DNA of 64,000 nt from contig NZ_FOVI01000005.1 of NCBI RefSeq assembly GCF_900115115.1, forward strand, positions 124,001 through 188,000. Reading direction: 5' to 3'. The notes under the pieces were generated by a model. It saw only the letters and a program-made list of their open reading frames with translations, ran no database searches and was not told the origin of the DNA. The DNA comes from Paenimyroides ummariense (lineage in GTDB: Bacteria; Bacteroidota; Bacteroidia; Flavobacteriales; Flavobacteriaceae). This document shows positions 1-64,000 of this stretch, piece after piece (the first letter of the stretch is position 1; each line of letters opens with the position of its first letter). Both the position numbers and the translations under genes were made by a program.

Positions 1-6
1 TTGTTT

Positions 7-45
7 CAGGCAGATACCCACCAATCAAAGAAGTAAATTTCACAA
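7..45 (+). promoter_or_regulatory. Weak, partial copy of the island's tandem TCACAA operator
   Basis: The stretch ending GTAAATTTCACAA resembles the second half of the tandem operator found five more times upstream of island genes (see 6328, 23931, 27237, 28513, 29569). The first half is poorly conserved, and no AAWTTTG element sits 23 nt downstream as it does in the better copies. It lies about 100 bases ahead of the RND operon and could be a diverged regulatory site. Confidence 0.3.
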
Positions 46-149
46 CTTTTACGCGTCATTTCGTATAGCTGCGCCTTAGCTGTAACCCGACCTTTGCCCT
101 GTATTTAAAAGTTTAATTAAACAAAGAAGCGTAACAAAATAAATGTAAG

Positions 150-1220
150 ATGAGAACAAGTAAAATTGGTTTGTTATCCCTCTTCATAATCGGAGCAGGA
201 TTGATACAGAGTTGCAAACAAAAAGAAGAAAAACAGTTAAAAGATGAGCCTCCGGTAGTCACCGTAGCCACTATCAACAGTTCGGAAACCGAGCAATCCG
301 TTTCCTATTCGGGTTCCATTGTACCCGACAATATGACCACCGTAAGTTTTGCCGTTCCCGGCACGATTAACAGCGTGGGTGTGAATGAGGGGCAGCGTGT
401 GAGCAAAGGACAGTTCCTTGCAAGCATTGATGCCACCGAGTATGAAGCTGCATTGCAGATTGCCAATGCGAGTTTAGACCAGAGCCAGGATGCATTCAGG
501 AGATTTGATGAACTGTACAAAAAAGGAAGTTTCCCCGAAAAGGATTACATCGACATCAAAACAAAAGTAGCGCAGGCAGAAGCCAACAAAAAAATCAACC
601 GCAAGCGCATTGCAGACAGTCGCTTACATTCACCTACCAACGGCATTATAACTGTGAAAACTGCCGAGGTTGGCGGTATGGCAGCACCTGGCGTTCCTGC
701 CTTTACCATCGTAAAAACGGACATGGTATATGCACAGTTTTCAGTACCGGAAAGCGAAATCGGAAGCTTTAAACAAGGGATGCAGGTAGATGTGAACATT
801 CCTACACTGCAACGTGATTTCAAGGGTAAAATAACCATTATTAATCCCGTAGCGGACGAAATATCCAAAGCATTTACTCTTAAAGTTCGCTTGGACAATC
901 CGGGCGGTGTCCTGATGCCGGGAATGATTACCGAAGTGCTTGCAGGAGTACCGGTAAAGGTTAAGCAGGTGCGTGTACCGCTTACTGCCATTGTGAACAA
1001 TGTTGATAAAATCCCTCACGTTTACGTGGTAGATAAAAATAACATTGCCAAGTTAACAAGGGTCAGCGTTGGTAAAATTGCAGGCGACGACATCATCATA
1101 ACAGATGGGCTAAATGAAAGCCAAACTATTATCCTTACCGGACAGAACAACGTGAAAGATGGTAAGAAAGTTAAAGCGCAAACTACATCGGTAACAGCAT
1201 CAGCCCCAAAATCTGAATAA
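150..1220 (+). CDS. RND efflux periplasmic adaptor (membrane fusion protein), lipoprotein
   Basis: Periplasmic adaptor that links the inner-membrane RND pump to the outer-membrane channel. The 356-residue product starts with a hydrophobic segment ending in a lipobox (LIQSC, Cys about residue 22), so it is probably a lipoprotein. The usual adaptor order follows: a biotinyl-lipoyl half-motif (VNEGQRVSKGQFLASID), a short coiled-coil hairpin around residues 100-150, the second lipoyl half (RLHSPTNGIITVK), then beta-barrel and membrane-proximal domains. It is the first gene of a pump operon; the permease begins three bases after its stop and a TolC gene follows. Substrates cannot be read from the sequence. 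The adaptor lacks the His-rich tails of metal-type CzcB/CusB proteins, which favours drugs or other organic compounds. Confidence 0.9.
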   Translation: MRTSKIGLLSLFIIGAGLIQSCKQKEEKQLKDEPPVVTVATINSSETEQSVSYSGSIVPDNMTTVSFAVPGTINSVGVNEGQRVSKGQFLASIDATEYEAALQIANASLDQSQDAFRRFDELYKKGSFPEKDYIDIKTKVAQAEANKKINRKRIADSRLHSPTNGIITVKTAEVGGMAAPGVPAFTIVKTDMVYAQFSVPESEIGSFKQGMQVDVNIPTLQRDFKGKITIINPVADEISKAFTLKVRLDNPGGVLMPGMITEVLAGVPVKVKQVRVPLTAIVNNVDKIPHVYVVDKNNIAKLTRVSVGKIAGDDIIITDGLNESQTIILTGQNNVKDGKKVKAQTTSVTASAPKSE

Positions 1221-1223
1221 TTT

Positions 1224-4200
1224 ATGAAAAGAAAGATAAACCTCATTGAAGCGGCAATGAAATTTCCGCAAGTACCGATAGCGATTACTGTTATTATGGT
1301 GCTTGCCGGGCTGATTTCATTGATGACGATGCCGAGAAGTGAAGACCCCCGTGTAACAGTTAGACAGGGGCTTGTTGTGGCTTTCTATCCCGGAGCCGAC
1401 GAAGAGCAGATAGAGAAAGAAGTAACCGACAAACTGGAACAATACCTGTTCGGTTTCGAGGAAATCAAAAAAGAAAAAACCCATTCGGAAAGTAAGCCCG
1501 GACAGGTGGTTGTAACGGTAGAATTGCAGGACTATGTAAAGGACACCAAAAAATTCTGGAATACCTTGCAGCACGGCTTGGATGCCAATATGCCTTTAGC
1601 ATTGCCACGGGGTGTACAGGGACCGTATGTGAACAGCGATTTCGGCGATGTGGTCGTTCAGATGATTGCCGTATCAGCCCCCGGTCGTTCTTACGCCCAG
1701 TTGGAAAACTATTTGGATGAATTGGAAGACGGCATTAAGACGATACCGTCCGTTTCCAAAATCAAGCGTTACGGCGGTCAGAAGCAGCAGGTATTTATTA
1801 CCCTGCGTGAAGATGTATTGAAGCAGTACGGTTTCGGTATCAACGAAATCACGAACACATTAAGCCAACAGAATGTTACTATTCCCAGTGGCGATATTGA
1901 AATTGACAAAAACCGTTTCCTGATTTTCACGGATGCACAGTATCAGAATGAAAATGAAATCGGGAACCTGATTGTATATAGCTCCCCGCAGGGCGGCAAT
2001 ATCCGTTTGCGTGATATAGCCAACATCGAGAGAAGATACGAAGACCTGAAAAGCAAAATTACCGTTTCAGGAAACGATGTAATGATGCTGACGGTAGAAA
2101 TGCAGCCCGGACAGAACATTGTCGATTTGGGTAATGCGCTGACACAGAAAGTTGCTGAAGTAAAAGAAATCCTGCCATCAGATGTGCAGGTCAACACCAT
2201 TGTTGACCAACCCAAAGTAGTTGATATGAACTTGGGGCATTTCTTTATCGAGTTCGGTATTGCCATTGCTGCCGTTATCTTGGTAGTAATGCTACTGCTG
2301 CCGTTCAGGGTTGCCACCATTTCAGCCATTGCAGCACCCGTTACCATTGCCGTAACATTCGCTATCCTCAACTTGTTGGGTATCGAAATGCACCAGGTTA
2401 GTTTGGCGGCAATGATTATCGTACTGGGGATGGTGGTCGATGATGCCATTATCGTAGTGGATAACTACATCGAGAAAGTGGACGAAAAAATACCGTCGTG
2501 GACTGCCGCTTGGCAGAGTGCCACACAGTTAATGGTTCCTATTTTCACGGCTACGCTTACCATTGTCCTATCGTTCCTGCCTTTGGCATTTACGCTTACC
2601 GGGCTTACAAGGGAGTTTGTGCAATGGATACCGATTACCGTAAGCATCGCTTTGGCGGTTTCGTTCTTGGTAGCCTTGTTCCTTACACCGTATATGTGTT
2701 ACCACTTCCTGAAAAAAGGATTGAAGAAGCACGATGATAAGCCGAAAAAACGCAATTTCTTAGACTGGATGCAGGACGGTTTCGACCGTGCAATCGAGTT
2801 CTGTATGAAATGGCAGAAAACTACATTGGTAGCAGGTTTGGTTATCTTTTTCCTTTCTTTCGTGGTTGGCAGTCAGGTTAAAACCGAGTTTTTCCCTATC
2901 GTGGAAAGAAACCAGTTCAACCTTGAATTGTGGATGGATAACGGTACGAACATCCACGAAACCGAAGCAGCCGTTAAGAAGATAGAAAAGGAAATTGCAG
3001 GCGATAAACGAATTGTAACCACAGCGAGTTTTATAGGTACAAGCTCGCCACGTTTCTACTCCACCTACGCACCGGAGCACCCACGTGAGAACTTTGCGCA
3101 GATATTCATCAATACCACAAGCAAGGATGCCACTTCTGAAATGATTGATGAGTATGTGCAGAAATTCAACAACTACTTGCCGAACGGTTATGTACGGGTA
3201 AGGCAGTTAAGCAAGAAGCAGCAGCCCGCACCGATTGAGATACGTGTGATTGGCAAGGATATGACCGAGCAGAAAAAAGTAGCCAAACAGGTTGCGGCAT
3301 TACTGGAAAATACCAAAGGCTCTAACTGGGTGCGCACCGATTATCAGAATGATTATGTAGGGCTGAAAGCCGTTGTTAAAGAAGATGTAGCCCTGCGTTT
3401 AGGCGTTAGCAAAGCGCAGATTGCGCAGGCATTGGGTGCAAAGATAAAAGGCTACCCAGTATCGCAGATGTGGGAGGGCAATAAAGCCATTGATATTGTA
3501 ATGAGAACAGACGAAACCGACCGGGAAAGTCTGGATGCTTTGGGTAATATGTACATCAATTCAACATTCGGTGCTAAAGTACCTTTAAAGCAGGTGGTAG
3601 ATTTACAACCGTCTTGGCATACTGGGGCTATTGTACACCGTAACGGGTTAAGAACGTTAACCGTTTCTTCCGAAGCACAGTTAGGCAGAAAACCCGCAGA
3701 AGTATTTGCAGAGGTACAGCCGAAAATTGACAGCCTGAAATTACCAAAAGGCATTAAGATTGCCTACGGTGGCGAATATGAAGACGGACTGGAAAGCGGT
3801 CCCAAAATGGGAAAAGCTTTTATGATAAGTTTCGTCCTCATCTTCCTTGTTCTGTTATTCCAGTTCAAGCGTGTTGGTAAAGTATTCATTGTACTGGCTT
3901 CGTTCCCGTTGAGCTTGCTTGGTGCAATGTTAGGCTTGTTCCTTACAGGTTACGAGTTCGGGTTTATGGCAATCATCGGTATTACCGCCTTATTGGGTAT
4001 TGTGGTTCGTAACGGGATTATCCTCGTTGACTATGCGGATGAACTGGTAAGCGAGCACGGTCATACAATTAGAGAAGCAGCTTTATTAGCAGCCAAAAGA
4101 AGAATGCGTCCCATCTTCCTTACCTCAATGGCGGCGGCTATCGGTTTGATACCGTTAATGGCGAGTGGCTCTCCGGAATGGGGACCGATTTCCAGTACCA

Positions 4201-4349
4201 TTTCAATCGGTATTCTGGTATCAATGATTACTACTTTGTTTATCGTTCCAGTATTGTATTACAGGTTCGTAAAACCACCAAAAAACAAACAGTTGGATGA
4301 GCAGCAAGAATTGAATGCCGATGCTCACAACCAAAAATACTTATCATAA
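1224..4349 (+). CDS. RND efflux transporter permease, AcrB/HAE-like
   Basis: Proton-driven inner-membrane pump of 1041 residues, the normal length for the RND superfamily. It has TM1 near residues 13-35 (ITVIMVLAGLISLMTMPRSEDP), a large periplasmic loop, TM2-6 at about 335-490, a second loop and TM8-12 at about 860-1025. The stretch VLGMVVDDAIIVVDNYIE is the TM4 segment with the paired Asp residues used for proton relay. The sequence resembles hydrophobe/amphiphile exporters more than CzcA/CusA. It starts three bases after the adaptor stop and precedes a TolC-like gene, so the three form a complete tripartite pump. It sits in a block otherwise devoted to metal and stress genes, but nothing in it points to a metal substrate. 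Confidence 0.92.
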   Translation: MKRKINLIEAAMKFPQVPIAITVIMVLAGLISLMTMPRSEDPRVTVRQGLVVAFYPGADEEQIEKEVTDKLEQYLFGFEEIKKEKTHSESKPGQVVVTVELQDYVKDTKKFWNTLQHGLDANMPLALPRGVQGPYVNSDFGDVVVQMIAVSAPGRSYAQLENYLDELEDGIKTIPSVSKIKRYGGQKQQVFITLREDVLKQYGFGINEITNTLSQQNVTIPSGDIEIDKNRFLIFTDAQYQNENEIGNLIVYSSPQGGNIRLRDIANIERRYEDLKSKITVSGNDVMMLTVEMQPGQNIVDLGNALTQKVAEVKEILPSDVQVNTIVDQPKVVDMNLGHFFIEFGIAIAAVILVVMLLLPFRVATISAIAAPVTIAVTFAILNLLGIEMHQVSLAAMIIVLGMVVDDAIIVVDNYIEKVDEKIPSWTAAWQSATQLMVPIFTATLTIVLSFLPLAFTLTGLTREFVQWIPITVSIALAVSFLVALFLTPYMCYHFLKKGLKKHDDKPKKRNFLDWMQDGFDRAIEFCMKWQKTTLVAGLVIFFLSFVVGSQVKTEFFPIVERNQFNLELWMDNGTNIHETEAAVKKIEKEIAGDKRIVTTASFIGTSSPRFYSTYAPEHPRENFAQIFINTTSKDATSEMIDEYVQKFNNYLPNGYVRVRQLSKKQQPAPIEIRVIGKDMTEQKKVAKQVAALLENTKGSNWVRTDYQNDYVGLKAVVKEDVALRLGVSKAQIAQALGAKIKGYPVSQMWEGNKAIDIVMRTDETDRESLDALGNMYINSTFGAKVPLKQVVDLQPSWHTGAIVHRNGLRTLTVSSEAQLGRKPAEVFAEVQPKIDSLKLPKGIKIAYGGEYEDGLESGPKMGKAFMISFVLIFLVLLFQFKRVGKVFIVLASFPLSLLGAMLGLFLTGYEFGFMAIIGITALLGIVVRNGIILVDYADELVSEHGHTIREAALLAAKRRMRPIFLTSMAAAIGLIPLMASGSPEWGPISSTISIGILVSMITTLFIVPVLYYRFVKPPKNKQLDEQQELNADAHNQKYLS

Positions 4350-4358
4350 AAAGGGATT

Positions 4359-5654
4359 ATGTTACAGAAAAGATATAAAACAGTCATAAAGGTTTTTATA
4401 TGCGGTTTCGCTCTTTTGCAGGGAACAAACAACCTCTTTGCACAACAGCAGTTAACCCTTGCGGAAAGCAAAGAACTGGCATTAAAAAACAATAACAGGA
4501 TAGGCAAAGCCAAAGAAGACGTAATTGCCACCCAATCCGATAAGCTGATTGCAGATGTGGCAGGCAGACCGAAACTGGATGCTTCAGCTACCGCCTTTTA
4601 CTTTGGGGAGCCATTGAATACGATGCTGCCCGAATATGGGTTTGCGCCAATGGTCAGCGTTACACAGCCGATTTACACTGGCGGTAAGATTAAGTACGGC
4701 AAGCAGATGGCAGAAACCAATATACAGATGAGCAACGCTCAACAACGATTGGTAGAAGATGAAGTATTACTGGCTACCGAAACCGCTTACTGGCTTGTGG
4801 TACAGGCTAAGGAAGAAATCAAACTGGAACAGCAGGTTAAAAAGCAACTGGCTTCACATTACACATTCCTGAATAACCAGTTTGAGGCAGGATTGATTTA
4901 CAAAAATGATGTGTTGCGGGCAAAGGTACTTCAGAACGAAAATGAAGCCCGTTTGCAGGCTGCGGAGAATAAACTCGTCTTGTCAAAGAGAAGATTGAGC
5001 CAGTTAATCGGGACGGAAGACCCCACAGGTATAGACGTAGCCGATACGTTGAGTACAAGCGATTTTTTAAAACAGGGTGTTTTGAAAGCTGCCGATGCTA
5101 ACCGTCCGGAAATTGAGTTGGCAACCAATGGCATAAAAATGAGCGAGCTTACCAAAAGTATGCTTAAAGCAGACCTGAAACCATCGGTAGGTTTATCACT
5201 GAACGGAATGGCAGCCTTTGGAAAAGAGGGCATCAACTTCGGCGACCCTACCAAAAACCATATGCTGACTTACTTTGGTATGCTAAGCGTTAAAATTCCG
5301 GTTTTCGACTGGGGTAGCAGAAAAGAAAAAGTAAAGCAGCAGGAAGCCAATATACGTTCGGCTGAATACGGTCTGAAAGAACTGAAAAGCCAAATCACTG
5401 TGGAGATTGAGCAAGCTACGCTTAACCTGCAATTGCAGGCGAACAACATTGATTTAATGCAGGCATCGTTAATTGAAGCAGACGAGAACCTGAAACTAAG
5501 TAATGACCGCTTTAAAGCCGGAACCATTACCGGGGAAGATGTACTGATAGCAGAAACGCTTTGGCAAAGAGCATACAGCAATATGTTAGATGCAAAAGTA
5601 CGGTACAAGATTGCCGAAGCTGTTTATCATAAAACCATTGGTCAGATGAAATAG
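4359..5654 (+). CDS. TolC-family outer membrane efflux protein
   Basis: Outer-membrane exit duct of the pump encoded by the two preceding genes. The 431-residue product has an N-terminal signal segment (GFALLQGTNNLFAQQ), then two rounds of long alpha-helical hairpin separated by short beta strands, as in OEP/TolC proteins. Typical helix text such as LTLAESKELALKNN opens the mature chain and RFKAGTITGEDVLIAET the second repeat. It starts nine bases after the permease stop and is the last gene of the operon; a strong terminator hairpin follows at 5705. It has no lipobox, unlike the efflux lipoprotein at the far end of the window. Confidence 0.9.
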   Translation: MLQKRYKTVIKVFICGFALLQGTNNLFAQQQLTLAESKELALKNNNRIGKAKEDVIATQSDKLIADVAGRPKLDASATAFYFGEPLNTMLPEYGFAPMVSVTQPIYTGGKIKYGKQMAETNIQMSNAQQRLVEDEVLLATETAYWLVVQAKEEIKLEQQVKKQLASHYTFLNNQFEAGLIYKNDVLRAKVLQNENEARLQAAENKLVLSKRRLSQLIGTEDPTGIDVADTLSTSDFLKQGVLKAADANRPEIELATNGIKMSELTKSMLKADLKPSVGLSLNGMAAFGKEGINFGDPTKNHMLTYFGMLSVKIPVFDWGSRKEKVKQQEANIRSAEYGLKELKSQITVEIEQATLNLQLQANNIDLMQASLIEADENLKLSNDRFKAGTITGEDVLIAETLWQRAYSNMLDAKVRYKIAEAVYHKTIGQMK

Positions 5655-5704
5655 CTTTTTTTTAAATTAGTTAATGCTATGGGAATTGATAATACTCAAA
5701 ATGT

Positions 5705-5734
5705 AGGGGCATTAAAAAAGCCCCTGCTTTTTTA
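5705..5734 (+). terminator. Intrinsic terminator of the RND operon
   Basis: AGGGGC (5705-5710) pairs with GCCCCT (5720-5725) across an A-rich loop and is followed by a T-rich run. Confidence 0.75.
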
Positions 5735-5754
5735 ATTAATATTAAGATGTAATA

Positions 5755-6321
5755 ATGAAAGAACTTTACTCCAGTGAAGAAAAGGGTTTGTTAATGATAC
5801 CTGACATATCGGGCTTTACAGATTTCGTTATCAAATCAAATATGTTTGTTGGCAAATACATAACAGAAAGTTTACTTAAAACAATAATGGACAGCAATAT
5901 TCTTTGTATGGAAATTTCGGAAATAGAGGGTGATGCCATACTGTTTTATAAGTACAAAAACCTACCCACATTTGAGGAAACTTTGGTACAAATAGAACAC
6001 ACATACAAAGATTTTCAAAAAGAGCTACAACGCTTATCTAAACAATTAGCAATTGAAATCCCGCTTTCTCTGAAGACAATCGTCCACTACGGCAATTTTG
6101 CTAAATATCAAATTGGCACTTTTGAAAAGCTTTATGGTGCACCTGTTGTGGAAGCACATAAAATGCTAAAAAATCATATTGCTGAATATCCTCCTTACGC
6201 TTTGTTTTCTGACGCATTTTTGAAAGCAAATTTCAAAGAGCCTGAACAATCAACTGTTGAATACGACAATTGTGAAGACTGTAAATATTTGCCTGAAATT
6301 GGTTACATACATTACCTATAA
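5755..6321 (+). CDS. DUF2652 protein, nucleotidyl-cyclase-like fold
   Basis: A 188-residue cytoplasmic protein without signal peptide or membrane segment. The opening MIPDISGFTDFV motif and the layout resemble DUF2652, a family related to the class III nucleotidyl cyclase fold. In true cyclases the matching DISGFT segment carries a metal-binding Asp; here that Asp is kept (PDISGF) and an EGDAIL segment resembles the second metal-site strand. Whether it has any cyclase activity is unknown, as the family is mostly uncharacterised. The C-terminus holds a CEDC pair. It lies between the RND operon and the Fur-family gene, about 115 bases before the start used here for that gene. The intervening DNA contains a tandem operator, so the Fur gene probably has its own promoter. 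Confidence 0.65.
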   Translation: MKELYSSEEKGLLMIPDISGFTDFVIKSNMFVGKYITESLLKTIMDSNILCMEISEIEGDAILFYKYKNLPTFEETLVQIEHTYKDFQKELQRLSKQLAIEIPLSLKTIVHYGNFAKYQIGTFEKLYGAPVVEAHKMLKNHIAEYPPYALFSDAFLKANFKEPEQSTVEYDNCEDCKYLPEIGYIHYL

Positions 6322-6327
6322 AGTACA

Positions 6328-6395
6328 AACAGTAAATATCACAAATCTATCAAAGGAAATTACAATACTTATACAAAAGAACATTTCTAATTTTA
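6328..6395 (+). promoter_or_regulatory. Tandem direct-repeat operator plus -7-like element upstream of the Fur-family gene
   Basis: CAGTAAATATCACAA is followed 21 bases later by a second half-site ending TTACAA (6360-6365). Exactly 23 nt downstream lies AATTTTA (6389-6395) at the place where sibling copies have AAATTTG or AATTTTG. The arrangement matches the copies upstream of the copper genes. It suggests an activator that binds two adjacent major-groove faces just upstream of the -7 element. Confidence 0.6.
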
Positions 6396-6436
6396 CAATA
6401 GACTTAAATTCAGTAACAAATACTGATAGAAGTAAA

Positions 6437-6862
6437 ATGAAAAGTTTAGAAGAAAAATTATTGAAAAGGGGCATAAAACCCACTTCGGTTAGGCTGTTAA
6501 TCTTTACAACAATGTCTGGCTTACAAAAGGCTTTCAGCCTGACTGATTTGGAAACCGAGTTAGAAACCGTCAATAAATCTACTATTTTCAGGACATTGAG
6601 CCTATTCCATGAAAATTTGCTTATCCATAGTATTGATGACGGCTCAGGATCTATAAAGTATTCTATTTGCAGTGACACCTGTATGTGTACGGTTGGCGAG
6701 CTACACGTCCATTTCAATTGTAACCGCTGTAAGAATACGTATTGTCTTGAAAGTATTTCAATACCAGCAATTCAGCTCCCAGAAAAATTTCTTTTGGACA
6801 GTGTGAATTTCGTAATGAAAGGTATTTGTAAAGATTGCTCAAGGTTCGTTAAAACAAAATAA
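6437..6862 (+). CDS. Fur-family metal- or peroxide-responsive repressor
   Basis: A 141-residue member of the Fur/Zur/PerR family. An N-terminal winged helix (about residues 1-80, with the recognition region STIFRTLSLFHENLL) is followed by a dimerisation domain. Metal ligands are visible: the HVHFNC stretch with CNRC, and a second pair CKDC near the C-terminus, which resemble the structural zinc site. The open frame extends upstream to 6257, but that part overlaps the DUF2652 gene and contains a tandem operator and -7-like element; the family-typical N-terminus begins at ATG 6437. Three nearby promoters (6917, 8485, 15316) share a dyad that could be its operator, though Fur boxes are usually more AT-rich. 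Fur, Zur and PerR subtypes cannot be separated here. Confidence 0.8.
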   Translation: MKSLEEKLLKRGIKPTSVRLLIFTTMSGLQKAFSLTDLETELETVNKSTIFRTLSLFHENLLIHSIDDGSGSIKYSICSDTCMCTVGELHVHFNCNRCKNTYCLESISIPAIQLPEKFLLDSVNFVMKGICKDCSRFVKTK

Positions 6863-6888
6863 TCATTTTCATTTTTAATTAAATTTTG

Positions 6889-6916
6889 AAGCAGCCCTTA
6901 CCAAATAGGGTTGCTT
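6889..6916 (+). terminator. Hairpin after the Fur-family gene
   Basis: AAGCAGCCCT (6889-6898) pairs with AGGGTTGCTT (6907-6916) with one wobble. It ends directly against the TAAATTTG promoter element of the next gene, so termination and the new promoter are fused. Confidence 0.55.
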
Positions 6917-6957
6917 TAAATTTGCAACCATGTTCCAAAAATTTACTAATAAATTTA
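6917..6957 (+). promoter_or_regulatory. Promoter with GCAACC-dyad, copy 1 (upstream of flavoprotein gene)
   Basis: TAAATTTG (6917-6924) runs into GCAACCATGTTCC (6924-6936). TAAATTTA follows at 6950-6957, with 25 nt between the upstream TTTG and this second element. The same layout with the same 25-nt interval recurs at 8485 and 15316. This copy has the least perfect dyad. Confidence 0.55.
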
Positions 6958-7026
6958 GAGAATAAATTATCGAATTAACACTTTCGATATTATAGAAATA
7001 CTAATATAAAATTAAAAATAAAACCT

Positions 7027-8430
7027 ATGGAAAGTCAATTTGATGTAATTATCATTGGTTCAGGACCGGGAGGTTACGTCACAGCAATACGTTGTGCACA
7101 ATTGGGATTAAAAACCGCAATAATAGAAAAGTATTCCGTACTTGGAGGTACTTGTCTGAATGTTGGATGTATTCCATCAAAGGCTATGCTGGATAGCTCT
7201 GAACGATACCATGAAATAAAGTATAGCAGTGTAAATCACGGTATTGATGTGGACAATACGAGGGTTGATTTAAAAAGAATGATTGCCCGAAAAGCAGACG
7301 TGGTTTCCAAAATCAACGGAGGAGTAAGCTACTTGATGAAAAAAAATAAAGTAGAGGTTTTCCAGGGCGTAGGTTCTTTTAAAAATAAGAATACCATCTT
7401 GATAAAGTCTGAAACCGCAGAAGAAACCATTACCGGGGCAAACGTAATTATTGCAACAGGCTCAAAACCGGCCTCGCTTCCCGGAATTGATATTGACAAA
7501 AAACGGATTATCAGTTCAACAGAAGCTTTGAACTTAAAGGAAATTCCCAAACACCTTGTTGTAGTTGGAGGCGGCGTTATCGGTATGGAATTAGGGTCAG
7601 TTTATGGAAGATTGGGAAGCAAAATTACCGTAATAGAGTATGCAGGGAGCATTCTCGCTAATATGGATAAAAAAATGGGGGCAGAACTTCAAAAATCACT
7701 AAAGAAAAATTTAGATTTTGAATTTTTACTTGGTTATAAGGTAACGGGAGCAACCAATACCGGTGATAGTATTGCTGTAACTGCTGAAGACAAAAATGGT
7801 GATATTGTCACATTGGAAAGCGATTATTGTTTAGTGGCAATTGGAAGAAAACCCTATACTACAGGATTAGGATTAGATAAAGTAGGAATTGAACTCAATT
7901 CGAGAGGACAGATTTCTACAGATAAAAATATGGAAACAAATGTAAAAGGAATTTATGCCATCGGCGATGTGGTAGAGGGACCAATGTTAGCACACAAAGC
8001 ATCGGAAGAGGGTATCTTTGTAGCTGAAATTATTGCAGGACAAAAACCACATATTAATTACAATACTATTCCAAGCATTGTTTACACCAGTCCAGAGGTC
8101 GCCAGTGTTGGTAAGACCGAAGAAGAATTGAAAACTTCAGGAATAAAATATAAAGTTGGTCAGTTCCCTTTTTCTGCATCTGGAAGAGCCATTACCAGTG
8201 GTAAAACTGAGGGCGTGGCAAAAGTGTTAGCAGATGCAAAGACAGATGAAATTTTAGGTTTCCATATAATTGGAGAGCGAGCTTCTGATTTGATTGGAGA
8301 AGCTACGGTTTCAATGGCATATAGGGCAGCTGCTGAAGATATAGCCCGCATTTCTCACGGGCATCCGACTTACTATGAAAACCTGCGTGAAGCTTGTCTT
8401 GACGTCGAGAAAATTGCAATCCATATATGA
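7027..8430 (+). CDS. lpdA: Dihydrolipoamide dehydrogenase-like flavoprotein (first copy)
   Basis: FAD-dependent pyridine nucleotide-disulphide oxidoreductase of 467 residues, the standard length for dihydrolipoamide dehydrogenase. An N-terminal FAD-binding GSGPGGY motif is followed by the redox-active disulphide GGTCLNVGC (Cys about 44 and 49), an NAD-binding GGGVIGMELG motif near 180, the FAD motif YAIGDV near 315, and a C-terminal HGHPTYYE with the catalytic His. The enzyme family reoxidises dihydrolipoyl groups with NAD+. No 2-oxoacid dehydrogenase or glycine-cleavage subunit is encoded nearby, so it probably does not serve a local complex. It has its own promoter with the GCAACC dyad shared with the Zn/Cd ATPase gene, which suggests metal-stress control. 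A perfect terminator follows. Confidence 0.85.
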   Translation: MESQFDVIIIGSGPGGYVTAIRCAQLGLKTAIIEKYSVLGGTCLNVGCIPSKAMLDSSERYHEIKYSSVNHGIDVDNTRVDLKRMIARKADVVSKINGGVSYLMKKNKVEVFQGVGSFKNKNTILIKSETAEETITGANVIIATGSKPASLPGIDIDKKRIISSTEALNLKEIPKHLVVVGGGVIGMELGSVYGRLGSKITVIEYAGSILANMDKKMGAELQKSLKKNLDFEFLLGYKVTGATNTGDSIAVTAEDKNGDIVTLESDYCLVAIGRKPYTTGLGLDKVGIELNSRGQISTDKNMETNVKGIYAIGDVVEGPMLAHKASEEGIFVAEIIAGQKPHINYNTIPSIVYTSPEVASVGKTEEELKTSGIKYKVGQFPFSASGRAITSGKTEGVAKVLADAKTDEILGFHIIGERASDLIGEATVSMAYRAAAEDIARISHGHPTYYENLREACLDVEKIAIHI

Positions 8431-8456
8431 TTAAGCTTGAAAATATAACTTTTTAA

Positions 8457-8484
8457 AAACAGCCATATAACAATATGGCTGTTT
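8457..8484 (+). terminator. Intrinsic terminator of the first flavoprotein gene
   Basis: AAACAGCCATAT (8457-8468) and ATATGGCTGTTT (8473-8484) form a perfect 12-bp stem with an AACA loop. The T-rich end merges into the next promoter element. Confidence 0.8.
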
Positions 8485-8525
8485 TACATTTGCAACCAGG
8501 TTCCTAAAATCTACTGATAAATTTG
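8485..8525 (+). promoter_or_regulatory. Promoter with GCAACC-dyad, copy 2 (upstream of the ATPase-domain gene)
   Basis: TACATTTG (8485-8492) overlaps GCAACCAGGTTCC (8492-8504), an odd-centred dyad around AACC-A-GGTT. TAAATTTG follows at 8518-8525, with 25 nt between it and the first TTTG. Either TAnnTTTG could be the -7 element. If the second is used, the dyad lies in an unusually long spacer. Confidence 0.6.
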
Positions 8526-8548
8526 CTGTGTAAATAAAACTTATTACA

Positions 8549-8965
8549 ATGGCAAATAGAAATATTCATACCAGAAGTACCGACACGGCTTACAGAAGCG
8601 ACCATCCGTTTGAAGTGATTGCATTTGAATGTGCCGTACCCGAAAAAGAAACAGTGGTTACTTACACGGCGGCATTACAATCTCATTCTGTACATCCAAT
8701 AGCAGGCAGCATTATTAAATTTTTACCACGGATTAATTTGTCTGATTTCAAAATCGAAAAGTTTGAAGCAATACCTGGTTACGGTATCAAAGGTTTCGTA
8801 GACGGACACGAAATTATCATAGGCAATTTGGCTCTTATGAAATTGTACGATTTCTATTATGATGAAAGTTTGGACGAATTGCAAGAACCGGTAATAATCG
8901 TTATGATTGACGATAGATATTCCGGTTGTTTTATAATGATGGATAATTCAGCCGGATTGATATAG
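8549..8965 (+). CDS. Isolated nucleotide-binding (N) domain of a P1B-type ATPase
   Basis: A 138-residue protein that matches only the N domain of heavy-metal P-type ATPases. It keeps the HP motif region (SHSVHPIAG, about residues 45-53) that contacts ATP, the EAIPGYGIKG glycine segment (about 73-82) and the IIIGNLALMK strand. It lacks the DKTGT phosphorylation loop, the transmembrane helices and the hinge. The frame ends soon after the strand that would lead back to the P domain, so it cannot transport metal alone. It could be a remnant of a deleted ATPase, but it begins cleanly and has an intact copy of the GCAACC-dyad promoter. It could therefore be an expressed regulatory or nucleotide-binding protein. 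Confidence 0.6.
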   Translation: MANRNIHTRSTDTAYRSDHPFEVIAFECAVPEKETVVTYTAALQSHSVHPIAGSIIKFLPRINLSDFKIEKFEAIPGYGIKGFVDGHEIIIGNLALMKLYDFYYDESLDELQEPVIIVMIDDRYSGCFIMMDNSAGLI

Positions 8966-9125
8966 AAGACGAAAGAATTGTAGAGAACAATAAACATAAT
9001 CAGCAAAGACATATATTTCAAACAGAACAAGTTTATCAGTATAGCAAATCTCATCATAATTGTATTTAGTAAATTCCCTAATTAATCTAATAGTTATTAA
9101 CGGTATTGAAGTTTAAAATTTAACT

Positions 9126-9461
9126 GTGAAATTCTTAACATTCATATTTAGTGTCTATATGCTCGGAATGGCAATACTTCCTTGCAGTGATGCTTATTAC
9201 CGATGTGCCACCAATAATGTATCAGACAGTGTAAATGTTTTGGAACATAACCACAAAACTGAACACAAAGATTTTTGCAGCCCTTTTTGTAGCTGCCAAT
9301 GTTGCGGTACAATTAATGGAGTTACACTGGATTTTAGGCTACCTGAAATCAATGAACTTGAGTTTCAGTCCACTGATAAAAGAAAAGTCCCTTTAAGAAA
9401 TATATATATCTTATCCCAATATAACGGGAACATATGGCAACCGCCTAAGATTAATGTTTAA
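9126..9461 (+). CDS. DUF6660-like small exported Cys/His-rich protein
   Basis: A 111-residue protein with a GTG start and a signal peptide (FIFSVYMLGMAILPCSDA). The mature part contains His and Cys clusters (EHNHKTEHKDFCSPFCSCQCC), suited to binding a soft or borderline metal. Similar small proteins (DUF6660) commonly precede czcA-type genes in Bacteroidota, and here it sits 120 bases ahead of the CzcA-CzcC fusion. A periplasmic metal-binding or sensing role is likely but unproven. The GTG start is chosen because it places the signal peptide in frame; no ATG lies nearby upstream. Confidence 0.6.
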   Translation: MKFLTFIFSVYMLGMAILPCSDAYYRCATNNVSDSVNVLEHNHKTEHKDFCSPFCSCQCCGTINGVTLDFRLPEINELEFQSTDKRKVPLRNIYILSQYNGNIWQPPKINV

Positions 9462-9581
9462 GTAATAACTGCTTAATTCTTTCACAGCGTTTCGATGAAA
9501 CCGTCTGTATCGTATTTATATGCTGTCATTTTTAGAAAATGGCATCATGCAAGTTTGTATAAACATTAATCATAAATTCAA

Positions 9582-12500
9582 ATGTTAGATAGTATAATTA
9601 AATTCAGCATCAAGAACAAAATCGTCATTGGTATAATGACATTGGTTCTTATCATTTGGGGCGTATGGAGTGCCACCAAATTGCCGATAGATGCCGTACC
9701 GGATATTACCAATAATCAGGTACAGATTATTACTGCCTGTCCTACACTGGCGGGTCAGGAAGTGGAACAGTTGGTTACGTTTCCGATTGAACAGAGCATC
9801 GCCAACATTCCCGATTTAGAAGAAACAAGAAGTATATCCCGTTTCGGGCTTTCGGTGGTTACGGTAGTGTTCAAAGAAAATGTGGACATCTACTTTGCAA
9901 GGCAGTTGGTCAATGAAAAACTGAAAGAAGCCGAAGAAAAAATCCCGAAAGGTATCGGCACGCCTGAACTGGCTCCGGTTAGTACAGGGCTTGGAGAAGT
10001 CTATCAGTACATCATCCACCCCAAAAAAGGCAGCGAGCATAAATACAATGCCAAAGATCTGCGTACAATGCAGGATTGGATTGTTGCCCGTCAGTTGTAC
10101 GGCACACCGGGCATTGCCGAAGTAAACAGCTTTGGCGGGGAATTAAAACAATACGAGGTTGCGGTAAACCCCGACCGATTAAGAGCAATGGGCGTAAGCA
10201 TTCCCGATATATTTAACGCACTCGAACAAAACAATCAGAATACGGGCGGTGCGTATATCGACAAAAAACCGAACGCTTATTTTATCCGTGGTGTGGGCTT
10301 AGCTACAACTTTGGAAGACATTAAAAACATTCCCGTAAAAATCACGGGCCATACCCCTATTTTTATTAAAGACGTAGCAGATGTGCGCTACGGTAGTGCG
10401 GTGCGTTATGGCGCACTGACCTACAACGGCGAAGTAGATGCCGTGGGTGGTGTGGTTATGATGCTAAAAGGCGAAAACAGTAACGAGGTCGTAAAACGGA
10501 TAAAAGAGAAATTACCGACCATTCAGAAATCTTTACCGGAAGATGTAACCATCGAGCCGTATTTAGACCGTACTGAATTAGTAGGCAGGGCAATGGGCAC
10601 AGTGGAAAAGAACTTGATTGAGGGGGCTTTGATTGTAATTTTTGTGCTTGTTCTGTTCTTGGGCAACCTAAGAGCCGGACTAATCGTAGCATCTGCCATT
10701 CCATTAGCGATGCTGTTCGCATTGGGAATGATGAACGTATTTGGCGTTAGTGCCAACCTGATGAGCTTGGGAGCTATTGACTTCGGTTTGATTGTGGACG
10801 GAGCCGTTATTGTGGTGGAAGCAACCCTGCACCATTTGGGCTTGCGGAAATCCACCAATAAACTGACCCAAAGCGAAATGGACGAAGAAGTATTTTTGTC
10901 CGCTTCCAAAATCAGGACAAGTGCCGCATTCGGCGAAATCATTATCCTTATAGTATATATTCCAATCCTGACTTTAGTAGGTGTTGAGGGCAAAATGTTC
11001 ACACCGATGGCGCAAACCGTAGGCTTTGCCATTTTCGGCGCATTGATTTTATCCCTGACCTATATCCCGATGATGTGTGCATTATTCCTGCCGAAAAAAG
11101 GACACGACAAGCCCAATTTCAGCGACAAGTTTATGGCAAAGCTGCAAGGCTTCTACCAACCTTTGTTGCAGAAAGCAATCAGGGTAAAATATTGGTTGGT
11201 GGGCATTACCACTGCTGTATTTGTAGTTACCGTTATCCTGTTCAGCAGAATGGGCGGCGAGTTCATCCCGCAGTTGCAGGAGGGAGATTTTGCCTTTCAC
11301 TGTATTTTACCGCAGGGAAGTTCGCTCAACCAAAGTATAGAAACGTCGATGCAAGCATCCCGTATCCTTAAAGAATTTGACGAGGTTAAAATGGTGGTCG
11401 GAAAGACTGGAGCCGCCGAAGTACCTACCGACCCGATGCCGCCTGAAGCTACGGATATGATGATTATTCTTAAACCACAGGACGAATGGAAAAACAAGAA
11501 AAGCTACAACGAGTTAGGCGATGAAATGATGGAAAAGCTGTCCGTTATTCCGGGCGTTTTCTTCGAGAAGAACCAACCGATACAGATGCGTTTCAACGAG
11601 CTGATGACAGGTATTCGTCAGGATGTCGCCGTAAAGATTTTCGGGGAAAATATGGATACGTTGAGCGTGTACGCCAATAAGGTTAGCGAAGTGGTACAGC
11701 AGGTACAAGGCGCCACACCGCCACAGGTGGAAAAAGTAAATGGTCTGCCACAGATCAACATCGACTACGACCGTACCCGAATGGCTAATTACGGGTTGAC
11801 GATACAACAGGTAAACGATATTGTAAGCACTGCATTTGCAGGTAAAGCCGCAGGTGTTATTTATGAGAACGAAAGACAGTTTGACCTGGTCGTTCGTTTA
11901 GATAGTGTACACCGAAGTAGCATCGAAGACGTAAGGAATTTGATGATACCAACTAATACAGGCTATCAAATACCATTATCACAGGTTGCTGAGATCAACT
12001 ACAAATTAGATGCTGCGCAAATCAGCCGGGAAGCTGGGAAACGACGCATTGTTATTGGATTTAACGTAGCCGGACGTGATGTACAAAGTGTCGTTTCTGA
12101 CATTCAGCAGCAACTTTCCGAAAAAGTGAAATTACCCACAGGTTACTATTTTACCTACGGTGGTCAGTTTGAAAACCTAAAAAAAGCCAGTAACCGCCTT
12201 ATGATTGCCGTACCTGTATCACTGTTATTGATTTTCGCATTGCTTTATTTCACATTCCGTTCATTTAAGCAGGCAAGTCTGATTTTTACTGCTATCCCGA
12301 TGAGTGCCATCGGTGGCGTCTTTGCTTTAATGCTTCGGGGAATGCCTTTCAGTATCAGTGCAGGTATCGGCTTTATCGCTTTGTTCGGCGTAGCCGTATT
12401 GAACGGTATCGTATTGATAGGCACATTCAACCAACTGAAAAAAGACGGTTGGGATGATGTCATTAAACGAACAATCGAGGGTACGAAAATCAGGTTACGT

Positions 12501-13898
12501 CCAGTATTGATGACGGCAACAGTGGCATCACTGGGGTTCCTACCTATGGCAATCAGCACCAGCGCTGGGGCAGAGGTACAAAAACCATTGGCTACGGTAG
12601 TAATTGGAGGATTAGTAACCGCTACATTCCTTACACTATTTGTACTGCCATTGCTCTATATCATATTCAATTCTAAATTTAATTTAAAAAGTAGTAAAAG
12701 TGTGAAAACAACCGTAATCGTTCTCTTACTGGGCATCGGTGGTATGACCACTGCAAATGCTCAGGAAAGGATAAACATAGATAATGCTATCAATACCGCA
12801 TTGCAAAGCAATGGACAGGTTAACGTCAATAAGTCGGAGATTGATGCGGCTAAATACAATGTAAAGACCGCTAACGATATACCAATGACACAGGTATTTG
12901 TAGAAAATGAAGATTTAAGACCATCGGACAAAACGGGTATATGGAAAATCGGACTTACGCAAAGTATTGCGTGGCCCGGCTTATATGCTGCCCGCAAGGA
13001 CTATTTAAAAGCACAGCTTAAATATTCCGAATTGAATACAGAGGTTATGAATGCAAATATTAGGAAAGACGTTAGAACGGCTTATTACCAGTTGTGGTTT
13101 TTGCAGGATAAAAACCTATTGCTGAAAAGCCTTGACAGCATTTATACAAACCTCTTCAATACAACGCAGGTTCGGGTTAGAACGGGCGACGTGGCAAAGC
13201 TCGACCAGATTGCTGCAGATGCCCAACTCAAACAGCTAAAAGCCTACGTGGAGCAGAACAATAAGGAAATCGTAATACAGCAGCAACAGTTAATGGTATT
13301 ACTCAACCGTAATGAATGGATGCTCCCGGTAGATGAGCCGTTGCAGAAATTGGAAACAGGCTTGTATGATGAAAATAATGTGCACCCAATATTGCAGTTG
13401 CAGCAACAAAATGTAAGCGTTGCAGCGGCAAATATCAAAGTACAGAAGAACAGCAACCTGCCCGAATTTTCAGCAAGGGTATTCAGCCAGAGATTGTACG
13501 GCGTTTCAGATCCTTTTACGGGCTTTTCGGTTTCAATAGGTTTCCCGTTATTTGGCGCAGGGGCATATAAAAACAAAGTGAATGTAGCCAACAAGGAAAA
13601 GGAAGTACAGGAAAACCTATTGTCTTACCAAACGCAGGTAATGGCAACGGACAAGAAATCTGCCATCGCCGAAATGGAAAAGAATATGGCTTTGTTGAGC
13701 TTCTATGAAACATCGGGACTGCAACAGGCAAGGGATATTACCGAAGCGGCATCACAAAGCTACCGTTCGGGAGAAATCAGCTTTGCGGAGCTAAGCCAGT
13801 TCTTAACGCAGGCAATCAATATCCGCCAGAATTATCTGGACGTTCTGAACAGCTACAATCAATCATCAATTCAATACAATTACCTTAATAACAAATAA
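9582..13898 (+). CDS. czcA: CzcA/CusA-type heavy-metal RND pump fused to a CzcC/TolC outer-membrane domain
   Basis: A 1438-residue fusion. Residues 1 to about 1035 are a complete heavy-metal-efflux RND permease: TM1 with AVPDITNNQVQI after it, TM4 with LGAIDFGLIVDGAVIVVEA carrying the relay Asp and Glu residues, and the second 5-TM bundle ending near 1030. Around 1040-1060 a new signal-like hydrophobic segment ends TTANAQ, after which residues 1060-1438 form a TolC/CzcC outer-membrane duct with two helical repeats. The fusion implies pump and channel are made as one chain, possibly cut by signal peptidase after the second segment. The adaptor gene starts one base after the stop. Cobalt, zinc, cadmium or copper are plausible substrates; the neighbouring Zn/Cd ATPase favours divalent metals. 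Such fusions are known in Bacteroidota. Confidence 0.92.
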   Translation: MLDSIIKFSIKNKIVIGIMTLVLIIWGVWSATKLPIDAVPDITNNQVQIITACPTLAGQEVEQLVTFPIEQSIANIPDLEETRSISRFGLSVVTVVFKENVDIYFARQLVNEKLKEAEEKIPKGIGTPELAPVSTGLGEVYQYIIHPKKGSEHKYNAKDLRTMQDWIVARQLYGTPGIAEVNSFGGELKQYEVAVNPDRLRAMGVSIPDIFNALEQNNQNTGGAYIDKKPNAYFIRGVGLATTLEDIKNIPVKITGHTPIFIKDVADVRYGSAVRYGALTYNGEVDAVGGVVMMLKGENSNEVVKRIKEKLPTIQKSLPEDVTIEPYLDRTELVGRAMGTVEKNLIEGALIVIFVLVLFLGNLRAGLIVASAIPLAMLFALGMMNVFGVSANLMSLGAIDFGLIVDGAVIVVEATLHHLGLRKSTNKLTQSEMDEEVFLSASKIRTSAAFGEIIILIVYIPILTLVGVEGKMFTPMAQTVGFAIFGALILSLTYIPMMCALFLPKKGHDKPNFSDKFMAKLQGFYQPLLQKAIRVKYWLVGITTAVFVVTVILFSRMGGEFIPQLQEGDFAFHCILPQGSSLNQSIETSMQASRILKEFDEVKMVVGKTGAAEVPTDPMPPEATDMMIILKPQDEWKNKKSYNELGDEMMEKLSVIPGVFFEKNQPIQMRFNELMTGIRQDVAVKIFGENMDTLSVYANKVSEVVQQVQGATPPQVEKVNGLPQINIDYDRTRMANYGLTIQQVNDIVSTAFAGKAAGVIYENERQFDLVVRLDSVHRSSIEDVRNLMIPTNTGYQIPLSQVAEINYKLDAAQISREAGKRRIVIGFNVAGRDVQSVVSDIQQQLSEKVKLPTGYYFTYGGQFENLKKASNRLMIAVPVSLLLIFALLYFTFRSFKQASLIFTAIPMSAIGGVFALMLRGMPFSISAGIGFIALFGVAVLNGIVLIGTFNQLKKDGWDDVIKRTIEGTKIRLRPVLMTATVASLGFLPMAISTSAGAEVQKPLATVVIGGLVTATFLTLFVLPLLYIIFNSKFNLKSSKSVKTTVIVLLLGIGGMTTANAQERINIDNAINTALQSNGQVNVNKSEIDAAKYNVKTANDIPMTQVFVENEDLRPSDKTGIWKIGLTQSIAWPGLYAARKDYLKAQLKYSELNTEVMNANIRKDVRTAYYQLWFLQDKNLLLKSLDSIYTNLFNTTQVRVRTGDVAKLDQIAADAQLKQLKAYVEQNNKEIVIQQQQLMVLLNRNEWMLPVDEPLQKLETGLYDENNVHPILQLQQQNVSVAAANIKVQKNSNLPEFSARVFSQRLYGVSDPFTGFSVSIGFPLFGAGAYKNKVNVANKEKEVQENLLSYQTQVMATDKKSAIAEMEKNMALLSFYETSGLQQARDITEAASQSYRSGEISFAELSQFLTQAINIRQNYLDVLNSYNQSSIQYNYLNNK

Positions 13899-13899
13899 G

Positions 13900-15210
13900 A
13901 TGAAAAATATATCGAAAATGTTTTTGGCAGCACTCTTTGCAGTTTCCCTGACCGCCTGCGGAGATAGTCAGAAAAAGGAAAGCGAAGACGGTCATAACCA
14001 CGATCCCAAAACGGAAGAAAAAGCCGATACAGGGCACGGGGACGAGCACGGAGCCGAAGAGGGTTCCGCAACCGTTGCGGCACTTACGCCCGAGCAGATT
14101 GAAGCCGTAGGCATCAAATACGGTGTCGTGGAAATGAAAGAACTAACCGCCACCATTAAGGCGAATGGTATTTTAAGTTTACCCAACAGTAGCAAGGCAA
14201 ACGCTACCTCTTTATACGGTGGCGTAATAAAGTCTATTAATGTGCAGATTGGGGATTATGTGCGCAAAGGACAGGTTATTGCCACCATTGCCAACCCGCA
14301 GTTTATCCAGTTGCAGGAAGAATACCTGACCATCAACAGCAAAATAACTTTTGCCGAACAGGAAATGCAAAGACAAAAGGAATTGAACACGGGCAATGCC
14401 GGAGCATTGAAAAACCTGCAAAACGCCACCGCCGAACTCAATGCGTTGAGAACACGGAAATCCTCTTTGCATCAGCAGATACAGCTAATGGGCATCAATC
14501 CAAATTCGGTCAGCAACAGCTCCCTTAAATCCTCGTTGGTGGTTACAAGCCCCATTAGCGGAGCTATCAGCAATGTGTACGGCAAAATCGGTAGCTATGT
14601 AGATGTTTCTTCGCCCGTGGCTGAAATAGTAGATAATAGTTCCCTGCATTTGCATTTGAACGTATTTGAAAAAGATTTGCCTATGATGAAAGCCGGGCAA
14701 ACCATACATTTTACGTTGACCAATAACCCGGTAAACGAGTATGATGCGGTTATTTACGGTATCGGTTCCGCATTTGAAAACGATAGCAAGACCATTCCGG
14801 TACACGCCCGTGTAAAAGGCAATGTAAAAGGGCTGATTGACGGTATGAACATCACGGCAATCGTTAGCTTGGACAATGTGCTCTCCCCGTCAGTGCCGAA
14901 TGATGCCATTGTAGATGCGGATGGCAAAAAATACATCTTTGTCATTACCGACAAAAAGCCGCAGGAAGCTGAAGAAGAAGAGGGACATGGCGGGCACGAC
15001 CACGGCGATGAAAAAACAGCACATAAAGAGGAAGCGGCGAACACGGTAAATTTTGAAAAAATTGAAGTAGTAGCAGGCGTTTCCGAAATGGGATATACTG
15101 TTATAACTCCTGTAAATGAAGTTACCAAAGAAGCAAGAATAGTCATAAAAGGTGCATTTTTTATTAATGCTAAATTATCAGGTGGTGGCGGGCATGCCCA
15201 TGCACATTAA
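13900..15210 (+). CDS. czcB: CzcB/CusB-type metal efflux adaptor, His-rich lipoprotein
   Basis: Periplasmic adaptor (436 residues) for the preceding CzcA-CzcC pump. A lipobox (VSLTACG) anchors it, and the mature N-terminus is His/Asp/Glu-rich (DGHNHDPK, TGHGDEHGAEEG). The lipoyl-type half motif INVQIGDYVRKGQVIA and its partner SPISGAISNVYGKIG frame a coiled-coil hairpin near residues 145-200. Another His-rich stretch, GHGGHDHGDEKTAH, lies near 365-380, and the C-terminus ends GGGGHAHAH. These repeated His clusters fit collection of Zn, Co or Cd and delivery to the pump. The gene follows the pump by a single base, so translation is probably coupled. A 13-bp perfect hairpin follows. Confidence 0.9.
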   Translation: MKNISKMFLAALFAVSLTACGDSQKKESEDGHNHDPKTEEKADTGHGDEHGAEEGSATVAALTPEQIEAVGIKYGVVEMKELTATIKANGILSLPNSSKANATSLYGGVIKSINVQIGDYVRKGQVIATIANPQFIQLQEEYLTINSKITFAEQEMQRQKELNTGNAGALKNLQNATAELNALRTRKSSLHQQIQLMGINPNSVSNSSLKSSLVVTSPISGAISNVYGKIGSYVDVSSPVAEIVDNSSLHLHLNVFEKDLPMMKAGQTIHFTLTNNPVNEYDAVIYGIGSAFENDSKTIPVHARVKGNVKGLIDGMNITAIVSLDNVLSPSVPNDAIVDADGKKYIFVITDKKPQEAEEEEGHGGHDHGDEKTAHKEEAANTVNFEKIEVVAGVSEMGYTVITPVNEVTKEARIVIKGAFFINAKLSGGGGHAHAH

Positions 15211-15224
15211 TAGATTTTCACTTT

Positions 15225-15258
15225 ACTGATAGGTTGTCCTTCCTAACAACCTATCAGT
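15225..15258 (+). terminator. Hairpin ending the czc cluster
   Basis: ACTGATAGGTTGT (15225-15237) and ACAACCTATCAGT (15246-15258) form a perfect 13-bp stem with an 8-nt loop. No strong T run follows, so it may act as an RNA 3' end stabiliser as well as a terminator. Confidence 0.6.
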
Positions 15259-15315
15259 TAAAATATTGCTTTAAATCAGATGATTACTTAATCTTTTTCA
15301 TTCATTAAAGTTATT

Positions 15316-15356
15316 TGCATTTGCAACCAGGTTCCCAAAAGCTAAGGGTAATTTTG
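15316..15356 (+). promoter_or_regulatory. Promoter with GCAACC-dyad, copy 3 (upstream of the Zn/Cd ATPase)
   Basis: TGCATTTG (15316-15323) overlaps GCAACCAGGTTCC (15323-15335). TAATTTTG follows at 15349-15356, again with 25 nt between the upstream TTTG and this second element, as in the two other copies. Confidence 0.6.
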
Positions 15357-15387
15357 TTTTGTAAATAACACTAAACAATTAAAAAAT

Positions 15388-17634
15388 ATGTCAAAAATAT
15401 GTTGTAGTACAGATAATAATCTGAACCTTGTAAAGAAAAAAGAGCACAAGCACAAATACGACAGTCATGGAAATCAGTTGTGTTGCGTCACAGAAGAAAA
15501 AGTTCATGAAAAAGCGGGAACAAAAGACCTGTTAAAAGACACAAACCATCAACAAAATGATGGGCATGGACATGGCGGAGCAAATTGTGGTGAGGATGAC
15601 ACTGGTGATTGTAAGGATGACGAAGACCATCACGGACACGACCATAGCGAACACGGTCATAAACACGACCATAAGAAAAAGGATAATCATGATCACGGGC
15701 ACGACCACGGACACGATCACGGGCATGGACACGACCACGGTGACCACGACCACAGCCACGATATAGAGGGTAAAACGGCTTTTCAGCTATTTACACCCTC
15801 CGGTATTTCTTTGATTTTATTGCTGATTGCCATCGGGTTTGACAATTATTTTCCACAAGACTGGTTTACGGGTTGGGTAAGAATTGCCTGGTATGTTATT
15901 GCTTATGTACCCGTAGGTTTACCAGTAATCAAGGAAGCAATTGAAAGTATTCGTTTTAAGGATTTTTACTCGGAGTTCTTTTTAATGAGTATTGCTACCG
16001 TAGGTGCATTTGCTATAGGGGAATATCCTGAAGCGGTCGCAGTAATGTTATTCTACTCCGTAGGTGAGGTATTCCAGACGCTTGCGGTATCAAGAGCTAA
16101 AGGTAATATTAAAGCTCTTTTAGACCAACGCCCTGATGAGGTTACGATTTTGAAAGATGGCAAACCTGTTATCATTAAAGCTGAAGACGCAAACATTGGT
16201 GATATTATCCAGTTAAAGCCAGGGGAAAAATTAGGTTTAGATGGTGAACTTGTTTCGGAAAGTGCTTCATTCAACACAGCAGCACTAACAGGTGAAAGTA
16301 AACCAGACACAAAGGGCAAAGGTGAAACTGTATTGGCAGGTATGATTAATTTGAATACGGTAAGCCAGATAAGAGTAACAACAGACTATTCGGATAGTAA
16401 GTTGAGTAAGATTTTAGAACTTGTGCAGGATGCTACATCACAAAAAGCACCAACGGAATTATTTATCCGTAAATTTTCTAAGGTATATACACCAATAGTG
16501 GTATATCTATCTATCGCCATTACATTGCTGCCAATACTTTTTGTAGAAAATTATATCTTCAGCGAATGGCTGTATAGAGCTTTAGTATTCTTGGTTATCT
16601 CTTGTCCTTGCGCATTAGTTATTTCTATTCCCTTAGGTTACTTTGGAGGTATCGGGGCAGCGAGCCGTAACGGTATCTTATTCAAAGGTTCTAATTTCCT
16701 GGATATCCTTGCAAAAGTTCAGAATGTGGTAATGGATAAAACGGGAACATTAACCGAGGGAGTTTTTAAAGTACAGGAAGTGTTTATCAAACCTGAATAT
16801 AACAAAGACGAAATACTAAACCTTGTTAACGTACTGGAAAGCCAAAGCACCCACCCTGTAGCAACAGCAATCCACAACTATTGGGGTGAAGTTGATACAA
16901 AAGTTAGCTTGGAAAATGTAGAAGAAATTGCGGGTCACGGTCTTAAAGCCACGGTCAATGGCAAAGAGCTATTAGCAGGGAATTTTAAATTGCTTGATAA
17001 ATTCAATATAAGTCACGATGCTGATACAGCAAACATTGTATATACTGTTATTGCAATCGGCTATGGAGGTAAGTTTGTAGGTTATCTGACGATTTCTGAC
17101 AGCATTAAAGTAGATGCTAAAATAGCGGTAGACAAACTGCATAAAATGGGCGTCAGAGCCACTATGCTAAGTGGCGATAAAAGTACGGTAGTACAACACG
17201 TTGCAGAGCAATTAGGAATTGACAGTGCTTATGGTGACTTATTGCCCGAAGACAAAGTGAACAAAGTAAAGGATATTAAATCCCGTAACGGTAGTGTAGC
17301 CTTTGTGGGCGACGGCGTGAACGATGCTCCTGTGATCGCATTGAGTGATGCAGGTATTGCAATGGGCGGTTTGGGAAGTGATGCAGCTATTGAAACTGCT
17401 GATGTAGTTATACAAGACGATATGCCGTCAAAAATACCAATGGCTATCAATATAGGCAAGCAAACAAAGAAAATCGTTTATCAAAATATTGTCCTTGCAT
17501 TCGGAGTTAAGGCAATTGTATTAATTCTTGGTGCAGGAGGACTGGCAACAATGTGGGAAGCAGTATTTGCTGATGTGGGTGTAGCCTTATTAGCTATTCT
17601 GAATGCCGTGCGAATACAAAGAATGAAATTTTAA
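15388..17634 (+). CDS. cadA: P1B-type Zn/Cd/Pb-transporting ATPase with His-rich N-terminus
   Basis: Metal-exporting P-type ATPase of 748 residues. The N-terminus has two Cys pairs (KICCS, QLCCV) and then a very His/Asp-rich tract (about residues 20-130, many HGHDHGHDH repeats) in place of a normal HMA domain. The core has the actuator TGES motif, the intramembrane CPC triad (406-408) typical of P1B pumps, the phosphorylation motif DKTGT (Asp450), the HP nucleotide-site motif (QSTHPVA) and the hinge GDGVNDAP. These features point to Zn, Cd or Pb export. The gene has its own GCAACC-dyad promoter and is followed by a strong terminator. Its product would move cytoplasmic metal to the periplasm, where the CzcABC pump can expel it. 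Confidence 0.92.
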   Translation: MSKICCSTDNNLNLVKKKEHKHKYDSHGNQLCCVTEEKVHEKAGTKDLLKDTNHQQNDGHGHGGANCGEDDTGDCKDDEDHHGHDHSEHGHKHDHKKKDNHDHGHDHGHDHGHGHDHGDHDHSHDIEGKTAFQLFTPSGISLILLLIAIGFDNYFPQDWFTGWVRIAWYVIAYVPVGLPVIKEAIESIRFKDFYSEFFLMSIATVGAFAIGEYPEAVAVMLFYSVGEVFQTLAVSRAKGNIKALLDQRPDEVTILKDGKPVIIKAEDANIGDIIQLKPGEKLGLDGELVSESASFNTAALTGESKPDTKGKGETVLAGMINLNTVSQIRVTTDYSDSKLSKILELVQDATSQKAPTELFIRKFSKVYTPIVVYLSIAITLLPILFVENYIFSEWLYRALVFLVISCPCALVISIPLGYFGGIGAASRNGILFKGSNFLDILAKVQNVVMDKTGTLTEGVFKVQEVFIKPEYNKDEILNLVNVLESQSTHPVATAIHNYWGEVDTKVSLENVEEIAGHGLKATVNGKELLAGNFKLLDKFNISHDADTANIVYTVIAIGYGGKFVGYLTISDSIKVDAKIAVDKLHKMGVRATMLSGDKSTVVQHVAEQLGIDSAYGDLLPEDKVNKVKDIKSRNGSVAFVGDGVNDAPVIALSDAGIAMGGLGSDAAIETADVVIQDDMPSKIPMAINIGKQTKKIVYQNIVLAFGVKAIVLILGAGGLATMWEAVFADVGVALLAILNAVRIQRMKF

Positions 17635-17648
17635 TTGTTAGGTTGTTG

Positions 17649-17682
17649 AACTGCCGCCGGATTAATCTTGCGGCAGTTTTTA
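17649..17682 (+). terminator. Intrinsic terminator of the P1B-ATPase gene
   Basis: AACTGCCGC (17649-17657) pairs with GCGGCAGTT (17670-17678) and a T run follows. It lies inside the upstream extension of the Nramp frame, which argues that translation there begins at ATG 17700. Confidence 0.85.
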
Positions 17683-17699
17683 TAAATACGTTTTTTCTA

Positions 17700-19598
17700 A
17701 TGGCTAAAAATCAATCACAGGCTTCGTTAAGTGAAGTACACAGTTCCGTAGATACTACAGTTCCGGGCAAATCACGTTGGCGGAGGGTACTGGCGTTTTT
17801 CGGACCCGCTTATCTTGTTAGTGTCGGATATATGGACCCCGGCAACTGGGCAACGGGTTTAGCAGGTGGTAGCCAGTTCGGATATTCCCTACTATGGGTT
17901 TTGGTAATGAGCAGCATTATGGGTTTATTACTCCAGAGCTTATCCGCGAGGCTGGGCATTGTCCGAAATCGAGATTTGGCACAGGCAAACAGGGAAACTT
18001 ACCCAAAGAAAATTAATTTTGTACTTTACATTCTTGCAGAGATTGCCATTGTAGCAACAGATCTTGCAGAAATTTTGGGAATGGCAATCGGTTTGCAACT
18101 ACTCACCGGAATGCCTTTGATATGGGGCGTTGCCATCACAGCATTAGATACATTTCTACTGATGACCCTGCAAAAATGGGGAATGCGCAAGCTCGAAGCC
18201 TTCATTATTGGGTTGATATTCGTAATCGGTATGTCATTTCTGGTGCAGATATTAGTTGCAGATCCCAATACTGGGGAAATCGCTTCAGGGCTCATACCGC
18301 ACATTCAGAACGACACGGCGCTGTATATTGCTATCGGTATCATAGGAGCAACGGTAATGCCCCACAATTTGTACCTGCATTCTGCATTAGTGCAAACACG
18401 AAAATTTAACCGGGACGATGCGAGCATCAAAAAAGCAATTAAACTGAATTTTTGGGATAGTGCCATTGCCTTAAATATGGCATTGCTTGTCAATGCCGCA
18501 ATATTAATCCTTGCTGCAACAGTGTTTTATAAAACAGGGCGTTCTGATGTAGCGGAGCTAAAGCAGGCTTATGAATTGTTGCCACAGCATTTGGGCAGCG
18601 ATTTTACCGCCAAACTCTTTGCTGTGGCTCTTATAGCCGCAGGACAAAGTAGCACCATTACGGGAACGCTTGCAGGTCAAATTGTAATGGAGGGTTATTT
18701 GCGGTTCCGAATGAACCCCTTATTACGCAGGCTCATCACAAGGTTGCTTGCTATAGTTCCGGCAGCTTTGGTAATCCTCATTAACGGGGAGGGAAAGGTA
18801 GATAGCTTGCTTATCTTTAGCCAGGTGGTATTGAGTATGCAGTTGGGTTTTGCGGTTATCCCGCTCATCCATTTTGTAAGTGATAAAAAGACTATGGGCA
18901 AGTTTGCCATTAAGCCACTGATAAAAATTTCCGCTTGGTTTATTACTATATTACTGGTTTACCTCAATTCAAAACTGTTGGTAGAGGAAGCGATAAATTT
19001 CTTTGACACTTCGGGCAATATCATCTGGAAAGGGTTGATAATTTTAGGAGGGATTGGTTTTGTAATCCTGATGGCTTATACCACGTTATACCCCTTGTTC
19101 AGCAGAAAGGCGTTTTGTGAAATTACGCCACACGACAAGCCGGAGCCTTTACAGCTACAACCATTCGTGCCGTACCGGAATATTGCGCTTACGGTGGATT
19201 TTAAAACCCTTGACCATAAGGTTATCAACCACGCCATTACGCAGGGCGGTAAAGACAGTAGGTACACGCTCATTCATATCGTGGAGAGTGTGGCATCCGC
19301 ATCGCACTTTCACGACAGTACCGACGAGGAAACGCTAAAGGACAGGGAATTTTTGGACGAATATGCAAAGCAGTTACAGGACAACGGGTATTTTGCTGAA
19401 GCAAAACTGGGCTTTGGAAAAACCGCCGATGCCATTGCCGAAATTGTCAATCAGTCCGATGCTGAACTGGTGGTTATGGGTGCACACGGTCATAAGGGAT
19501 TGAAAGATTTATTGTACGGCGCAACCATAAATCAGGTACGGCATTTGGTAAAAATTCCGGTACTGATTGTCAAAAACGAGGGAGAACAAAAACATTAA
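17700..19598 (+). CDS. mntH: Nramp divalent metal transporter fused to a universal stress (Usp) domain
   Basis: A 632-residue fusion. Residues about 25-460 are an Nramp/MntH carrier with the TM1 metal site DPGNW and the TM6 motif MPHNLYLHS; about eleven membrane spans can be traced. Residues about 490-632 are a cytoplasmic UspA domain ending in the nucleotide-site pattern GAHGHKGLKDLLYG. Nramp proteins import Mn2+ or Fe2+ with protons. The Usp part may sense ATP or stress state and modulate uptake, which is inference. An upstream in-frame start (17643) is rejected because it lies in the terminator of the preceding gene. A flavoprotein gene follows 21 bases downstream and is probably cotranscribed. 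Manganese import fits with the OsmC peroxidase nearby. Confidence 0.88.
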   Translation: MAKNQSQASLSEVHSSVDTTVPGKSRWRRVLAFFGPAYLVSVGYMDPGNWATGLAGGSQFGYSLLWVLVMSSIMGLLLQSLSARLGIVRNRDLAQANRETYPKKINFVLYILAEIAIVATDLAEILGMAIGLQLLTGMPLIWGVAITALDTFLLMTLQKWGMRKLEAFIIGLIFVIGMSFLVQILVADPNTGEIASGLIPHIQNDTALYIAIGIIGATVMPHNLYLHSALVQTRKFNRDDASIKKAIKLNFWDSAIALNMALLVNAAILILAATVFYKTGRSDVAELKQAYELLPQHLGSDFTAKLFAVALIAAGQSSTITGTLAGQIVMEGYLRFRMNPLLRRLITRLLAIVPAALVILINGEGKVDSLLIFSQVVLSMQLGFAVIPLIHFVSDKKTMGKFAIKPLIKISAWFITILLVYLNSKLLVEEAINFFDTSGNIIWKGLIILGGIGFVILMAYTTLYPLFSRKAFCEITPHDKPEPLQLQPFVPYRNIALTVDFKTLDHKVINHAITQGGKDSRYTLIHIVESVASASHFHDSTDEETLKDREFLDEYAKQLQDNGYFAEAKLGFGKTADAIAEIVNQSDAELVVMGAHGHKGLKDLLYGATINQVRHLVKIPVLIVKNEGEQKH

Positions 19599-19619
19599 CT
19601 CAATTAAATAATAGGTATT

Positions 19620-21032
19620 ATGAATTATGATGTAATTTTTTTAGGCAGCGGTCCCGGAGGGTATGTTGCTGCCATTAGAGCCGCACAACTGGGGTTGAAA
19701 ACAGCCATCGTAGAACGGGAAAGCCTGGGCGGTATTTGCCTTAATTGGGGCTGCATTCCCGCCAAAGCACTGATGAAATCGGCAGAAGTTTTTGAATACC
19801 TGATGCACGCACAAAACTACGGCGCAAAAGTTTCAGGTGTAGAAGCCGACTTTGAGGCAATTATAAAGCGAAGCCGTGGTGTGGCAGATAAAATGAGCAA
19901 AGGCGTTCAATTCCTCATGAAAAAAAATAAGATTGACGTAATTAAAGGCGTTGGTAGACTGAATGCCAGTAAAGCACTGGAGGTTACGGATGCGGATGGC
20001 AAAACCACTACCTACCAATCAAAGAACATCGTACTGGCAACAGGTGCTCGGAGCCGTGAACTGCCGAGCCTGCCCATTGACGGAAAGAAGATTATCGGCT
20101 ACCGGGAAGCAATGGTATTGCCGGAGCAGCCCAAATCCATTATCATTGTGGGGAGCGGCGCAATCGGCGTTGAGTTTGCTTACTTTTTCAACAGCATTGG
20201 AACAAAGGTAACTATCGTTGAGTATCTTCCCCGTATAGTTCCGGTTGAAGATGAAGACATATCTAAAGAACTCGAAAAATCATTTAAGAAAAAAGGGATT
20301 GAAGTATTGACGGGTACTTCGGTTGAAAGCGCAGATATTAGTGGTAATGGTGTAAAAGCGATGATAAAAAAAGCCGATGGTAGCGGCGACCAGGTGTTGG
20401 AAGCTGACATTTTGTTGAGTGCAGTCGGCATAGTAGCGAACATTGAAAACATCGGGCTTGAAGCGTTGGGCATTAAAACAGAAAAAGGAAAAATCCTTGT
20501 TAACTCGTATTACGAAACCAATGTATCGGGTATTTATGCAATTGGAGATGCAGTTCCTGGTCCCGCATTGGCTCACGTTGCAATGAAAGAAGCTGTAATT
20601 TGTAGTGAAGTAATTGCCTATAAAGCCGGAAAATTCGACCGTCAACCCAATCCGTTGGATTATGGTAATATACCAAGTTGTACCTATTGCTCACCCGAAA
20701 TCGCTTCAGCAGGTATGACCGAAAAACAGGCTAAAGAGGCGGGTTATGAAATTAAAGTGGGCAAGTTTCCTTTTTCCGCAAGTGGAAAAGCAAGTGCCGC
20801 CGGAGCGACAGACGGCTTTATAAAAGTGATTTTTGATAACCAGTACGGCGAATGGTTAGGTACGCATATGATTGGCTACAATGTTACCGAACTCATAGCC
20901 CAGACAACTACAGCCCGAAAACTGGAAACCACCTACCATGAACAGCTTGACACTATATTTCCACACCCGACAATGAGCGAGGCTGTAAAAGATGCTATTG
21001 AAGCGGCATTAGGTGAAGCGATACATCTATGA
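19620..21032 (+). CDS. lpdA: Dihydrolipoamide dehydrogenase-like flavoprotein (second copy)
   Basis: A 470-residue flavin disulphide reductase. It has GSGPGGYVAAIRAAQLG for FAD, the redox pair GGICLNWGC (Cys about 40 and 45), GSGAIGVEFA for NAD, YAIGDAVPGPALAH for FAD and a C-terminal HPTMSEAVKDAIEA with the catalytic His-Glu pair. It is closer to classic E3 subunits than the copy at 7027, which has LNVGC and a variant C-terminus. No partner 2-oxoacid dehydrogenase is encoded nearby. It follows the Nramp-Usp gene by 21 bases, so the pair is probably one transcript. A role in thiol redox supply, for example reducing equivalents for an OsmC-type peroxidase, is possible; lipoyl-dependent OsmC reduction is known in other bacteria. 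Confidence 0.88.
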   Translation: MNYDVIFLGSGPGGYVAAIRAAQLGLKTAIVERESLGGICLNWGCIPAKALMKSAEVFEYLMHAQNYGAKVSGVEADFEAIIKRSRGVADKMSKGVQFLMKKNKIDVIKGVGRLNASKALEVTDADGKTTTYQSKNIVLATGARSRELPSLPIDGKKIIGYREAMVLPEQPKSIIIVGSGAIGVEFAYFFNSIGTKVTIVEYLPRIVPVEDEDISKELEKSFKKKGIEVLTGTSVESADISGNGVKAMIKKADGSGDQVLEADILLSAVGIVANIENIGLEALGIKTEKGKILVNSYYETNVSGIYAIGDAVPGPALAHVAMKEAVICSEVIAYKAGKFDRQPNPLDYGNIPSCTYCSPEIASAGMTEKQAKEAGYEIKVGKFPFSASGKASAAGATDGFIKVIFDNQYGEWLGTHMIGYNVTELIAQTTTARKLETTYHEQLDTIFPHPTMSEAVKDAIEAALGEAIHL

Positions 21033-21062
21033 TGAATTTTTAAATTAGACATAATGCTAAAA

Positions 21063-21088
21063 AGGGTGTTTCTCAATTGAAACACCCT
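21063..21088 (+). terminator. Hairpin after the second flavoprotein gene
   Basis: AGGGTGTTTC (21063-21072) and GAAACACCCT (21079-21088) form a perfect 10-bp stem with a 6-nt loop. It lies between two convergent genes and could serve both strands. Confidence 0.6.
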
Positions 21089-21145
21089 CGTTAGTAAATA
21101 TGGAAACTTAAAATGGATATTGTTTATCCCTTTCTTTACAAGCAT

Positions 21146-21559
21146 TTATTGTTTTAGTTCAGCATTTAAAGAAATTTCTAAATTATATGCTTTTCCAACC
21201 GGACACATTTCTTTAGCCTGTTCAGCATATTTTTTGAAATCTACTTCGCTTATATTAGGGATTACTGCAATTACATCTAAATCAGAATTGGTAATGTCAA
21301 AACTTGTAGCCGTTATTGTGCAAGAAGTTTGTAAAGTTTCAACTTCTATACCATTACTTGTGAGAATGTAATTTAGTGTCATAGTGTAGCAAGCTGCATG
21401 TGCTGCTGCCATAAGCTCTTCAGGATTTGTAGCCGTATTTTCTTCTTCCTTTTTATTGTGTTTAAAGACACTTTTACCAATTGTGGAATGTACAGCATCA
21501 AAACTTCCACTTCCGCTTTTAAAATTACCCTGCCATTTAGCTGTGATTTTTGCTTTCAT
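21146..21559 (-). CDS. osmC: OsmC/Ohr-family peroxidase
   Basis: A 137-residue cytoplasmic OsmC-family protein. These enzymes reduce organic hydroperoxides with two Cys residues. Both are visible: one in the central helix motif AAHAACYTMTL (about residue 57) and one in EMCPVGKAYNLE (about residue 119). The N-terminal GSGSFDAVHSTIGKS and the NPEELMAAAHA stretch are typical of OsmC rather than Ohr. It is convergent with the second flavoprotein gene. E3-type flavoproteins with lipoylated partners reduce OsmC/Ohr enzymes in some bacteria, so the neighbourhood may be functional, though no lipoylated protein is encoded here. Confidence 0.85.
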   Translation of the reverse strand: MKAKITAKWQGNFKSGSGSFDAVHSTIGKSVFKHNKKEEENTATNPEELMAAAHAACYTMTLNYILTSNGIEVETLQTSCTITATSFDITNSDLDVIAVIPNISEVDFKKYAEQAKEMCPVGKAYNLEISLNAELKQ

Positions 21560-21633
21560 TTTTATTAAACTTTTAAATTACTTTGCAAAATTGCAATTCT
21601 AATTAAAAGCAGTCAATGCAGATAATTCGCTGT

Positions 21634-22491
21634 TTATAGCACATTTTTCCCATTTGCAGAGATTTGAGTTGCATTTCTGAAAGAAAGCGGAGAAACCCCA
21701 GTTTGCAATTTGAAAAACCGAACAAAATACGAGTAATCTTCATAACCGAGATACGCAGCAATCTCTTTGATACTGAATTGTGTATTAGCTAACATTCTTT
21801 TGGCTTGTAGAATAATCCTATTTTTTATAATTACATTCGGTGCGATTTGTCTTTCAGTTACTATTTTCCGGTTAAGGCTTTTCGGAGTAATATTAAGCAT
21901 CAAAGCATAGTCTGATACATTATGCGCCGTACGGTAATGTAATTCTATCAATTGGCTAAACCTCCTTGTCAGATCCTTATCGTAAGATATTGCTTGATGA
22001 GTATCGTCATTTTTTTTTCCAAGTGTGCGTGTCGCTGAAATCACGATTTGCTTTATATATGTTTTAATCATCTCTTCAGCCCAAAAATCTTTCATTTTGA
22101 TTTCCTTCTGAATAGAAATCAGAAGTTTTTGAAAATATTTTTCCTGACTTAAAGTAAGATCTATATAAGGAAGTTCGAAAACATTGTCAAAGAGAAGTCC
22201 ATCGCACGCAAGTTCCTTATCATGGAAAGCAATGCAATAAAAATCTGGGCTAAAGTACACAAGACTTCCTTTAGAATTATCGCAGACTTTGAAATATTGC
22301 CCAATACTGAAAAAAAGCAAAGTGCTTTCCTCAAAATCATAATCTATAAAATCGACATTAATACGCCCACCCTTATTTATAAATACAATTTTATAGTACT
22401 TGTTAAACCAGCTTATGTCACTCTTGATTTCATTGGGCATTCCAAGAAGATCAAAATATCCAATCATTTTATCTCTATTAATATCGACCAT
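21634..22491 (-). CDS. AraC-family transcription regulator (island regulator candidate)
   Basis: A 285-residue regulator. The N-terminal half (to about 170) is a beta-rich sensing domain like those of Bacteroidota AraC proteins. The C-terminal 100 residues hold two helix-turn-helix motifs: NVSDYALMLNITPKSLNRKI and FSIKEIAAYLGYEDYSYFVRFFK, the second being the conserved AraC signature. I use ATG 22491; the frame opens a few codons earlier at a TTG. It lies just downstream of the HPPD gene on the same strand, with a terminator hairpin between. AraC proteins often bind two direct repeats one or two turns apart, so it is the best local candidate for the six tandem 21-bp-period sites around 6.3 and 23.9-29.6 kb. 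Confidence 0.85.
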   Translation of the reverse strand: MVDINRDKMIGYFDLLGMPNEIKSDISWFNKYYKIVFINKGGRINVDFIDYDFEESTLLFFSIGQYFKVCDNSKGSLVYFSPDFYCIAFHDKELACDGLLFDNVFELPYIDLTLSQEKYFQKLLISIQKEIKMKDFWAEEMIKTYIKQIVISATRTLGKKNDDTHQAISYDKDLTRRFSQLIELHYRTAHNVSDYALMLNITPKSLNRKIVTERQIAPNVIIKNRIILQAKRMLANTQFSIKEIAAYLGYEDYSYFVRFFKLQTGVSPLSFRNATQISANGKNVL

Positions 22492-22517
22492 TTTTTTGTA
22501 CAACGATTAAAATAAAA

Positions 22518-22544
22518 AAAGTCCTAAACTAATTTTAGGACTTT
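22518..22544 (-). terminator. Intrinsic terminator after the HPPD gene
   Basis: AAAGTCCTAAA (22518-22528) pairs with TTTAGGACTTT (22534-22544). On the minus strand it is followed by a T-rich run. It is only 27 bases ahead of the AraC start, so read-through would supply AraC mRNA. Confidence 0.8.
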
Positions 22545-22562
22545 GATAAAAATAAAAAAAAT

Positions 22563-23723
22563 CTACAAGGTTCCTCTTCTTTCCTGCTCTCTTTCAATAG
22601 ACTGGAACAATGCTTTAAAGTTTCCTGCTCCGAAACCTCTTGCACCCATTCTTTGGATGACCTCAAAGAAGAATGTTGGGCGGTCTTCAACCGGGCGGGT
22701 AAAGATTTGTAATAAATAGCCCTCTTCGTCCGCATCAATCAGAATACCCAACTCCTGCAATTCCTTAATATCTTCTTTAAAGCGGTGCATATGTGCTTTT
22801 AAACGTTCAGGAATGGCATCATAATATGCCTGTGGCGGTCTTGACAAAAATTCAACTCCTCTTGATTTAAGGTCGTTTACCGTCTTTACAATATCGTCCG
22901 TAGTTACGGCAATATGCTGAACTCCCTCGCCCTCGTAAAACTCAAGGTACTCTTCAATCTGTGATTTCTTTTTGCCCTCAGCGGGTTCGTTTATAGGGAA
23001 TTTAATTCTACCATTGCCGTTTGCCATTACCTTAGACATCAGGGCTGAATATTCGGTAGAAACCTGCTTATCGTCGAACGATAAGAAATTTTCAAATCCC
23101 ATTATATCCTCAAACCATTTTACCCAGGTATCCATTTGGTTCCAGTCCACGTTGCCCACCATATGGTCAATATATTTCAGCCCCGTAGGTGCAGGGTTGT
23201 ATTCGGTTTCCCAATGCTCATAGCCCGGCATAAATACGCCATTGTAATTTTTGCGTTCGGTAAACATAAAAATCGTTTCGCCATACGCATAAATGCCAGA
23301 TTGTACCATTTCTCCGTTTTCGTCAGTGGTTACGGTTGGTTCCATATAGGCTTTAGCACCTCTTTTCGTAGTTTCTTCAAAGGCTTTACGGGCATCTTCT
23401 ACCCAAAGCCCAACCACTTTGATACCATCGCCGTGTTTCTTTACGTGTTCGTTGATTTCGGAATTAGAGCGCATCCCGGTAGTTAAGACTAATCGTACTT
23501 TGTCCTGCTTTACCACGTAGGAAGCCCTGTCCTGCAAGCCTGTTTCCAGTCCGGCATAAGCCAACGACTGGAACCCGAAAGCGGATTTGTAATAGTGGGC
23601 GGCCTGCTTCGCATTGCCAACATAAAATTCCACATAGTCGGTTCCTAAAATTGGTAAAAAGTCTTGTGCACCCTCGAATATCTTATCCAATCCGTATTCG
23701 ACGTTTTTTAAATCGTTTGTCAT
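22563..23723 (-). CDS. hppD: 4-Hydroxyphenylpyruvate dioxygenase
   Basis: Non-haem Fe(II) dioxygenase (386 residues) that converts 4-hydroxyphenylpyruvate to homogentisate in tyrosine breakdown. It has the duplicated vicinal-oxygen-chelate layout. The three iron ligands are visible as the His in IDHMVGNV, the His in GVQHIAVTTDD and the Glu in FFEVIQRMG. The C-terminal GARGFGAGNFKALFQSIE segment is the lid helix typical of HPPD. The frame is open to 23777, but ATG 23723 gives the usual family N-terminus (MTNDLKNVEYG). No homogentisate dioxygenase or other tyrosine-pathway gene is near. Its presence among metal and stress genes is odd; homogentisate can form pyomelanin, which binds metals, so a protective role is conceivable. 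Confidence 0.92.
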   Translation of the reverse strand: MTNDLKNVEYGLDKIFEGAQDFLPILGTDYVEFYVGNAKQAAHYYKSAFGFQSLAYAGLETGLQDRASYVVKQDKVRLVLTTGMRSNSEINEHVKKHGDGIKVVGLWVEDARKAFEETTKRGAKAYMEPTVTTDENGEMVQSGIYAYGETIFMFTERKNYNGVFMPGYEHWETEYNPAPTGLKYIDHMVGNVDWNQMDTWVKWFEDIMGFENFLSFDDKQVSTEYSALMSKVMANGNGRIKFPINEPAEGKKKSQIEEYLEFYEGEGVQHIAVTTDDIVKTVNDLKSRGVEFLSRPPQAYYDAIPERLKAHMHRFKEDIKELQELGILIDADEEGYLLQIFTRPVEDRPTFFFEVIQRMGARGFGAGNFKALFQSIEREQERRGTL

Positions 23724-24090
23724 TATAAATGATTTTAAAATTATATCAGTGTGATTTTGCAATAAAGATTGTTGCACAAATGGGATTAGTGCAATCGTGT
23801 ATGGGTTGGGGAACCAGAGCTACAACATAGCCCGATGCAAAACCGAGAGAAAGGTTTTGATAGCCATTTTATAAACAGTTAGCGTTATTCGGTAGTAAAT
23901 GTATTCCGCTTATTCTGAATGGGCACTATAATCAGTAAAAGTCACAAAACAAAACCGAAATATTACAAGTCGAAGCTGTTTTGAAGTACAATCAGTAAAT
24001 ATCATAAATCAAACAAGGAATTTCACAAACATTATAGCGCATTCTGTCCCGAAATTTGTACTAACAAAAACAATATAAAAGTTCAAAACA
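23724..24090. other. Divergent control region between HPPD and the first HMA gene
   Basis: These 367 bases hold no gene. The right half contains two tandem operators 60 bp apart and a -7 element for the rightward transcript (listed separately). I see no clear TAnnTTTG element for the leftward HPPD transcript. Confidence 0.5.
23931..24058 (+). promoter_or_regulatory. Two tandem operators and -7 element of the first copper-chaperone gene
   Basis: Copy A (23931-23968) and copy B (23991-24028) start exactly 60 bp apart. Each has two TCACAA-like half-sites with a 21-bp period (copy B: TCATAA then TCACAA; copy A: TCACAA then TTACAA). Copy B is followed 23 nt later by AAATTTG (24052-24058), the -7 element, 32 nt before ATG 24091. 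Copy A has no such element and may be an auxiliary site. Confidence 0.75.
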
Positions 24091-24312
24091 ATGGAAAGCA
24101 AAAATCTTCAATTCAAGACAAACCTTAATTGCAGCAACTGTGTATCAAAAGTGCAGGCAGATTTAGATAACGCAGGCGGTATCTGCGAATGGAACGTTGA
24201 TACTACTAACGCCGATAAAATACTTACTGTAAAAGCAGAGGGTATTACCGAAGACGAAATTGTCGCCATCATCAAGAAAAAAGGGTTTAAAGCTGAACCC
24301 ATTTCAGAATAA
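24091..24312 (+). CDS. Small HMA-domain copper-chaperone-like protein (copy 1)
   Basis: A 73-residue single HMA domain (ferredoxin-like fold) with the metal-binding loop LNCSNCVSKV, a CxxC pair at about residues 14 and 17. It has no signal peptide, so it should act in the cytoplasm, binding Cu(I) or a similar soft metal and passing it to a partner. It is about 77 percent identical to the protein at 29674; most differences lie outside the ICEWNVDT and GFKAEP segments. It starts a block of copper-type genes and has two tandem operators upstream. The DUF3347 gene follows 38 bases later. Confidence 0.85.
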   Translation: MESKNLQFKTNLNCSNCVSKVQADLDNAGGICEWNVDTTNADKILTVKAEGITEDEIVAIIKKKGFKAEPISE

Positions 24313-24350
24313 TATAATCAGCCATTCACTAATCATTAAAAAGGATAAAA

Positions 24351-24794
24351 ATGAAAAATCTAATAGTAGCAATGACCGTAATGTTGTTTGGAGTTTCTGC
24401 TTATGCACAGAATACAGGCAACCTGTTGAACAACTACATCAGCGTAAAAAATGCTTTAGTAAGCAGCGATAGCAAAGCGGCAAGCACCGCCATTACCGCA
24501 CTGAATGAAGCCGTAAAAAGTGAGGGCAATTTTGCACAGAAAGCAGAATTGCAGAAAGCCACAGACAAGTTAAGCAAAGCAGGTAATAACCTTGAAAAGC
24601 AAAGAGCCGCTTTCAACGATGTATCTACCGTACTGTGGAAATTGGTAAAAGGTTCTGACAAAGTCACCCAACCTGTTTACTACCAATATTGCCCGATGAA
24701 AAAAGCATATTGGTTGAGCAAAGAAAAGGAAATTAAAAATCCTTACTACGGTTCCTCTATGCTTACCTGTGGTAAAGTTGCCGAAACTAAATAA
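24351..24794 (+). CDS. DUF3347 exported protein, copper-handling candidate
   Basis: A 147-residue protein with a signal peptide (MLFGVSAYAQ) and a DUF3347-like domain. The C-terminal pattern YYQYCPMKKAYWLSKEK and NPYYGSSMLTCGKV has two Cys and two Met, suited to Cu(I) binding. DUF3347 domains also occur at the end of CusB-type adaptors in Bacteroidota. A periplasmic copper-binding role is therefore likely. It lies between the HMA chaperone and the multicopper oxidase. A hairpin at 24804 separates it from the oxidase and may reduce read-through. Confidence 0.75.
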   Translation: MKNLIVAMTVMLFGVSAYAQNTGNLLNNYISVKNALVSSDSKAASTAITALNEAVKSEGNFAQKAELQKATDKLSKAGNNLEKQRAAFNDVSTVLWKLVKGSDKVTQPVYYQYCPMKKAYWLSKEKEIKNPYYGSSMLTCGKVAETK

Positions 24795-24803
24795 TAACCC
24801 AGT

Positions 24804-24833
24804 AAGGCATTGCTCATTGGGCAATGCCTTTTA
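24804..24833 (+). terminator. Hairpin between DUF3347 and multicopper oxidase genes
   Basis: AAGGCATTGC (24804-24813) and GCAATGCCTT (24821-24830) form a perfect 10-bp stem followed by a short T run. It covers the earliest in-frame start of the oxidase gene, which supports the later ATG at 24861. Confidence 0.7.
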
Positions 24834-24860
24834 ACTTTTATAACCAATGCGATTTTTAAA

Positions 24861-27161
24861 ATGGATAATCAAAAAAATTTTTACAAAAAGCTGTTGCCGC
24901 TAACCCTGTTGGCACTCTTTATATCACAAGTCAGCATTGCCCAAAAGGTAGTTCATTACGACCTGTATGTAAAAGATACGGTGGTAAACTTTGCAGGCAA
25001 GGAGAAGAGGGCAATCGCTGTAAACGGGCAAATCCCGATGCCCACACTTGAATTTACAGAGGGCGACACGGCGGAAATCGTAGTGCATAACCAGTTAAAA
25101 GAAAGTACATCCCTGCACTGGCACGGCTTGTTCCTGCCCAACAAAGAAGACGGCGTACCCTTCTTAACACAAATGCCGATTGAGCCGGGCACAACCTATA
25201 CTTACCGTTTCCCGATTATCCAGACAGGAACGCATTGGTATCATTCCCATTCAGGTTTACAGGAGCAAATTGGTATGTACGGCAGCTTTATAATGCACAA
25301 AAGGGCTAATGATAAAACATTCAGAAAAGGAATTGACGATTTGCCGGAAATCCCCATTATGCTAAGCGAATGGACGAACCTCAATCCCAACAATGTACAC
25401 CGTATGTTGCACGCTGCAAGTGATTGGTTTGCGATAAGGAAAGGCGCAACACAAAGCTACGCCGAAGCCATTAGAAGCGGTAAATTCAAAACCAAGCTGA
25501 CCAACGAATGGAAGCGTATGTTGGCAATGGACGTGAGCGATGTGTATTACGACCGTGTAATGATGAATGGTAATCATCATACCGATTTAAAAAGCATTGA
25601 CGGCAAGCCCTTAAAAGCAGGTGATAAAGTACGCTTGCGCATTTCCAATGGCGGTGCATCGTCTTACTTTTGGCTACGCTACGCAGGCGGTAAAATTACC
25701 GTAGTGGCAAGTGATGGTAACGATGTGGAGCCTGTTGAGGTGGACAGACTGATAATTGCTGTATCTGAAACTTACGATGTGGTCGTTACCATTCCCGAAG
25801 ACGGTAAAGCGTTTGAGTTTATGGCAACCACTGAAGACCGCACCCAATCCACAAGTTATTTTATTGGAAACGGTAAAAAACAGTTAGTAGGGAAAATGCC
25901 ACGCCTGAAATATTTTGAGGGTATGCAGATGATGAACGATATGATGAAGATGAACGGCGACCTTGACGATATGGGAATGAATATGAGCCTGAACCAAATG
26001 GATATGAACGTAGTAATGTACCCGGAGATTACAGGCGAAGAAAAAAGTAAGAAAAGTAAGGATAAAGAGCCAGCTATGGAGCATCACGGCGACCATAATA
26101 TGAGCAAGGACGAAGACCCCAACCGCTATAATGCCAATGCGTTGAGCGATATTAAAACACTGAATTACTCAATGTTGAAATCGCCGCATAATACCACGCT
26201 TCCGGCAGATGCCCCGGTCAAGGAACTGAAATTTACTTTAACGGGAAATATGAACCGTTACGTTTGGAGTATGGATAATAAGGTTTTGACAGAAACGGAT
26301 AAGATACCTGTTAAAAAAGGCGAAGTATTAAGGATTACGATTTACAATAACTCAATGATGCGCCACCCGATACACCTGCACGGTTTTGATTTCAGGGTAC
26401 TGAATGAGCACGGCGAAAATGCACCGATGAAAAACATCATCGACATTATGCCGATGGAAACCGATACCATAGAGTTCCTTGCCAATACCGAGGGCGATTG
26501 GTTTTTTCATTGTCATATCCTGTATCATATGATGGCGGGAATGAACAGGGTGTTTGCAGTGGACGATTATAAAAATCCTGAATTGCCCAACAAGGCTAAA
26601 GCCTACAAGATGTTACAGCGTGAAAGCAATATGCCGCACCTGATGGCGCAGAGCGATTTTGCTACCAACGGTATAGACGGGGAAGCAATGCTGATGAATG
26701 CCCGTTACAGCTTAGGCACGGAGTGGCGTTTGGGTTACAACGATATGCACGGTTACGAAGTTGAAACCCATTTAGGGCGTTACATCGGTAAAATGCAATG
26801 GCTGATGCCTTTTGTCGGCTTCGACTGGCGATACCGCAGAATGGGAATGGACGAGCACGAGAAAAACCTCTTCGGACAGGTTAATAAAAAGGACAACAGG
26901 GCTGCTGTGAGCTTAGGGGTAATGTACACCTTACCGATGTTGGTTAATGTACAGGCAGAAGTTTACCACGATGGTATTTTCAGGGTTTCATTGATGCGGG
27001 AGGATATACCTATCTCCAGACGGTTAAGAGCCGGGTTTATGGTCAATACCGATTTGGAGTATATGGCAGACCTGCGGTACATCCTGACAAGGCATATCGG
27101 TATCAGGGCGCACTATGATAGTGATATGGGCTTTGGTGCAGGGCTTTCGCTCAATTACTAA
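24861..27161 (+). CDS. copA: CopA-like multicopper oxidase with a CopB-like C-terminal barrel segment
   Basis: Periplasmic multicopper oxidase of 766 residues after an N-terminal signal peptide (LALFISQVSIAQ). Copper ligands are plain: SLHWHGLF, THWYHSHSG, RHPIHLHGF and WFFHCHILYHMMAGM, giving the type 1, 2 and 3 sites. A Met-rich stretch near residues 355-390 (MQMMNDMMKMNGDLDDMGM) resembles those that bind Cu(I) in CopA and CueO. The enzyme should oxidise Cu(I) to the less toxic Cu(II). The last 150 or so residues (from ATNGIDGEAMLMNARYSLG) do not belong to the cupredoxin fold; they are amphipathic beta strands with GTEWRLGYNDMHGYE and RAHYDSDMGFGAGLSLNY, like the outer-membrane protein CopB. 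ATG 24861 is used because the earlier start falls in a hairpin. Confidence 0.9.
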   Translation: MDNQKNFYKKLLPLTLLALFISQVSIAQKVVHYDLYVKDTVVNFAGKEKRAIAVNGQIPMPTLEFTEGDTAEIVVHNQLKESTSLHWHGLFLPNKEDGVPFLTQMPIEPGTTYTYRFPIIQTGTHWYHSHSGLQEQIGMYGSFIMHKRANDKTFRKGIDDLPEIPIMLSEWTNLNPNNVHRMLHAASDWFAIRKGATQSYAEAIRSGKFKTKLTNEWKRMLAMDVSDVYYDRVMMNGNHHTDLKSIDGKPLKAGDKVRLRISNGGASSYFWLRYAGGKITVVASDGNDVEPVEVDRLIIAVSETYDVVVTIPEDGKAFEFMATTEDRTQSTSYFIGNGKKQLVGKMPRLKYFEGMQMMNDMMKMNGDLDDMGMNMSLNQMDMNVVMYPEITGEEKSKKSKDKEPAMEHHGDHNMSKDEDPNRYNANALSDIKTLNYSMLKSPHNTTLPADAPVKELKFTLTGNMNRYVWSMDNKVLTETDKIPVKKGEVLRITIYNNSMMRHPIHLHGFDFRVLNEHGENAPMKNIIDIMPMETDTIEFLANTEGDWFFHCHILYHMMAGMNRVFAVDDYKNPELPNKAKAYKMLQRESNMPHLMAQSDFATNGIDGEAMLMNARYSLGTEWRLGYNDMHGYEVETHLGRYIGKMQWLMPFVGFDWRYRRMGMDEHEKNLFGQVNKKDNRAAVSLGVMYTLPMLVNVQAEVYHDGIFRVSLMREDIPISRRLRAGFMVNTDLEYMADLRYILTRHIGIRAHYDSDMGFGAGLSLNY

Positions 27162-27183
27162 AAGAACTATTCAAAGAACAAGT

Positions 27184-27215
27184 AAAGGTTGTAGCGATTA
27201 TGCTATGACCTTTTT
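27184..27215 (+). terminator. Intrinsic terminator after the multicopper oxidase
   Basis: AAAGGT (27184-27189) and ACCTTT (27208-27213), with an inner TAGC/GCTA pairing, form an imperfect hairpin followed by T residues. Confidence 0.6.
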
Positions 27216-27236
27216 GCATTTACAATACCGGGCTAA

Positions 27237-27304
27237 ATCAGTAAACCTCACAAATCAAACAAGAAATATCACAATAGACAGCCCGAAGCAAATTGTCAAT
27301 TTTG
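27237..27304 (+). promoter_or_regulatory. Tandem operator and -7 element of the MFS gene
   Basis: Two TCACAA half-sites with 21-bp period (27237-27274), both perfect, then 23 nt, then AATTTTG (27298-27304), which lies 19 nt before ATG 27324. Confidence 0.75.
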
Positions 27305-27323
27305 TATCATAAATTTTAAGATT

Positions 27324-28520
27324 ATGACAGCAAAAATAAAATGGAACAACGTGTATCTTCTGTTTACCTAGCAGGCGCTGTTTCAGACTGCATCCATATT
27401 GGTAATTACGCTTTCGGGTGTGGTAGGCTTACAAATGGCTCCCGATAAAAACCTGGCGACCTTGCCATTGGCAATGATTACCGTAGGTACGGCAGGTATG
27501 ATGATACCCGCATCCCTCATCATTAGAAAATTAGGTCAGCGCAATGCCTTTATGATAGGTACGCTGATAGGCGTTTTGTCGGGTTTGGTTTCGTGGTACG
27601 CCATTATCCAAAATTCCTTTTGGCTGTTTTCAGTAGGTAATATGCTCATTGGTGCTTATCAGGGCTTTTCGCAATACTACCGTTTTGCGGCGGCAGATGT
27701 TGTTCCCGACAATGCGAAAAGCAAGGCAATTTCTTTCGTTATTGCGGGTGGCGTTGTTGCGGCTTTCGCCGGACCCAACTTAGCGAGGTTTACACAACAT
27801 TTAGGGGCGGTTCCTTACGCTTATTCCTACTTTTCCATTATCCTGTTAAGTGTGGTCGCTTTGGGCGTTGTTTCCTTTCTAAAGCTGCAAAGAACATCTG
27901 CGGTACAAACCAAGGAAGCAGTTAAGAAAGGTCGCCCGTTAAAAGAAATCATTAAGAATAAAGATACCATCCTTGCAATACTGGCATCATCTACCGCATT
28001 TGCCGTAATGGGAATGTCAATGACCGTTACACCGATAGCGATGCATAGTGTAGGACATTCGTCAGATAGTTCAGCAACGGTTATCCAATGGCACGTATTA
28101 GGTATGTTCCTGCCTTCGTTCTTTACAGGTATGCTCATTCAGAAATTCGGTGTTTACCGTATCATTATTTCAGGCTTGGCGATTTTGTCCCTGTACATCG
28201 TTATTGCCCTGATGGGAACAGGCTTTGCACATTTCGTTTCTGCATTGTTTATTGTGGGCTTAGGTTGGAACTTCCTGTTTATCGGTGGTTCATCCTTGCT
28301 AACCAAAGTGTACAGACCTGAAGAGAAAGAAAAAACGCAGGCTTTCCACGATTTCACGGTTTTTGCAGTAATCAGTATAGCGAGCTTCTTCGCAGGCAGC
28401 TTGTTTAATTACTGGGGTTGGAACGGCGTAAACATTGCATTGATACCGATGCTTATCATCACATTGATAGTCGTTACCAGGATTGTTATGAGCCAAAAGA
28501 ACAGCGTTAGCAATCAGTAA
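27324..28520 (+). pseudogene. MFS transporter with an in-frame amber codon near the N-terminus
   Basis: The reading frame opens at ATG 27324 (MTAKIKWNNVYLLFT), reaches TAG at 27369-27371 (codon 16), then continues in the same frame for 383 more codons with QALFQTASILVITLSGVVG, exactly the first transmembrane helix of a major facilitator carrier. The rest has about eleven further helices and a central cytoplasmic loop, so everything but the stop looks intact. Expression would need suppression, a sequence error, or restart at TTG 27399 or GTG 27402, which would cut helix 1. The position, behind a perfect operator and between copper genes, suggests it once carried copper or a copper ligand; that is inference. 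The following gene's operator overlaps the stop codon of this frame. Confidence 0.75.
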
Positions 28521-28580
28521 AAATCGTAAATCAAACAAAGAATATCACAATAGATACAACCCATTTAATGCGGAAATTTG
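28513..28580 (+). promoter_or_regulatory. Tandem operator and -7 element of the metal-binding lipoprotein gene
   Basis: Half-sites TCGTAA and TCACAA with 21-bp period (28513-28550), then 23 nt, then AAATTTG (28574-28580), 24 nt before GTG 28605. The operator overlaps the stop codon of the MFS frame. Confidence 0.75.
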
Positions 28581-28604
28581 TATTGTAGTAAGAGAGATAG
28601 ATAA

Positions 28605-29558
28605 GTGAATAATTTAAAAACCATATTGCTAAGCACGTTTGTTTCACTGGCAGCCTTATCTGCCTGTAACAATTCGGAAAGTAATAATAAAAAATCAGAG
28701 GATATGAATACACATCAGCACGCAAATCACGACAGCGCATACGTTTGTCCGATGCACCCGGAAGTAACAGGAAACAAAGGCGATAAATGCCCTAAATGTG
28801 GTATGGCTTTGACACCTGTTAACAATCAGAAAAGCCAGTTTGACGTAAAAGTGGCTGCCGACCCGCAAAATGTCGAAACAGGCAAACCGACAAACTTATC
28901 CATTGCCGTTACAGAACACGGTAAAAATGTACCGTTGGAAGTTGTGCACGAAATGAAAATGCACCTTTTAGTAGTAAATGAGGAATTAACCTGGTTTGAC
29001 CATATCCACCCCGAAGAACAGGCAGACGGTTCTTACAAGGTTTCAGAAACATTCCCGGCAGCAGGCAAATATCTTTTGTTTATTGATTACAAACCGACGG
29101 GAGGTGAAGCCGATGTTAATATGCAGAAGATTGAGGTAAAAGGTACGGAAGCAATTCAAACAACCGATTTAAAAGCAAAATTTGTTTCAACCGTAGATGG
29201 TTTTACAGTAACACTGCTTAACGGCGAAGACTTCAAAACAAACAGAAATCAGGGTTTACAATTTTCGGTAGAAAAGAACAGCAAGAAATTAGCGGAAAAG
29301 GATATGCAAAATTATCTTGGAGCGACTGCCCATATCGTAATGATAAGCAAAGCCGATAAGGATTTTCTACATATACATCCGGTATCTAAAGAGAATTTCC
29401 CAATCTACGCCGAAACGCTCATCAAAAAAGCAGGGCTTTATAGAGTGTGGGTACAGTTCAAAATAGACAACGTGCTGCATACGGCAGATTTCACGATTAC
29501 CGTATCAGAGGGAGAAAAATCGGCAGAAGACCACAGCCTCCACGCCCACAAACATTAA
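28605..29558 (+). CDS. Heavy-metal-binding-domain lipoprotein, copper-resistance candidate
   Basis: A 317-residue lipoprotein with GTG start, hydrophobic leader and lipobox (AALSACN). A heavy-metal-binding domain follows near residues 47-70: YVCPMHPEVTGNKGDKCPKC, with paired Cys and His. The remainder is two beta-sandwich-like parts with HHP-like loops, WFDHIHPEE and FLHIHPVSKE, and the chain ends with a His-rich DHSLHAHKH. The GTG start is chosen because the only nearby ATG lies after the lipobox. It has its own tandem operator and -7 element. It probably buffers copper or silver at the outer face of the periplasm. It differs from the adaptor proteins in lacking a coiled-coil hairpin. Confidence 0.8.
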   Translation: MNNLKTILLSTFVSLAALSACNNSESNNKKSEDMNTHQHANHDSAYVCPMHPEVTGNKGDKCPKCGMALTPVNNQKSQFDVKVAADPQNVETGKPTNLSIAVTEHGKNVPLEVVHEMKMHLLVVNEELTWFDHIHPEEQADGSYKVSETFPAAGKYLLFIDYKPTGGEADVNMQKIEVKGTEAIQTTDLKAKFVSTVDGFTVTLLNGEDFKTNRNQGLQFSVEKNSKKLAEKDMQNYLGATAHIVMISKADKDFLHIHPVSKENFPIYAETLIKKAGLYRVWVQFKIDNVLHTADFTITVSEGEKSAEDHSLHAHKH

Positions 29559-29568
29559 CAATCTGCAA

Positions 29569-29636
29569 AACAGTAAATGTCACAAATTAAACACGGAATA
29601 TCACAATAGCAGGCTTTGCGAATATGTTGAATTTTG
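29569..29636 (+). promoter_or_regulatory. Tandem operator and -7 element of the second HMA gene
   Basis: Two perfect TCACAA half-sites with 21-bp period (29569-29606), then 23 nt, then AATTTTG (29630-29636), 37 nt before ATG 29674. Confidence 0.75.
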
Positions 29637-29673
29637 TGGCAGTTCAAAAAATATTAAATAAAGTTTAAAAAAT

Positions 29674-29895
29674 ATGGAAAATACAGAATTTCAGTTCAAA
29701 ACCAATCTTAATTGTGGCGGTTGTGTATCAAAGGTAAAAGCGGATTTGGATAGTGCGGACGGTATCTGCGAATGGAATGTAGATACAGCTAACAATGACA
29801 AAATTCTAACCGTAAAATCAGAGGGTATAACACAAGATGAAATAGTTGCCATCGTTAAGAAAAAAGGCTTTAAAGCAGAACCATTAGCGGTTTAA
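29674..29895 (+). CDS. Small HMA-domain copper-chaperone-like protein (copy 2)
   Basis: A 73-residue single HMA domain with the loop LNCGGCVSKV, a CxxC pair at about residues 14 and 17. About 56 of 73 residues match the protein at 24091; the loop differs (CGGC against CSNC), which may tune metal affinity. It is cytoplasmic by sequence. It is a monocistronic unit with its own tandem operator upstream and a strong terminator downstream. The pair probably arose by duplication inside the island together with its promoter. Confidence 0.85.
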   Translation: MENTEFQFKTNLNCGGCVSKVKADLDSADGICEWNVDTANNDKILTVKSEGITQDEIVAIVKKKGFKAEPLAV

Positions 29896-29901
29896 TCTCT
29901 T

Positions 29902-29937
29902 AGCCCTATCCAGTTTCTAATAAAGGATAGGGCTTTC
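29902..29937 (+). terminator. Intrinsic terminator after the second HMA gene
   Basis: AGCCCTATCC (29902-29911) and GGATAGGGCT (29925-29934) form a perfect 10-bp stem followed by T residues. Confidence 0.75.
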
Positions 29938-29956
29938 TCATACCGTTTCAATACAT

Positions 29957-30008
29957 ATAAAATGAGGCAATTTATTGTGGGCTACCTGCAATTACTGCCT
30001 CATTTTAT
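29957..30008 (+). other. Large stem-loop ahead of rteC
   Basis: ATAAAATGAGGCA (29957-29969) and TGCCTCATTTTAT (29996-30008) form a perfect 13-bp outer stem. The 26-nt interior can fold further through ATTG/CAAT. A T run follows. It ends 38 nt before the rteC start, so it is either a second terminator or a structured leader. Confidence 0.6.
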
Positions 30009-30046
30009 ACTTTTTAATTGGTTTCAAACTTTAAATTCCGGTTTCG

Positions 30047-30874
30047 ATGATAAATTATTGCCAAACTATAATAAGCGAATTAGACGATAGAATAAATGAA
30101 TTGACCTATGAGCCGAGTAATTCACTGGTATCGTATGAAAATGCTATTGGACTGGTCTTACAGAAACTTGAAGAGATAAAGAAATACATTAAGAAAAATG
30201 GCTTTAAAGATGATGAAGAGGAAATACTATTTTTCAAGCAGTTAAAACCGCAGTTGGTTTCTAAGCTCATCTACTTCAATTCGATTTACAAGATTGAAAC
30301 CAAAAGACCACGTGGAGGGGATAAAACCATCAAGAAATATCTTAATGTAGAGCTTTCCAAAATCAAACGATATTTCGATGCCAATCTGGAATTTTACAAG
30401 TATTATAGAACCAACAGCACCCACCTCGACAATAAATTCTTTTTGCGTGGCAAGCACGATATAAAGTTAAGTTTAGACACGTATTATTTTGAAGCCGACC
30501 ATAATTTCACAACATCCCACGATTACAAGGTTGCCAAGATTATTGCCAACGATTTGATACAGGTTTATCTTGAAGACCAGTTGAGTAATAACAATCAGAG
30601 AAAGCTATTTGAAACCACACCTTTGAACTGGACGGGCAGCAAAACTTCACTCATTGAATTGATTTATTCACTGCATTCGCAGGGTTCCATTGACAACGGG
30701 AATGCCGACATTAAAATCATTGCCAAGACCTTTGAGAATATGTTTAATATTGACTTAGGGGATTTCTACCATTCCTATTTGGAACTGAAAGGCAGGAAGA
30801 TAAACCGAACGAAGTTCCTTGATAGTCTTCGGGATGCACTTATCAAAAGAATGGACGAGCAAGACGAAAAATAA
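30047..30874 (+). CDS. rteC: RteC-family protein of a CTnDOT-like conjugative element
   Basis: A 275-residue cytoplasmic protein with the RteC-family pattern FFKQLKPQLVSKLIYFNSIY followed by a basic KRPRGG stretch. In CTnDOT, RteC is an activator of the excision operon, downstream of RteA/RteB in the tetracycline response. Here no rteA, rteB or tet gene is in the window. It is the only gene of the block with a clear mobility function and marks the island as part of an integrative conjugative element. The last third is helical and ends in a highly charged RMDEQDEK tail. A perfect terminator follows. Beyond it the gene content becomes chromosomal in character, so this is probably near one end or a deletion junction of the element. 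Confidence 0.8.
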   Translation: MINYCQTIISELDDRINELTYEPSNSLVSYENAIGLVLQKLEEIKKYIKKNGFKDDEEEILFFKQLKPQLVSKLIYFNSIYKIETKRPRGGDKTIKKYLNVELSKIKRYFDANLEFYKYYRTNSTHLDNKFFLRGKHDIKLSLDTYYFEADHNFTTSHDYKVAKIIANDLIQVYLEDQLSNNNQRKLFETTPLNWTGSKTSLIELIYSLHSQGSIDNGNADIKIIAKTFENMFNIDLGDFYHSYLELKGRKINRTKFLDSLRDALIKRMDEQDEK

Positions 30875-30906
30875 AGGTAAAGTTTCAATGCTTTACCTTT
30901 ATTTTT
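30873..30906 (+). terminator. Intrinsic terminator of rteC
   Basis: AAAGGTAAAG (30873-30882) and CTTTACCTTT (30891-30900) form a perfect 10-bp stem; it overlaps the stop codon and is followed by T-rich sequence. Confidence 0.8.
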
Positions 30907-30941
30907 TATAAATTTGCAATAATGATTTACAAGGTAATTGA

Positions 30942-31034
30942 ATGAAAGCAAGTGCAGTAAGCACCATTACTAAATCGTTACCGATAACTCTTTCGGTTCT
31001 TGTAAACTACTCTTTATTAGTCAGTTTTGACTAA
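30942..31034 (+). CDS. Short orphan reading frame at the probable island junction
   Basis: A 30-codon frame (MKASAVSTITKSLP onward) starts 25 nt after a perfect TAAATTTG element (30909-30916). It ends inside an inverted repeat TTAGTCA-GTTT-TGACTAA (31017-31034). No family is recognised. The good promoter and very short frame suggest the 5' end of a gene cut by recombination at the island edge, but it could also be a chance frame. Confidence 0.3.
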   Translation: MKASAVSTITKSLPITLSVLVNYSLLVSFD

Positions 31035-31124
31035 ATTAATCTTTTTAAATAAAAGTTGTTTAGTTGATTTTAAAAGGAGGTTGTTTTGTAACGGCCTCTT
31101 TTTTTGATTTCAATTCTTAAGTAA

Positions 31125-33920
31125 TTATGAGCCAAATTTTTTAATTTTTACTTGTTTTTGTTGTACTTCGATAATAAAATCGGCAGCATAGGTTATTTTT
31201 CCCGACTCAACCACTAATTGCTGTTTTGGATTGGAACAAAAAGTATTTTCAGAAAGAGAGTTACGGTCTAACGTAAGTTCGTAAGTTCCTGTTGGAAGAA
31301 AGGCTGTAAAATTACCGTCGTCATCTGTACCGATACGCTGCACAAAACTTCCGTTTTTTGTAACAGTAAATACAATTCCGCCCGCTTTTGCATCGAAACT
31401 TTTTACTGTTTTTTCATCGTAACGATACTGTATTTTCCCTTTTAAAGATCCATTCTGGTGCAGTGCTACAACTATCTGTTGGTTGTAATCACTCATGACC
31501 AACTCGGTGCCTTCCGTGAACCATCCATTCTGTAAAACAGGCTGTATTCTGTAAGTACCAAAAGGCAAACTTTTGTATTTTATTTGTCCGTTTGCATCCG
31601 ATTTAAATGTTGTTTTATCAATTGTGATGAAAAAATCCGGAGCAGGTTCATCGTTTTCATCAAATATACTGTTTCCGTTTTTATCATAATAAACAAATGT
31701 AGATAATGTTCCTTTTCTGCCTGCTGATGCTGCCCTGCTTCCTAAATTCACAGTCATTCCGGCTTCAACAACAAACATTCCGGCATTTTGAAAAACGGTT
31801 GCTTTGCTGTAATGAAACCATGACGAATTCAAATAAAAACGGTATTTATCTGTTGGCAGATATTGTAAATTAAGGAAAGCAGAAGGCGTTTCGCCCGAGA
31901 TGAAATCATTTAAATAAGCAGCCCCGCTTCTTACAAAAAGTTTATTATCTATAAATTTATGATCTGTTGATAGTGAAAGCGTGAACCTGTTGAAATCGTT
32001 CTGATTTTGATCCATTACCAACAACGAAGAATATTCAGACAAAAAATAACTTCCGTGCTGATAAGTCGCACTTGCGTTAAACCCTTTATAACTGTAAATA
32101 GAATTTATTTTTAACTGCGGATATACCTTGTTTTTGTTTGACATTTGTACCAAACCTTCTTCAATCCCCAAAACTACCGAATGCTTTTGATTTTTGCTTA
32201 ACCAGTTGAAATTTTCGGTTACGCGACAAGCTTCCATTGACAAAAAACCATTGGGAACAATCCATGAAAAAGCATTACCTGTTTCCTTATAATACTGTAA
32301 ACCTAAAGAGCTGCCAATATTTTTAAGGCGGGGAATGGTTATACCTGTATCTAACCGAAACGTGGTGGTTTTCATATTAAAACTGTAAGTGTAGGATTGG
32401 GGTGCAAAATCGGAATAAAAAATATTTGCATACACCATACGTTCCCTTTTAAGATTTTTTATGAAATTTTGCTGTAACTGAACCACTCCTCTGCGGTTTC
32501 CGGGGAAATAGCTGCTGCTTACAAAATAATTTCCACTTAAGCGTATATCTTTAACCAAACCGTTATACTGCGTTTCCAAAGCGTACGATGGCTGGTTTTT
32601 ATTAAAACGTTCGTAGTGGCTAATTGCCCCGTGTGCCTTCAAACGTAAGTTCCAATCTTTCGTAATTTGTTTAACATTCTCAAGACCTACCATGTTATGC
32701 CCCACCTGTTCCATATTATCCTTTTTAAAAACATAATTGAAACTTTTCTGATCAGACGGGTTGTTGGCACCGAAAGTACCCAAAGCATAAAAGCCGTATC
32801 CTCTTTTTAAAAAAGCATCTTTTTGGGTTAAGTTAAAGTTATCGTCAATAAAACCTGCCTGCAGCCTGTTGTTCTGTGTTTTATCTGAAGTATCGAACTG
32901 AATACCGCGACCGAACATGGGAAGTTCAAGCTGCTGACTAATATTTCCTACCTTTAGCTGGTGGTTATCTAAACGATATGCAAGATAGGTGTTGCTTATA
33001 AGCGGTTCGTTCTGACTATCTGCCTTATAAATATTTCCGCTAACCGATAAATATCCCGCAGGCAGGTCAATATCGCCCGATCCTATCAACTGATACACAC
33101 CGGTATCGTTTCCGCTGGTACGGTAACTTGCAGTTAGGCTGTTTTTTTGATAGTATCGTGCATACGCCAAACTATTAATGTCTTCGTAACGTTTTACCGA
33201 CGATACATTCTGAACATTAACCGAAAGACTGCCGAAGACTATTTTCTCGGTACCCCGCATAGCCGCTACGTTTACAGCAAACTGCGATTTGTCTAATAAC
33301 GATTTCGGCACCCAAAATTTAAAGTCGAAAATAGAATCTTTACGAACATCAATAACAGCGGTTTGCTCAAAAAAACTTTCTTCGCCCGTAAGTTCCGGAA
33401 TATTAAAAACTACAAAAACTTGCTGCGATTGGTTGCCAAGATTTGTTACATTTACTTTCACCGAAAGCGAATCGTTTGTATTGGTAAGAAAAATTGTAGG
33501 TGTTACAGCCTGCAAACTCATAGCATTATTCACTTCTACCTGTTGCGTAATGCTTTTTTTAACGATTGATTCTTTTTTATCGTTAACAAGATCTACCACT
33601 ATATCTGTTGCTCCAGCAGCGGCAGTTTTACCCTTAATAATTTTTAAAGGAATAAAGATATGTTGTTCGGGTTTTAATTGTACCAAAATTTCAGAACCCG
33701 AAATACTTTTAAACCCATCAGGAGTTTTAATATGCAAAGTTCCGTTGAAACTGCTTGCCGATGTATTGGTTAACGCTACTACTAAATCTAAAATATTCTG
33801 CCTTCCGGCTGCCTCGGTTGTTTCTACCTTCATTTCTACAGCAGATTGTGCCTGTACCTTACAGCAGGCAACAGTGCAGCAAAAAACAAGCAGCAGTCTT
33901 AAAAGAAAGGAAGGAAACAT
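31125..33920 (-). CDS. Usher-like outer-membrane barrel protein of a fimbrial assembly operon
   Basis: A 931-residue exported protein (signal peptide ending KVQAQ, residue 25). Residues about 26-240 form two Ig-like beta domains that could bind chaperone-subunit complexes. Residues about 240-725 are many amphipathic, aromatic-bounded strands typical of an outer-membrane barrel (for example LAYRLDNHQLKVGNISQQLE). Residues about 735-815 form a carboxypeptidase-regulatory/SdrB-like domain with a calcium-type loop YYDKNGNSIFDENDEP. A second small beta domain, with one Cys, ends the chain. The size and the domain order (N-terminal periplasmic, barrel, C-terminal periplasmic) parallel classical ushers although sequence similarity is not obvious. 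It is the last gene of the operon with the chaperone and pilin-like genes, 15 bases after the subunit gene. Confidence 0.65.
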   Translation of the reverse strand: MFPSFLLRLLLVFCCTVACCKVQAQSAVEMKVETTEAAGRQNILDLVVALTNTSASSFNGTLHIKTPDGFKSISGSEILVQLKPEQHIFIPLKIIKGKTAAAGATDIVVDLVNDKKESIVKKSITQQVEVNNAMSLQAVTPTIFLTNTNDSLSVKVNVTNLGNQSQQVFVVFNIPELTGEESFFEQTAVIDVRKDSIFDFKFWVPKSLLDKSQFAVNVAAMRGTEKIVFGSLSVNVQNVSSVKRYEDINSLAYARYYQKNSLTASYRTSGNDTGVYQLIGSGDIDLPAGYLSVSGNIYKADSQNEPLISNTYLAYRLDNHQLKVGNISQQLELPMFGRGIQFDTSDKTQNNRLQAGFIDDNFNLTQKDAFLKRGYGFYALGTFGANNPSDQKSFNYVFKKDNMEQVGHNMVGLENVKQITKDWNLRLKAHGAISHYERFNKNQPSYALETQYNGLVKDIRLSGNYFVSSSYFPGNRRGVVQLQQNFIKNLKRERMVYANIFYSDFAPQSYTYSFNMKTTTFRLDTGITIPRLKNIGSSLGLQYYKETGNAFSWIVPNGFLSMEACRVTENFNWLSKNQKHSVVLGIEEGLVQMSNKNKVYPQLKINSIYSYKGFNASATYQHGSYFLSEYSSLLVMDQNQNDFNRFTLSLSTDHKFIDNKLFVRSGAAYLNDFISGETPSAFLNLQYLPTDKYRFYLNSSWFHYSKATVFQNAGMFVVEAGMTVNLGSRAASAGRKGTLSTFVYYDKNGNSIFDENDEPAPDFFITIDKTTFKSDANGQIKYKSLPFGTYRIQPVLQNGWFTEGTELVMSDYNQQIVVALHQNGSLKGKIQYRYDEKTVKSFDAKAGGIVFTVTKNGSFVQRIGTDDDGNFTAFLPTGTYELTLDRNSLSENTFCSNPKQQLVVESGKITYAADFIIEVQQKQVKIKKFGS

Positions 33921-33935
33921 TTTAATTGATACTAA

Positions 33936-34958
33936 TTACTGTGGAACAATCTCGTATTGTAACGTAGTGGTGTATTGTTCCGGTTTTGCGTTTATAAGAT
34001 TTGCATCGTTTACTTTTGTGGCATACATTATATCAAAAAACACCTGCGCACTTTGGGTTGATGAACCCGATGCTATTTTCTGCGAAGTTGCAGACAGGCC
34101 AACAGGAAACACCGCTGCCTGATTATTAGATACCGGTATAAGTGACAAATTCACCGTATTCAGTGGTAACATATTACCTGTGGTTGATGTAAAATTGGGC
34201 TGCAATGCCGTTACCTGTACCTGATAATTTGTATTGGCAGATATCATTAATCCGTTAGAATATTTTACGCTTACCCCTTGCAGATAATCTTGTTTGGTTT
34301 TTAATTCCAACAGACCATTTACGGCATTTGAAGCTACTTTTATTGCCAACTGATTTACCGGTGTTTGCGGACTTCCGCTTAATGTTGCAATTTGCAAGGT
34401 ATAATAACGTTCCTGCAATCCGCGTACCTGATTTTTATTATCGTAAAACCTAAATTCTACAACCATTGTAAATTGTGACCAGGTAGTGAATTGCGAAAGA
34501 TAAGCACCGCCTTCTACTTTTAAATCGAACGGAATATGAAAGTTGTAATAGGGATTTCCACCGCCGGCACTATTAAATAATCCTGCTTGTGATTGTGGAA
34601 CCAGAAAAACTTCCTGTCCCTGCTGCAAAAAAGTTTGCAACGGCATGCCAATTTGGTTTATAGTGGGTATTGCAGATCCGTTTAACTGACCATAAGTAGT
34701 GGTGGGTAACAGACTTATTTTATCGGCAGGAAAAACCTGATTTCCATTTGAAATAGGCTGTTTTACACGAGCTGATACCCGCCAGGTAGGCAGATTCAGA
34801 TTTCCGTTACCATCGATCCATACCTTGTAGGCATTACTTTTTACGATACCATTGTAAGAATCAATACTCGCATAGTTGTTACTGTCTACATTCAAATTCT
34901 GAGCTTTTGCAGTATATACCAACAATAACAGGAAGATAAAAAGAACACATTTATTCAT
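33936..34958 (-). CDS. Large secreted subunit (probable tip or adhesin) of the fimbrial operon
   Basis: A 340-residue protein with a signal peptide (LLLLVYTAKAQ). The mature chain is Asn/Gln-rich and beta-rich, without Cys. Its C-terminal strand, TTLQYEIVPQ, resembles the ends of the two pilin-like proteins (VTYTIYAK and VVYTIVSQ). This is what would be expected if all three share a C-terminal strand recognised by one chaperone. Being about twice as long as the pilins, it may carry an adhesive domain and sit at the tip. The start overlaps the end of the chaperone gene by 8 bases, so translation is probably coupled. No named family is recognised. Confidence 0.6.
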   Translation of the reverse strand: MNKCVLFIFLLLLVYTAKAQNLNVDSNNYASIDSYNGIVKSNAYKVWIDGNGNLNLPTWRVSARVKQPISNGNQVFPADKISLLPTTTYGQLNGSAIPTINQIGMPLQTFLQQGQEVFLVPQSQAGLFNSAGGGNPYYNFHIPFDLKVEGGAYLSQFTTWSQFTMVVEFRFYDNKNQVRGLQERYYTLQIATLSGSPQTPVNQLAIKVASNAVNGLLELKTKQDYLQGVSVKYSNGLMISANTNYQVQVTALQPNFTSTTGNMLPLNTVNLSLIPVSNNQAAVFPVGLSATSQKIASGSSTQSAQVFFDIMYATKVNDANLINAKPEQYTTTLQYEIVPQ

Positions 34959-35748
34959 TGGTAAAAGATAATTCGCCCATTTCTATGGTATTTTCATCGC
35001 CGTAATCAATAAGAATGTTTGCCGTATATTTTCCTTTTTCTAAATTGTCAGGTAAAGCAATCAGCATTTTACGTTTATCTGCAGGCATGGTGTAGAATAC
35101 AATATGGTCTAATACTGTTTTTTTACCTGTAGCTGCATTGAACAATTCGGGATACACAATACCGTCTGCCCAGATATTGCCGTTATTGGAAAAGTACAAT
35201 TCCATTCGATTGTTTTTCTTATCAAACAGTATATTTTCAATTTCCAGCTTACGTTTTTTTATTTCGTTGGTACGGTGAAATAATTTTATGCCAGAACGTA
35301 CGCTTACCTTAATATTTGCACCTTTACTGTCAACATCATCTACCGGATTCATCTGTGTAACGTACAGCATGGCAGTATGTGCAGCAGGATCGCCAGAAAA
35401 AGTATTGGGAACCGTAATATTTACTTCAACCTCTTTATTTTCGCCAGGTTTCAAAGAAAAATAACTATCCGCCTTGCTGATACTAACCCAACCTGCACAG
35501 GAAGTTTCCAGACTGTCTGCAGGGAACATCATGTTTTCGCCCATTTCGTTATACCGCCAGTCGCCGGTACTTACTGCCAAATTCATAACATGCGTAGCAC
35601 TCACATTTGTCACTGTAACTTTTTGTCGGCTGCTTTTACCGGCATCCGATTCAAAATACAATCGCGGAGGCGATACCGAAACACCGGTTTGTGCACATAC
35701 GTTAGAACACCAGCATAAGGCAATTAAAAAAAACGCAGTTGCTTTCAT
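34951..35748 (-). CDS. PapD-like periplasmic fimbrial chaperone
   Basis: A 265-residue protein with a signal peptide (LIALCWCSNVCAQ) and two Ig-like domains. The N-terminal GVSVSPPRLYFESDAGKSS and the strand KVTVTNVSATHVMNLAV resemble the G1/A1 region of PapD-family chaperones, which donate a strand to pilin subunits in the periplasm. The second domain, with LEIENILFDKKNNRMELYFS and GKYTANILIDYGD, is a fibronectin-like sandwich. The frame is open upstream to 35796, but those codons lie in a terminator hairpin and ATG 35748 gives a proper signal peptide. The order chaperone, large subunit, usher-like barrel matches known chaperone-usher operons. Confidence 0.75.
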   Translation of the reverse strand: MKATAFFLIALCWCSNVCAQTGVSVSPPRLYFESDAGKSSRQKVTVTNVSATHVMNLAVSTGDWRYNEMGENMMFPADSLETSCAGWVSISKADSYFSLKPGENKEVEVNITVPNTFSGDPAAHTAMLYVTQMNPVDDVDSKGANIKVSVRSGIKLFHRTNEIKKRKLEIENILFDKKNNRMELYFSNNGNIWADGIVYPELFNAATGKKTVLDHIVFYTMPADKRKMLIALPDNLEKGKYTANILIDYGDENTIEMGELSFTNE

Positions 35749-35771
35749 AACCACAAAATTTATATTTAAAA

Positions 35772-35799
35772 AAAGTGCTGCAGAACATTGCAGCACTTT
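35772..35799 (-). terminator. Intercistronic terminator between pilin and chaperone genes
   Basis: AAAGTGCTGCA (35772-35782) and TGCAGCACTTT (35789-35799) form a perfect 11-bp stem with a 6-nt loop; read on the minus strand it is followed by seven T. Partial termination would give more pilin than chaperone and usher mRNA. Confidence 0.8.
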
Positions 35800-35822
35800 A
35801 ATAAATAATTATTTTAATGCTA

Positions 35823-36374
35823 CTATTTAGCGTAGATTGTATAAGTTACTACTGTAGAAAATGTAGTAGGTGTTTGGTTTGCTACATATTTGTCAAGGTA
35901 CGCATCATTACCGGCTGCTTTATACTCAATATCGATATTTTTATCTCTTGCTCCTTTTGTAGAAGAAACAATAATACCTTCATTATTAGATAAAGCTACA
36001 TTTTGCCCATATTGAGCATCTGCTAAAGAGTTTTGAGCAGCTTGCGTAGCAACAATATTGATTGTAGCAACATCAATGTTTCCATTAGGTCCGGCAGTCC
36101 CCTGATTGGTCAATTCAGAGCCACTTGATTTTACTTTTACTTCAAACCCCCCGGTACTGAAGATATTTAGGTGGTTTGCTTGTTTTGATGATACACCATC
36201 TTTGTAATGATCTTTTGTAGTATAGTCGATATTAACCGTTTTTTGCTGAGCATTTACTACTAAAGTTTGGATAGGGTTTAACTTTACGTTTAATGTAACA
36301 TTATCTGTATTTGTTTGTGCCACTGCTGCGATGCCGCACACCATCATTAAAGATGTAATGAATAATTTTTTCAT
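35823..36374 (-). CDS. Pilin-like small secreted protein, probable major subunit
   Basis: A 183-residue protein with a signal peptide (MMVCGIAAVAQ) and a Cys-free mature chain. Its N-terminal strand, NVTLNVKLNPIQTLVVN, has strictly alternating hydrophobic residues like a donor strand of chaperone-usher pilins. It is followed by HLNIFSTGGFEVKVKSSG. The C-terminus VVTYTIYAK has the alternating pattern used for chaperone capture. It is a clear paralogue of the next upstream gene. It has a likely TACTTTTG -7 element on the minus strand at 36458-36465 with a 5'-terminal stem-loop. Because of the strong terminator after it, it is probably the most abundant product and hence the main shaft subunit. 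Confidence 0.65.
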   Translation of the reverse strand: MKKLFITSLMMVCGIAAVAQTNTDNVTLNVKLNPIQTLVVNAQQKTVNIDYTTKDHYKDGVSSKQANHLNIFSTGGFEVKVKSSGSELTNQGTAGPNGNIDVATINIVATQAAQNSLADAQYGQNVALSNNEGIIVSSTKGARDKNIDIEYKAAGNDAYLDKYVANQTPTTFSTVVTYTIYAK

Positions 36375-36422
36375 TTTTTGTTAGTTTTACTTTGTTGCTT
36401 ATGTAAGTTTTGCTATATTTGA

Positions 36423-36465
36423 ATTTACAACGTTTTCCCCCTGTTGTAAATCGGTTACAAAAGTA
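36423..36465 (-). promoter_or_regulatory. Pilin promoter (-7 element) and 5'-terminal stem-loop
   Basis: On the minus strand TACTTTTG (plus 36458-36465) matches the Bacteroidota -7 element. Transcription would begin near 36451. There a perfect 9-bp stem starts: ATTTACAAC and GTTGTAAAT (plus 36423-36431 and 36443-36451) around a G-rich loop AGGGGGAAAAC. The stem would form the very 5' end of the mRNA, as in stabilised transcripts. Confidence 0.5.
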
Positions 36466-36599
36466 CCCAATAGCATGTTTATGCTACTTATTAAAATATG
36501 CTTAAAACTTGTAGTTTTTTACAAAAGCATCCTTACACAAAAATTTTATTATAATTTTCATGTATCCAAATACTAACGTTAAGGTTATATGTAAATGTT

Positions 36600-37118
36600 T
36601 TATTGTGAAACTATGGTATATACCACCGTGTACGTATGGTTTACAGCTGTGCTGCTTTTAGCAAATTCAATTAGGGCATCATTACCCGCACCTTTATAAC
36701 TAATGTTTACATTTTTATTAATAGCACCTTTAGTTGCAGAAATTATCGGCTGTTCATCCTGATTAATTTTTTTATTGGTATAAACCACGTGTGATTGATT
36801 TAACGGATTAGATCCAGAGGTAGGTATTACGGTAATATTGTCTAACAATCCATTATCGGCAGCAGCAGTTTCGGTACTTACCTTAACCTGAAATCCGCCG
36901 GTACTGTAAATGGTTAAATGGTCTTGTTGTTCGGATACTATGCCGTTGCTGTAATCTTCACGGGTATTGTATTCTAAGTTTACCACTTTTTGCGAAGGAT
37001 TTACCACTAATGTTTGTATAGGGTACAAATTCACATTCAGCGTAACACTATTTTGTGCGTACAGCTCGCAGTTTAAAGATCCAAGTAATAAAGCAGTTGT
37101 TATTATTCTTAAAAACAT
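36600..37118 (-). CDS. Pilin-like small secreted protein, second subunit
   Basis: A 172-residue paralogue of the protein at 35823. The signal peptide ends LNCELYAQ and the mature chain has no Cys. SVTLNVNLYPIQTLVVN at the N-terminus and HLTIYSTGGFQVKVS match the sister protein closely; the C-terminus is TYTVVYTIVSQ. The middle is more divergent. It is the first structural gene after the AraC regulator. It may be a minor or phase-specific shaft subunit, or an initiator. No promoter of the strict TAnnTTTG form was seen just upstream. Confidence 0.65.
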   Translation of the reverse strand: MFLRIITTALLLGSLNCELYAQNSVTLNVNLYPIQTLVVNPSQKVVNLEYNTREDYSNGIVSEQQDHLTIYSTGGFQVKVSTETAAADNGLLDNITVIPTSGSNPLNQSHVVYTNKKINQDEQPIISATKGAINKNVNISYKGAGNDALIEFAKSSTAVNHTYTVVYTIVSQ

Positions 37119-37264
37119 ACACCCGTAATTTAGCAGGTTTTACATTCACTGATCTAAATTTACGGATTTGTTTTTAAATAAAACATGACTATTATCACAA
37201 CTTTACAGCAAAATAACCTTTAAGCATATGTTCTTAATATTGGCAGTGTATAACTAACAGAAAG

Positions 37265-38125
37265 TTAACCTGCATGCCTAATCATACGCGGATTTTTGGT
37301 AGTGTGCTTTTTTATAAAGGTGCTAAAATTAGCTTCGTCGTTAAAGCCCAACTGATAGGCAACTTCAGACACGGTAAAATTAGAATGCTTCAGCATACGT
37401 ATCCCTTCACTAACCACTTTATCTATGATGACCTGCTTTGCACTTCGCCCTAAAACAGACTCTGTCATTTCGCTCAATCTTCTAGGTGTAACGAACAGTT
37501 GTTCTGCATAAAAGCTTACATGTTTTTCTATCTGGTAATGCTTTTGCAAAAGTACCCTGAATCTGTTTACTATATCAATAAAAGTAAATTTACGAACATC
37601 GTTCTGCTCTTCGTAGGCTTTCTCGTCAACATAGAAAAGTCCGTCTAATAAAAGGGCTTCTACACAATTGTGTGCTACAGAAATGTATAAGCCGTTATTC
37701 TGCTTTGTTTTGTACAGATCTAATCTGGTAATGATCAGTTTCAGCACTTCATCGATAGGAATTGAAGCCTGTGTAACCACTACTTTAGAAGATTTATCGA
37801 AGAAAAGATCAGAATTAAGCATTAACGAATCTTTTGCCGACCTTTCAAAAAACGATGCCGAAAACACCAATGCGTAGACACTGCCTTTTTTTTCGCTTTC
37901 TTCGCAGAAAACTACTTTTTTTAAAGGTCCCACAAAAACAAGACTGCCCCGTTTAAGTTCGTATAAAATTCCATCAATCGTAACAGCAGAATTGTTTATT
38001 ACAATTAATATACAGAAATAATCCAACCCTTCAAAAGATCGGTTGCCCCCATTTCTCTCAATATAATAATCTATAGAATTTACACTGAACCCATTAATAT
38101 TAAGTTCATCGGTTATCTTATACAT
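37265..38125 (-). CDS. AraC-family regulator of the fimbrial operon
   Basis: A 286-residue protein. The N-terminal part (to about 150) looks like a small cupin-type sensing domain. The C-terminal 110 residues hold two helix-turn-helix motifs, HVSFYAEQLFVTPRRLSEMT and FTVSEVAYQLGFNDEANFST, the latter the AraC signature. It lies directly upstream of the two pilin genes on the same strand, 146 bases away, and is the natural candidate to switch the operon on. No ligand can be inferred. Confidence 0.85.
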   Translation of the reverse strand: MYKITDELNINGFSVNSIDYYIERNGGNRSFEGLDYFCILIVINNSAVTIDGILYELKRGSLVFVGPLKKVVFCEESEKKGSVYALVFSASFFERSAKDSLMLNSDLFFDKSSKVVVTQASIPIDEVLKLIITRLDLYKTKQNNGLYISVAHNCVEALLLDGLFYVDEKAYEEQNDVRKFTFIDIVNRFRVLLQKHYQIEKHVSFYAEQLFVTPRRLSEMTESVLGRSAKQVIIDKVVSEGIRMLKHSNFTVSEVAYQLGFNDEANFSTFIKKHTTKNPRMIRHAG

Positions 38126-38671
38126 TCAAGTTAAAATTTGAATAAAACGTTAATTTTTAAATATCTTCACAACAATTATGGCATTAAATATAGCATATTT
38201 ATGTTACTGTCACAACATATTATTCATTATTACCAAAACTTAACAATAAAATAATTCTTTAAGAACCGTACTCTTAGGTATTAAAGAATTTTAGCTGTTT
38301 GATTTTAAATTTTATTTAGCGAATGTGTAAGATCTAACTTAAATAGGTTTTGTGTTTGATTTGCTTAAGTATAAACAAAAAAGCCTGCAATTGCTTGCAG
38401 ACTTAGAGCTAAAGAAAATGTCTTATTTAAAACATTTATGATTTCCAAAAATAGCTATAAAAAAACAACCGAAAAATTAGAATTCAATTAGAAAATTCAA
38501 GTGCTTATCTTTTGTAATTAAAATGCCAATTTTTATCACTTTTAAAATACAATTAACAATAAAAAGCAGTGAATCTTTGAAATAGAGCCATATAATTTTT
38601 TTATTTTTACATCGATTTAAATAGTTCAAATAACTATTCAATTAATCAACAACCGTAAGGAAAAGCTTTAT
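38126..38671. other. Long AT-rich intergenic region with two inverted repeats
   Basis: No gene is seen in these 546 bases. It contains AATTCTTTAA/TTAAAGAATT (38253-38262 and 38281-38290), a 10-bp perfect stem with an 18-nt loop, and a terminator-like hairpin at 38383 that faces the minus strand. It should hold the promoters of the AraC gene and of the ABC transporter gene. Confidence 0.5.
38378..38402 (-). terminator. Orphan minus-strand intrinsic terminator
   Basis: CTGCAA (38385-38390) and TTGCAG (38395-38400) form a compact stem that is followed on the minus strand by TTTTTTG. No minus-strand gene lies upstream of it. TATTTTTG on the minus strand (38446-38453) could start a transcript of about 60 nt ending here. 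Confidence 0.45.
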
Positions 38672-40342
38672 ATGGCAAAAAATACACAGACAGAATTTAA
38701 CAGCAGAAAACTGTTTACCTATATAACAAAAGAAAAAAAAGACGTAGCCAGCATTTATATCTATGCCATTTTAAGTGGTTTGGTGCAGTTAAGCATACCG
38801 TTGGGCATACAGGCAATTGTTAGTTACGTTATGGGTGCTACTATGGTTACCTCTTTATATATTCTTATTGGTTTTGTGGTTTTCGGAACCTTCTTGGCAG
38901 GTTTTTTCCGTATACGCGTTATGCAGATCATTGAAAAAATCCAACAGAAATTGTTTGTAGAATATTCGCTGGCGTTTGCAGAAAAGCTGCCAAAAACCAA
39001 TTTGGCAACAACAAAAAAATACTATCTTCCCGAACTGGTGAACCGCTTTTTTGATGTTCCCAACCTGCAAAAAGGTATTTCTAAAATATTGCTCGAAATT
39101 CCTACTGCCTTAATTCAAATCGTATTCGGAATTATATTATTATCTTTCTATCACCCGTGGTTTCTGGTTTTTGGTGCATTGGTATTTATCCTTGTCATTG
39201 TTATTTTTCGATTCACATCAAGCTCGGGGATCGAATCAAGCTTGAAAGAAAGCGATAAAAAATACGAAGTGGCATCTTGGTTAGAAGACATCGCCGGATC
39301 GGTAAAAACGTTTAAAATCAACTCTAAAAGCGATACCCATTTAAAGGGAACAGACAACCGAGTGTTATCATACCTTACACACCGTACCAGCCATTTTAAA
39401 GTATTGTTGCTGCAATATTGGACTATTGTTCTTTTTAAGGTTCTTATTACGTTGCTGATGCTTTCCATTGGTACCTACCTGCTTATCAATCAAGAGTTGA
39501 ACATCGGAGCTTTCGTTGCAGCAGAAATTGTTGTTTTAACGATACTTACCGCTGTTGAAAAGCTGATTAAAAGTCTGGAAAGTTATTATGATGTGATTAC
39601 ATCGCTCACCAAATTGAGTAAAGTAACCGAATTGCCTGAAGAAAGCGATTCTAACATTGAAATTCCTGACAGTAAAAATGGTATGGAAATAATTTTTAAA
39701 GATGTAAGCATTCATTTTAACGATCAAAAACCGATCATCAACAACATTAATTTTGAAATACCCGAAAACAGCCTAACCGTTATTAAAGGTTATTTAGGAT
39801 CGGGTAAATCGTTACTATTGAACATGATGGCAGGTTTTTACGAGCCTACCAACGGAACCATTTTGTTTGATAAAGTGCCGTTAAGCAACATAAACAAAGC
39901 TACTTTTAGGGAACAAACCGGAATTTATCTGGAAGATATGCACATTATTAAAGGTACACTTTTAGATAATATTACGCTTGACAAAGAAAATTATCAAACA
40001 CAAGATGTACTAAATTTAGCCGAAGAATGGGGTATTGAAGATTTTTCGAGTCAGTTTACACAAGGTTTATTAACGCCTTTAAGTGATACCGACACCGAAC
40101 TTTCTTTCAGTTCCCGCAAAAAAATATTGTTGTTGCGTGCCATGTTAGGTAACAAACGATTGTTGTTGTTAGAAGATCCTGTGGACGGAATGGATCAGGA
40201 TTTTGCAGGGAAAATGACTGATTACTTGAAAAAGATCAAATTAAAAACAACCATAGTAATTGTTTCAGAAAACGAGGAATTAGTCAATGCAGCAGACAAT
40301 ATCTTATCGGTACAAAACGGCAATGTCATCCACATTAAATAA
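38672..40342 (+). CDS. Type I secretion-like ABC transporter with a degenerate ATPase domain
   Basis: A 556-residue half-transporter: six membrane helices (about residues 25-300) and a C-terminal nucleotide-binding domain (about 338-556). It lacks an N-terminal C39 peptidase. Walker A is close to normal (GYLGSGKS, 373-380). The Q-loop Gln is Glu421, the signature is LSFSS (477-481) instead of LSGGQ, Walker B reads LLLLEDP so the Asp and catalytic Glu are exchanged, and the H-loop His is Glu533. Such a domain could bind ATP but may hydrolyse it poorly. The next two genes encode an HlyD-like adaptor and a TolC-like channel, so together they form a type I secretion or export system with unknown cargo. 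Confidence 0.8.
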   Translation: MAKNTQTEFNSRKLFTYITKEKKDVASIYIYAILSGLVQLSIPLGIQAIVSYVMGATMVTSLYILIGFVVFGTFLAGFFRIRVMQIIEKIQQKLFVEYSLAFAEKLPKTNLATTKKYYLPELVNRFFDVPNLQKGISKILLEIPTALIQIVFGIILLSFYHPWFLVFGALVFILVIVIFRFTSSSGIESSLKESDKKYEVASWLEDIAGSVKTFKINSKSDTHLKGTDNRVLSYLTHRTSHFKVLLLQYWTIVLFKVLITLLMLSIGTYLLINQELNIGAFVAAEIVVLTILTAVEKLIKSLESYYDVITSLTKLSKVTELPEESDSNIEIPDSKNGMEIIFKDVSIHFNDQKPIINNINFEIPENSLTVIKGYLGSGKSLLLNMMAGFYEPTNGTILFDKVPLSNINKATFREQTGIYLEDMHIIKGTLLDNITLDKENYQTQDVLNLAEEWGIEDFSSQFTQGLLTPLSDTDTELSFSSRKKILLLRAMLGNKRLLLLEDPVDGMDQDFAGKMTDYLKKIKLKTTIVIVSENEELVNAADNILSVQNGNVIHIK

Positions 40343-40375
40343 ACAAGTCTCCTAAAAATTAAAGAAACAGCATCG

Positions 40376-41680
40376 ATGAAACCAAAATCTTTTGAAAACA
40401 TATATCATGTTCACAGAAATTCACGAGTAAAGAGGTGGTTCTACATTTTTATGGCACTGGCTATTATTACTCTTTTTTTACCGTGGACACAAAATATAAA
40501 AACTACGGGAACAGTAACCACACTTTATCAGGAACAACGCCCGCAAATGCTTAATTCACCTATTCCCGGACGAATTACCAAATGGCACGTAAAAAACGGT
40601 GATTACGTTAAAAAAGGTGATACTATTTTGCAACTTTCTGAAATTAAGGAAGATTATATGGATCCGTTGCTACTTTCGCGTACCGAAGATCAGGTGGAAG
40701 CAAAAAAAGGCGTGCGTGATTTTTACGAAGCCAAAATTGGAACTACCGATGCACAACTTGAAGCATTGAACAGTGCGCGCGAACTGAAACTACAACAGTT
40801 AAAAGTAAAGATTCAACAACTGAACAACAAACTTGCTGCAGAAGAAGCCGAACTAAAAGCAGCAAACAACGAGCTGAACCTTTCGGGAGACCAATACGAA
40901 CGTCAGCAAAAAATGTACGATGAAGGATTGGTATCGCTTACACAGTTTCAACAACGCAGTGTATCGTACCAAAACGCGTTAGCCAAGAAAACCGCAGCCG
41001 AAAACAAACTGGCACAAACCCGACAAGAAATCATTACCGTAAACATTGAACAGAATGCCACGGTGCAAGATTATACCGAAAAATTAAGTAAAATTCAAGG
41101 CGAGCGTTTTACAAGTATGGGACAAATTGAAAGCAGTACTGGTGAAATTGCCAAATTGGAAAGTCAAATGTCTAACTATAAAATTCGTCAGGGATTGTAT
41201 TATGTTCTGGCATCGCAAGACGGGCAAATTGTTCAATTGAGCAAATCGGGTATCGGTGAAATATTAAAAGACGGAGAAAGCATCGGCTCTATCGTGCCGT
41301 TAAATGTTGATTACGCCGTTGAAATATACATAAAACCGGTAGATCTTCCTTTAGTAAAACCCGGACAACGTGTTATGTGTATTTTCGATGGTTTTCCTGC
41401 AATTGTTTTTTCGGGATGGCCCAACACCAGTTACGGAGTCTTTGCCGGTAAAGTAATTGCTGTTGAAAGCAACATAACCACCAACGGACTTTTCAAGGCG
41501 CTGGTTGTTGAAGAAAAAGGTAAAAAACCATGGCCGCCCCAAATAAAAATGGGTGCCGGCGTTCAGGGAATCGCTATTTTGAACGACGTACCGATCTGGT
41601 ACGAACTGTGGCGAAACATCAACGGTTTCCCTGCCGATTACTATACCGTGAAAACCGATAAATCTACCCAGAAAAAATGA
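40376..41680 (+). CDS. HlyD-family membrane fusion protein
   Basis: A 434-residue adaptor with one N-terminal membrane helix (about residues 22-41, WFYIFMALAIITLFLPW) and a large periplasmic part. The lipoyl half IPGRITKWHVKNGDYVKKGD is followed by a long coiled coil (about 100-270, rich in Glu, Gln and Lys), and the second half is YVLASQDGQIVQLSKSGIGE. It should link the ABC transporter encoded just upstream to the outer-membrane channel encoded just downstream. The TolC start codon overlaps its stop codon (ATGA), so translation is coupled. Confidence 0.88.
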   Translation: MKPKSFENIYHVHRNSRVKRWFYIFMALAIITLFLPWTQNIKTTGTVTTLYQEQRPQMLNSPIPGRITKWHVKNGDYVKKGDTILQLSEIKEDYMDPLLLSRTEDQVEAKKGVRDFYEAKIGTTDAQLEALNSARELKLQQLKVKIQQLNNKLAAEEAELKAANNELNLSGDQYERQQKMYDEGLVSLTQFQQRSVSYQNALAKKTAAENKLAQTRQEIITVNIEQNATVQDYTEKLSKIQGERFTSMGQIESSTGEIAKLESQMSNYKIRQGLYYVLASQDGQIVQLSKSGIGEILKDGESIGSIVPLNVDYAVEIYIKPVDLPLVKPGQRVMCIFDGFPAIVFSGWPNTSYGVFAGKVIAVESNITTNGLFKALVVEEKGKKPWPPQIKMGAGVQGIAILNDVPIWYELWRNINGFPADYYTVKTDKSTQKK

Positions 41681-43083
41681 TAAAGTTTAACAATATCGTT
41701 TTTACGCTAATGCTGCTTATAAGCATAGCCGGTTTTGGGCAGGATACGCTGCGCATGAGCCACAATGAATTTATTTCTATTGTGAAAAGTTATCATCCGC
41801 TGGCTTACAACTATCGTTTACAAAATCAGATTGCCGAAGCTGAAATTCAAAAGGCACGCGGAAATTTCGATCCCTTGGTTGATGCCAAAAACGGTTCTAA
41901 AACCATAGACGGTACCGAATATTACAAGCAAACCAATGTGGGTTTAGAAATTCCAACCTGGTACGGTATAGAACTAAACGGAAGTTACAACTATATTAAC
42001 GGTCAAAAACTAAACAACAGCGATACCCGTGGTGGCTTGTATCAGTTTGGAGTAACGGTTCCATTGGCGAAAAATCTTTTGTACGATACACGTCGGGCGT
42101 TGTTGGATCAGGCAAAATCTGCTTTACAAATGACTCAGGCAGAACAAAAACTGCTTACAAACGAACTGCTGCTTAACGCCGATAATGCCTATTGGAACTG
42201 GGTTCGTATGTACGAAGAGTACCTGCTGCAAAGTCGTACCGTTGCTATAAACGAAGATCGACTGATCCTTACCAAAAAAACTTACGAATACGGCGAACGT
42301 GCAGCCATTGATACTACCGAAGTGGTTTCGCAACTGCAGAGTTATGAAGTAGAGAAACAAGATGCGTACCTTAAATTTATAAAAGCCACGCAAGAGCTTT
42401 CGGTTTTTTTATGGACCGAAAACCAGCAACCTTATGATGTGGAGCAACTAATAATTCCATCGCAAAAAATAACGCAGGCAGAATCGTATGAAAATTATGG
42501 CGTTTTACTGGCATTGATCGATCAACGGGATATTAACCGACATGCGGCATTGCAATATTATCAGCAGAAATTCAATATTTTAGAAAGTCAGCGTAGGCTG
42601 AAACGACAAAGTTTGCTGCCAAAACTGGATTTTACCTATAATTTTTTCAATAAAGAAAGTTACGAAACCGAACTACTGCCCCTTTTTGAAAACAATTACC
42701 AATACGGTTTAAAGCTGGAAATCCCGATTTTCTTGAGACAAGCGCGCGCCGATTACCAGATTGCCAAATATAAAATTGAGCAAAACCAGTTTGATGCCGA
42801 TTACAAACAACAAGAATTAAATGCAAAAATCACTGCATATAAAAATGAAGTTATAAGTTATCAGTCGCAAATAAACCTGATGCAGAGCAATATTGAAAAC
42901 TACAAACGTTTATTAAATGCCGAAGAGATCCGGTTCAGCAACGGTGAAAGTTCGCTTTTTTTAATCAACACACGTGAAAACAAGCTCTTGGAGGCCGAAC
43001 AAAAGTTGTTAGATCTGCGGTTGAAATTCATCAACAGCTACAACCAGCTAAAATGGTTTAACGAGAATTTTGAGGTGAATTGA
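41677..43083 (+). CDS. TolC-family outer membrane channel of the ABC export system
   Basis: A 468-residue outer-membrane protein with a signal peptide (MLLISIAGFGQ). Long amphipathic helices appear in two repeats; YEYGERAAIDTTEVVSQLQS and RFSNGESSLFLINTRENKL are the equivalent hairpin segments. It forms the exit duct for the ABC transporter and HlyD-like adaptor. It overlaps the adaptor gene by four bases and is the last gene of the operon; a bidirectional terminator follows. Confidence 0.88.
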   Translation: MIKFNNIVFTLMLLISIAGFGQDTLRMSHNEFISIVKSYHPLAYNYRLQNQIAEAEIQKARGNFDPLVDAKNGSKTIDGTEYYKQTNVGLEIPTWYGIELNGSYNYINGQKLNNSDTRGGLYQFGVTVPLAKNLLYDTRRALLDQAKSALQMTQAEQKLLTNELLLNADNAYWNWVRMYEEYLLQSRTVAINEDRLILTKKTYEYGERAAIDTTEVVSQLQSYEVEKQDAYLKFIKATQELSVFLWTENQQPYDVEQLIIPSQKITQAESYENYGVLLALIDQRDINRHAALQYYQQKFNILESQRRLKRQSLLPKLDFTYNFFNKESYETELLPLFENNYQYGLKLEIPIFLRQARADYQIAKYKIEQNQFDADYKQQELNAKITAYKNEVISYQSQINLMQSNIENYKRLLNAEEIRFSNGESSLFLINTRENKLLEAEQKLLDLRLKFINSYNQLKWFNENFEVN

Positions 43084-43104
43084 TAATATTCTTTTACAAA
43101 TAAA

Positions 43105-43130
43105 AAAAACAGGCATTGCAGCCTGTTTTT
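43105..43130. terminator. Bidirectional terminator between convergent genes
   Basis: AAAAACAGGC (43105-43114) and GCCTGTTTTT (43121-43130) form a perfect 10-bp stem with a 6-nt loop and T-rich ends on both strands. Confidence 0.85.
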
Positions 43131-43133
43131 AAA

Positions 43134-43298
43134 TTATGATTTTTTGATTTCCTGATAAAATACGGTTTTTGAACTGTTTATTGTAGGAATTTCAATTGCA
43201 GACAATTCGCCCTTAAGCTGCCAACCGTCTTGTAGTGCTTTTTTGGTCTGTCTTTCAAGGTCTTTTACCCTTGACGCTGTTAATACGTGACATTCCAT
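43134..43298 (-). CDS. Small DUF1737-like protein
   Basis: A 54-residue protein from ATG 43298 (MECHVLTASRVKDLE). The pattern VLTASRVKDLERQTKKALQDGWQLKG, taken as a helix then a GWQ turn, matches small DUF1737-type proteins that often read as stray one-domain genes. The frame is open up to 43355, but the earlier residues are hydrophobic and unlike the family. Function unknown. It is convergent with the TolC gene and shares its terminator. Confidence 0.5.
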   Translation of the reverse strand: MECHVLTASRVKDLERQTKKALQDGWQLKGELSAIEIPTINSSKTVFYQEIKKS

Positions 43299-43473
43299 GG
43301 AACTATTTTGTTTGTTAAGTTGTATCAAAACTATAAAAAAATACTTATAACTCATGAAGTTTCAATATTAATTAACAATTGCAGATCTTTATAAAACAGA
43401 AAAAAACACACAGATTTCAGGCTATTTAGTTCTTACGTCGGCTAAACTAACTAAAACAAAATTTCTGTTAATA

Positions 43474-45567
43474 TCAAAAAACATACTTTAACTGAAACGA
43501 TCCGAAATAATTCACCGGCTGTCCCGGATAGTAATATCTAGGTGCGCTGTTGCCAAAACCTGTGGCATTTACCAGAACCATTGAGGCGTACTGTTCGTTA
43601 AAAAGATTATTTACTCCAACATTTATCAATAAAGACAAAGAATCTATAACCTTACCCTGCCAATTCACAGCGGCATTGCAAAGGCTGTACGCATCAGAAA
43701 AAAGAGCATTGGCATCGTTTAACGGAATTTTATCAACAAAGAAATAATCGGCTTTTAAACCAAAACCATAAGGTAAATTGAACATAAAACCACCTGTAAA
43801 CTGGTTTTTAGGCACTCCGGTAAGATCGTTTTCTGAAAAATCCTGATCGTTCTGTTTAAAATCATCGAACCTAAAATTACCCAATGCAGCAGACACATAA
43901 GGTATCACCAGCGTTTTTCTGCCCAACTGCCACTTGTACTGTGCCATGAATTCTAACCCCATGTGAACCGTACTGCCGGCATTTACACCAACATATTGGT
44001 CTTCCAACACCCGGTGTGCCACCAACAAATCGTTCACTTTCATTCGGTAAAGAGCTGCTTCTGCATAAAATCGTTTATCGACAGAAAATAATTTTGTACC
44101 TAATTCAACATTGTAGCCGTTTTCCGGTTTGATCGACGTATTTACCTGTCCGTTATCATCCATTGTTTCTTCGATTGATGGCAGTGAATATCCTCTTCCC
44201 ACAGATACATATATCGTTTGATGTTTTGATGGCAGATAAGACAATGCGATTTGCGGAGCCCAGATTCCGTTGTATTCATAAGGCGTATCATAAACGTTGT
44301 CAAGCGGATACTTTTGCTGCAGCACAAATGATGTTTTATTGTAGTTAAGTCCGGCATTCAGCTCCCATTTTTCAGAGAAAACATACCGCAGCTGGCTGTA
44401 AACATTTACAAAATTCCGTCTTTGAAACAGTTGGTTTTTATCAGCACCTGCCAAACTTCCGCTTCCGTTATTTTCAAGATACAAATTCTCTAAAGTTGCC
44501 GCATCATATCCATCCTGAAAAAACTCAACCCCAACCGTTGCCTTTAAAAGTTTTCCATCCAACTGCCAACTGCCTACAAACTGCGAACGTGCACCAAAGG
44601 TTTCGGTTTTTTCCCTTAAAATATCAAATGGGCGCGGTTCATCACTATCCTTCAACGAATAAAAAACAGATGTCGCCGAAGTAATGTTCTCATGCAAGGC
44701 AAAATCGTAATTTAAACCCACCATAAAATTTTTATATGCCTCGTATCCTTTTGCCTCTTTCCAGTTTGCAGCCGCTGCTTTAGGATTGTTTAAAAACGTT
44801 TCCCTATCAATAGAACTGGCAATGTACGCCTGCAATGAAGTGAACTGCGACAGATAAGTCAATTTTGAATTTTTCTTACAGAAGGCATCGCCTGTTATGG
44901 TTACCCCTTCCCGATAATATTGACTGTTTTCACGGAATCCGTCACTTTGAACCTTATGGTATCCCACATTAAAACTATAAGTATGGGCACCATACGATGC
45001 AAAAATTCGGTTTTTTATCAATCCGAACGATCCAACCGTTGCAGAAACGCCCGCCTGCACCTGATCAGGATCGGCTGTTTTTGGTTGAAGCAGAACGGCA
45101 CCACCCAAACCGGCACCGTACACACTTGAAAGCGGTCCTTTAATGATGTGTATATTCTGAAGAAATTCCAGATCTATATCTTCAATGGTTGTTTCACTGT
45201 TCCCGCCCGTAAGCGGAATATTGCCAAAAAACGCCCGTACCTTGTTGGTTCCGTAAGGCGTTCGCGCGCCAATTCCCCGAATGGATAACCGGTTGGTGTT
45301 AAACGTAGCCGACTGCATAAGCACCCCCGGTACGGTATTGAGTATCGGTGCCAGTTCTACCCTGTTGTTGCTCTGTAAAAGTTTTGTATCTAATTTCGCG
45401 ACCGAAGCCGGCAATTGAAAAATACTGTCAGACACCTGCAACGGATACATTTGCGGACCGGAAGTACTAATCACCAAATCCTGCAACAAGGTGGAATGCA
45501 GCGAATCTTGTGCCCGAACTTTAAGAACTGTAATCAGGAAAAAAAGCACTGCTAAAAATTTCCTCAT
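43474..45567 (-). CDS. TonB-dependent outer-membrane receptor
   Basis: A 697-residue receptor with a signal peptide (FLITVLKVRAQ), a plug domain (about residues 45-160; LSIRGIGARTPYGTNKVRAF and VLLQP are recognisable) and a 22-stranded barrel ending in a strand with terminal Phe (FGSFQLKYVF). No carboxypeptidase-like N-terminal extension or SusD partner is present, so it resembles siderophore/cofactor-type receptors. It lies 12 bases after a sorbosone-dehydrogenase-like gene and is probably cotranscribed. The size and the partner make uptake of PQQ or a metal chelate worth considering. Confidence 0.88.
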   Translation of the reverse strand: MRKFLAVLFFLITVLKVRAQDSLHSTLLQDLVISTSGPQMYPLQVSDSIFQLPASVAKLDTKLLQSNNRVELAPILNTVPGVLMQSATFNTNRLSIRGIGARTPYGTNKVRAFFGNIPLTGGNSETTIEDIDLEFLQNIHIIKGPLSSVYGAGLGGAVLLQPKTADPDQVQAGVSATVGSFGLIKNRIFASYGAHTYSFNVGYHKVQSDGFRENSQYYREGVTITGDAFCKKNSKLTYLSQFTSLQAYIASSIDRETFLNNPKAAAANWKEAKGYEAYKNFMVGLNYDFALHENITSATSVFYSLKDSDEPRPFDILREKTETFGARSQFVGSWQLDGKLLKATVGVEFFQDGYDAATLENLYLENNGSGSLAGADKNQLFQRRNFVNVYSQLRYVFSEKWELNAGLNYNKTSFVLQQKYPLDNVYDTPYEYNGIWAPQIALSYLPSKHQTIYVSVGRGYSLPSIEETMDDNGQVNTSIKPENGYNVELGTKLFSVDKRFYAEAALYRMKVNDLLVAHRVLEDQYVGVNAGSTVHMGLEFMAQYKWQLGRKTLVIPYVSAALGNFRFDDFKQNDQDFSENDLTGVPKNQFTGGFMFNLPYGFGLKADYFFVDKIPLNDANALFSDAYSLCNAAVNWQGKVIDSLSLLINVGVNNLFNEQYASMVLVNATGFGNSAPRYYYPGQPVNYFGSFQLKYVF

Positions 45568-45579
45568 AACTAATAAAAA

Positions 45580-46863
45580 TTAGTTACCTGTATAAGAAAT
45601 TCGCCATAGAACATTTCCGCTATCGTCGTTAACAAGCAGCGAACCATCAGGAAGATTTTTAACAGCAGACGGTCTTCCGTACACTTTCGCTTTTTCATGA
45701 TCTGCAATAAAACCCGTCATAAAATCTTCGGGATTGCCACTTGGTTTTCCATCTTTAAAAGGAATGAACACCACTTTGTATCCAGAGAACGACGATTTGT
45801 TCCATGAACCGTGCTGGGCAACAAAAATACCGTTTCTGTATTTTTCAGGAAATTTAGATCCTGCATAAAAAGTCAGACCCAAAGAAGCGGTATGGTTTCC
45901 CACCGCAACATCGGGTACAAGCGCCTGCTTAACCAGATCGGGACGGATACCTTTTAATCGCGGATCTTCTATGTTGCCAAAGTACGAATACGGCCAGCCG
46001 TAAAACCCTGATTTCTGTACTTTTGTTACATAATCGGGCACCAAACCGTCGCCCAGATTATCGCGTTCGTTTACAGCCGTCCACAACGAACCATCTACCG
46101 GATTCCAGTCCATTCCCACCGGATTTCTTAAGCCCGAACCATAAATAATTTCGCCAGATCCGTCTAAATTTACCTCTAAAATGGCAGCCCTGCGCACTTC
46201 TTTTTCCAATCCGTACTCGCCCACATTACTTGCAGATCCAACCGATATATAAATTTTTGTCTGATCTTTATTGGTGATGATGTTTCGCGTCCAGTGGTTG
46301 TTGTATCCACCCGACGGAAGCTCCACAATTTTACGACCCTTACCCTGTAATTTCAGATCGCCTTTTTTGTAAGGATATACATACAACCCGTCGCTTAATG
46401 CCACATAAAACTGGTCTTTAACGATTAAGGTCCCAAACGGAAGTTTCAAATTTTCGGCAAACACTTCCCGTACTTCGTAGCTGCCGTTTTTATCGGCATC
46501 TCGTAAAATTGTGATTCTGTCTGCGCTGTTAAAGGTATTTGACTCGGTTACAAATATATCACCGTTGGGTGCAATGTAAGAAGTACGCGGGTTTTTAAGA
46601 TCAGATGCCAGGCGTTCCACTTTAAATCCGGCAGGCATTTTTGGCAACTGATTTTCGGGCCAATCTGCCATTACATGTCTGAAGGTTACCGATTCTGTTG
46701 CGTAAGGTGGCGGCAGTTTCATCGGCCCTACAGTAGTCATCACCGTTACACTGTCTTGTTTGCTGTACTGCTGTTTTTCTTTATCGGAAAGTTCCTTGAT
46801 TTTTTGCGCATGCGTGGCAGTTACGCACAGGCACGCCAATGCAATAGTTGTAATTCTTTTCAT
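45580..46863 (-). CDS. Glucose/sorbosone dehydrogenase-family beta-propeller protein
   Basis: A 427-residue exported protein (signal ACLCVTATHAQ) with a six-bladed propeller of the soluble aldose/L-sorbosone dehydrogenase family. Typical text includes PNGDIFVTESNTFNSADRI, SGLRNPVGMDWNP and FVAQHGSWN. Relatives use PQQ and calcium to oxidise sugar aldehydes in the periplasm, but many family members lack proof of cofactor. The TonB receptor gene follows in the same operon. A PQQ biosynthesis gene is not in the window, so the cofactor would have to come from elsewhere. Confidence 0.82.
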   Translation of the reverse strand: MKRITTIALACLCVTATHAQKIKELSDKEKQQYSKQDSVTVMTTVGPMKLPPPYATESVTFRHVMADWPENQLPKMPAGFKVERLASDLKNPRTSYIAPNGDIFVTESNTFNSADRITILRDADKNGSYEVREVFAENLKLPFGTLIVKDQFYVALSDGLYVYPYKKGDLKLQGKGRKIVELPSGGYNNHWTRNIITNKDQTKIYISVGSASNVGEYGLEKEVRRAAILEVNLDGSGEIIYGSGLRNPVGMDWNPVDGSLWTAVNERDNLGDGLVPDYVTKVQKSGFYGWPYSYFGNIEDPRLKGIRPDLVKQALVPDVAVGNHTASLGLTFYAGSKFPEKYRNGIFVAQHGSWNKSSFSGYKVVFIPFKDGKPSGNPEDFMTGFIADHEKAKVYGRPSAVKNLPDGSLLVNDDSGNVLWRISYTGN

Positions 46864-46967
46864 AGCAATAGTTTTATTTAAATAGCAATTTGTATAAAGT
46901 TATTAAAAACCCATCATAAAAAAAACAGTTTTCTGTAAAAGCAACCCTGCCAGTAAAGAATAAAAAA

Positions 46968-47008
46968 CTGCAGCATCAGATTTTTGTTACATATTCCTGA
47001 TGCTGCAG
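46968..47008 (-). terminator. Intrinsic terminator of the aldo/keto reductase gene
   Basis: CTGCAGCATCAG (46968-46979) and CTGATGCTGCAG (46997-47008) form a perfect 12-bp stem with a 17-nt loop; TTTTTTA follows on the minus strand. Confidence 0.85.
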
Positions 47009-47058
47009 TCTCATTAAAAGATTATAAAATTACGGATTTCATTCCGTATCAATTCAGA

Positions 47059-48003
47059 TTACTTATCCGCTTGGTTAAGAAATTTAATATCTTCTGTATC
47101 CAGCTGTAATTGTGGTGCTTTAAAAATAGTTTGCAACTGATTTTCGCCTGTTGCACTAACGATGGGTGCCGTAATTAAAGGATTAGCCAACAGCCAAGCC
47201 AACGCAACTGTTGCAGGTTGGGAATTGTGTTTTGCTGAAACATGATCCAATGCTGCCAATACTGCTTTTCCTTCTTTATTATAATATTTTTTAATTCCAC
47301 CGCCCCTTGCCGTTTGTTCAAAATCAGCCTCTGTTCTGTACTTTCCCGTTAAAAATCCGGCTGCCAATGAAAAATACGGAAACACACTCAAGCCATATTT
47401 TTCAACCAAAGGGGCATACTGTGTTTCAAACTTTTCTCTTTCCACCAAATTATAATGAGGCTGTAGTGCAACATATTTCGGCAGATCATTCTTTTCTGCC
47501 ACGTTAAAAGATTCTATCAGCCTTTCCGGAGAAACGTTGGAAGCCGCTATGTATCGTACCTTACCTGCCTTAATAATTTCATCATAAGCTGCCAGCGTTT
47601 CTTCAACCGGAGTTACATTATCATCAAAATGCGTGTAATACAGATCAATATGATCGGTTTTAAGGCGTTTTAGGGATTCGTCAACAGATTTAAGAATGTG
47701 TTTTTTACTGATGTCAAAACCGTGTTCTTTGGTTTCGGATCCCACTTTTGTAGCCAGCACTATGTTATTCCTGTTCTTTCTTTCGCGCATCCATTTACCA
47801 ATGATTTCTTCGGACTGACCGCCTGTTCCGTTTACCCACCATGAGTAGGTATCGGCGGTATCGATAAAATTAAATCCAGCCTCGTAAAACCTGTCCAATA
47901 TATGGAACGATTCTTTTTCATTCAATGTCCAGCCAAAAACGTTGCCTCCAAAATTTATAGGCGCAATTTCAAGGTCGGTATTATTTATTATTCGTTTTTT
48001 CAT
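47059..48003 (-). CDS. Aldo/keto reductase
   Basis: A 314-residue NADPH-dependent oxidoreductase with a TIM-barrel pattern. FNFIDTADTYSWW holds the catalytic Asp and Tyr, VLATKVG the Lys, and HIDLYYTHFDD the His, so the catalytic tetrad is complete. It resembles the AKR11/12-like group with a GGQSEEIIGKWM insert. Substrate unknown. It stands alone with its own terminator. Confidence 0.88.
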   Translation of the reverse strand: MKKRIINNTDLEIAPINFGGNVFGWTLNEKESFHILDRFYEAGFNFIDTADTYSWWVNGTGGQSEEIIGKWMRERKNRNNIVLATKVGSETKEHGFDISKKHILKSVDESLKRLKTDHIDLYYTHFDDNVTPVEETLAAYDEIIKAGKVRYIAASNVSPERLIESFNVAEKNDLPKYVALQPHYNLVEREKFETQYAPLVEKYGLSVFPYFSLAAGFLTGKYRTEADFEQTARGGGIKKYYNKEGKAVLAALDHVSAKHNSQPATVALAWLLANPLITAPIVSATGENQLQTIFKAPQLQLDTEDIKFLNQADK

Positions 48004-48085
48004 CTGTACTTTTCTCTTTATAATTAGTTACATATTTTACAAATATAAACCCAAGGGTGCCTTTCGAAAACTTTCCATAAAAAAC

Positions 48086-48130
48086 TTCTCGATACAATTT
48101 TTCTCAACGTCAGTTCGAGCTTATCGAGAA
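48086..48130 (-). repeat. Dyad element that also serves as a terminator (REP-like)
   Basis: TTCTCGATA (48086-48094) and TATCGAGAA (48122-48130) flank a section with TCAGTTCGAGC. Read on the minus strand a T run follows, so it could end the META-gene transcript. The TCAGTTCGAG type of sequence looks like a dispersed intergenic repeat; only one copy is seen here. Confidence 0.4.
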
Positions 48131-48217
48131 CTCATTACTAAAAATCTACCCGAATTTACGGCTATCTGTATATCAAGTATATTTGGGTGTATTGTTCGTG
48201 ATAGTTAATTGTTATTT

Positions 48218-48685
48218 TTATTTATCCGATTCTAACACGGCAACCGTAGTGTTTTCTGCATTATTCAGATAAAGCGTAGTTCCTGAGTTGATATAATTTG
48301 TTGCGTTTCGTAAAGCTTCGCCAAACTGCACTTCGGTTTCCATAGAGCCGCATGCCATTTTAGTTGATACAATTTGGGAAATTTTAATGCTGTTGCTGCC
48401 CGCAAATTCCACTTTTGCACCAAAGCCGTTACAGCCCAGATTACCTGAAGCTTTTACAAGATCGTTAAAGTTTATGTGCGGTTGCTTTGCAGCTGTAGTG
48501 TCCGTAACAACTTTATTTCCGTACAGTTCTTTCAGTTTCCATTCTTTACCTAAAAGTTCCGTAGGATTGGCAGTAACTTCGGTAGTTTCAACAGTTAACT
48601 TTTCGGTGTTTTCCTGCTCTTTCTTATCGGTGCATGCTACGAACGCAAGCGACATCATTGCTATTAAAAGATTTCTTTTCATCAT
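48218..48685 (-). CDS. META-domain (HslJ-like) lipoprotein
   Basis: A 155-residue lipoprotein with lipobox MSLAFVACT. The mature part has the META/HslJ pattern: LLGKEWKLKELYGNKV, then ASGNLGCNGFGAKVEF and STKMACGSMETEVQFGEAL. HslJ-type proteins are linked to novobiocin and stress resistance, but the biochemical role is unknown. A start at the second Met is equally possible. It is a single gene with a terminator-like repeat behind. Confidence 0.8.
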   Translation of the reverse strand: MMKRNLLIAMMSLAFVACTDKKEQENTEKLTVETTEVTANPTELLGKEWKLKELYGNKVVTDTTAAKQPHINFNDLVKASGNLGCNGFGAKVEFAGSNSIKISQIVSTKMACGSMETEVQFGEALRNATNYINSGTTLYLNNAENTTVAVLESDK

Positions 48686-48797
48686 AGAGTATTTATTTAC
48701 ATGATTTATAAAGATACGTTTTTTATAAAAAAGAACCTTCGTTTTGAGGCATGGTATTATAGCAAATTTACTTTAAGGGTATAATTATGTGCAGATC

Positions 48798-49178
48798 TTA
48801 TGCCTCAGCACAATCATTACAAGTTCCTGTAAGCACACAGTTTACACTGCTCACGCTGTAACCTTTCGGAGTTGAAAAACGAACCGTTTCCGGCAGGCAT
48901 TCAATTGTTTGGCAAACCGTACAACGAAAATGAAAATGATGATCACTTTGTTTCTTATCCTCACACTTGTTGCAAATGGCAAAATACTGCTTACCGTCTT
49001 CGGCTACAATCCTATGTACCAGTCCGTCTGTGCAAAAACTGTTCAGCACCCTATAGATAGTGGCACGGTCTATATCTACCGTAATTTGCTTTTCAATGGC
49101 ATCGTGACTCATTGCCTTGCCTACATCTGTGAGCAGATTAAGCACGGCTTCTTTTGAAGGCGTATTCCTGCGTTTCAT
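48798..49178 (-). CDS. Fur-family repressor (chromosomal)
   Basis: A 126-residue Fur-family protein with a winged helix (about residues 1-75, DIDRATIYRVLNSFCTDGL) and Cys-rich metal sites: CNKCEDKKQSDHHFHFRC, CQTIEC and the C-terminal CVLTGTCNDC. The short chain and the Cys count suggest a Zur-like or other Fur subgroup. It is divergent from a thioredoxin-reductase-like gene. A 25-bp interrupted dyad lies at 49226-49250, overlapping the expected -33 regions of both promoters, so it probably controls itself and the reductase. Confidence 0.82.
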   Translation of the reverse strand: MKRRNTPSKEAVLNLLTDVGKAMSHDAIEKQITVDIDRATIYRVLNSFCTDGLVHRIVAEDGKQYFAICNKCEDKKQSDHHFHFRCTVCQTIECLPETVRFSTPKGYSVSSVNCVLTGTCNDCAEA

Positions 49179-49197
49179 GTTTTCTTTATTTCTTTTA

Positions 49198-49269
49198 CAA
49201 ATTTACGGCAAAACAATTTAATTTTATTAACGCAACAATATCGCATTAATTAAAAACATATTATATTTG
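49198..49269. promoter_or_regulatory. Divergent promoters with a shared 25-bp dyad
   Basis: TATATTTG (49262-49269) is the rightward -7 element and TAAATTTG on the minus strand (plus 49198-49205) the leftward one. Between them ATTAA-n-GC ... GC-n-TTAAT (49226-49250) forms an interrupted dyad close to the -33 positions of both. It is a good candidate operator of the Fur-family gene. Confidence 0.65.
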
Positions 49270-49298
49270 CATGAGATTCATCTATTAAAGAAATAAAA

Positions 49299-50207
49299 AT
49301 GAATACAGCAAACAATTTTGACGTAATCATCATCGGCGGAAGCTACGCCGGACTTTCGGCAGCAATGGCATTAGGACGTTCATTACGCAACGTACTTATT
49401 ATAGACAGCGGATTACCATGTAACCGACAAACGCCGCATTCGCACAACTTTATTACCCAAGATGGAGAAACACCTGCAGCAATAGCCAATAAAGCACTAA
49501 CGCAAGTATTAAACTATTCTACCGTAAAATTACAAAGGGGGTTTGCAGCAAATGGAAAGAAAACAGAAACAGGCTTTATTATCGAAACTTTAGAAGGATT
49601 GGAATTTACAGCCAAAAAACTGATATTTGCTACCGGAATCACCGACATGATGCCTGATATTAAGGGGTTTGACCAATGTTGGGGAATTTCCGTAATCCAC
49701 TGTCCGTATTGTCACGGTTATGAATTTCGTAACCAGAAAACAGCCATCATGGCAAACGGAGAAAGAGCCATTCATCTGGCATCGCTGGTACACAACCTCA
49801 GCAATCAGTTAACCGTAATAACTGCCGGTAAAGCTGAATTCACCACTGAACAACGCTACAAACTGCAATTTCACAACATACCCGTTATAGAGAAAAAGAT
49901 TCAGGAAGTGATGCATGAGAACGGACGTTTAACAAGTATTGTTTTTGAAGACATGGAAACAATAAAACTTGATGCACTGTATGCAGCTGTTCCCTTTAAA
50001 CAACATTCGGAAATACCTGCAATGCTAGGTTGTGAACTGACCGAAATGGGTCATATTAAAACAGATCCCTTTCAAAAAACCAACATTGCAGGAGTTTTTG
50101 CGTGTGGCGATAATTCAAGTATGATGCGGTCGGTTTCATATGCTGTGGCAACCGGCAGTATTGCAGGTGCCATGGTAAATAAGGAGCTTGTTGATGAATT
50201 GTTTTAG
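49299..50207 (+). CDS. Thioredoxin-reductase-like FAD/NAD(P) oxidoreductase
   Basis: A 302-residue flavoprotein with an N-terminal FAD motif (IIIGGSYAGLSAAMALG), a CPYCHGYE pair in the place of the redox-active CxxC of thioredoxin reductases, and a C-terminal GVFACGDNSS for FAD. The NAD(P)-binding part (about residues 110-230) is weakly marked. It may reduce a small thiol protein or bacillithiol-like thiol. It is transcribed away from the Fur-family gene under a shared operator, so it is probably derepressed when that regulator loses its metal. Confidence 0.8.
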   Translation: MNTANNFDVIIIGGSYAGLSAAMALGRSLRNVLIIDSGLPCNRQTPHSHNFITQDGETPAAIANKALTQVLNYSTVKLQRGFAANGKKTETGFIIETLEGLEFTAKKLIFATGITDMMPDIKGFDQCWGISVIHCPYCHGYEFRNQKTAIMANGERAIHLASLVHNLSNQLTVITAGKAEFTTEQRYKLQFHNIPVIEKKIQEVMHENGRLTSIVFEDMETIKLDALYAAVPFKQHSEIPAMLGCELTEMGHIKTDPFQKTNIAGVFACGDNSSMMRSVSYAVATGSIAGAMVNKELVDELF

Positions 50208-50326
50208 AATCTGATACAGATTTATTATCTTTTCTGCTACATGTCTACTAAAGTTCACGTTTTATTAAATTTACAAAGCTTCCAGATTTAAATTAAAGTA
50301 CGTAGCGTACTATTAAAACAAAAAAA

Positions 50327-50345
50327 GGCGGAAATAAATTCCGCC
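50327..50345 (-). terminator. Intrinsic terminator of the LVIVD lipoprotein gene
   Basis: GGCGGAA (50327-50333) and TTCCGCC (50339-50345) form a perfect 7-bp stem; TTTTTTTG follows on the minus strand. Confidence 0.8.
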
Positions 50346-50363
50346 CTTAGTGATTTTTGCTTA

Positions 50364-51983
50364 CTAAAGCTTATTAAAAGTATCTTTAAAAGTACCCGTA
50401 ATGGTTACATTACTGCCTTTAGTTACATTGCCATGAATCGTAATAGAAGAATTATTTCCTACAAACTCTAATTTAGCTCCGCTGTTTAAAATTAGGTGAC
50501 CATATATAACCACATCCCCTTCTACACGCATCACTGCGTTGTTGTTTATAATTAAAGACAACCAAGGATTGCTTTGCTGCCCTTGAGCAAGAGATCCTTT
50601 CATATAAAACACACCGCCACTATTAATATTTAACCCTTGCGATACCGAAAGCGACCCGCAAAAAGTAAGGTTTGCATTAACGTTTACACCCATTAAAGAA
50701 GCAGATCCCTGGTATTCCTTAGTCTCGTTAGAATTAACATTTAACCAAACAGAACCGTTATATGTTGGAAACTGAGAACAGTTAAGAGTTTGCGTACTGG
50801 TTACCATTTTTGCAATCTTAAGTCCGCCGTTACCCATTGCTGCAAAAATATAATCGCCCTTACTCATGGTATAATTACAAGAACCGTTCATTGCAACTGA
50901 CCCAACAAGGTTTAAAGCCTGATTTTCGTTCTTGTAGATATAAAGTCCTGCACCCCCATTGGCTAAAAATACATTCTGATTATTAACAGACACCGCATTT
51001 GTTGTTATGTCTGCATTATCAACACCTGCTATATTAGTAGGTACAGCAATTGTTTGTAATTTACTACCTGTAGAGAAATTATAGACTCCTAACCCATTAT
51101 ATCCTTCAGAAACCAATAAATTATTTCCAAGAAAATCTATGGTTCTTTTTGCACCCGGTACATCAACAGATGTAGCAAAAGAACCTTGGGGTGCCATAGA
51201 ATTCGCGTCATATACCTTAACTCCGCTTGTTCCGCTAAGAACCACAATCTTGTTATTGTTTTGACCTACCGCACGTAAATCGGCTACCGGAATGGTTGCC
51301 TGAACCTGATTGGTATTTTTATCTAATGCTACCAGATCGCCCGCACCTCCAGATACTGCGTAATATCTGTTTCCTACTGACGTGACAGAAGTTGCAACAT
51401 TACCCGATAACTGTGTTTGTACATAATTTGTGGTAAGCAGACCGTTATTAAGCGTCATTGCAGAAACAAATCCCGGTGAAGATAAATTTGGAAACGCATC
51501 CACACTTGCAGCACCAGCAATATATAATTTACCATTTTCATAACTTACGGCACTTACATCGGTATTGGGAAAAATGGCCTGAACCACCAATTGGGGAACA
51601 TTGGGATTGGATATATTAATCACATCAACTGCACCGCCGTACGCCTCACCTTCCGTATTATATGAAACATAAGCATAATTGCCGTTTATTGCCACATGTG
51701 TTGCCTTCAAGGTTTTTCCTGCATAAACCGGCGGATTAACCTCGGCAACCAAAACAACCGGCAGACTGCCTGCCTGTACAGGCGTATTTTTTCCGGCTGA
51801 AGGCGTTATGATGTCTAAAACACCTGAATTTTCAAATTTAATTCTTTTGTTTAATGACTGCACGTCGCTATTAATAATAATTTTTTCATTTTCAGTACCT
51901 GCCGCAACATTATCATCATTATTACAAGAAATTAGTGTAAGTGCGGCCAATAAAGTACAGCCCAATAATGATTTGATTTTCAT
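50364..51983 (-). CDS. LVIVD-repeat beta-propeller surface lipoprotein
   Basis: A 539-residue lipoprotein with lipobox ALTLISCN followed by NDD, a pattern like the Bacteroidota surface-export signal. Repeats near residues 85-400 have the LVIVD form (HVAINGNYAYVSYNTEG, DVINISNPNVPQLVVQA, GLYIYKNENQALNLVGSV), which build a beta-propeller. The last 130 residues are Asn/Gly-rich parallel-beta-like sequence (LILNSGAKLEFVGNNSS). It is probably a surface-exposed binding or structural protein. No partner gene is obvious. Confidence 0.75.
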   Translation of the reverse strand: MKIKSLLGCTLLAALTLISCNNDDNVAAGTENEKIIINSDVQSLNKRIKFENSGVLDIITPSAGKNTPVQAGSLPVVLVAEVNPPVYAGKTLKATHVAINGNYAYVSYNTEGEAYGGAVDVINISNPNVPQLVVQAIFPNTDVSAVSYENGKLYIAGAASVDAFPNLSSPGFVSAMTLNNGLLTTNYVQTQLSGNVATSVTSVGNRYYAVSGGAGDLVALDKNTNQVQATIPVADLRAVGQNNNKIVVLSGTSGVKVYDANSMAPQGSFATSVDVPGAKRTIDFLGNNLLVSEGYNGLGVYNFSTGSKLQTIAVPTNIAGVDNADITTNAVSVNNQNVFLANGGAGLYIYKNENQALNLVGSVAMNGSCNYTMSKGDYIFAAMGNGGLKIAKMVTSTQTLNCSQFPTYNGSVWLNVNSNETKEYQGSASLMGVNVNANLTFCGSLSVSQGLNINSGGVFYMKGSLAQGQQSNPWLSLIINNNAVMRVEGDVVIYGHLILNSGAKLEFVGNNSSITIHGNVTKGSNVTITGTFKDTFNKL

Positions 51984-52228
51984 AAAATTAACAATTTAAA
52001 TATTACGCAAATGTATAGCAAATTTGGTTTCTATACCAACTTGTGCATACATAATTTTTATTTGACAATAAAATTTATTGATGATGTAATGTGTATGTAC
52101 ATAATTGTTTTATAAAATATACCGTTTTAGTTCTTAAACATCATATTCATGATAATAATTATTTCATATAAACTATAATTTTTATATCTTCGGTTATAGT
52201 TACAAGAAGATTAATATAACAAACTGTA

Positions 52229-53458
52229 ATGAGGTATTTTACTTTATTTCTCACATTTTTAATTCCGGTAATACTTTACAGTCAGGAAACCTTAACTGCA
52301 GACGAACTATTTTCGAAGGCCAGAACTATTGCTTTTGAAGAGAAAGATTATACGAAATCTATAGCACTGGCTAAAGAAGCTTTGGAGAAGTCGCCAGATT
52401 ATACTGACATCTCTATTTTTTTGGGAAGATTATACACATGGAATGATGATGTAACTTCTGCAAGGGCACTTTTTGAAGATTTAGAAAAGCAGATGATTGC
52501 AGACGAAGATTTTTTTATTGCCTATGGTTCTTTAGAATTTTGGAATGATAATGAACAAGAGGCATTACGCATTGTTGAAAAAGGACTTCAGCATCATCCA
52601 AAATCAGAGGATTTATGGTTATTAAAAGCAAAAATTTATTCTTCAAACGATCCTGCCAAAGCGGAAGAAGCGCTACTGTATGTTCTAGAGCTGAACCCTA
52701 AGAATACAGAAGCAAGAGCCATGTACAGTAGAATAAGGGAACTTAACTCTAAAAATGCGTTAAGTGTGATTTATAATCTGACGCATTTTGACAAACAATT
52801 CGACGAAGACTGGCATATTGTAGGATTAAGTTATAAACGGGTAACTAAATATGGTTCGGTAATTTTAAGAGGTAATTACGCCAACAAATTTGGAGCAGAC
52901 GGGAAACAGATTGAGTTGGAAGCTTATCCACGTATCTCAAAAACCTTTTATCTTTACGTTGGTGCAGGCTATTCTGAAGATGTCGGCATCTTTCCAAAAT
53001 ACAGAACAGGTATTTCCTTATTTGCAAATCTTCCAAAAAGTTTTGAAGGAGAGTTAGGATACCGTCAGCTTTATTTCAGTGATAACATTTGGATGTACAC
53101 TGCATCGGTTGGAAAATACTATAAAAATTACTGGTTTAATGTAAGAACCTATCTTACACCAGACCATAAAAACATTTCACACTCTTACACCGGTACCGTA
53201 CGCTATTATACCAAAGGTGCAAATGATTATTTCGGTATACAGGTAGGTTCTGGTATAAGTCCTGAAGAAAGTACAAACAACCTGCTTGCAAACGAAAATT
53301 TTAAACTTAAAACCTTTAAAGCCGGCTGTGAATATACATTCTCCGTACAAAAATTAAACATCTTTACGCTAACATTTCTTTACTCTAATCAAGAGTACCG
53401 CATTAATCAAAAAGGCAACCAGTTTGATTTTAGTATAGGATACACCCGAAACTTTTAA
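52229..53458 (+). CDS. YaiO-type outer-membrane beta-barrel protein with TPR-like N-terminus
   Basis: A 409-residue protein with a signal peptide (LIPVILYSQ). Residues about 25-170 contain TPR-like helical repeats (YTKSIALAKEALEKSPDYTD, ALRIVEKGLQHHPKSEDLW). Residues about 175-409 form a YaiO-like beta-barrel ending in GYTRNF. In other bacteria, TPR-barrel proteins (for example PgaA) export polysaccharides made by family 2 glycosyltransferases. The next gene, convergent, encodes such a glycosyltransferase. The two may therefore work together, although they are not in one operon. Confidence 0.75.
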   Translation: MRYFTLFLTFLIPVILYSQETLTADELFSKARTIAFEEKDYTKSIALAKEALEKSPDYTDISIFLGRLYTWNDDVTSARALFEDLEKQMIADEDFFIAYGSLEFWNDNEQEALRIVEKGLQHHPKSEDLWLLKAKIYSSNDPAKAEEALLYVLELNPKNTEARAMYSRIRELNSKNALSVIYNLTHFDKQFDEDWHIVGLSYKRVTKYGSVILRGNYANKFGADGKQIELEAYPRISKTFYLYVGAGYSEDVGIFPKYRTGISLFANLPKSFEGELGYRQLYFSDNIWMYTASVGKYYKNYWFNVRTYLTPDHKNISHSYTGTVRYYTKGANDYFGIQVGSGISPEESTNNLLANENFKLKTFKAGCEYTFSVQKLNIFTLTFLYSNQEYRINQKGNQFDFSIGYTRNF

Positions 53459-53476
53459 AGATTATTTATATACAAG

Positions 53477-53506
53477 ATGGATCATAATTTTTATGATCCA
53501 TTTTTT
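53477..53506 (+). terminator. Intrinsic terminator of the YaiO-type gene
   Basis: ATGGATCATAA (53477-53487) and TTATGATCCAT (53491-53501) form a perfect 11-bp stem with a 3-nt loop, then five further T. Confidence 0.85.
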
Positions 53507-53536
53507 ACGCCAAATGGTAACTTCCGTAACAAGCTG

Positions 53537-56500
53537 CTATTTATTATTACTAAAGAATTCCACGATTAAAGAATCAGGTATTAATTTTTGAGATGAATAG
53601 AATGTATTGTTCTTCTGTTTAAAATTATTAAACTGTTTTGTTATTTTATTTTTAGTAACCTCATTTTCAATCAATTCCTCATTATTTGTTTTAAGAGCGT
53701 ACAAATTGTTTTGATTTAAATGATAACTACCGGATATGAAATCGGCAATCTGATCCTTACTCTGCATTAAAGGGAACCTTTTACCGGTCATTTCAACAGT
53801 ACCCTTTAGACCGTTGCCAAACCATGCTACTTTTGCAGGGGTTTTTAAATTATAATTAGTTCTATAATAAGCCAACAGAGAAGGTGCGATATCAAAATGA
53901 CTTACTATATTAGTAAAACGCTGGGACTGTTTTAACAAAGGTGAATAAATGATCAGGGGTACGCGGTATCTGTCTATTTTTTCCTGTAGCGGTATTTCAG
54001 GCATACTGTGGTCACCGGTAATTATAAATATGGTATTAGCAAAATCAGACCGCTTTTTATAGGTGTTAAAGAACTTTTCAAGCGCATGATCTAAATTCAT
54101 AACCGTAACCAATTGTTTCTTATACTGTAATGCCCAATTTTTCTGACTATTGGTAATACGGTTCGATTTTACCTGCTCATCGAATCTATTCTCGTAATAT
54201 GCAGTATTGTTAATTAAAAACGGATTATGGGTTGACAAGGTAAGAATCATGTTAAAGTAAGGTTCGTTCCCTTCTTTTTGTACATCGAGCATTTTTGTAA
54301 ATACCGCCTGATCTTCATAACCCCAGCTTTCTCCATTACTTTGCGGAAGTTTCTGATACTTATCTCCGAAAGAAGCCTGATCTGTAATATGATCTACCTT
54401 ACTGTACTCCAGAAATTTGTCCATTCTGTCAAAAGAAATATTTCCACCATAAAAAAAGCCTGTTTCAAAACCGTTATATTTTAAAACGTTAAACAAGTTA
54501 TAGTGTTGCGGAGTTTCTTCAATTTCCAAGAAACCGCTCTTTCCAAACGGAAGCGATCCTGCAATGGTTGGCAATGCCCCAAAAGTTCTACCTGACGAAC
54601 TTAAATTAAAGTCCCAATACAAACTTTTACCACTTAAAGAATCTATAAATGGCGTAAAACTACCTACATAACCATTGGGCGAACTGTATGCATGCCCAAG
54701 TCCTTCAACAATAACAACAACAATGTTAGGTATTTCATCAGATTTATTAAAATAACTGCCTAAAAAGTCTGCCGTATCCTCCTCTTTCAAAAACGGATAT
54801 TTATCGTCAAAATTATTACTATCAATAGCGGCTTCAACATTCGGGTAAAGCCACTGGAACAGTTCAGGATGCCCACTTATATAATTTTCAGAATAAGAAC
54901 CAATAAAATAAGATAGTTTGCTTTTAGCCGCATTTTGCTGGAATTCGTTACTTATAAAGCCTACTTGAAATTTATGAACCGGGATCACCATCAAAATAAA
55001 ACCAATTATAATAAATACTGCACCTGCATACCATGATTTAAAGGAATATTTTGTGACCATAAATAATGGAATCGCGGTAGCAGCAGCCAGTAATAAAAGC
55101 AACGCCACATTCTTTACATTCAGCATTCCGCTTGATCTTAAAATCTGATGTATTTCTGCCGAACTATAATAGAACAGATCTGCACCTAAAATATTCTTTG
55201 TCTCTGCAAAATACAAAAACAAACCATACTGACTTACAATTATCAATGCAGCTGCTACAATTATAAAAAAATTTGCAATTTTTTCTTTTAATAAGCGAAG
55301 AATAAAGTATAAAACGCCTAAAACAGACAGTAATTTAAATAAAAATATAGTATTGGATATAAAAAGGTATTTTATGACAAAAACGGTATCCATATCATTA
55401 AAACTGTTCTTATACCAAATCCATTCTACAAAAACACTTATAAGGTACATTACCGAAAAAGCAGCTGCAATAAGTCCCCATTTTTTTAAGCCCGCTGTAA
55501 AAAACATAGTAATTTTTTGTTTAGGTGACAATTGTTTTGCAGACTGGCTAAAGCCCTGCCTGGTCATTTCTCCCCAGCTGTGCGATTTTTTAAAGTAATC
55601 TATAAAACCACTTACCCCAGCCTTCACCGTTAAAGGGTGGAAATAAAAAGGCTCTGCTACGGCAGTTGCAATTAATGTAAGAAAATCTTTTCTTTTGGTA
55701 TAAACCTGCCTACCGACCAAATCGACCAAAACTGCGTAAACAGAATACAAAATACCGGTAGAAATTACCAGGGCAAACAACACAAAAAAGAACGGCCAGT
55801 TAACGATACCCAACAGTAAGAATATCAAGAAAACAACATATCCTGAAAACTCTACCAGAGGACCCAAAAATTCAAACAGAAACCAGTAAGGCAAACTAAC
55901 CATACCCAGCTTGCCGTATTTCGGATTGAACATTAATTTACGGTGTTTCCAAAGCGTTTCCATAGTTCCGCGCATCCAACGGTTCCTTTGTCGGGACAAT
56001 ATATCTTTGCTTTCAGGAACTTCGGTCCAGCAAAGAGGTTCCGGAATATTAACTACCTCATAAGGTTCCTTAGCTTCCTCCATAAAACGGCGCATACGCA
56101 CAACCAGCTCCATGTCTTCCCCTACGGTAGCTGTATCATACCCCCCACACTTCAAAACTATTTCCCTGTCAAAAGCCCCAAAAGCTCCCGATATAAGAAT
56201 AAGTCCCGACGCGCGTGACCATGCCATACGGCCCAAAACAAAAGCCCTGATATATTCTAACGCCTGTGCCCTGCCCAATCGTGATTTTGGAAGGTTAACA
56301 CTTACTACTTTACCGTTTTCTATCTTACAGTTGTTAGCCAGCCGTATTACACCACCGCAGGCAATTAATCTTTTATCGGTTTGCTCCAAGAAAGGTTTTG
56401 CAAGTTTTAAGATAGCATCCTGTTCCAAAATACAGTCCACATCAATACAGACCATGTATTCTCCGGAAGACACATTGATACCAACATTTAAAGCATCTGC

Positions 56501-56959
56501 CTTTCCGCCATTTTCCTTATCAACCACCAACAGTTTTTTAAACGCCGGGTTTTTACTTTTATAAATCCCCTTTACCGGTTTTGTTTCAATTGTTCCCTGT
56601 ACAAAAAACGATACACGTTCCAAATCGTATGCGGCAATCAGTTTGGTGATCGAATCGTCTTTACTTCCGTCGTTAACGATAATGATTTCCAAATTGTGAT
56701 AATAGAGTGACAATAATGAACGAACATTGTCAACAATGGTCAGCCCTTCGTTATAAGCAGGAGCTATAAGACTGAATGTAGGCGCGTTGGGATTTGATGC
56801 TATAATACCATAATCGGTAAACGTATTTTCATTTTTATAGCGTCTTACCGCTCCAAATGCATAAATACCTATCCACGAATAAACCAGAAAAACTGCTGCA
56901 GAATATATTAAGAACAGCCAAATAACAATTATATATACAGTGTGGGCAAAGTCAATCAT
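53537..56959 (-). CDS. Processive family 2 glycosyltransferase fused to an LtaS-like phosphotransferase
   Basis: A 1140-residue membrane fusion. After one N-terminal helix, residues about 60-340 are a GT2 domain with DGSK (97-100), DVD (173-175), GED (280-282) and QRNRW (324-328), the set of processive synthases such as PgaC or hyaluronan and cellulose synthases. Helices follow near 360-420 and about five more at 495-665. Residues about 744-1060 form an alkaline-phosphatase-superfamily domain of LtaS type: EGLG (752), the Thr nucleophile in SGRTFG (792), STHNPF (His911) and TGDHS (983-984). It should polymerise a sugar chain and transfer phosphoglycerol or phosphoethanolamine to a glycan. It overlaps the HEAT-like gene by 4 bases. 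Confidence 0.85.
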   Translation of the reverse strand: MIDFAHTVYIIVIWLFLIYSAAVFLVYSWIGIYAFGAVRRYKNENTFTDYGIIASNPNAPTFSLIAPAYNEGLTIVDNVRSLLSLYYHNLEIIIVNDGSKDDSITKLIAAYDLERVSFFVQGTIETKPVKGIYKSKNPAFKKLLVVDKENGGKADALNVGINVSSGEYMVCIDVDCILEQDAILKLAKPFLEQTDKRLIACGGVIRLANNCKIENGKVVSVNLPKSRLGRAQALEYIRAFVLGRMAWSRASGLILISGAFGAFDREIVLKCGGYDTATVGEDMELVVRMRRFMEEAKEPYEVVNIPEPLCWTEVPESKDILSRQRNRWMRGTMETLWKHRKLMFNPKYGKLGMVSLPYWFLFEFLGPLVEFSGYVVFLIFLLLGIVNWPFFFVLFALVISTGILYSVYAVLVDLVGRQVYTKRKDFLTLIATAVAEPFYFHPLTVKAGVSGFIDYFKKSHSWGEMTRQGFSQSAKQLSPKQKITMFFTAGLKKWGLIAAAFSVMYLISVFVEWIWYKNSFNDMDTVFVIKYLFISNTIFLFKLLSVLGVLYFILRLLKEKIANFFIIVAAALIIVSQYGLFLYFAETKNILGADLFYYSSAEIHQILRSSGMLNVKNVALLLLLAAATAIPLFMVTKYSFKSWYAGAVFIIIGFILMVIPVHKFQVGFISNEFQQNAAKSKLSYFIGSYSENYISGHPELFQWLYPNVEAAIDSNNFDDKYPFLKEEDTADFLGSYFNKSDEIPNIVVVIVEGLGHAYSSPNGYVGSFTPFIDSLSGKSLYWDFNLSSSGRTFGALPTIAGSLPFGKSGFLEIEETPQHYNLFNVLKYNGFETGFFYGGNISFDRMDKFLEYSKVDHITDQASFGDKYQKLPQSNGESWGYEDQAVFTKMLDVQKEGNEPYFNMILTLSTHNPFLINNTAYYENRFDEQVKSNRITNSQKNWALQYKKQLVTVMNLDHALEKFFNTYKKRSDFANTIFIITGDHSMPEIPLQEKIDRYRVPLIIYSPLLKQSQRFTNIVSHFDIAPSLLAYYRTNYNLKTPAKVAWFGNGLKGTVEMTGKRFPLMQSKDQIADFISGSYHLNQNNLYALKTNNEELIENEVTKNKITKQFNNFKQKNNTFYSSQKLIPDSLIVEFFSNNK

Positions 56960-58032
56960 ATCTTCTGCTGTAATACGTGTTTTACAATTTCCCTTATTTG
57001 TTCCGATACAGCTTTACTGTGAGCGGTTTCTTTTAAACTTTCAGAAAATCCTAATGCCAGTAGTGCTTGTGCCGCTTCTATCTTTAAAGCAACAATAGGC
57101 TGATTGTTTAATTGCGTCATAAAAAAATCATAATAGCGCTTGTCGTTAGAATACTTCATCGCGCGCAGTATTGCAAGTTGAACCTTTACAGGCTGCAATG
57201 GATACGCTTCCATAAAGTCATCCTTTGTACGATCGTTTTCAAGAACCTGCAGTGTTAAGACTGCATTTAGTCGAACTTTTTCAGATGCATGGTACAGCAA
57301 ACCTTTAACCTGATCATAGAGTGCCAGCATCTGAAATTTTTGAATCAGTTTCAATGTAAAAATCACAACTGATAAATTACTGCTTTTAAGCCATAGTTCA
57401 ACAGATAAATCCGTATCATTTGGAATCATTTGCAGAGATCCCAACAGTCGCAATTGCTGCCAATCTGAGAGTACAGTATCCAGCGTATTTAGAAAAGCCA
57501 AACCGCTAAAACCTTTGAATACAACCATTGCATATTGCGCTTCATTATATACTTGTGCGGCCGGATGCTTCAAATATTTTTCTACTTGCGGCAGACTGTC
57601 GGTCATTTTCATCGCGGTAACTTCCTGAATACCGCCCGCAATTATGTAAGGTTTGGTACTATTTAAATTTTGAACAGCCTCTTTATTCAGTTCATAATTA
57701 ACAAAAAGCCGTTGAATTTCATCCTGAGCCACTCCCGAGAATTTTTTCTTTGACGATACCAGTTTTTCCAACAGCAGATTCCTGAATGAACCTTCTTGAG
57801 AATGACTGTGAAAGAATTCACTTTCTTGAACTTCTTTTTCTTCTGAAAATACGATGGCGTTGCTTACCCTTGAATCAATCACAGATTCCCAATCGCGTTT
57901 GTTTTTCAGCGACTTGTATTGGTAGAAACCGTAAAACAATACCGCACCCATCATTATCAAAATAAGTACAAGTACCGTTAAGAAAATCAGTACCAGGTCA
58001 TGGATCAAAATACTTAAATGTACTGTTCCCAT
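56956..58032 (-). CDS. Membrane-anchored HEAT-repeat-like protein
   Basis: A 358-residue protein with one N-terminal membrane helix (about residues 12-36) and a mainly helical cytoplasmic part. Repeating pairs of helices resemble HEAT repeats: LPQVEKYLKHPAAQVYNEAQYAM, ASEKVRLNAVLTLQVLEND and QPIVALKIEAAQALLALGF. Such repeats usually bind partners. It lies between the response regulator (7 bases upstream) and the glycosyltransferase fusion (4-base overlap). It may couple the regulator to the synthase by protein contact. No catalytic motif is seen. Confidence 0.7.
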   Translation of the reverse strand: MGTVHLSILIHDLVLIFLTVLVLILIMMGAVLFYGFYQYKSLKNKRDWESVIDSRVSNAIVFSEEKEVQESEFFHSHSQEGSFRNLLLEKLVSSKKKFSGVAQDEIQRLFVNYELNKEAVQNLNSTKPYIIAGGIQEVTAMKMTDSLPQVEKYLKHPAAQVYNEAQYAMVVFKGFSGLAFLNTLDTVLSDWQQLRLLGSLQMIPNDTDLSVELWLKSSNLSVVIFTLKLIQKFQMLALYDQVKGLLYHASEKVRLNAVLTLQVLENDRTKDDFMEAYPLQPVKVQLAILRAMKYSNDKRYYDFFMTQLNNQPIVALKIEAAQALLALGFSESLKETAHSKAVSEQIREIVKHVLQQKI

Positions 58033-58039
58033 ACGTTAT

Positions 58040-58399
58040 TTATTTTTGAGCCATAAGACGTTTGATACGCAATATCAGTTCGGTTGGGCTAAAAGGTTTC
58101 ACCATAAAATCTGCCGCTCCCAGATTAAATGCATCTAAGACAACTTCTTCCTGACCAAGCCCTGACAGCATTATAACCGGAATATCTTTACCAAATGCTT
58201 TAATTGCCGACAATATTTCGGTACCTGAAGCAAAAGGCATCATAATATCTGATATAACCAGATCAATATCGGTCACCTTAATCAAATCGATCGCTTCTTT
58301 ACCGTTGCGTGCGATCAGCACTTCGTATCCCTCCTTTTTAAGTTTATGTTCTACAGTTTTCAATATCAGTTCGTCGTCTTCAGCTATTAAAATCACCAT
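58040..58399 (-). CDS. Single-domain response regulator (CheY-like)
   Basis: A 119-residue receiver domain without output. The acidic pocket is DDE (9-11), the phosphorylated Asp is in LVISDIMMP (about residue 53), and Thr/Ser and Lys switch residues are present (MLSGLG, VKPFSPTE). It is encoded 4 bases after the hybrid kinase and 7 bases before the HEAT-like gene. It is likely to receive phosphate from the kinase HPt domain and act by binding the HEAT-like protein or the synthase instead of DNA. Confidence 0.85.
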   Translation of the reverse strand: MVILIAEDDELILKTVEHKLKKEGYEVLIARNGKEAIDLIKVTDIDLVISDIMMPFASGTEILSAIKAFGKDIPVIMLSGLGQEEVVLDAFNLGAADFMVKPFSPTELILRIKRLMAQK

Positions 58400-58403
58400 A
58401 TCT

Positions 58404-61400
58404 TTACTTTTTTAACATTTGTTGGAAAATTTCTATTCCCTTATTAATTTCACTTGTTATTTCCTGTTCCATGGTAAACAAGTCAGGATTCGATTCTATT
58501 TCCTGTTCCCAGAAGGCAGTTCTTTCTGTTAATTTCACCAGTCCCGATGTGCCCGCAGTTCCCTTAAGTTTATGAAGAAAACCTTTTGCTGTGGTACTTT
58601 CATAATCGGAAATAATTTTTTGCAGCTCTTCTTTTGTGTTGGCAAGCTCTTGTATGACTAAGTTTATAAAGAATCCTTTAAACTCTTCGTCATCGCCTAA
58701 CTGCTCTTCGATCATTTTTTGATCCAAATGATCTGTATCATCAATATTCGAATCCCAAGTTGTGCTTTCGTCGGCAGCAATATTTTTTTTAATTACAGCG
58801 AACAATTCAGGCTGCCTGATAGGTTTTGGAAGAAAATCGGACATACCTGCCAACAAGCAGCGCTCTTTCTCGCCTACTGAATTACCGGCACTAATTCCTA
58901 TAACTGGCACATCCTTATAATCAGGAAGCATTCGGATCGATCTTGTAGCTTCAATACCGTCCATCACCGGCATTTGCACGTCCATTAAAATTAAATCGAA
59001 AACGGTTTCTGTACATTTCAATAATGCCTGCTGTCCGTCGCTAACTTCTGTTAAGGCTGCGTTTGGAGTAATAAGCTGCATCATTTTATTGTTAAGCGCC
59101 CGGTTTACTGGGTTATCGTCTGCCAAAAGTACAGTCATAGGTTGTGTTATGACCATTTCTTCTACAGAAACTGCCTTATCTTTTATAACAGTATTCTTTT
59201 TAGAATCTTTAAGGGCATATTCCAACGTTCTGTAAAGTTCATCGGATTTAATAGGTTTTAAAAGACAGTACGACTTATCGTCTTTTCTAAACGCCGATAT
59301 ATATTCATTCTCTTCAGATGAAGTATGCAATACAATGAGCGGAATCATTTCTTCCTGAATTTTAAACAATTCCTTTATTTTTTCAATTGTTTCCAGCCCC
59401 GATAATACCGGCATGTGATAATCCATCAGAATCATATCGAACCGTTCACCGTTCATTAAAAGCTGAATAGCTTCCAATCCGTTTGCCGCTGCCTCAGATT
59501 TAATATTTTTATATGCCAGCATGTGCTGTATAATGGTTCTGTTGTTCTGGTTGTCATCTACAACTAAAACCCTGCCTATTTCTGACATATCAACGTCATT
59601 CTCCTGAAGATCTTCCTTATCATACGGAACTTCGATATCAAAATAAAATACCGATCCTTTTTCCATTTCGCTCTCAAGCATAAGGTTTGTTCCCATATAC
59701 TTAAGCAAGTTGTTAGAAATAGTTAATCCAAGACCGGTTCCGCCATATTTTTTACTTACTGAACTGTCTTCCTGCGTAAAAGCATCAAAAATGCGCTTTT
59801 GCTTTTCCTGCGGAATACCGATTCCCGTATCCCTTACAGAAAAACGCAATGTTATATTTTTATCGTCTTGTTTTAACCTGCTTACAGCAAACTCTATTTC
59901 TCCCACTTCGGTAAACTTTACCGCATTACCCAACAGGTTTATCAGCACCTGCTTAATGCGGGCTTCATCAATCCAAATGGTTTTGGGAAGCCCCTGTTCT
60001 ATGTTGAGAAGTAATTCCAAATCTTTACTCTGTGCCTGATACAAGATAATGTTTACTACATGGTTTGCCAAATCGTATACATTGTAACTGTCTATAAATA
60101 GTTCAAGTTTGCCGGATTCTATTTTAGAAAAATCTAAAATATCGTTTATAATGCTTAGCAGGCTGTTACCCGAATCGCTGATGTAGTTAAGATACTGTTT
60201 CTGCATCTCTGTTAAAGGTGTTTTAAGCAACAGATCAGAAAAACCGATGACACCGTTAAGCGGTGTGCGTATCTCATGGCTCATATTGGCAAGAAATTCA
60301 GACTTAGCCTTGCTTGCAAGATCTGCCAGCCGTTTTGCATCTTTTAATTCCTGGTTTGTTTTTACAGAATTTGTGATATTCTGGGTTGATATCACCACTC
60401 CGCCAATGGTTCCGTTTGTAAAATGCCATGGAATCACCTCCCAGTTAAAATGCTGTGGTGAAGTTACGCCCGGTATTTCGAACAGCTGGTTCTCATTTTT
60501 ATACGCCTGGCCTTGAAGAGCTTTAGCATAAATAGCCCTTCTTTCATCGGGAATATTCGGGTTTACATCATATAAATTCTGCCCGATGATATCGGATCTG
60601 TTGTCATGAAATTCCTGCAGCCACCTCTTACTTACCGATATATAATTTAAGTTATTGTCTAACATTGCTACTGCAGCCGGAACGTAATTTACGAATGACC
60701 GCAACATAGCTTCCTTCTTTTCCAGTTCTAAAAATGTTTTCTTGGTTTGATCGATATCCTGAATAATACCAAATACCTTTACGCATACTCCTTCTTCGAA
60801 TTCGGGAACACCTTTTACACGAACCCATATCAATGAACCATCGAATCTTTGCAGCCTTAACTCTTCGTCGTAAGGAAGCCCTTTTTCTACAGCTTGTGCA
60901 AACAGCTGCTCTATTTTTGGTTTGCTTTTTTCTTCAAAGAATGCTATCGCACTATCGAGATCGGGAACATAATTTTCGGGAACCCTGTGAATTTTTTTTG
61001 TAGAATCGGACCAGAATATCTTATTGGTTTTCAGGTTTACTTCCCAACCGCCTACACTGGCTACTTTGTTCGTTTGCTCCAGAATTTTCTGGGTATAGAT
61101 CAGGTCCCTCTCCAGCTGTATCCGCTCGGTCATGTTCAATGCCGTACTTACCACATACTGTTTACCGTTCTCGTCGGTTTCTAGCATATTGTTATACATC
61201 CAGTAAATATCTTTTCCTGTTTTGGTACGCAGTATCATGGTTCCGGTATCTTCACCTTTTTCAATGATACGCTGCAAATAGTCGTTCAAATTATCAAGAT
61301 GTTGTGGTGGTACTAATTGCTGTAGCGATAAATTATTTACATCCTCTTTTGAAAAATCAAGTATTTCTCGCCCTTTTTCATTCACGGCAAGAATCTTTCC

Positions 61401-62315
61401 ATTTAAATCGTGCATACTCATAAGCCCGATCGCATTTTCAAAGAAATTTCTAAAACGGCGTTCTGAACTTTCCAATTTGCTGCGTTCTTCCATCTCTTGG
61501 GTAATGTTGCGGCCAAAACCTATTATTTCGGTCTTTTGCTGGTTGGGCTTAAAAAACCACTCTACAACCACTTCCTGACTATTAATAGTCGTTACAGTTG
61601 TAGCTGTAAATCCTTCGGAATCAAACTCCAGACCGTTCAATTTCTGCTGTAGGAAAGCAGGGCTGTCAACAACATCTGTAAATCTTAAATGAATCAGTGC
61701 TGCTTTTTCTTTATGAAACAAAGCTTCTAATGCAGGGTTCACATCTTTAAACACCAAATCATTGGTTAATACACAAATAAGGTTGTTGGTAACATTAAAA
61801 ACTTCCGAAAAATACTCGGCCTGCGCGTGCTCCCTTCTGCGAAGCAAGGTTTTTGTAACTGCCTTTCCAAGGTTTTTTAAAGATTCAACCTGCTTGTCTG
61901 AAAGTGATTTAGGGGCAAAATCTACCACACAGATGGTTGCCAGCACCAGTCCGTTTTCGTCAAATATCGGAACTCCCGCGTAGAACCTTATATTGCCCTC
62001 AATGATCATACTTTTAGCTGATGTTCTTTCATCTGCAAACGTATCTTCAATAATAAGCACGTCCTGGCTCATAATGGTGTACTGGCACACCGTTTCACTA
62101 CGCGGAACAATATCCACATCCATCCCCACACAGCTTTGAATACGCTGGTGATCGGCCTCCATTACCCCTATGATCGCTACAGGGCAACCGGTTATCAAAC
62201 ATGCTGCTTCGGCAAAAATATCCAGTTCGGGATCTTTTTGCAGGTTTAATAAATCATGAAGCCTTAAACTTTCAAGCCTTTGTTCTTCATTGGGCGGCAC
62301 AGGGTGTATAGTCAT
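58404..62315 (-). CDS. Hybrid sensor histidine kinase (GAF, four PAS, HisKA, ATPase, two REC, HPt)
   Basis: A 1303-residue cytoplasmic phosphorelay protein. Order: GAF (about 25-165; [16 protein letters not shown]), four PAS-type domains (about 168-285, 286-405, 406-540, 545-665), HisKA with His680 in [10 protein letters not shown], HATPase (about 790-910; [10 protein letters not shown] and GGTGLGL), REC1 with Asp965, REC2 with Asp1112, and a C-terminal HPt with His1248 (FLHKLKG). All phosphoryl sites are intact. With no membrane helix it senses an internal or diffusible signal. It is the first gene of the four-gene operon with the single REC protein, HEAT-like protein and glycosyltransferase fusion, and presumably drives them. 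Confidence 0.92.
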
Positions 62316-62610
62316 ATCGCTTACAATTAACGTATCCCATAAAAGTGGGATATCTATTGTAAAGTTATATTATTTTACCGAATGTAAAAATAAATATTAC
62401 GATGCAGTTATCGGAAACTCACGCATAGAAATACTACATATTGTTCCTCTTTTCAGATACTGCATTCATAGCATTACAAAAATGTGTCATAAAGTTCTGG
62501 TTTTCAGCGAACCTATCCTTAGAATGTTAAGTACGTTTACTATTATGTTAAAAACAAAGAAAAGCGACCTTATCAGTCGCTTCTCATAATCTGTATGTGA
62601 ACTTCTATTT
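62316..62610. other. Intergenic region between kinase and efflux genes
   Basis: These 295 bases contain the kinase promoter region on the minus strand and the efflux-gene terminator at 62562. Nothing else is recognised. Confidence 0.4.
62562..62582 (-). terminator. Intrinsic terminator of the efflux lipoprotein gene
   Basis: AAGCGAC (62562-62568) and GTCGCTT (62576-62582) form a perfect 7-bp stem; TTCTTTGTTTTT follows on the minus strand. Confidence 0.7.
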
Positions 62611-64000
62611 TTAATTCGTCCAGCCGCCACCAAGTGCTCTGTAAACTGCAACCGTTGTTTTTAGCTGCTGCATTTTGGTTTCAACCAGTTCAAATTTTGC
62701 TTCTAAGGCTTCACGTTGGGTTAATAAAACCTCCATATAGTCAGCACGAGCCGATTTAAACAAATCGTTAGAAATTGTGATTGATTGTGTTAAAGCATCA
62801 ACCTCTTGCGTTTTTAAATTGTAGGTATTCTGCAGATTATCAATTTTAGACAGCTGATTTGCTACTTCTATATAAGCCTTTAAAATAGTTTGTTCGTAAT
62901 TATAAACTGCTTGTATTTGCTTGGCATTTGCGTTGTAATAATCGGCTTTTATTGCGTTTCTGTTTACTAACGGTGCTACTAAATCGCCTGCCAAAGAATA
63001 AAGCAATGATTGCGGATTAAACAAATATTTTGGATTGAAGGCTTGGTAACCAACACCTGCCGATATACCTAACGATGGATAAAAACGTGCTTTTGCCGAT
63101 TTTATATCTAATTTAGAGGCAGCCAATTCCATTTCGGCTTGTTTAATGTCTGGACGGTTTGCCAAAAGATCTGCCGGAAGTCCTGCGTAAATAGTTTGTG
63201 GAACTAAATTATCAAACGCTGACGAACTGCGTTCTACGTGTTGCGGAAAACGTCCAACCAGAAAATTAATATGGTTTTCGGTTTCTGTTATTTTCTGCTG
63301 AATTTCGTATTGTAGCACTGTTGTTTTCAATACCTGAGCCTGAAATCGCTTTACAGCCAATTCATTTGCGCGAGCAGATTGCTTTAACAATTTTACGATT
63401 TGAAACGCACTGTTTTGAATTTCGATATTCTGCTGTACAATTTCCAGTTCGTTATCTAATGCCAGCAACTCATAATACGATTCTGCAATTTCTGCCACCA
63501 AATTTGTTTTCATAAAATTTTGACCTTCAATGGTTGCTAAATATCTGTTCACCGCTGCTTTTCGGGCATTGTGCAGTTTCCCCCAGATATCGGCTTCCCA
63601 ATTGGCATAAACACCAATTCCTAAATCGGTTAACGGTTCGGGCATTTCTTTACCGGGCTTAATATCGGTAGTAGCTTCCATGGCACCAATATTGGTATAA
63701 CGGGCAACTTTATCAACACCACCACCAACTTTTACGCCTACAAACGGTAAATATTCACCTTTACGTACACGAATTTCGTTTTTAGAAATTTCAATTTCTT
63801 GAAGCATGATGTTTAATTCCTGATTGTTGGTCAATGCTTCAGAAATCAATGTATGCAAATGCGGATCGCTAAAATATTGTTCCCAATTCATCTTCCCTGA
63901 ATTAATGGTATCGTTTTGTATCGATGAAAAATGTTCTGGAACCGATTTGTTTTCTGCTTTTTCCTGAATATTTATCGATTTACAGGCAGCTAAGCTTAAA
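62611..64000 (-). CDS. NodT-family outer-membrane efflux lipoprotein, cut by the window edge
   Basis: TolC-like exit duct of an RND-type pump. The frame is open through the window end: upstream of ATG 63891 it reads LSLAACKSINIQEKAEN, a lipobox with lipidated Cys, so the true start lies just outside and the ATG is internal. About 462 residues are visible. Family features include NWEADIWGKLHNARKAA, LPADLLANRPDIKQAEMEL and the second repeat near LQNTYNLKTQEVDAL. As in OprM/CusC-type proteins the lipid anchor holds it in the outer membrane. The pump and adaptor genes should lie upstream, beyond the window. Confidence 0.88.
   Translation of the reverse strand, partial: LSLAACKSINIQEKAENKSVPEHFSSIQNDTINSGKMNWEQYFSDPHLHTLISEALTNNQELNIMLQEIEISKNEIRVRKGEYLPFVGVKVGGGVDKVARYTNIGAMEATTDIKPGKEMPEPLTDLGIGVYANWEADIWGKLHNARKAAVNRYLATIEGQNFMKTNLVAEIAESYYELLALDNELEIVQQNIEIQNSAFQIVKLLKQSARANELAVKRFQAQVLKTTVLQYEIQQKITETENHINFLVGRFPQHVERSSSAFDNLVPQTIYAGLPADLLANRPDIKQAEMELAASKLDIKSAKARFYPSLGISAGVGYQAFNPKYLFNPQSLLYSLAGDLVAPLVNRNAIKADYYNANAKQIQAVYNYEQTILKAYIEVANQLSKIDNLQNTYNLKTQEVDALTQSITISNDLFKSARADYMEVLLTQREALEAKFELVETKMQQLKTTVAVYRALGGGWTN

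Follow-up and report, generated by a model that had tools for sequence, protein, structure and literature searches.

A candidate diverged chaperone-usher pilus operon in Paenimyroides ummariense

The operon described here most probably encodes a diverged chaperone-usher pilus, a reading to which we assign a probability of about 85%. The window analysed, a stretch of 64,000 nucleotides of the Paenimyroides ummariense genome, carries five genes in one run on the minus strand between positions 31125 and 37118, exactly where the preliminary description had placed them. They encode, besides a pair of pilins, a PapD-like chaperone, a subunit of 340 aa and a barrel of 931 aa that resembles an usher (Table 1). 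The homology of the chaperone, its basic residue pair, the C-terminal register of the subunits, the two-domain large subunit and the usher homologues of sister operons support the earlier suggestion of a hitherto unrecognised chaperone-usher branch.

The gene set and gene order are identical in Paenimyroides baculatum SNL9 (locus L008), a genome of another genus has a matching gene order with one pilin and an usher of 42% identity, and related clusters are also present in other families of Bacteroidota. Because the gene order recurs in other genomes, the five-gene arrangement is more than chance. By reading, an AraC-like neighbour lies on the same strand in loci L008, L069-L072 and L117 and on the opposite strand in L009. 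The Rfam search gave no match within the window.

Table 1. Features of the operon and its surroundings, in window coordinates.
Feature	Position	Strand	Remarks
Pilin 2	36600-37118	-	172 aa
Pilin 1, probable major subunit	35823-36374	-	183 aa
PapD-like periplasmic chaperone	34951-35748	-	265 aa from ATG 35748; ORF listed from GTG 35796 (34951-35796)
340-aa subunit, putative tip adhesin	33936-34958	-	own N-terminal domain and C-terminal pilin domain
Usher-like outer-membrane protein	31125-33920	-	931 aa; C-terminal domains by Pfam
AraC-family regulator, just upstream of operon	37265-38125	-	HTH_18 E 4.7e-14
Terminator-like hairpin between pilin 1 and chaperone	35772-35799	-	11 pairs, T run
Hairpin with T run at operon 3' end	31072-31103	.	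terminator scan, scored on + strand

The profile-profile comparison of the chaperones from class A, to which the window belongs, with the classical chaperones of E. coli gave an E value of 2.7e-6. The match improved to 4.4e-8 when all Bacteroidota and Deinococcus classes were pooled, and the pooled set matched six proteobacterial chaperones from sister operons with an E value of 2.3e-22; the lowest value among 39 reversed controls was 0.059. A mixed set of 23 chaperones reached 4.8e-9 with hhalign against E. coli. Taken separately, class C reached only 3e-4 against E. coli, and class D and the Deinococcus chaperones gave no match to the E. coli chaperones (0.038 and 0.11). Ig-likeness may lift these scores, because the usher's own Ig domains score 4.1e-7 with the chaperone profile. 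The window chaperone stayed below the Pfam PapD_N cut-off (13.3 bits, cut-off 23). This model matched 8 of the 23 chaperones, other Ig-like models matched more, and two of the three proteobacterial sister-operon chaperones scanned passed it (25.3 and 34.3 bits). The profile comparisons point to a two-domain PapD-like chaperone.

Arg29 is present in all chaperones of class A (17/17), class B (9/9), the proteobacterial sister operons (6/6) and the classical E. coli systems (8/8), and Lys155 in all of class A (17/17) and E. coli (8/8) and in none of the other groups. By reference to FimC, these residues are the basic pair with which classical chaperones grip the C-terminus of the subunit. Excerpts of PMC4654587 describe a chaperone proline that is invariant across the superfamily and name Arg89 as the mark of archaic and alternative chaperones. 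At the position of the proline the window chaperone has Lys; the residue is kept in 7/17 chaperones of class A, 7/7 of class C, 6/6 proteobacterial and 3/3 Deinococcus chaperones, and in none of class B (0/9) or class D (0/5). The Arg89 position is occupied in class A by Thr (16/17) or Asn (1/17), never by Arg, and by Arg in all six proteobacterial relatives.

The preliminary description had reported three similar strands at the C-termini of the subunits (TYTIYAK, VYTIVSQ and QYEIVPQ), an alternating-hydrophobic N-terminal strand in the pilins, pilins free of Cys and no lipobox in any of the three subunits. All four features were found again, the lack of Cys in the mature pilins and the lack of a lipobox by reading. 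Hydrophobic residues at -12, -8, -6 and -4 from the C-terminus occur in 24/31 class-A pilins, 15/17 proteins of the 340-aa set, 15/26 E. coli subunits and 6/178 other ORFs; with an aromatic residue at -12 the pattern is found in 23/31 class-A pilins, 15/17 of the 340-aa set, 14/19 pilins and 10/10 large subunits of class B, 13/24 sequences of class C, 5/15 of class D, 7/12 proteobacterial, 3/8 other and 7/26 E. coli sequences and 4/178 background ORFs, where 4/178 and 6/178 are upper bounds, since the 178 ORFs probably include unlisted class-B pilins, and where counts inside a class are not independent, its sequences being kin. Counted from the C-terminus, these subunits and the E. coli pilins share hydrophobic residues at set positions. 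Gly at -14 combined with the hydrophobic register is found in only 3/31 class-A pilins and 3/17 proteins of the 340-aa set versus 21/26 in E. coli; the counts for class B, class C and other ORFs are 19/19, 16/24 and 6/178. Gly -14 as such occurs in 9% of the class-A pilins and the aromatic -2 of the E. coli type in 0%, and class-A pilins match neither the E. coli pilins (0.4) nor those of class C (0.08).

With mature starts cut by a simple rule that is wrong in some cases, the strict alternating N-terminal strand was counted in 14/31 class-A pilins, 0/19 class-B pilins, 1/26 E. coli subunits and 0/17 homologues of the 340-aa subunit, and the class B and E. coli counts mean that it is no marker. 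The C-terminal half of the 340-aa protein matches the class-A pilins with an E value of 7.5e-20. The protein is a domain of its own joined to a pilin domain, as in a tip adhesin, and its role at the tip is putative.

The usher consists of a signal peptide, two Ig-like N-domains (residues ~25-238), a predicted barrel (~240-735) and two SpaA/SdrB-like C-domains (~738-931). Its arrangement had been called non-classical. This holds for the Ig-like N-terminal part, and perhaps for the plug, and fails for the C-domains, since in the classical usher, too, the barrel is followed by two domains. Usher domains named CTD1 and CTD2 appear in excerpts of PMC9452303. Between residues 238 and 735 a home-made score counted 25 amphipathic strands (21-28 across four settings), as it did in E. 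coli ushers including their plug, while shuffles averaged 12. The AlphaFold2 models of the usher (mean pLDDT 28, three sequences) and of a pilin (mean pLDDT 30, four sequences) were not used.

The Pfam Usher model PF00577 did not match the window usher, and one class C usher reached 20.1 bits, under the cut-off of 27.1. No direct match of the window usher to the E. coli ushers was obtained (E 0.0079; 0.0068 over 19 columns). Searches of the PDB with the mixed usher profile and with the class C profile returned no usher, the best match of the former being NOMO2, through domains of the C-terminal type. At barrel level class A matches class B, class D and four single ushers; without the C-terminal part, class B no longer matches class D, nor do most of the single ushers match one another, and it is class A that holds the family together.

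Sister operons are those of class C in Bacteroidota and plasmid operons of Polaromonas, Novosphingobium, Sphingopyxis and Pseudoalteromonas, with DUF4402 pilins annotated in five of the six annotated loci. Judged by profile comparison, their ushers are true usher homologues: they match the E. coli ushers with an E value of 2.5e-17 over 640 columns, and with 3.1e-13 for the barrel alone, the plug region being paired. The C-terminal domains of window-type and sister ushers are of a common type (4.2e-21 over 185 columns), and the barrels alone gave 0.0014 and 0.0038. Homology of the barrels, at first apparent for class A alone (355 columns, 6.5e-13), was lost when the C-terminal domains were removed and is not claimed; by these profiles, the significant likeness of the window usher to the sister ushers is confined to its C-terminal domains. 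It also has a short VGNIS...FGRG motif whose distance from the barrel start equals that of a class C motif (E 0.0038). By eye, this motif was likened to the pre-plug motif of E. coli. A search with the plug of the sister ushers found none in the window usher, the same short query barely finding that of E. coli (E 0.052). The GRG motif and the motif of the next strand are spanned by only 22-23 residues in those class-A ushers, 11 of 17, to which the pattern applies. As far as its predicted domains tell, the usher belongs to a sub-branch in which two Ig-like domains replace the classical N-domain and a plug is not recognisable.

The chaperone profile matched 122 of 395 sampled Bacteroidota genomes, a sample weighted to the kin of the window and containing the source genomes of profile members, with some matches partial; operons were read in far fewer. 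A chaperone ORF is present in all of the 20 usher-selected clusters, which are the best-scoring places apart from the window itself and a single hit inside a frame of 2,210 aa; in two of them (L079 and L081) chaperone and usher lie on opposite strands. Conversely, an ORF matching an usher profile adjoins the chaperone or lies one gene away in 16 of 19 hand-picked chaperone-selected loci, where the chaperone of L135 was placed from the phylum-wide profile search, not from the ORF list. The other loci are L136, without an usher, and L131 and L133, whose ORFs of the right size match no usher profile. The plasmid search with the window usher gave no match, and the viral-contig scans revealed no relatives. 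We conclude that a diverged chaperone-usher branch is very probably widespread in Bacteroidota and missed by standard annotation.

The missing barrel-level match to sister and E. coli ushers after cutting of the C-terminal domains leaves room for a barrel of other origin, an outer-membrane protein with Ig and SdrB-like domains that was recruited to the operon, which would be compatible with a pilus. We consider this unlikely, given the shared gene context, the two C-terminal domains, the homologous chaperones, the similar length and predicted strand count, and the position of the VGNIS...FGRG motif.

The operon might also serve a surface-protein system that forms no polymer, the chaperone staying bound and the small proteins making a coat, as proposed for WxL and WxLIP. 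WxLIP is in fact the best PDB match of the chaperone profile, and six WxLIP sequences match the pooled chaperone classes with an E value of 2.2e-14 over 248 columns (4.8e-7 for class A alone). A coat is nevertheless improbable in view of the usher-sized barrel gene in 20/20 usher-selected clusters, the usher-profile ORFs of the chaperone-selected loci, the two-domain subunit and the 16 copies held by each of the PDB entries of the matching chains TLP-1 and TLP-2; nor was the C-terminal membrane helix of WxLIP seen, by reading, in the window chaperone. Bacteroidota use both type IX secretion and type V (FimA/Mfa) pili, and the barrel could have another task in an operon of either kind. The T9SS tail model was weakly matched by 6 of the 23 chaperones (best 1.8e-4), and pilin 1 gave 0.33 with the T9SS sortase model. 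Neither a type V pilin nor a T9SS tail model was among the matches of the five operon proteins or of 42 subunits, the subunits have no lipobox, and the genes are those of a chaperone, a barrel and pilins; both readings, which we regard as very improbable, were rejected for want of a family match.

For the chaperone-usher pilus the following mechanism is proposed. Sec would carry the pilins and the 340-aa tip subunit over the inner membrane, and in the periplasm a strand of the chaperone would fill out the unfinished Ig-like fold of each subunit, with the Arg29/Lys155 pair gripping the C-terminal carboxylate. The usher would receive the chaperone-subunit complexes in an order that begins with the tip, and the chaperone strand would give way to the N-terminal strand of the next pilin (NVTLNVKL), so that the pilus grows through the barrel. 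The AraC protein may govern the operon, and the hairpin behind pilin 1 may cause more pilin than assembly protein to be made. As this hairpin covers the GTG start given by the ORF lister, the chaperone probably starts at the ATG. Folding of the corresponding gap in 15 class-A loci (all 17 but L112 and L116) gave a stem with a T run, judged by eye, in nine, a stem without one in two and no or a weak stem in four. The promoter scan found 18 sites, fewer than in shuffles (27.5), and the terminator scan nine versus 5.2 (sd 2.3); for this reason only the recurring hairpin was taken as evidence.

No published account of a Bacteroidota chaperone-usher branch was found, although the PDB chains TLP-1 and TLP-2 do match its pilins. 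Excerpts of PMC4654587 and PMC4827864 list Proteobacteria, Spirochaetes, Cyanobacteria and Deinococcus-Thermus as phyla with chaperone-usher systems, without Bacteroidota, and an excerpt of PMC9452303 places archaic systems in a wide range of phyla, no more specifically. If the pilus reading is true, a sizeable part of Bacteroidota has a pilus pathway that is annotated as hypothetical or by SdrB-like domains, its ushers, built without the usual gate, could show which components of the machine are indispensable, and chaperone-usher pili might be linked to the WxL surface proteins of Gram-positive bacteria. More tentatively, and with the odds against it, the chaperones of Gram-negative chaperone-usher systems and WxLIP could be one superfamily bridged by the Bacteroidota/Deinococcus branch, with a plugless usher closed by its N-terminal, chaperone-like Ig pair. 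In that case, the assembly of surface proteins by strand donation would predate the split of one- and two-membrane cells.

Among known systems, type V pili (FimA/Mfa1) also belong to Bacteroidota and differ in that the window subunits have neither lipobox nor family match. WxLIP, from Gram-positive WxL clusters, resembles the chaperones over the full length; according to excerpts of PMC10599100, an AlphaFold prediction has a WxLIP strand completing the WxL sandwich, and WxLIP bears a C-terminal membrane helix. Unlike the window, these systems have this helix, no outer membrane and no usher. TLP-1 and TLP-2 (PDB 9ikj and 9ikk) have an N-terminal region homologous to the pilins of the family (4.9e-9 with an L076 pilin); we know of no link between them and an usher. 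The archaic and alternative systems (Csu, ECP) are alike in general logic, but Arg89 is theirs, whereas the window keeps the classical Arg/Lys pair. Sister operons have homologous chaperones, usher C-terminal domains and a similar C-terminal register in common with the window and differ in ushers that are detectable as such and have a plug region, and in pilins without detectable homology to class A. Compared with the classical systems of the E. coli K-12 operons, the mature window pilins lack Cys, detectable homology and, mostly, Gly -14 and the aromatic -2, the usher carries a pair of Ig-like domains where the N-domain would be, has no recognisable plug and escapes PF00577, and the chaperone lacks the conserved proline. 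The two nevertheless agree in gene set, chaperone homology, the Arg/Lys pair, the hydrophobic C-terminal register, a large subunit of two domains and a barrel followed by two domains.

The ORF reading of the window bore out the single minus-strand run of five genes reported in the preliminary description, and this operon very probably encodes a chaperone-usher-type pilus. The genome is 3.49 Mb in size, and the closest named relatives found, by usher identity, are an uncultured Myroides MAG (97%) and Paenimyroides baculatum SNL9 (80%). The pilins, the chaperone and the 340-aa protein (a putative tip adhesin) gave no match at the Pfam or NCBIfam cut-offs; among the five proteins, only the usher passed a family cut-off, through a C-terminal domain (SpaA, 31.4 bits, cut-off 23.1). 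The upstream AraC-family gene lies on the same strand as the operon and matches HTH_18 (4.7e-14). The ABC exporter-like neighbour is also found beside the P. baculatum operon (L008), next to a membrane-fusion-like gene, both named by reading.

Coordinates of the operon and its neighbours in the window
Feature	Position	Strand	Remark
Operon	31125-37118	-	pilin 2, pilin 1, PapD-like chaperone, 340-aa protein, usher
Usher gene	31125-33920	-	931-aa usher-like barrel protein
AraC-family gene	37265-38125	-	upstream of the operon
ABC exporter-like gene	38672-40342		divergent from the AraC-family gene; named by reading

A genome of another genus carries AraC (on the opposite strand), one pilin, the chaperone, the 340-aa protein and an usher 42% identical to that of the window. 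In the family scan, usher matches occurred in 5 of 149 genomes, full-length only in the window's own genome and in this one. At phylum level, an alignment of three ushers matched 29 of 395 genomes, eight of these nearly full-length; at order level, three chaperones used as the query matched 45 of 395. Across the phylum, the profile of 23 chaperones found matches in 122 of 395 genomes, or 48 of 170 genera; this draw contained genomes that supplied members of the profile. All 20 clusters picked by an usher match held a right-sized chaperone-like ORF aligning with that of the window, as well as small subunits, and the usher and chaperone shared one strand in 18. Among 19 chaperone-profile loci, picked from the matches and then fetched, an usher-profile ORF adjoined the chaperone or lay one gene away in 16; two had a right-sized ORF without an usher-profile match, and one belonged to neither group.

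Operon classes by gene content
Class	Genes
A (window)	pilins, chaperone, 340-aa protein, usher; AraC often present
B	pilins, chaperone, usher, 478-aa protein
C	pilins, chaperone, usher with plug-like region; more distant families of the phylum
D	pilin, chaperone, usher, two further subunits

Class C-like operons are present on plasmids of Polaromonas, Novosphingobium, Sphingopyxis and Pseudoalteromonas. DUF4402 pilins are annotated in five of the six annotated plasmid loci, and DUF4402 matched in 4 of 42 subunits of the phylum. The chaperones of these six loci are named molecular chaperone (3), hypothetical (2) or pilus chaperone (1), and the ushers carboxypeptidase regulatory-like (4), SdrD B-like (1) or hypothetical (1). 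A Deinococcus plasmid gene showed 24.7% identity to the window's chaperone over 91% (E 7e-8), with a 1018-aa protein encoded two genes further on, an arrangement repeated on two more Deinococcus plasmids. The Deinococcus plasmid clusters L118, L123 and L124, annotated as hypothetical throughout, pair a chaperone resembling class A with one small and one large protein. The large one carries SdrD_B domains at its C-terminus and aligned with the class-A usher family (1.2e-15 over 809 columns), while its barrel alone gave no match (0.19). In two phylum genomes of 2.4 and 2.6 Mb (L129, L130), family chaperones adjoin weakly matching ushers and paired small proteins with different C-terminal endings. 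SusD-type lipoprotein-like genes, by reading, lie alongside class D operons (L105-L109, L138, L139) in several genomes. Some class C ushers have additional C-terminal matches, to SPOR (L084, L088), whose usual ligand is peptidoglycan, or weakly to TPR (L086, L087).

Compared by hhalign with eight E. coli classical chaperones, the class A chaperones reached 2.7e-6 and all chaperone classes together 4.4e-8; single classes were weaker (class C 3e-4, class D 0.038, Deinococcus 0.11). The lowest E among 39 reversed controls was 0.059, and the E. coli classical and alternative chaperones, both known members, reach only 0.0045 against each other. Class A matched the chaperones of the proteobacterial plasmid operons at 3.1e-11 and class C at 4.6e-14. 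The window's chaperone scored 13.3 bits against PapD_N, under the cut-off of 23, and matches among the 23 chaperones were to fn3_5 (13), WxLIP (11), sperm-protein models (11) and PapD_N (8). Its R29 and K155 align with an Arg and a Lys of FimC (Arg8 and Lys112), and both are kept in 17 of 17 class A chaperones. According to PMC4654587, two conserved basic residues bind the subunit carboxylate in classical chaperones and are missing from archaic ones, and a proline is the sole invariant residue of the superfamily. This proline is replaced by Lys in the window's chaperone, which counts against membership. The Arg89 of archaic and alternative chaperones is missing from class A but present in all six proteobacterial relatives.

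The 26 E. coli subunits show a known C-terminal motif: Gly -14 in 96%, an aromatic residue at -2 in 92%, and hydrophobic residues at -12, -8, -6 and -4 (84-100%). Gly -14 and aromatic -2 occur in 70% and 95% of class C subunits and in 58% and 83% of proteobacterial ones, and Gly -14 with Tyr -12 in all 19 class B pilins. In class A, every pilin and 340-aa protein is hydrophobic at -8, -6 and -4, and an aromatic residue stands at -12 in 74% of the pilins and in 17/17 of the 340-aa proteins; Gly -14 is scarce (9% and 17%) and aromatic -2 absent. Carboxylate anchoring would require such constant spacing from the free C-terminus. Only the C-terminal half of the 340-aa protein can be aligned with the pilins (7.5e-20), and the same holds for the class B 478-aa set and class B pilins (4e-15). 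Two-domain tip adhesins such as FimH consist of one unique domain and one pilin domain, and the 340-aa protein has the same layout. A strict alternating N-terminal strand was found in 14 of 31 class A pilins and in none of the 340-aa (0/17) or 478-aa proteins (0/10); it is non-diagnostic, because class B pilins lack it throughout (0/19) and it occurs in a single E. coli subunit out of 26. Class A pilins showed no detectable homology to those of E. coli (0.4) or of class C (0.08).

The class C and plasmid ushers matched the E. coli ushers at 4e-11, and at 2.5e-17 after 12 members were added (barrel alone in this enlarged set, 3.1e-13); a class C usher region pairs with the E. coli plug region. 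With the C-terminal part removed, class A ushers still matched class B (2.7e-37), class D (7e-10) and four single ushers (1.9e-13 to 3e-19). The significant match of the class-A family to the class C set lies in the two C-terminal domains (4.2e-21). Comparisons restricted to the barrels gave 0.0014 over 211 columns and 0.0038 over 25; the second of these is a short motif equally far from the barrel start in both. Residues 238-735 scored as 25 amphipathic strands (21-28 depending on settings) against a shuffle mean of 12, and E. coli ushers, plug included, also as 25. Strand density per 100 residues was 6.4 there, 3.5 in the Ig part and 2.6 in the C-terminal part. A weak test found no domain at the presumed plug insertion point of class A ushers. 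Taken together, the window's barrel is likely to be homologous to classical ushers.

Among solved structures in the PDB, the best match of the chaperone profile was the WxLIP protein EfmWxLIP1 (1.3e-6), above the fimbrial chaperone FaeE (0.06). Six WxLIP proteins of lactic acid bacteria matched all chaperone classes together (2.2e-14 over 248 columns), class A (4.8e-7) and class C (9.1e-4), while their comparison with E. coli classical chaperones gave 0.13 and with the usher Ig domains 0.024. A WxLIP strand has been predicted to complete the WxL sandwich, as reported in PMC10599100. The two N-terminal Ig-like domains of class A and B ushers (~25-238) matched the chaperone profile along almost the entire length (4.1e-7), as if a chaperone-like module were fused onto the usher; thus, either Ig-likeness inflates such scores or the usher bears such a module. 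The pilin profile matched the PDB chains TLP-2 (6.4e-5) and TLP-1 (2.6e-4) along an N-terminal stretch. As a query, the TLP-2 stretch matched in 1 of 395 phylum genomes, at both pilin genes of L076 (9.4e-9 and 7.6e-4), a locus with an usher of the class-A family, and phmmer matched one of these pilins to TLP at 4.9e-9. Both TLP entries contain their chain 16 times, so there seems to be a solved structure of a relative of these pilins, which is probably a filament; no paper on the TLP-1/TLP-2 structures was found.

In the window, a hairpin with a T run lies between pilin 1 and the chaperone. Among 15 folded class A pilin-chaperone gaps, nine had a stem with a T run, two a stem alone, and in four it was missing or weak. 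This recurrence fits a role in partial termination past the major pilin gene.

The matches listed in the literature search, thin on subscription journals and preprints so that absence is unproven, included no published account of a Bacteroidota chaperone-usher system, and none of the papers searched mentions DUF4402. PMC4827864 records ushers in Proteobacteria, Spirochaetes, Cyanobacteria and Deinococcus/Thermus, and PMC4793230 excluded chaperone-usher systems from its survey. Our results support the proposal of an unrecognised branch of the pathway, and the operon is most fittingly classed as a new branch of the known chaperone-usher type. Its predicted working is like that of the classical pathway and its chaperone retains a classical hallmark, yet by the tests made it falls outside the classical, alternative and archaic families alike.
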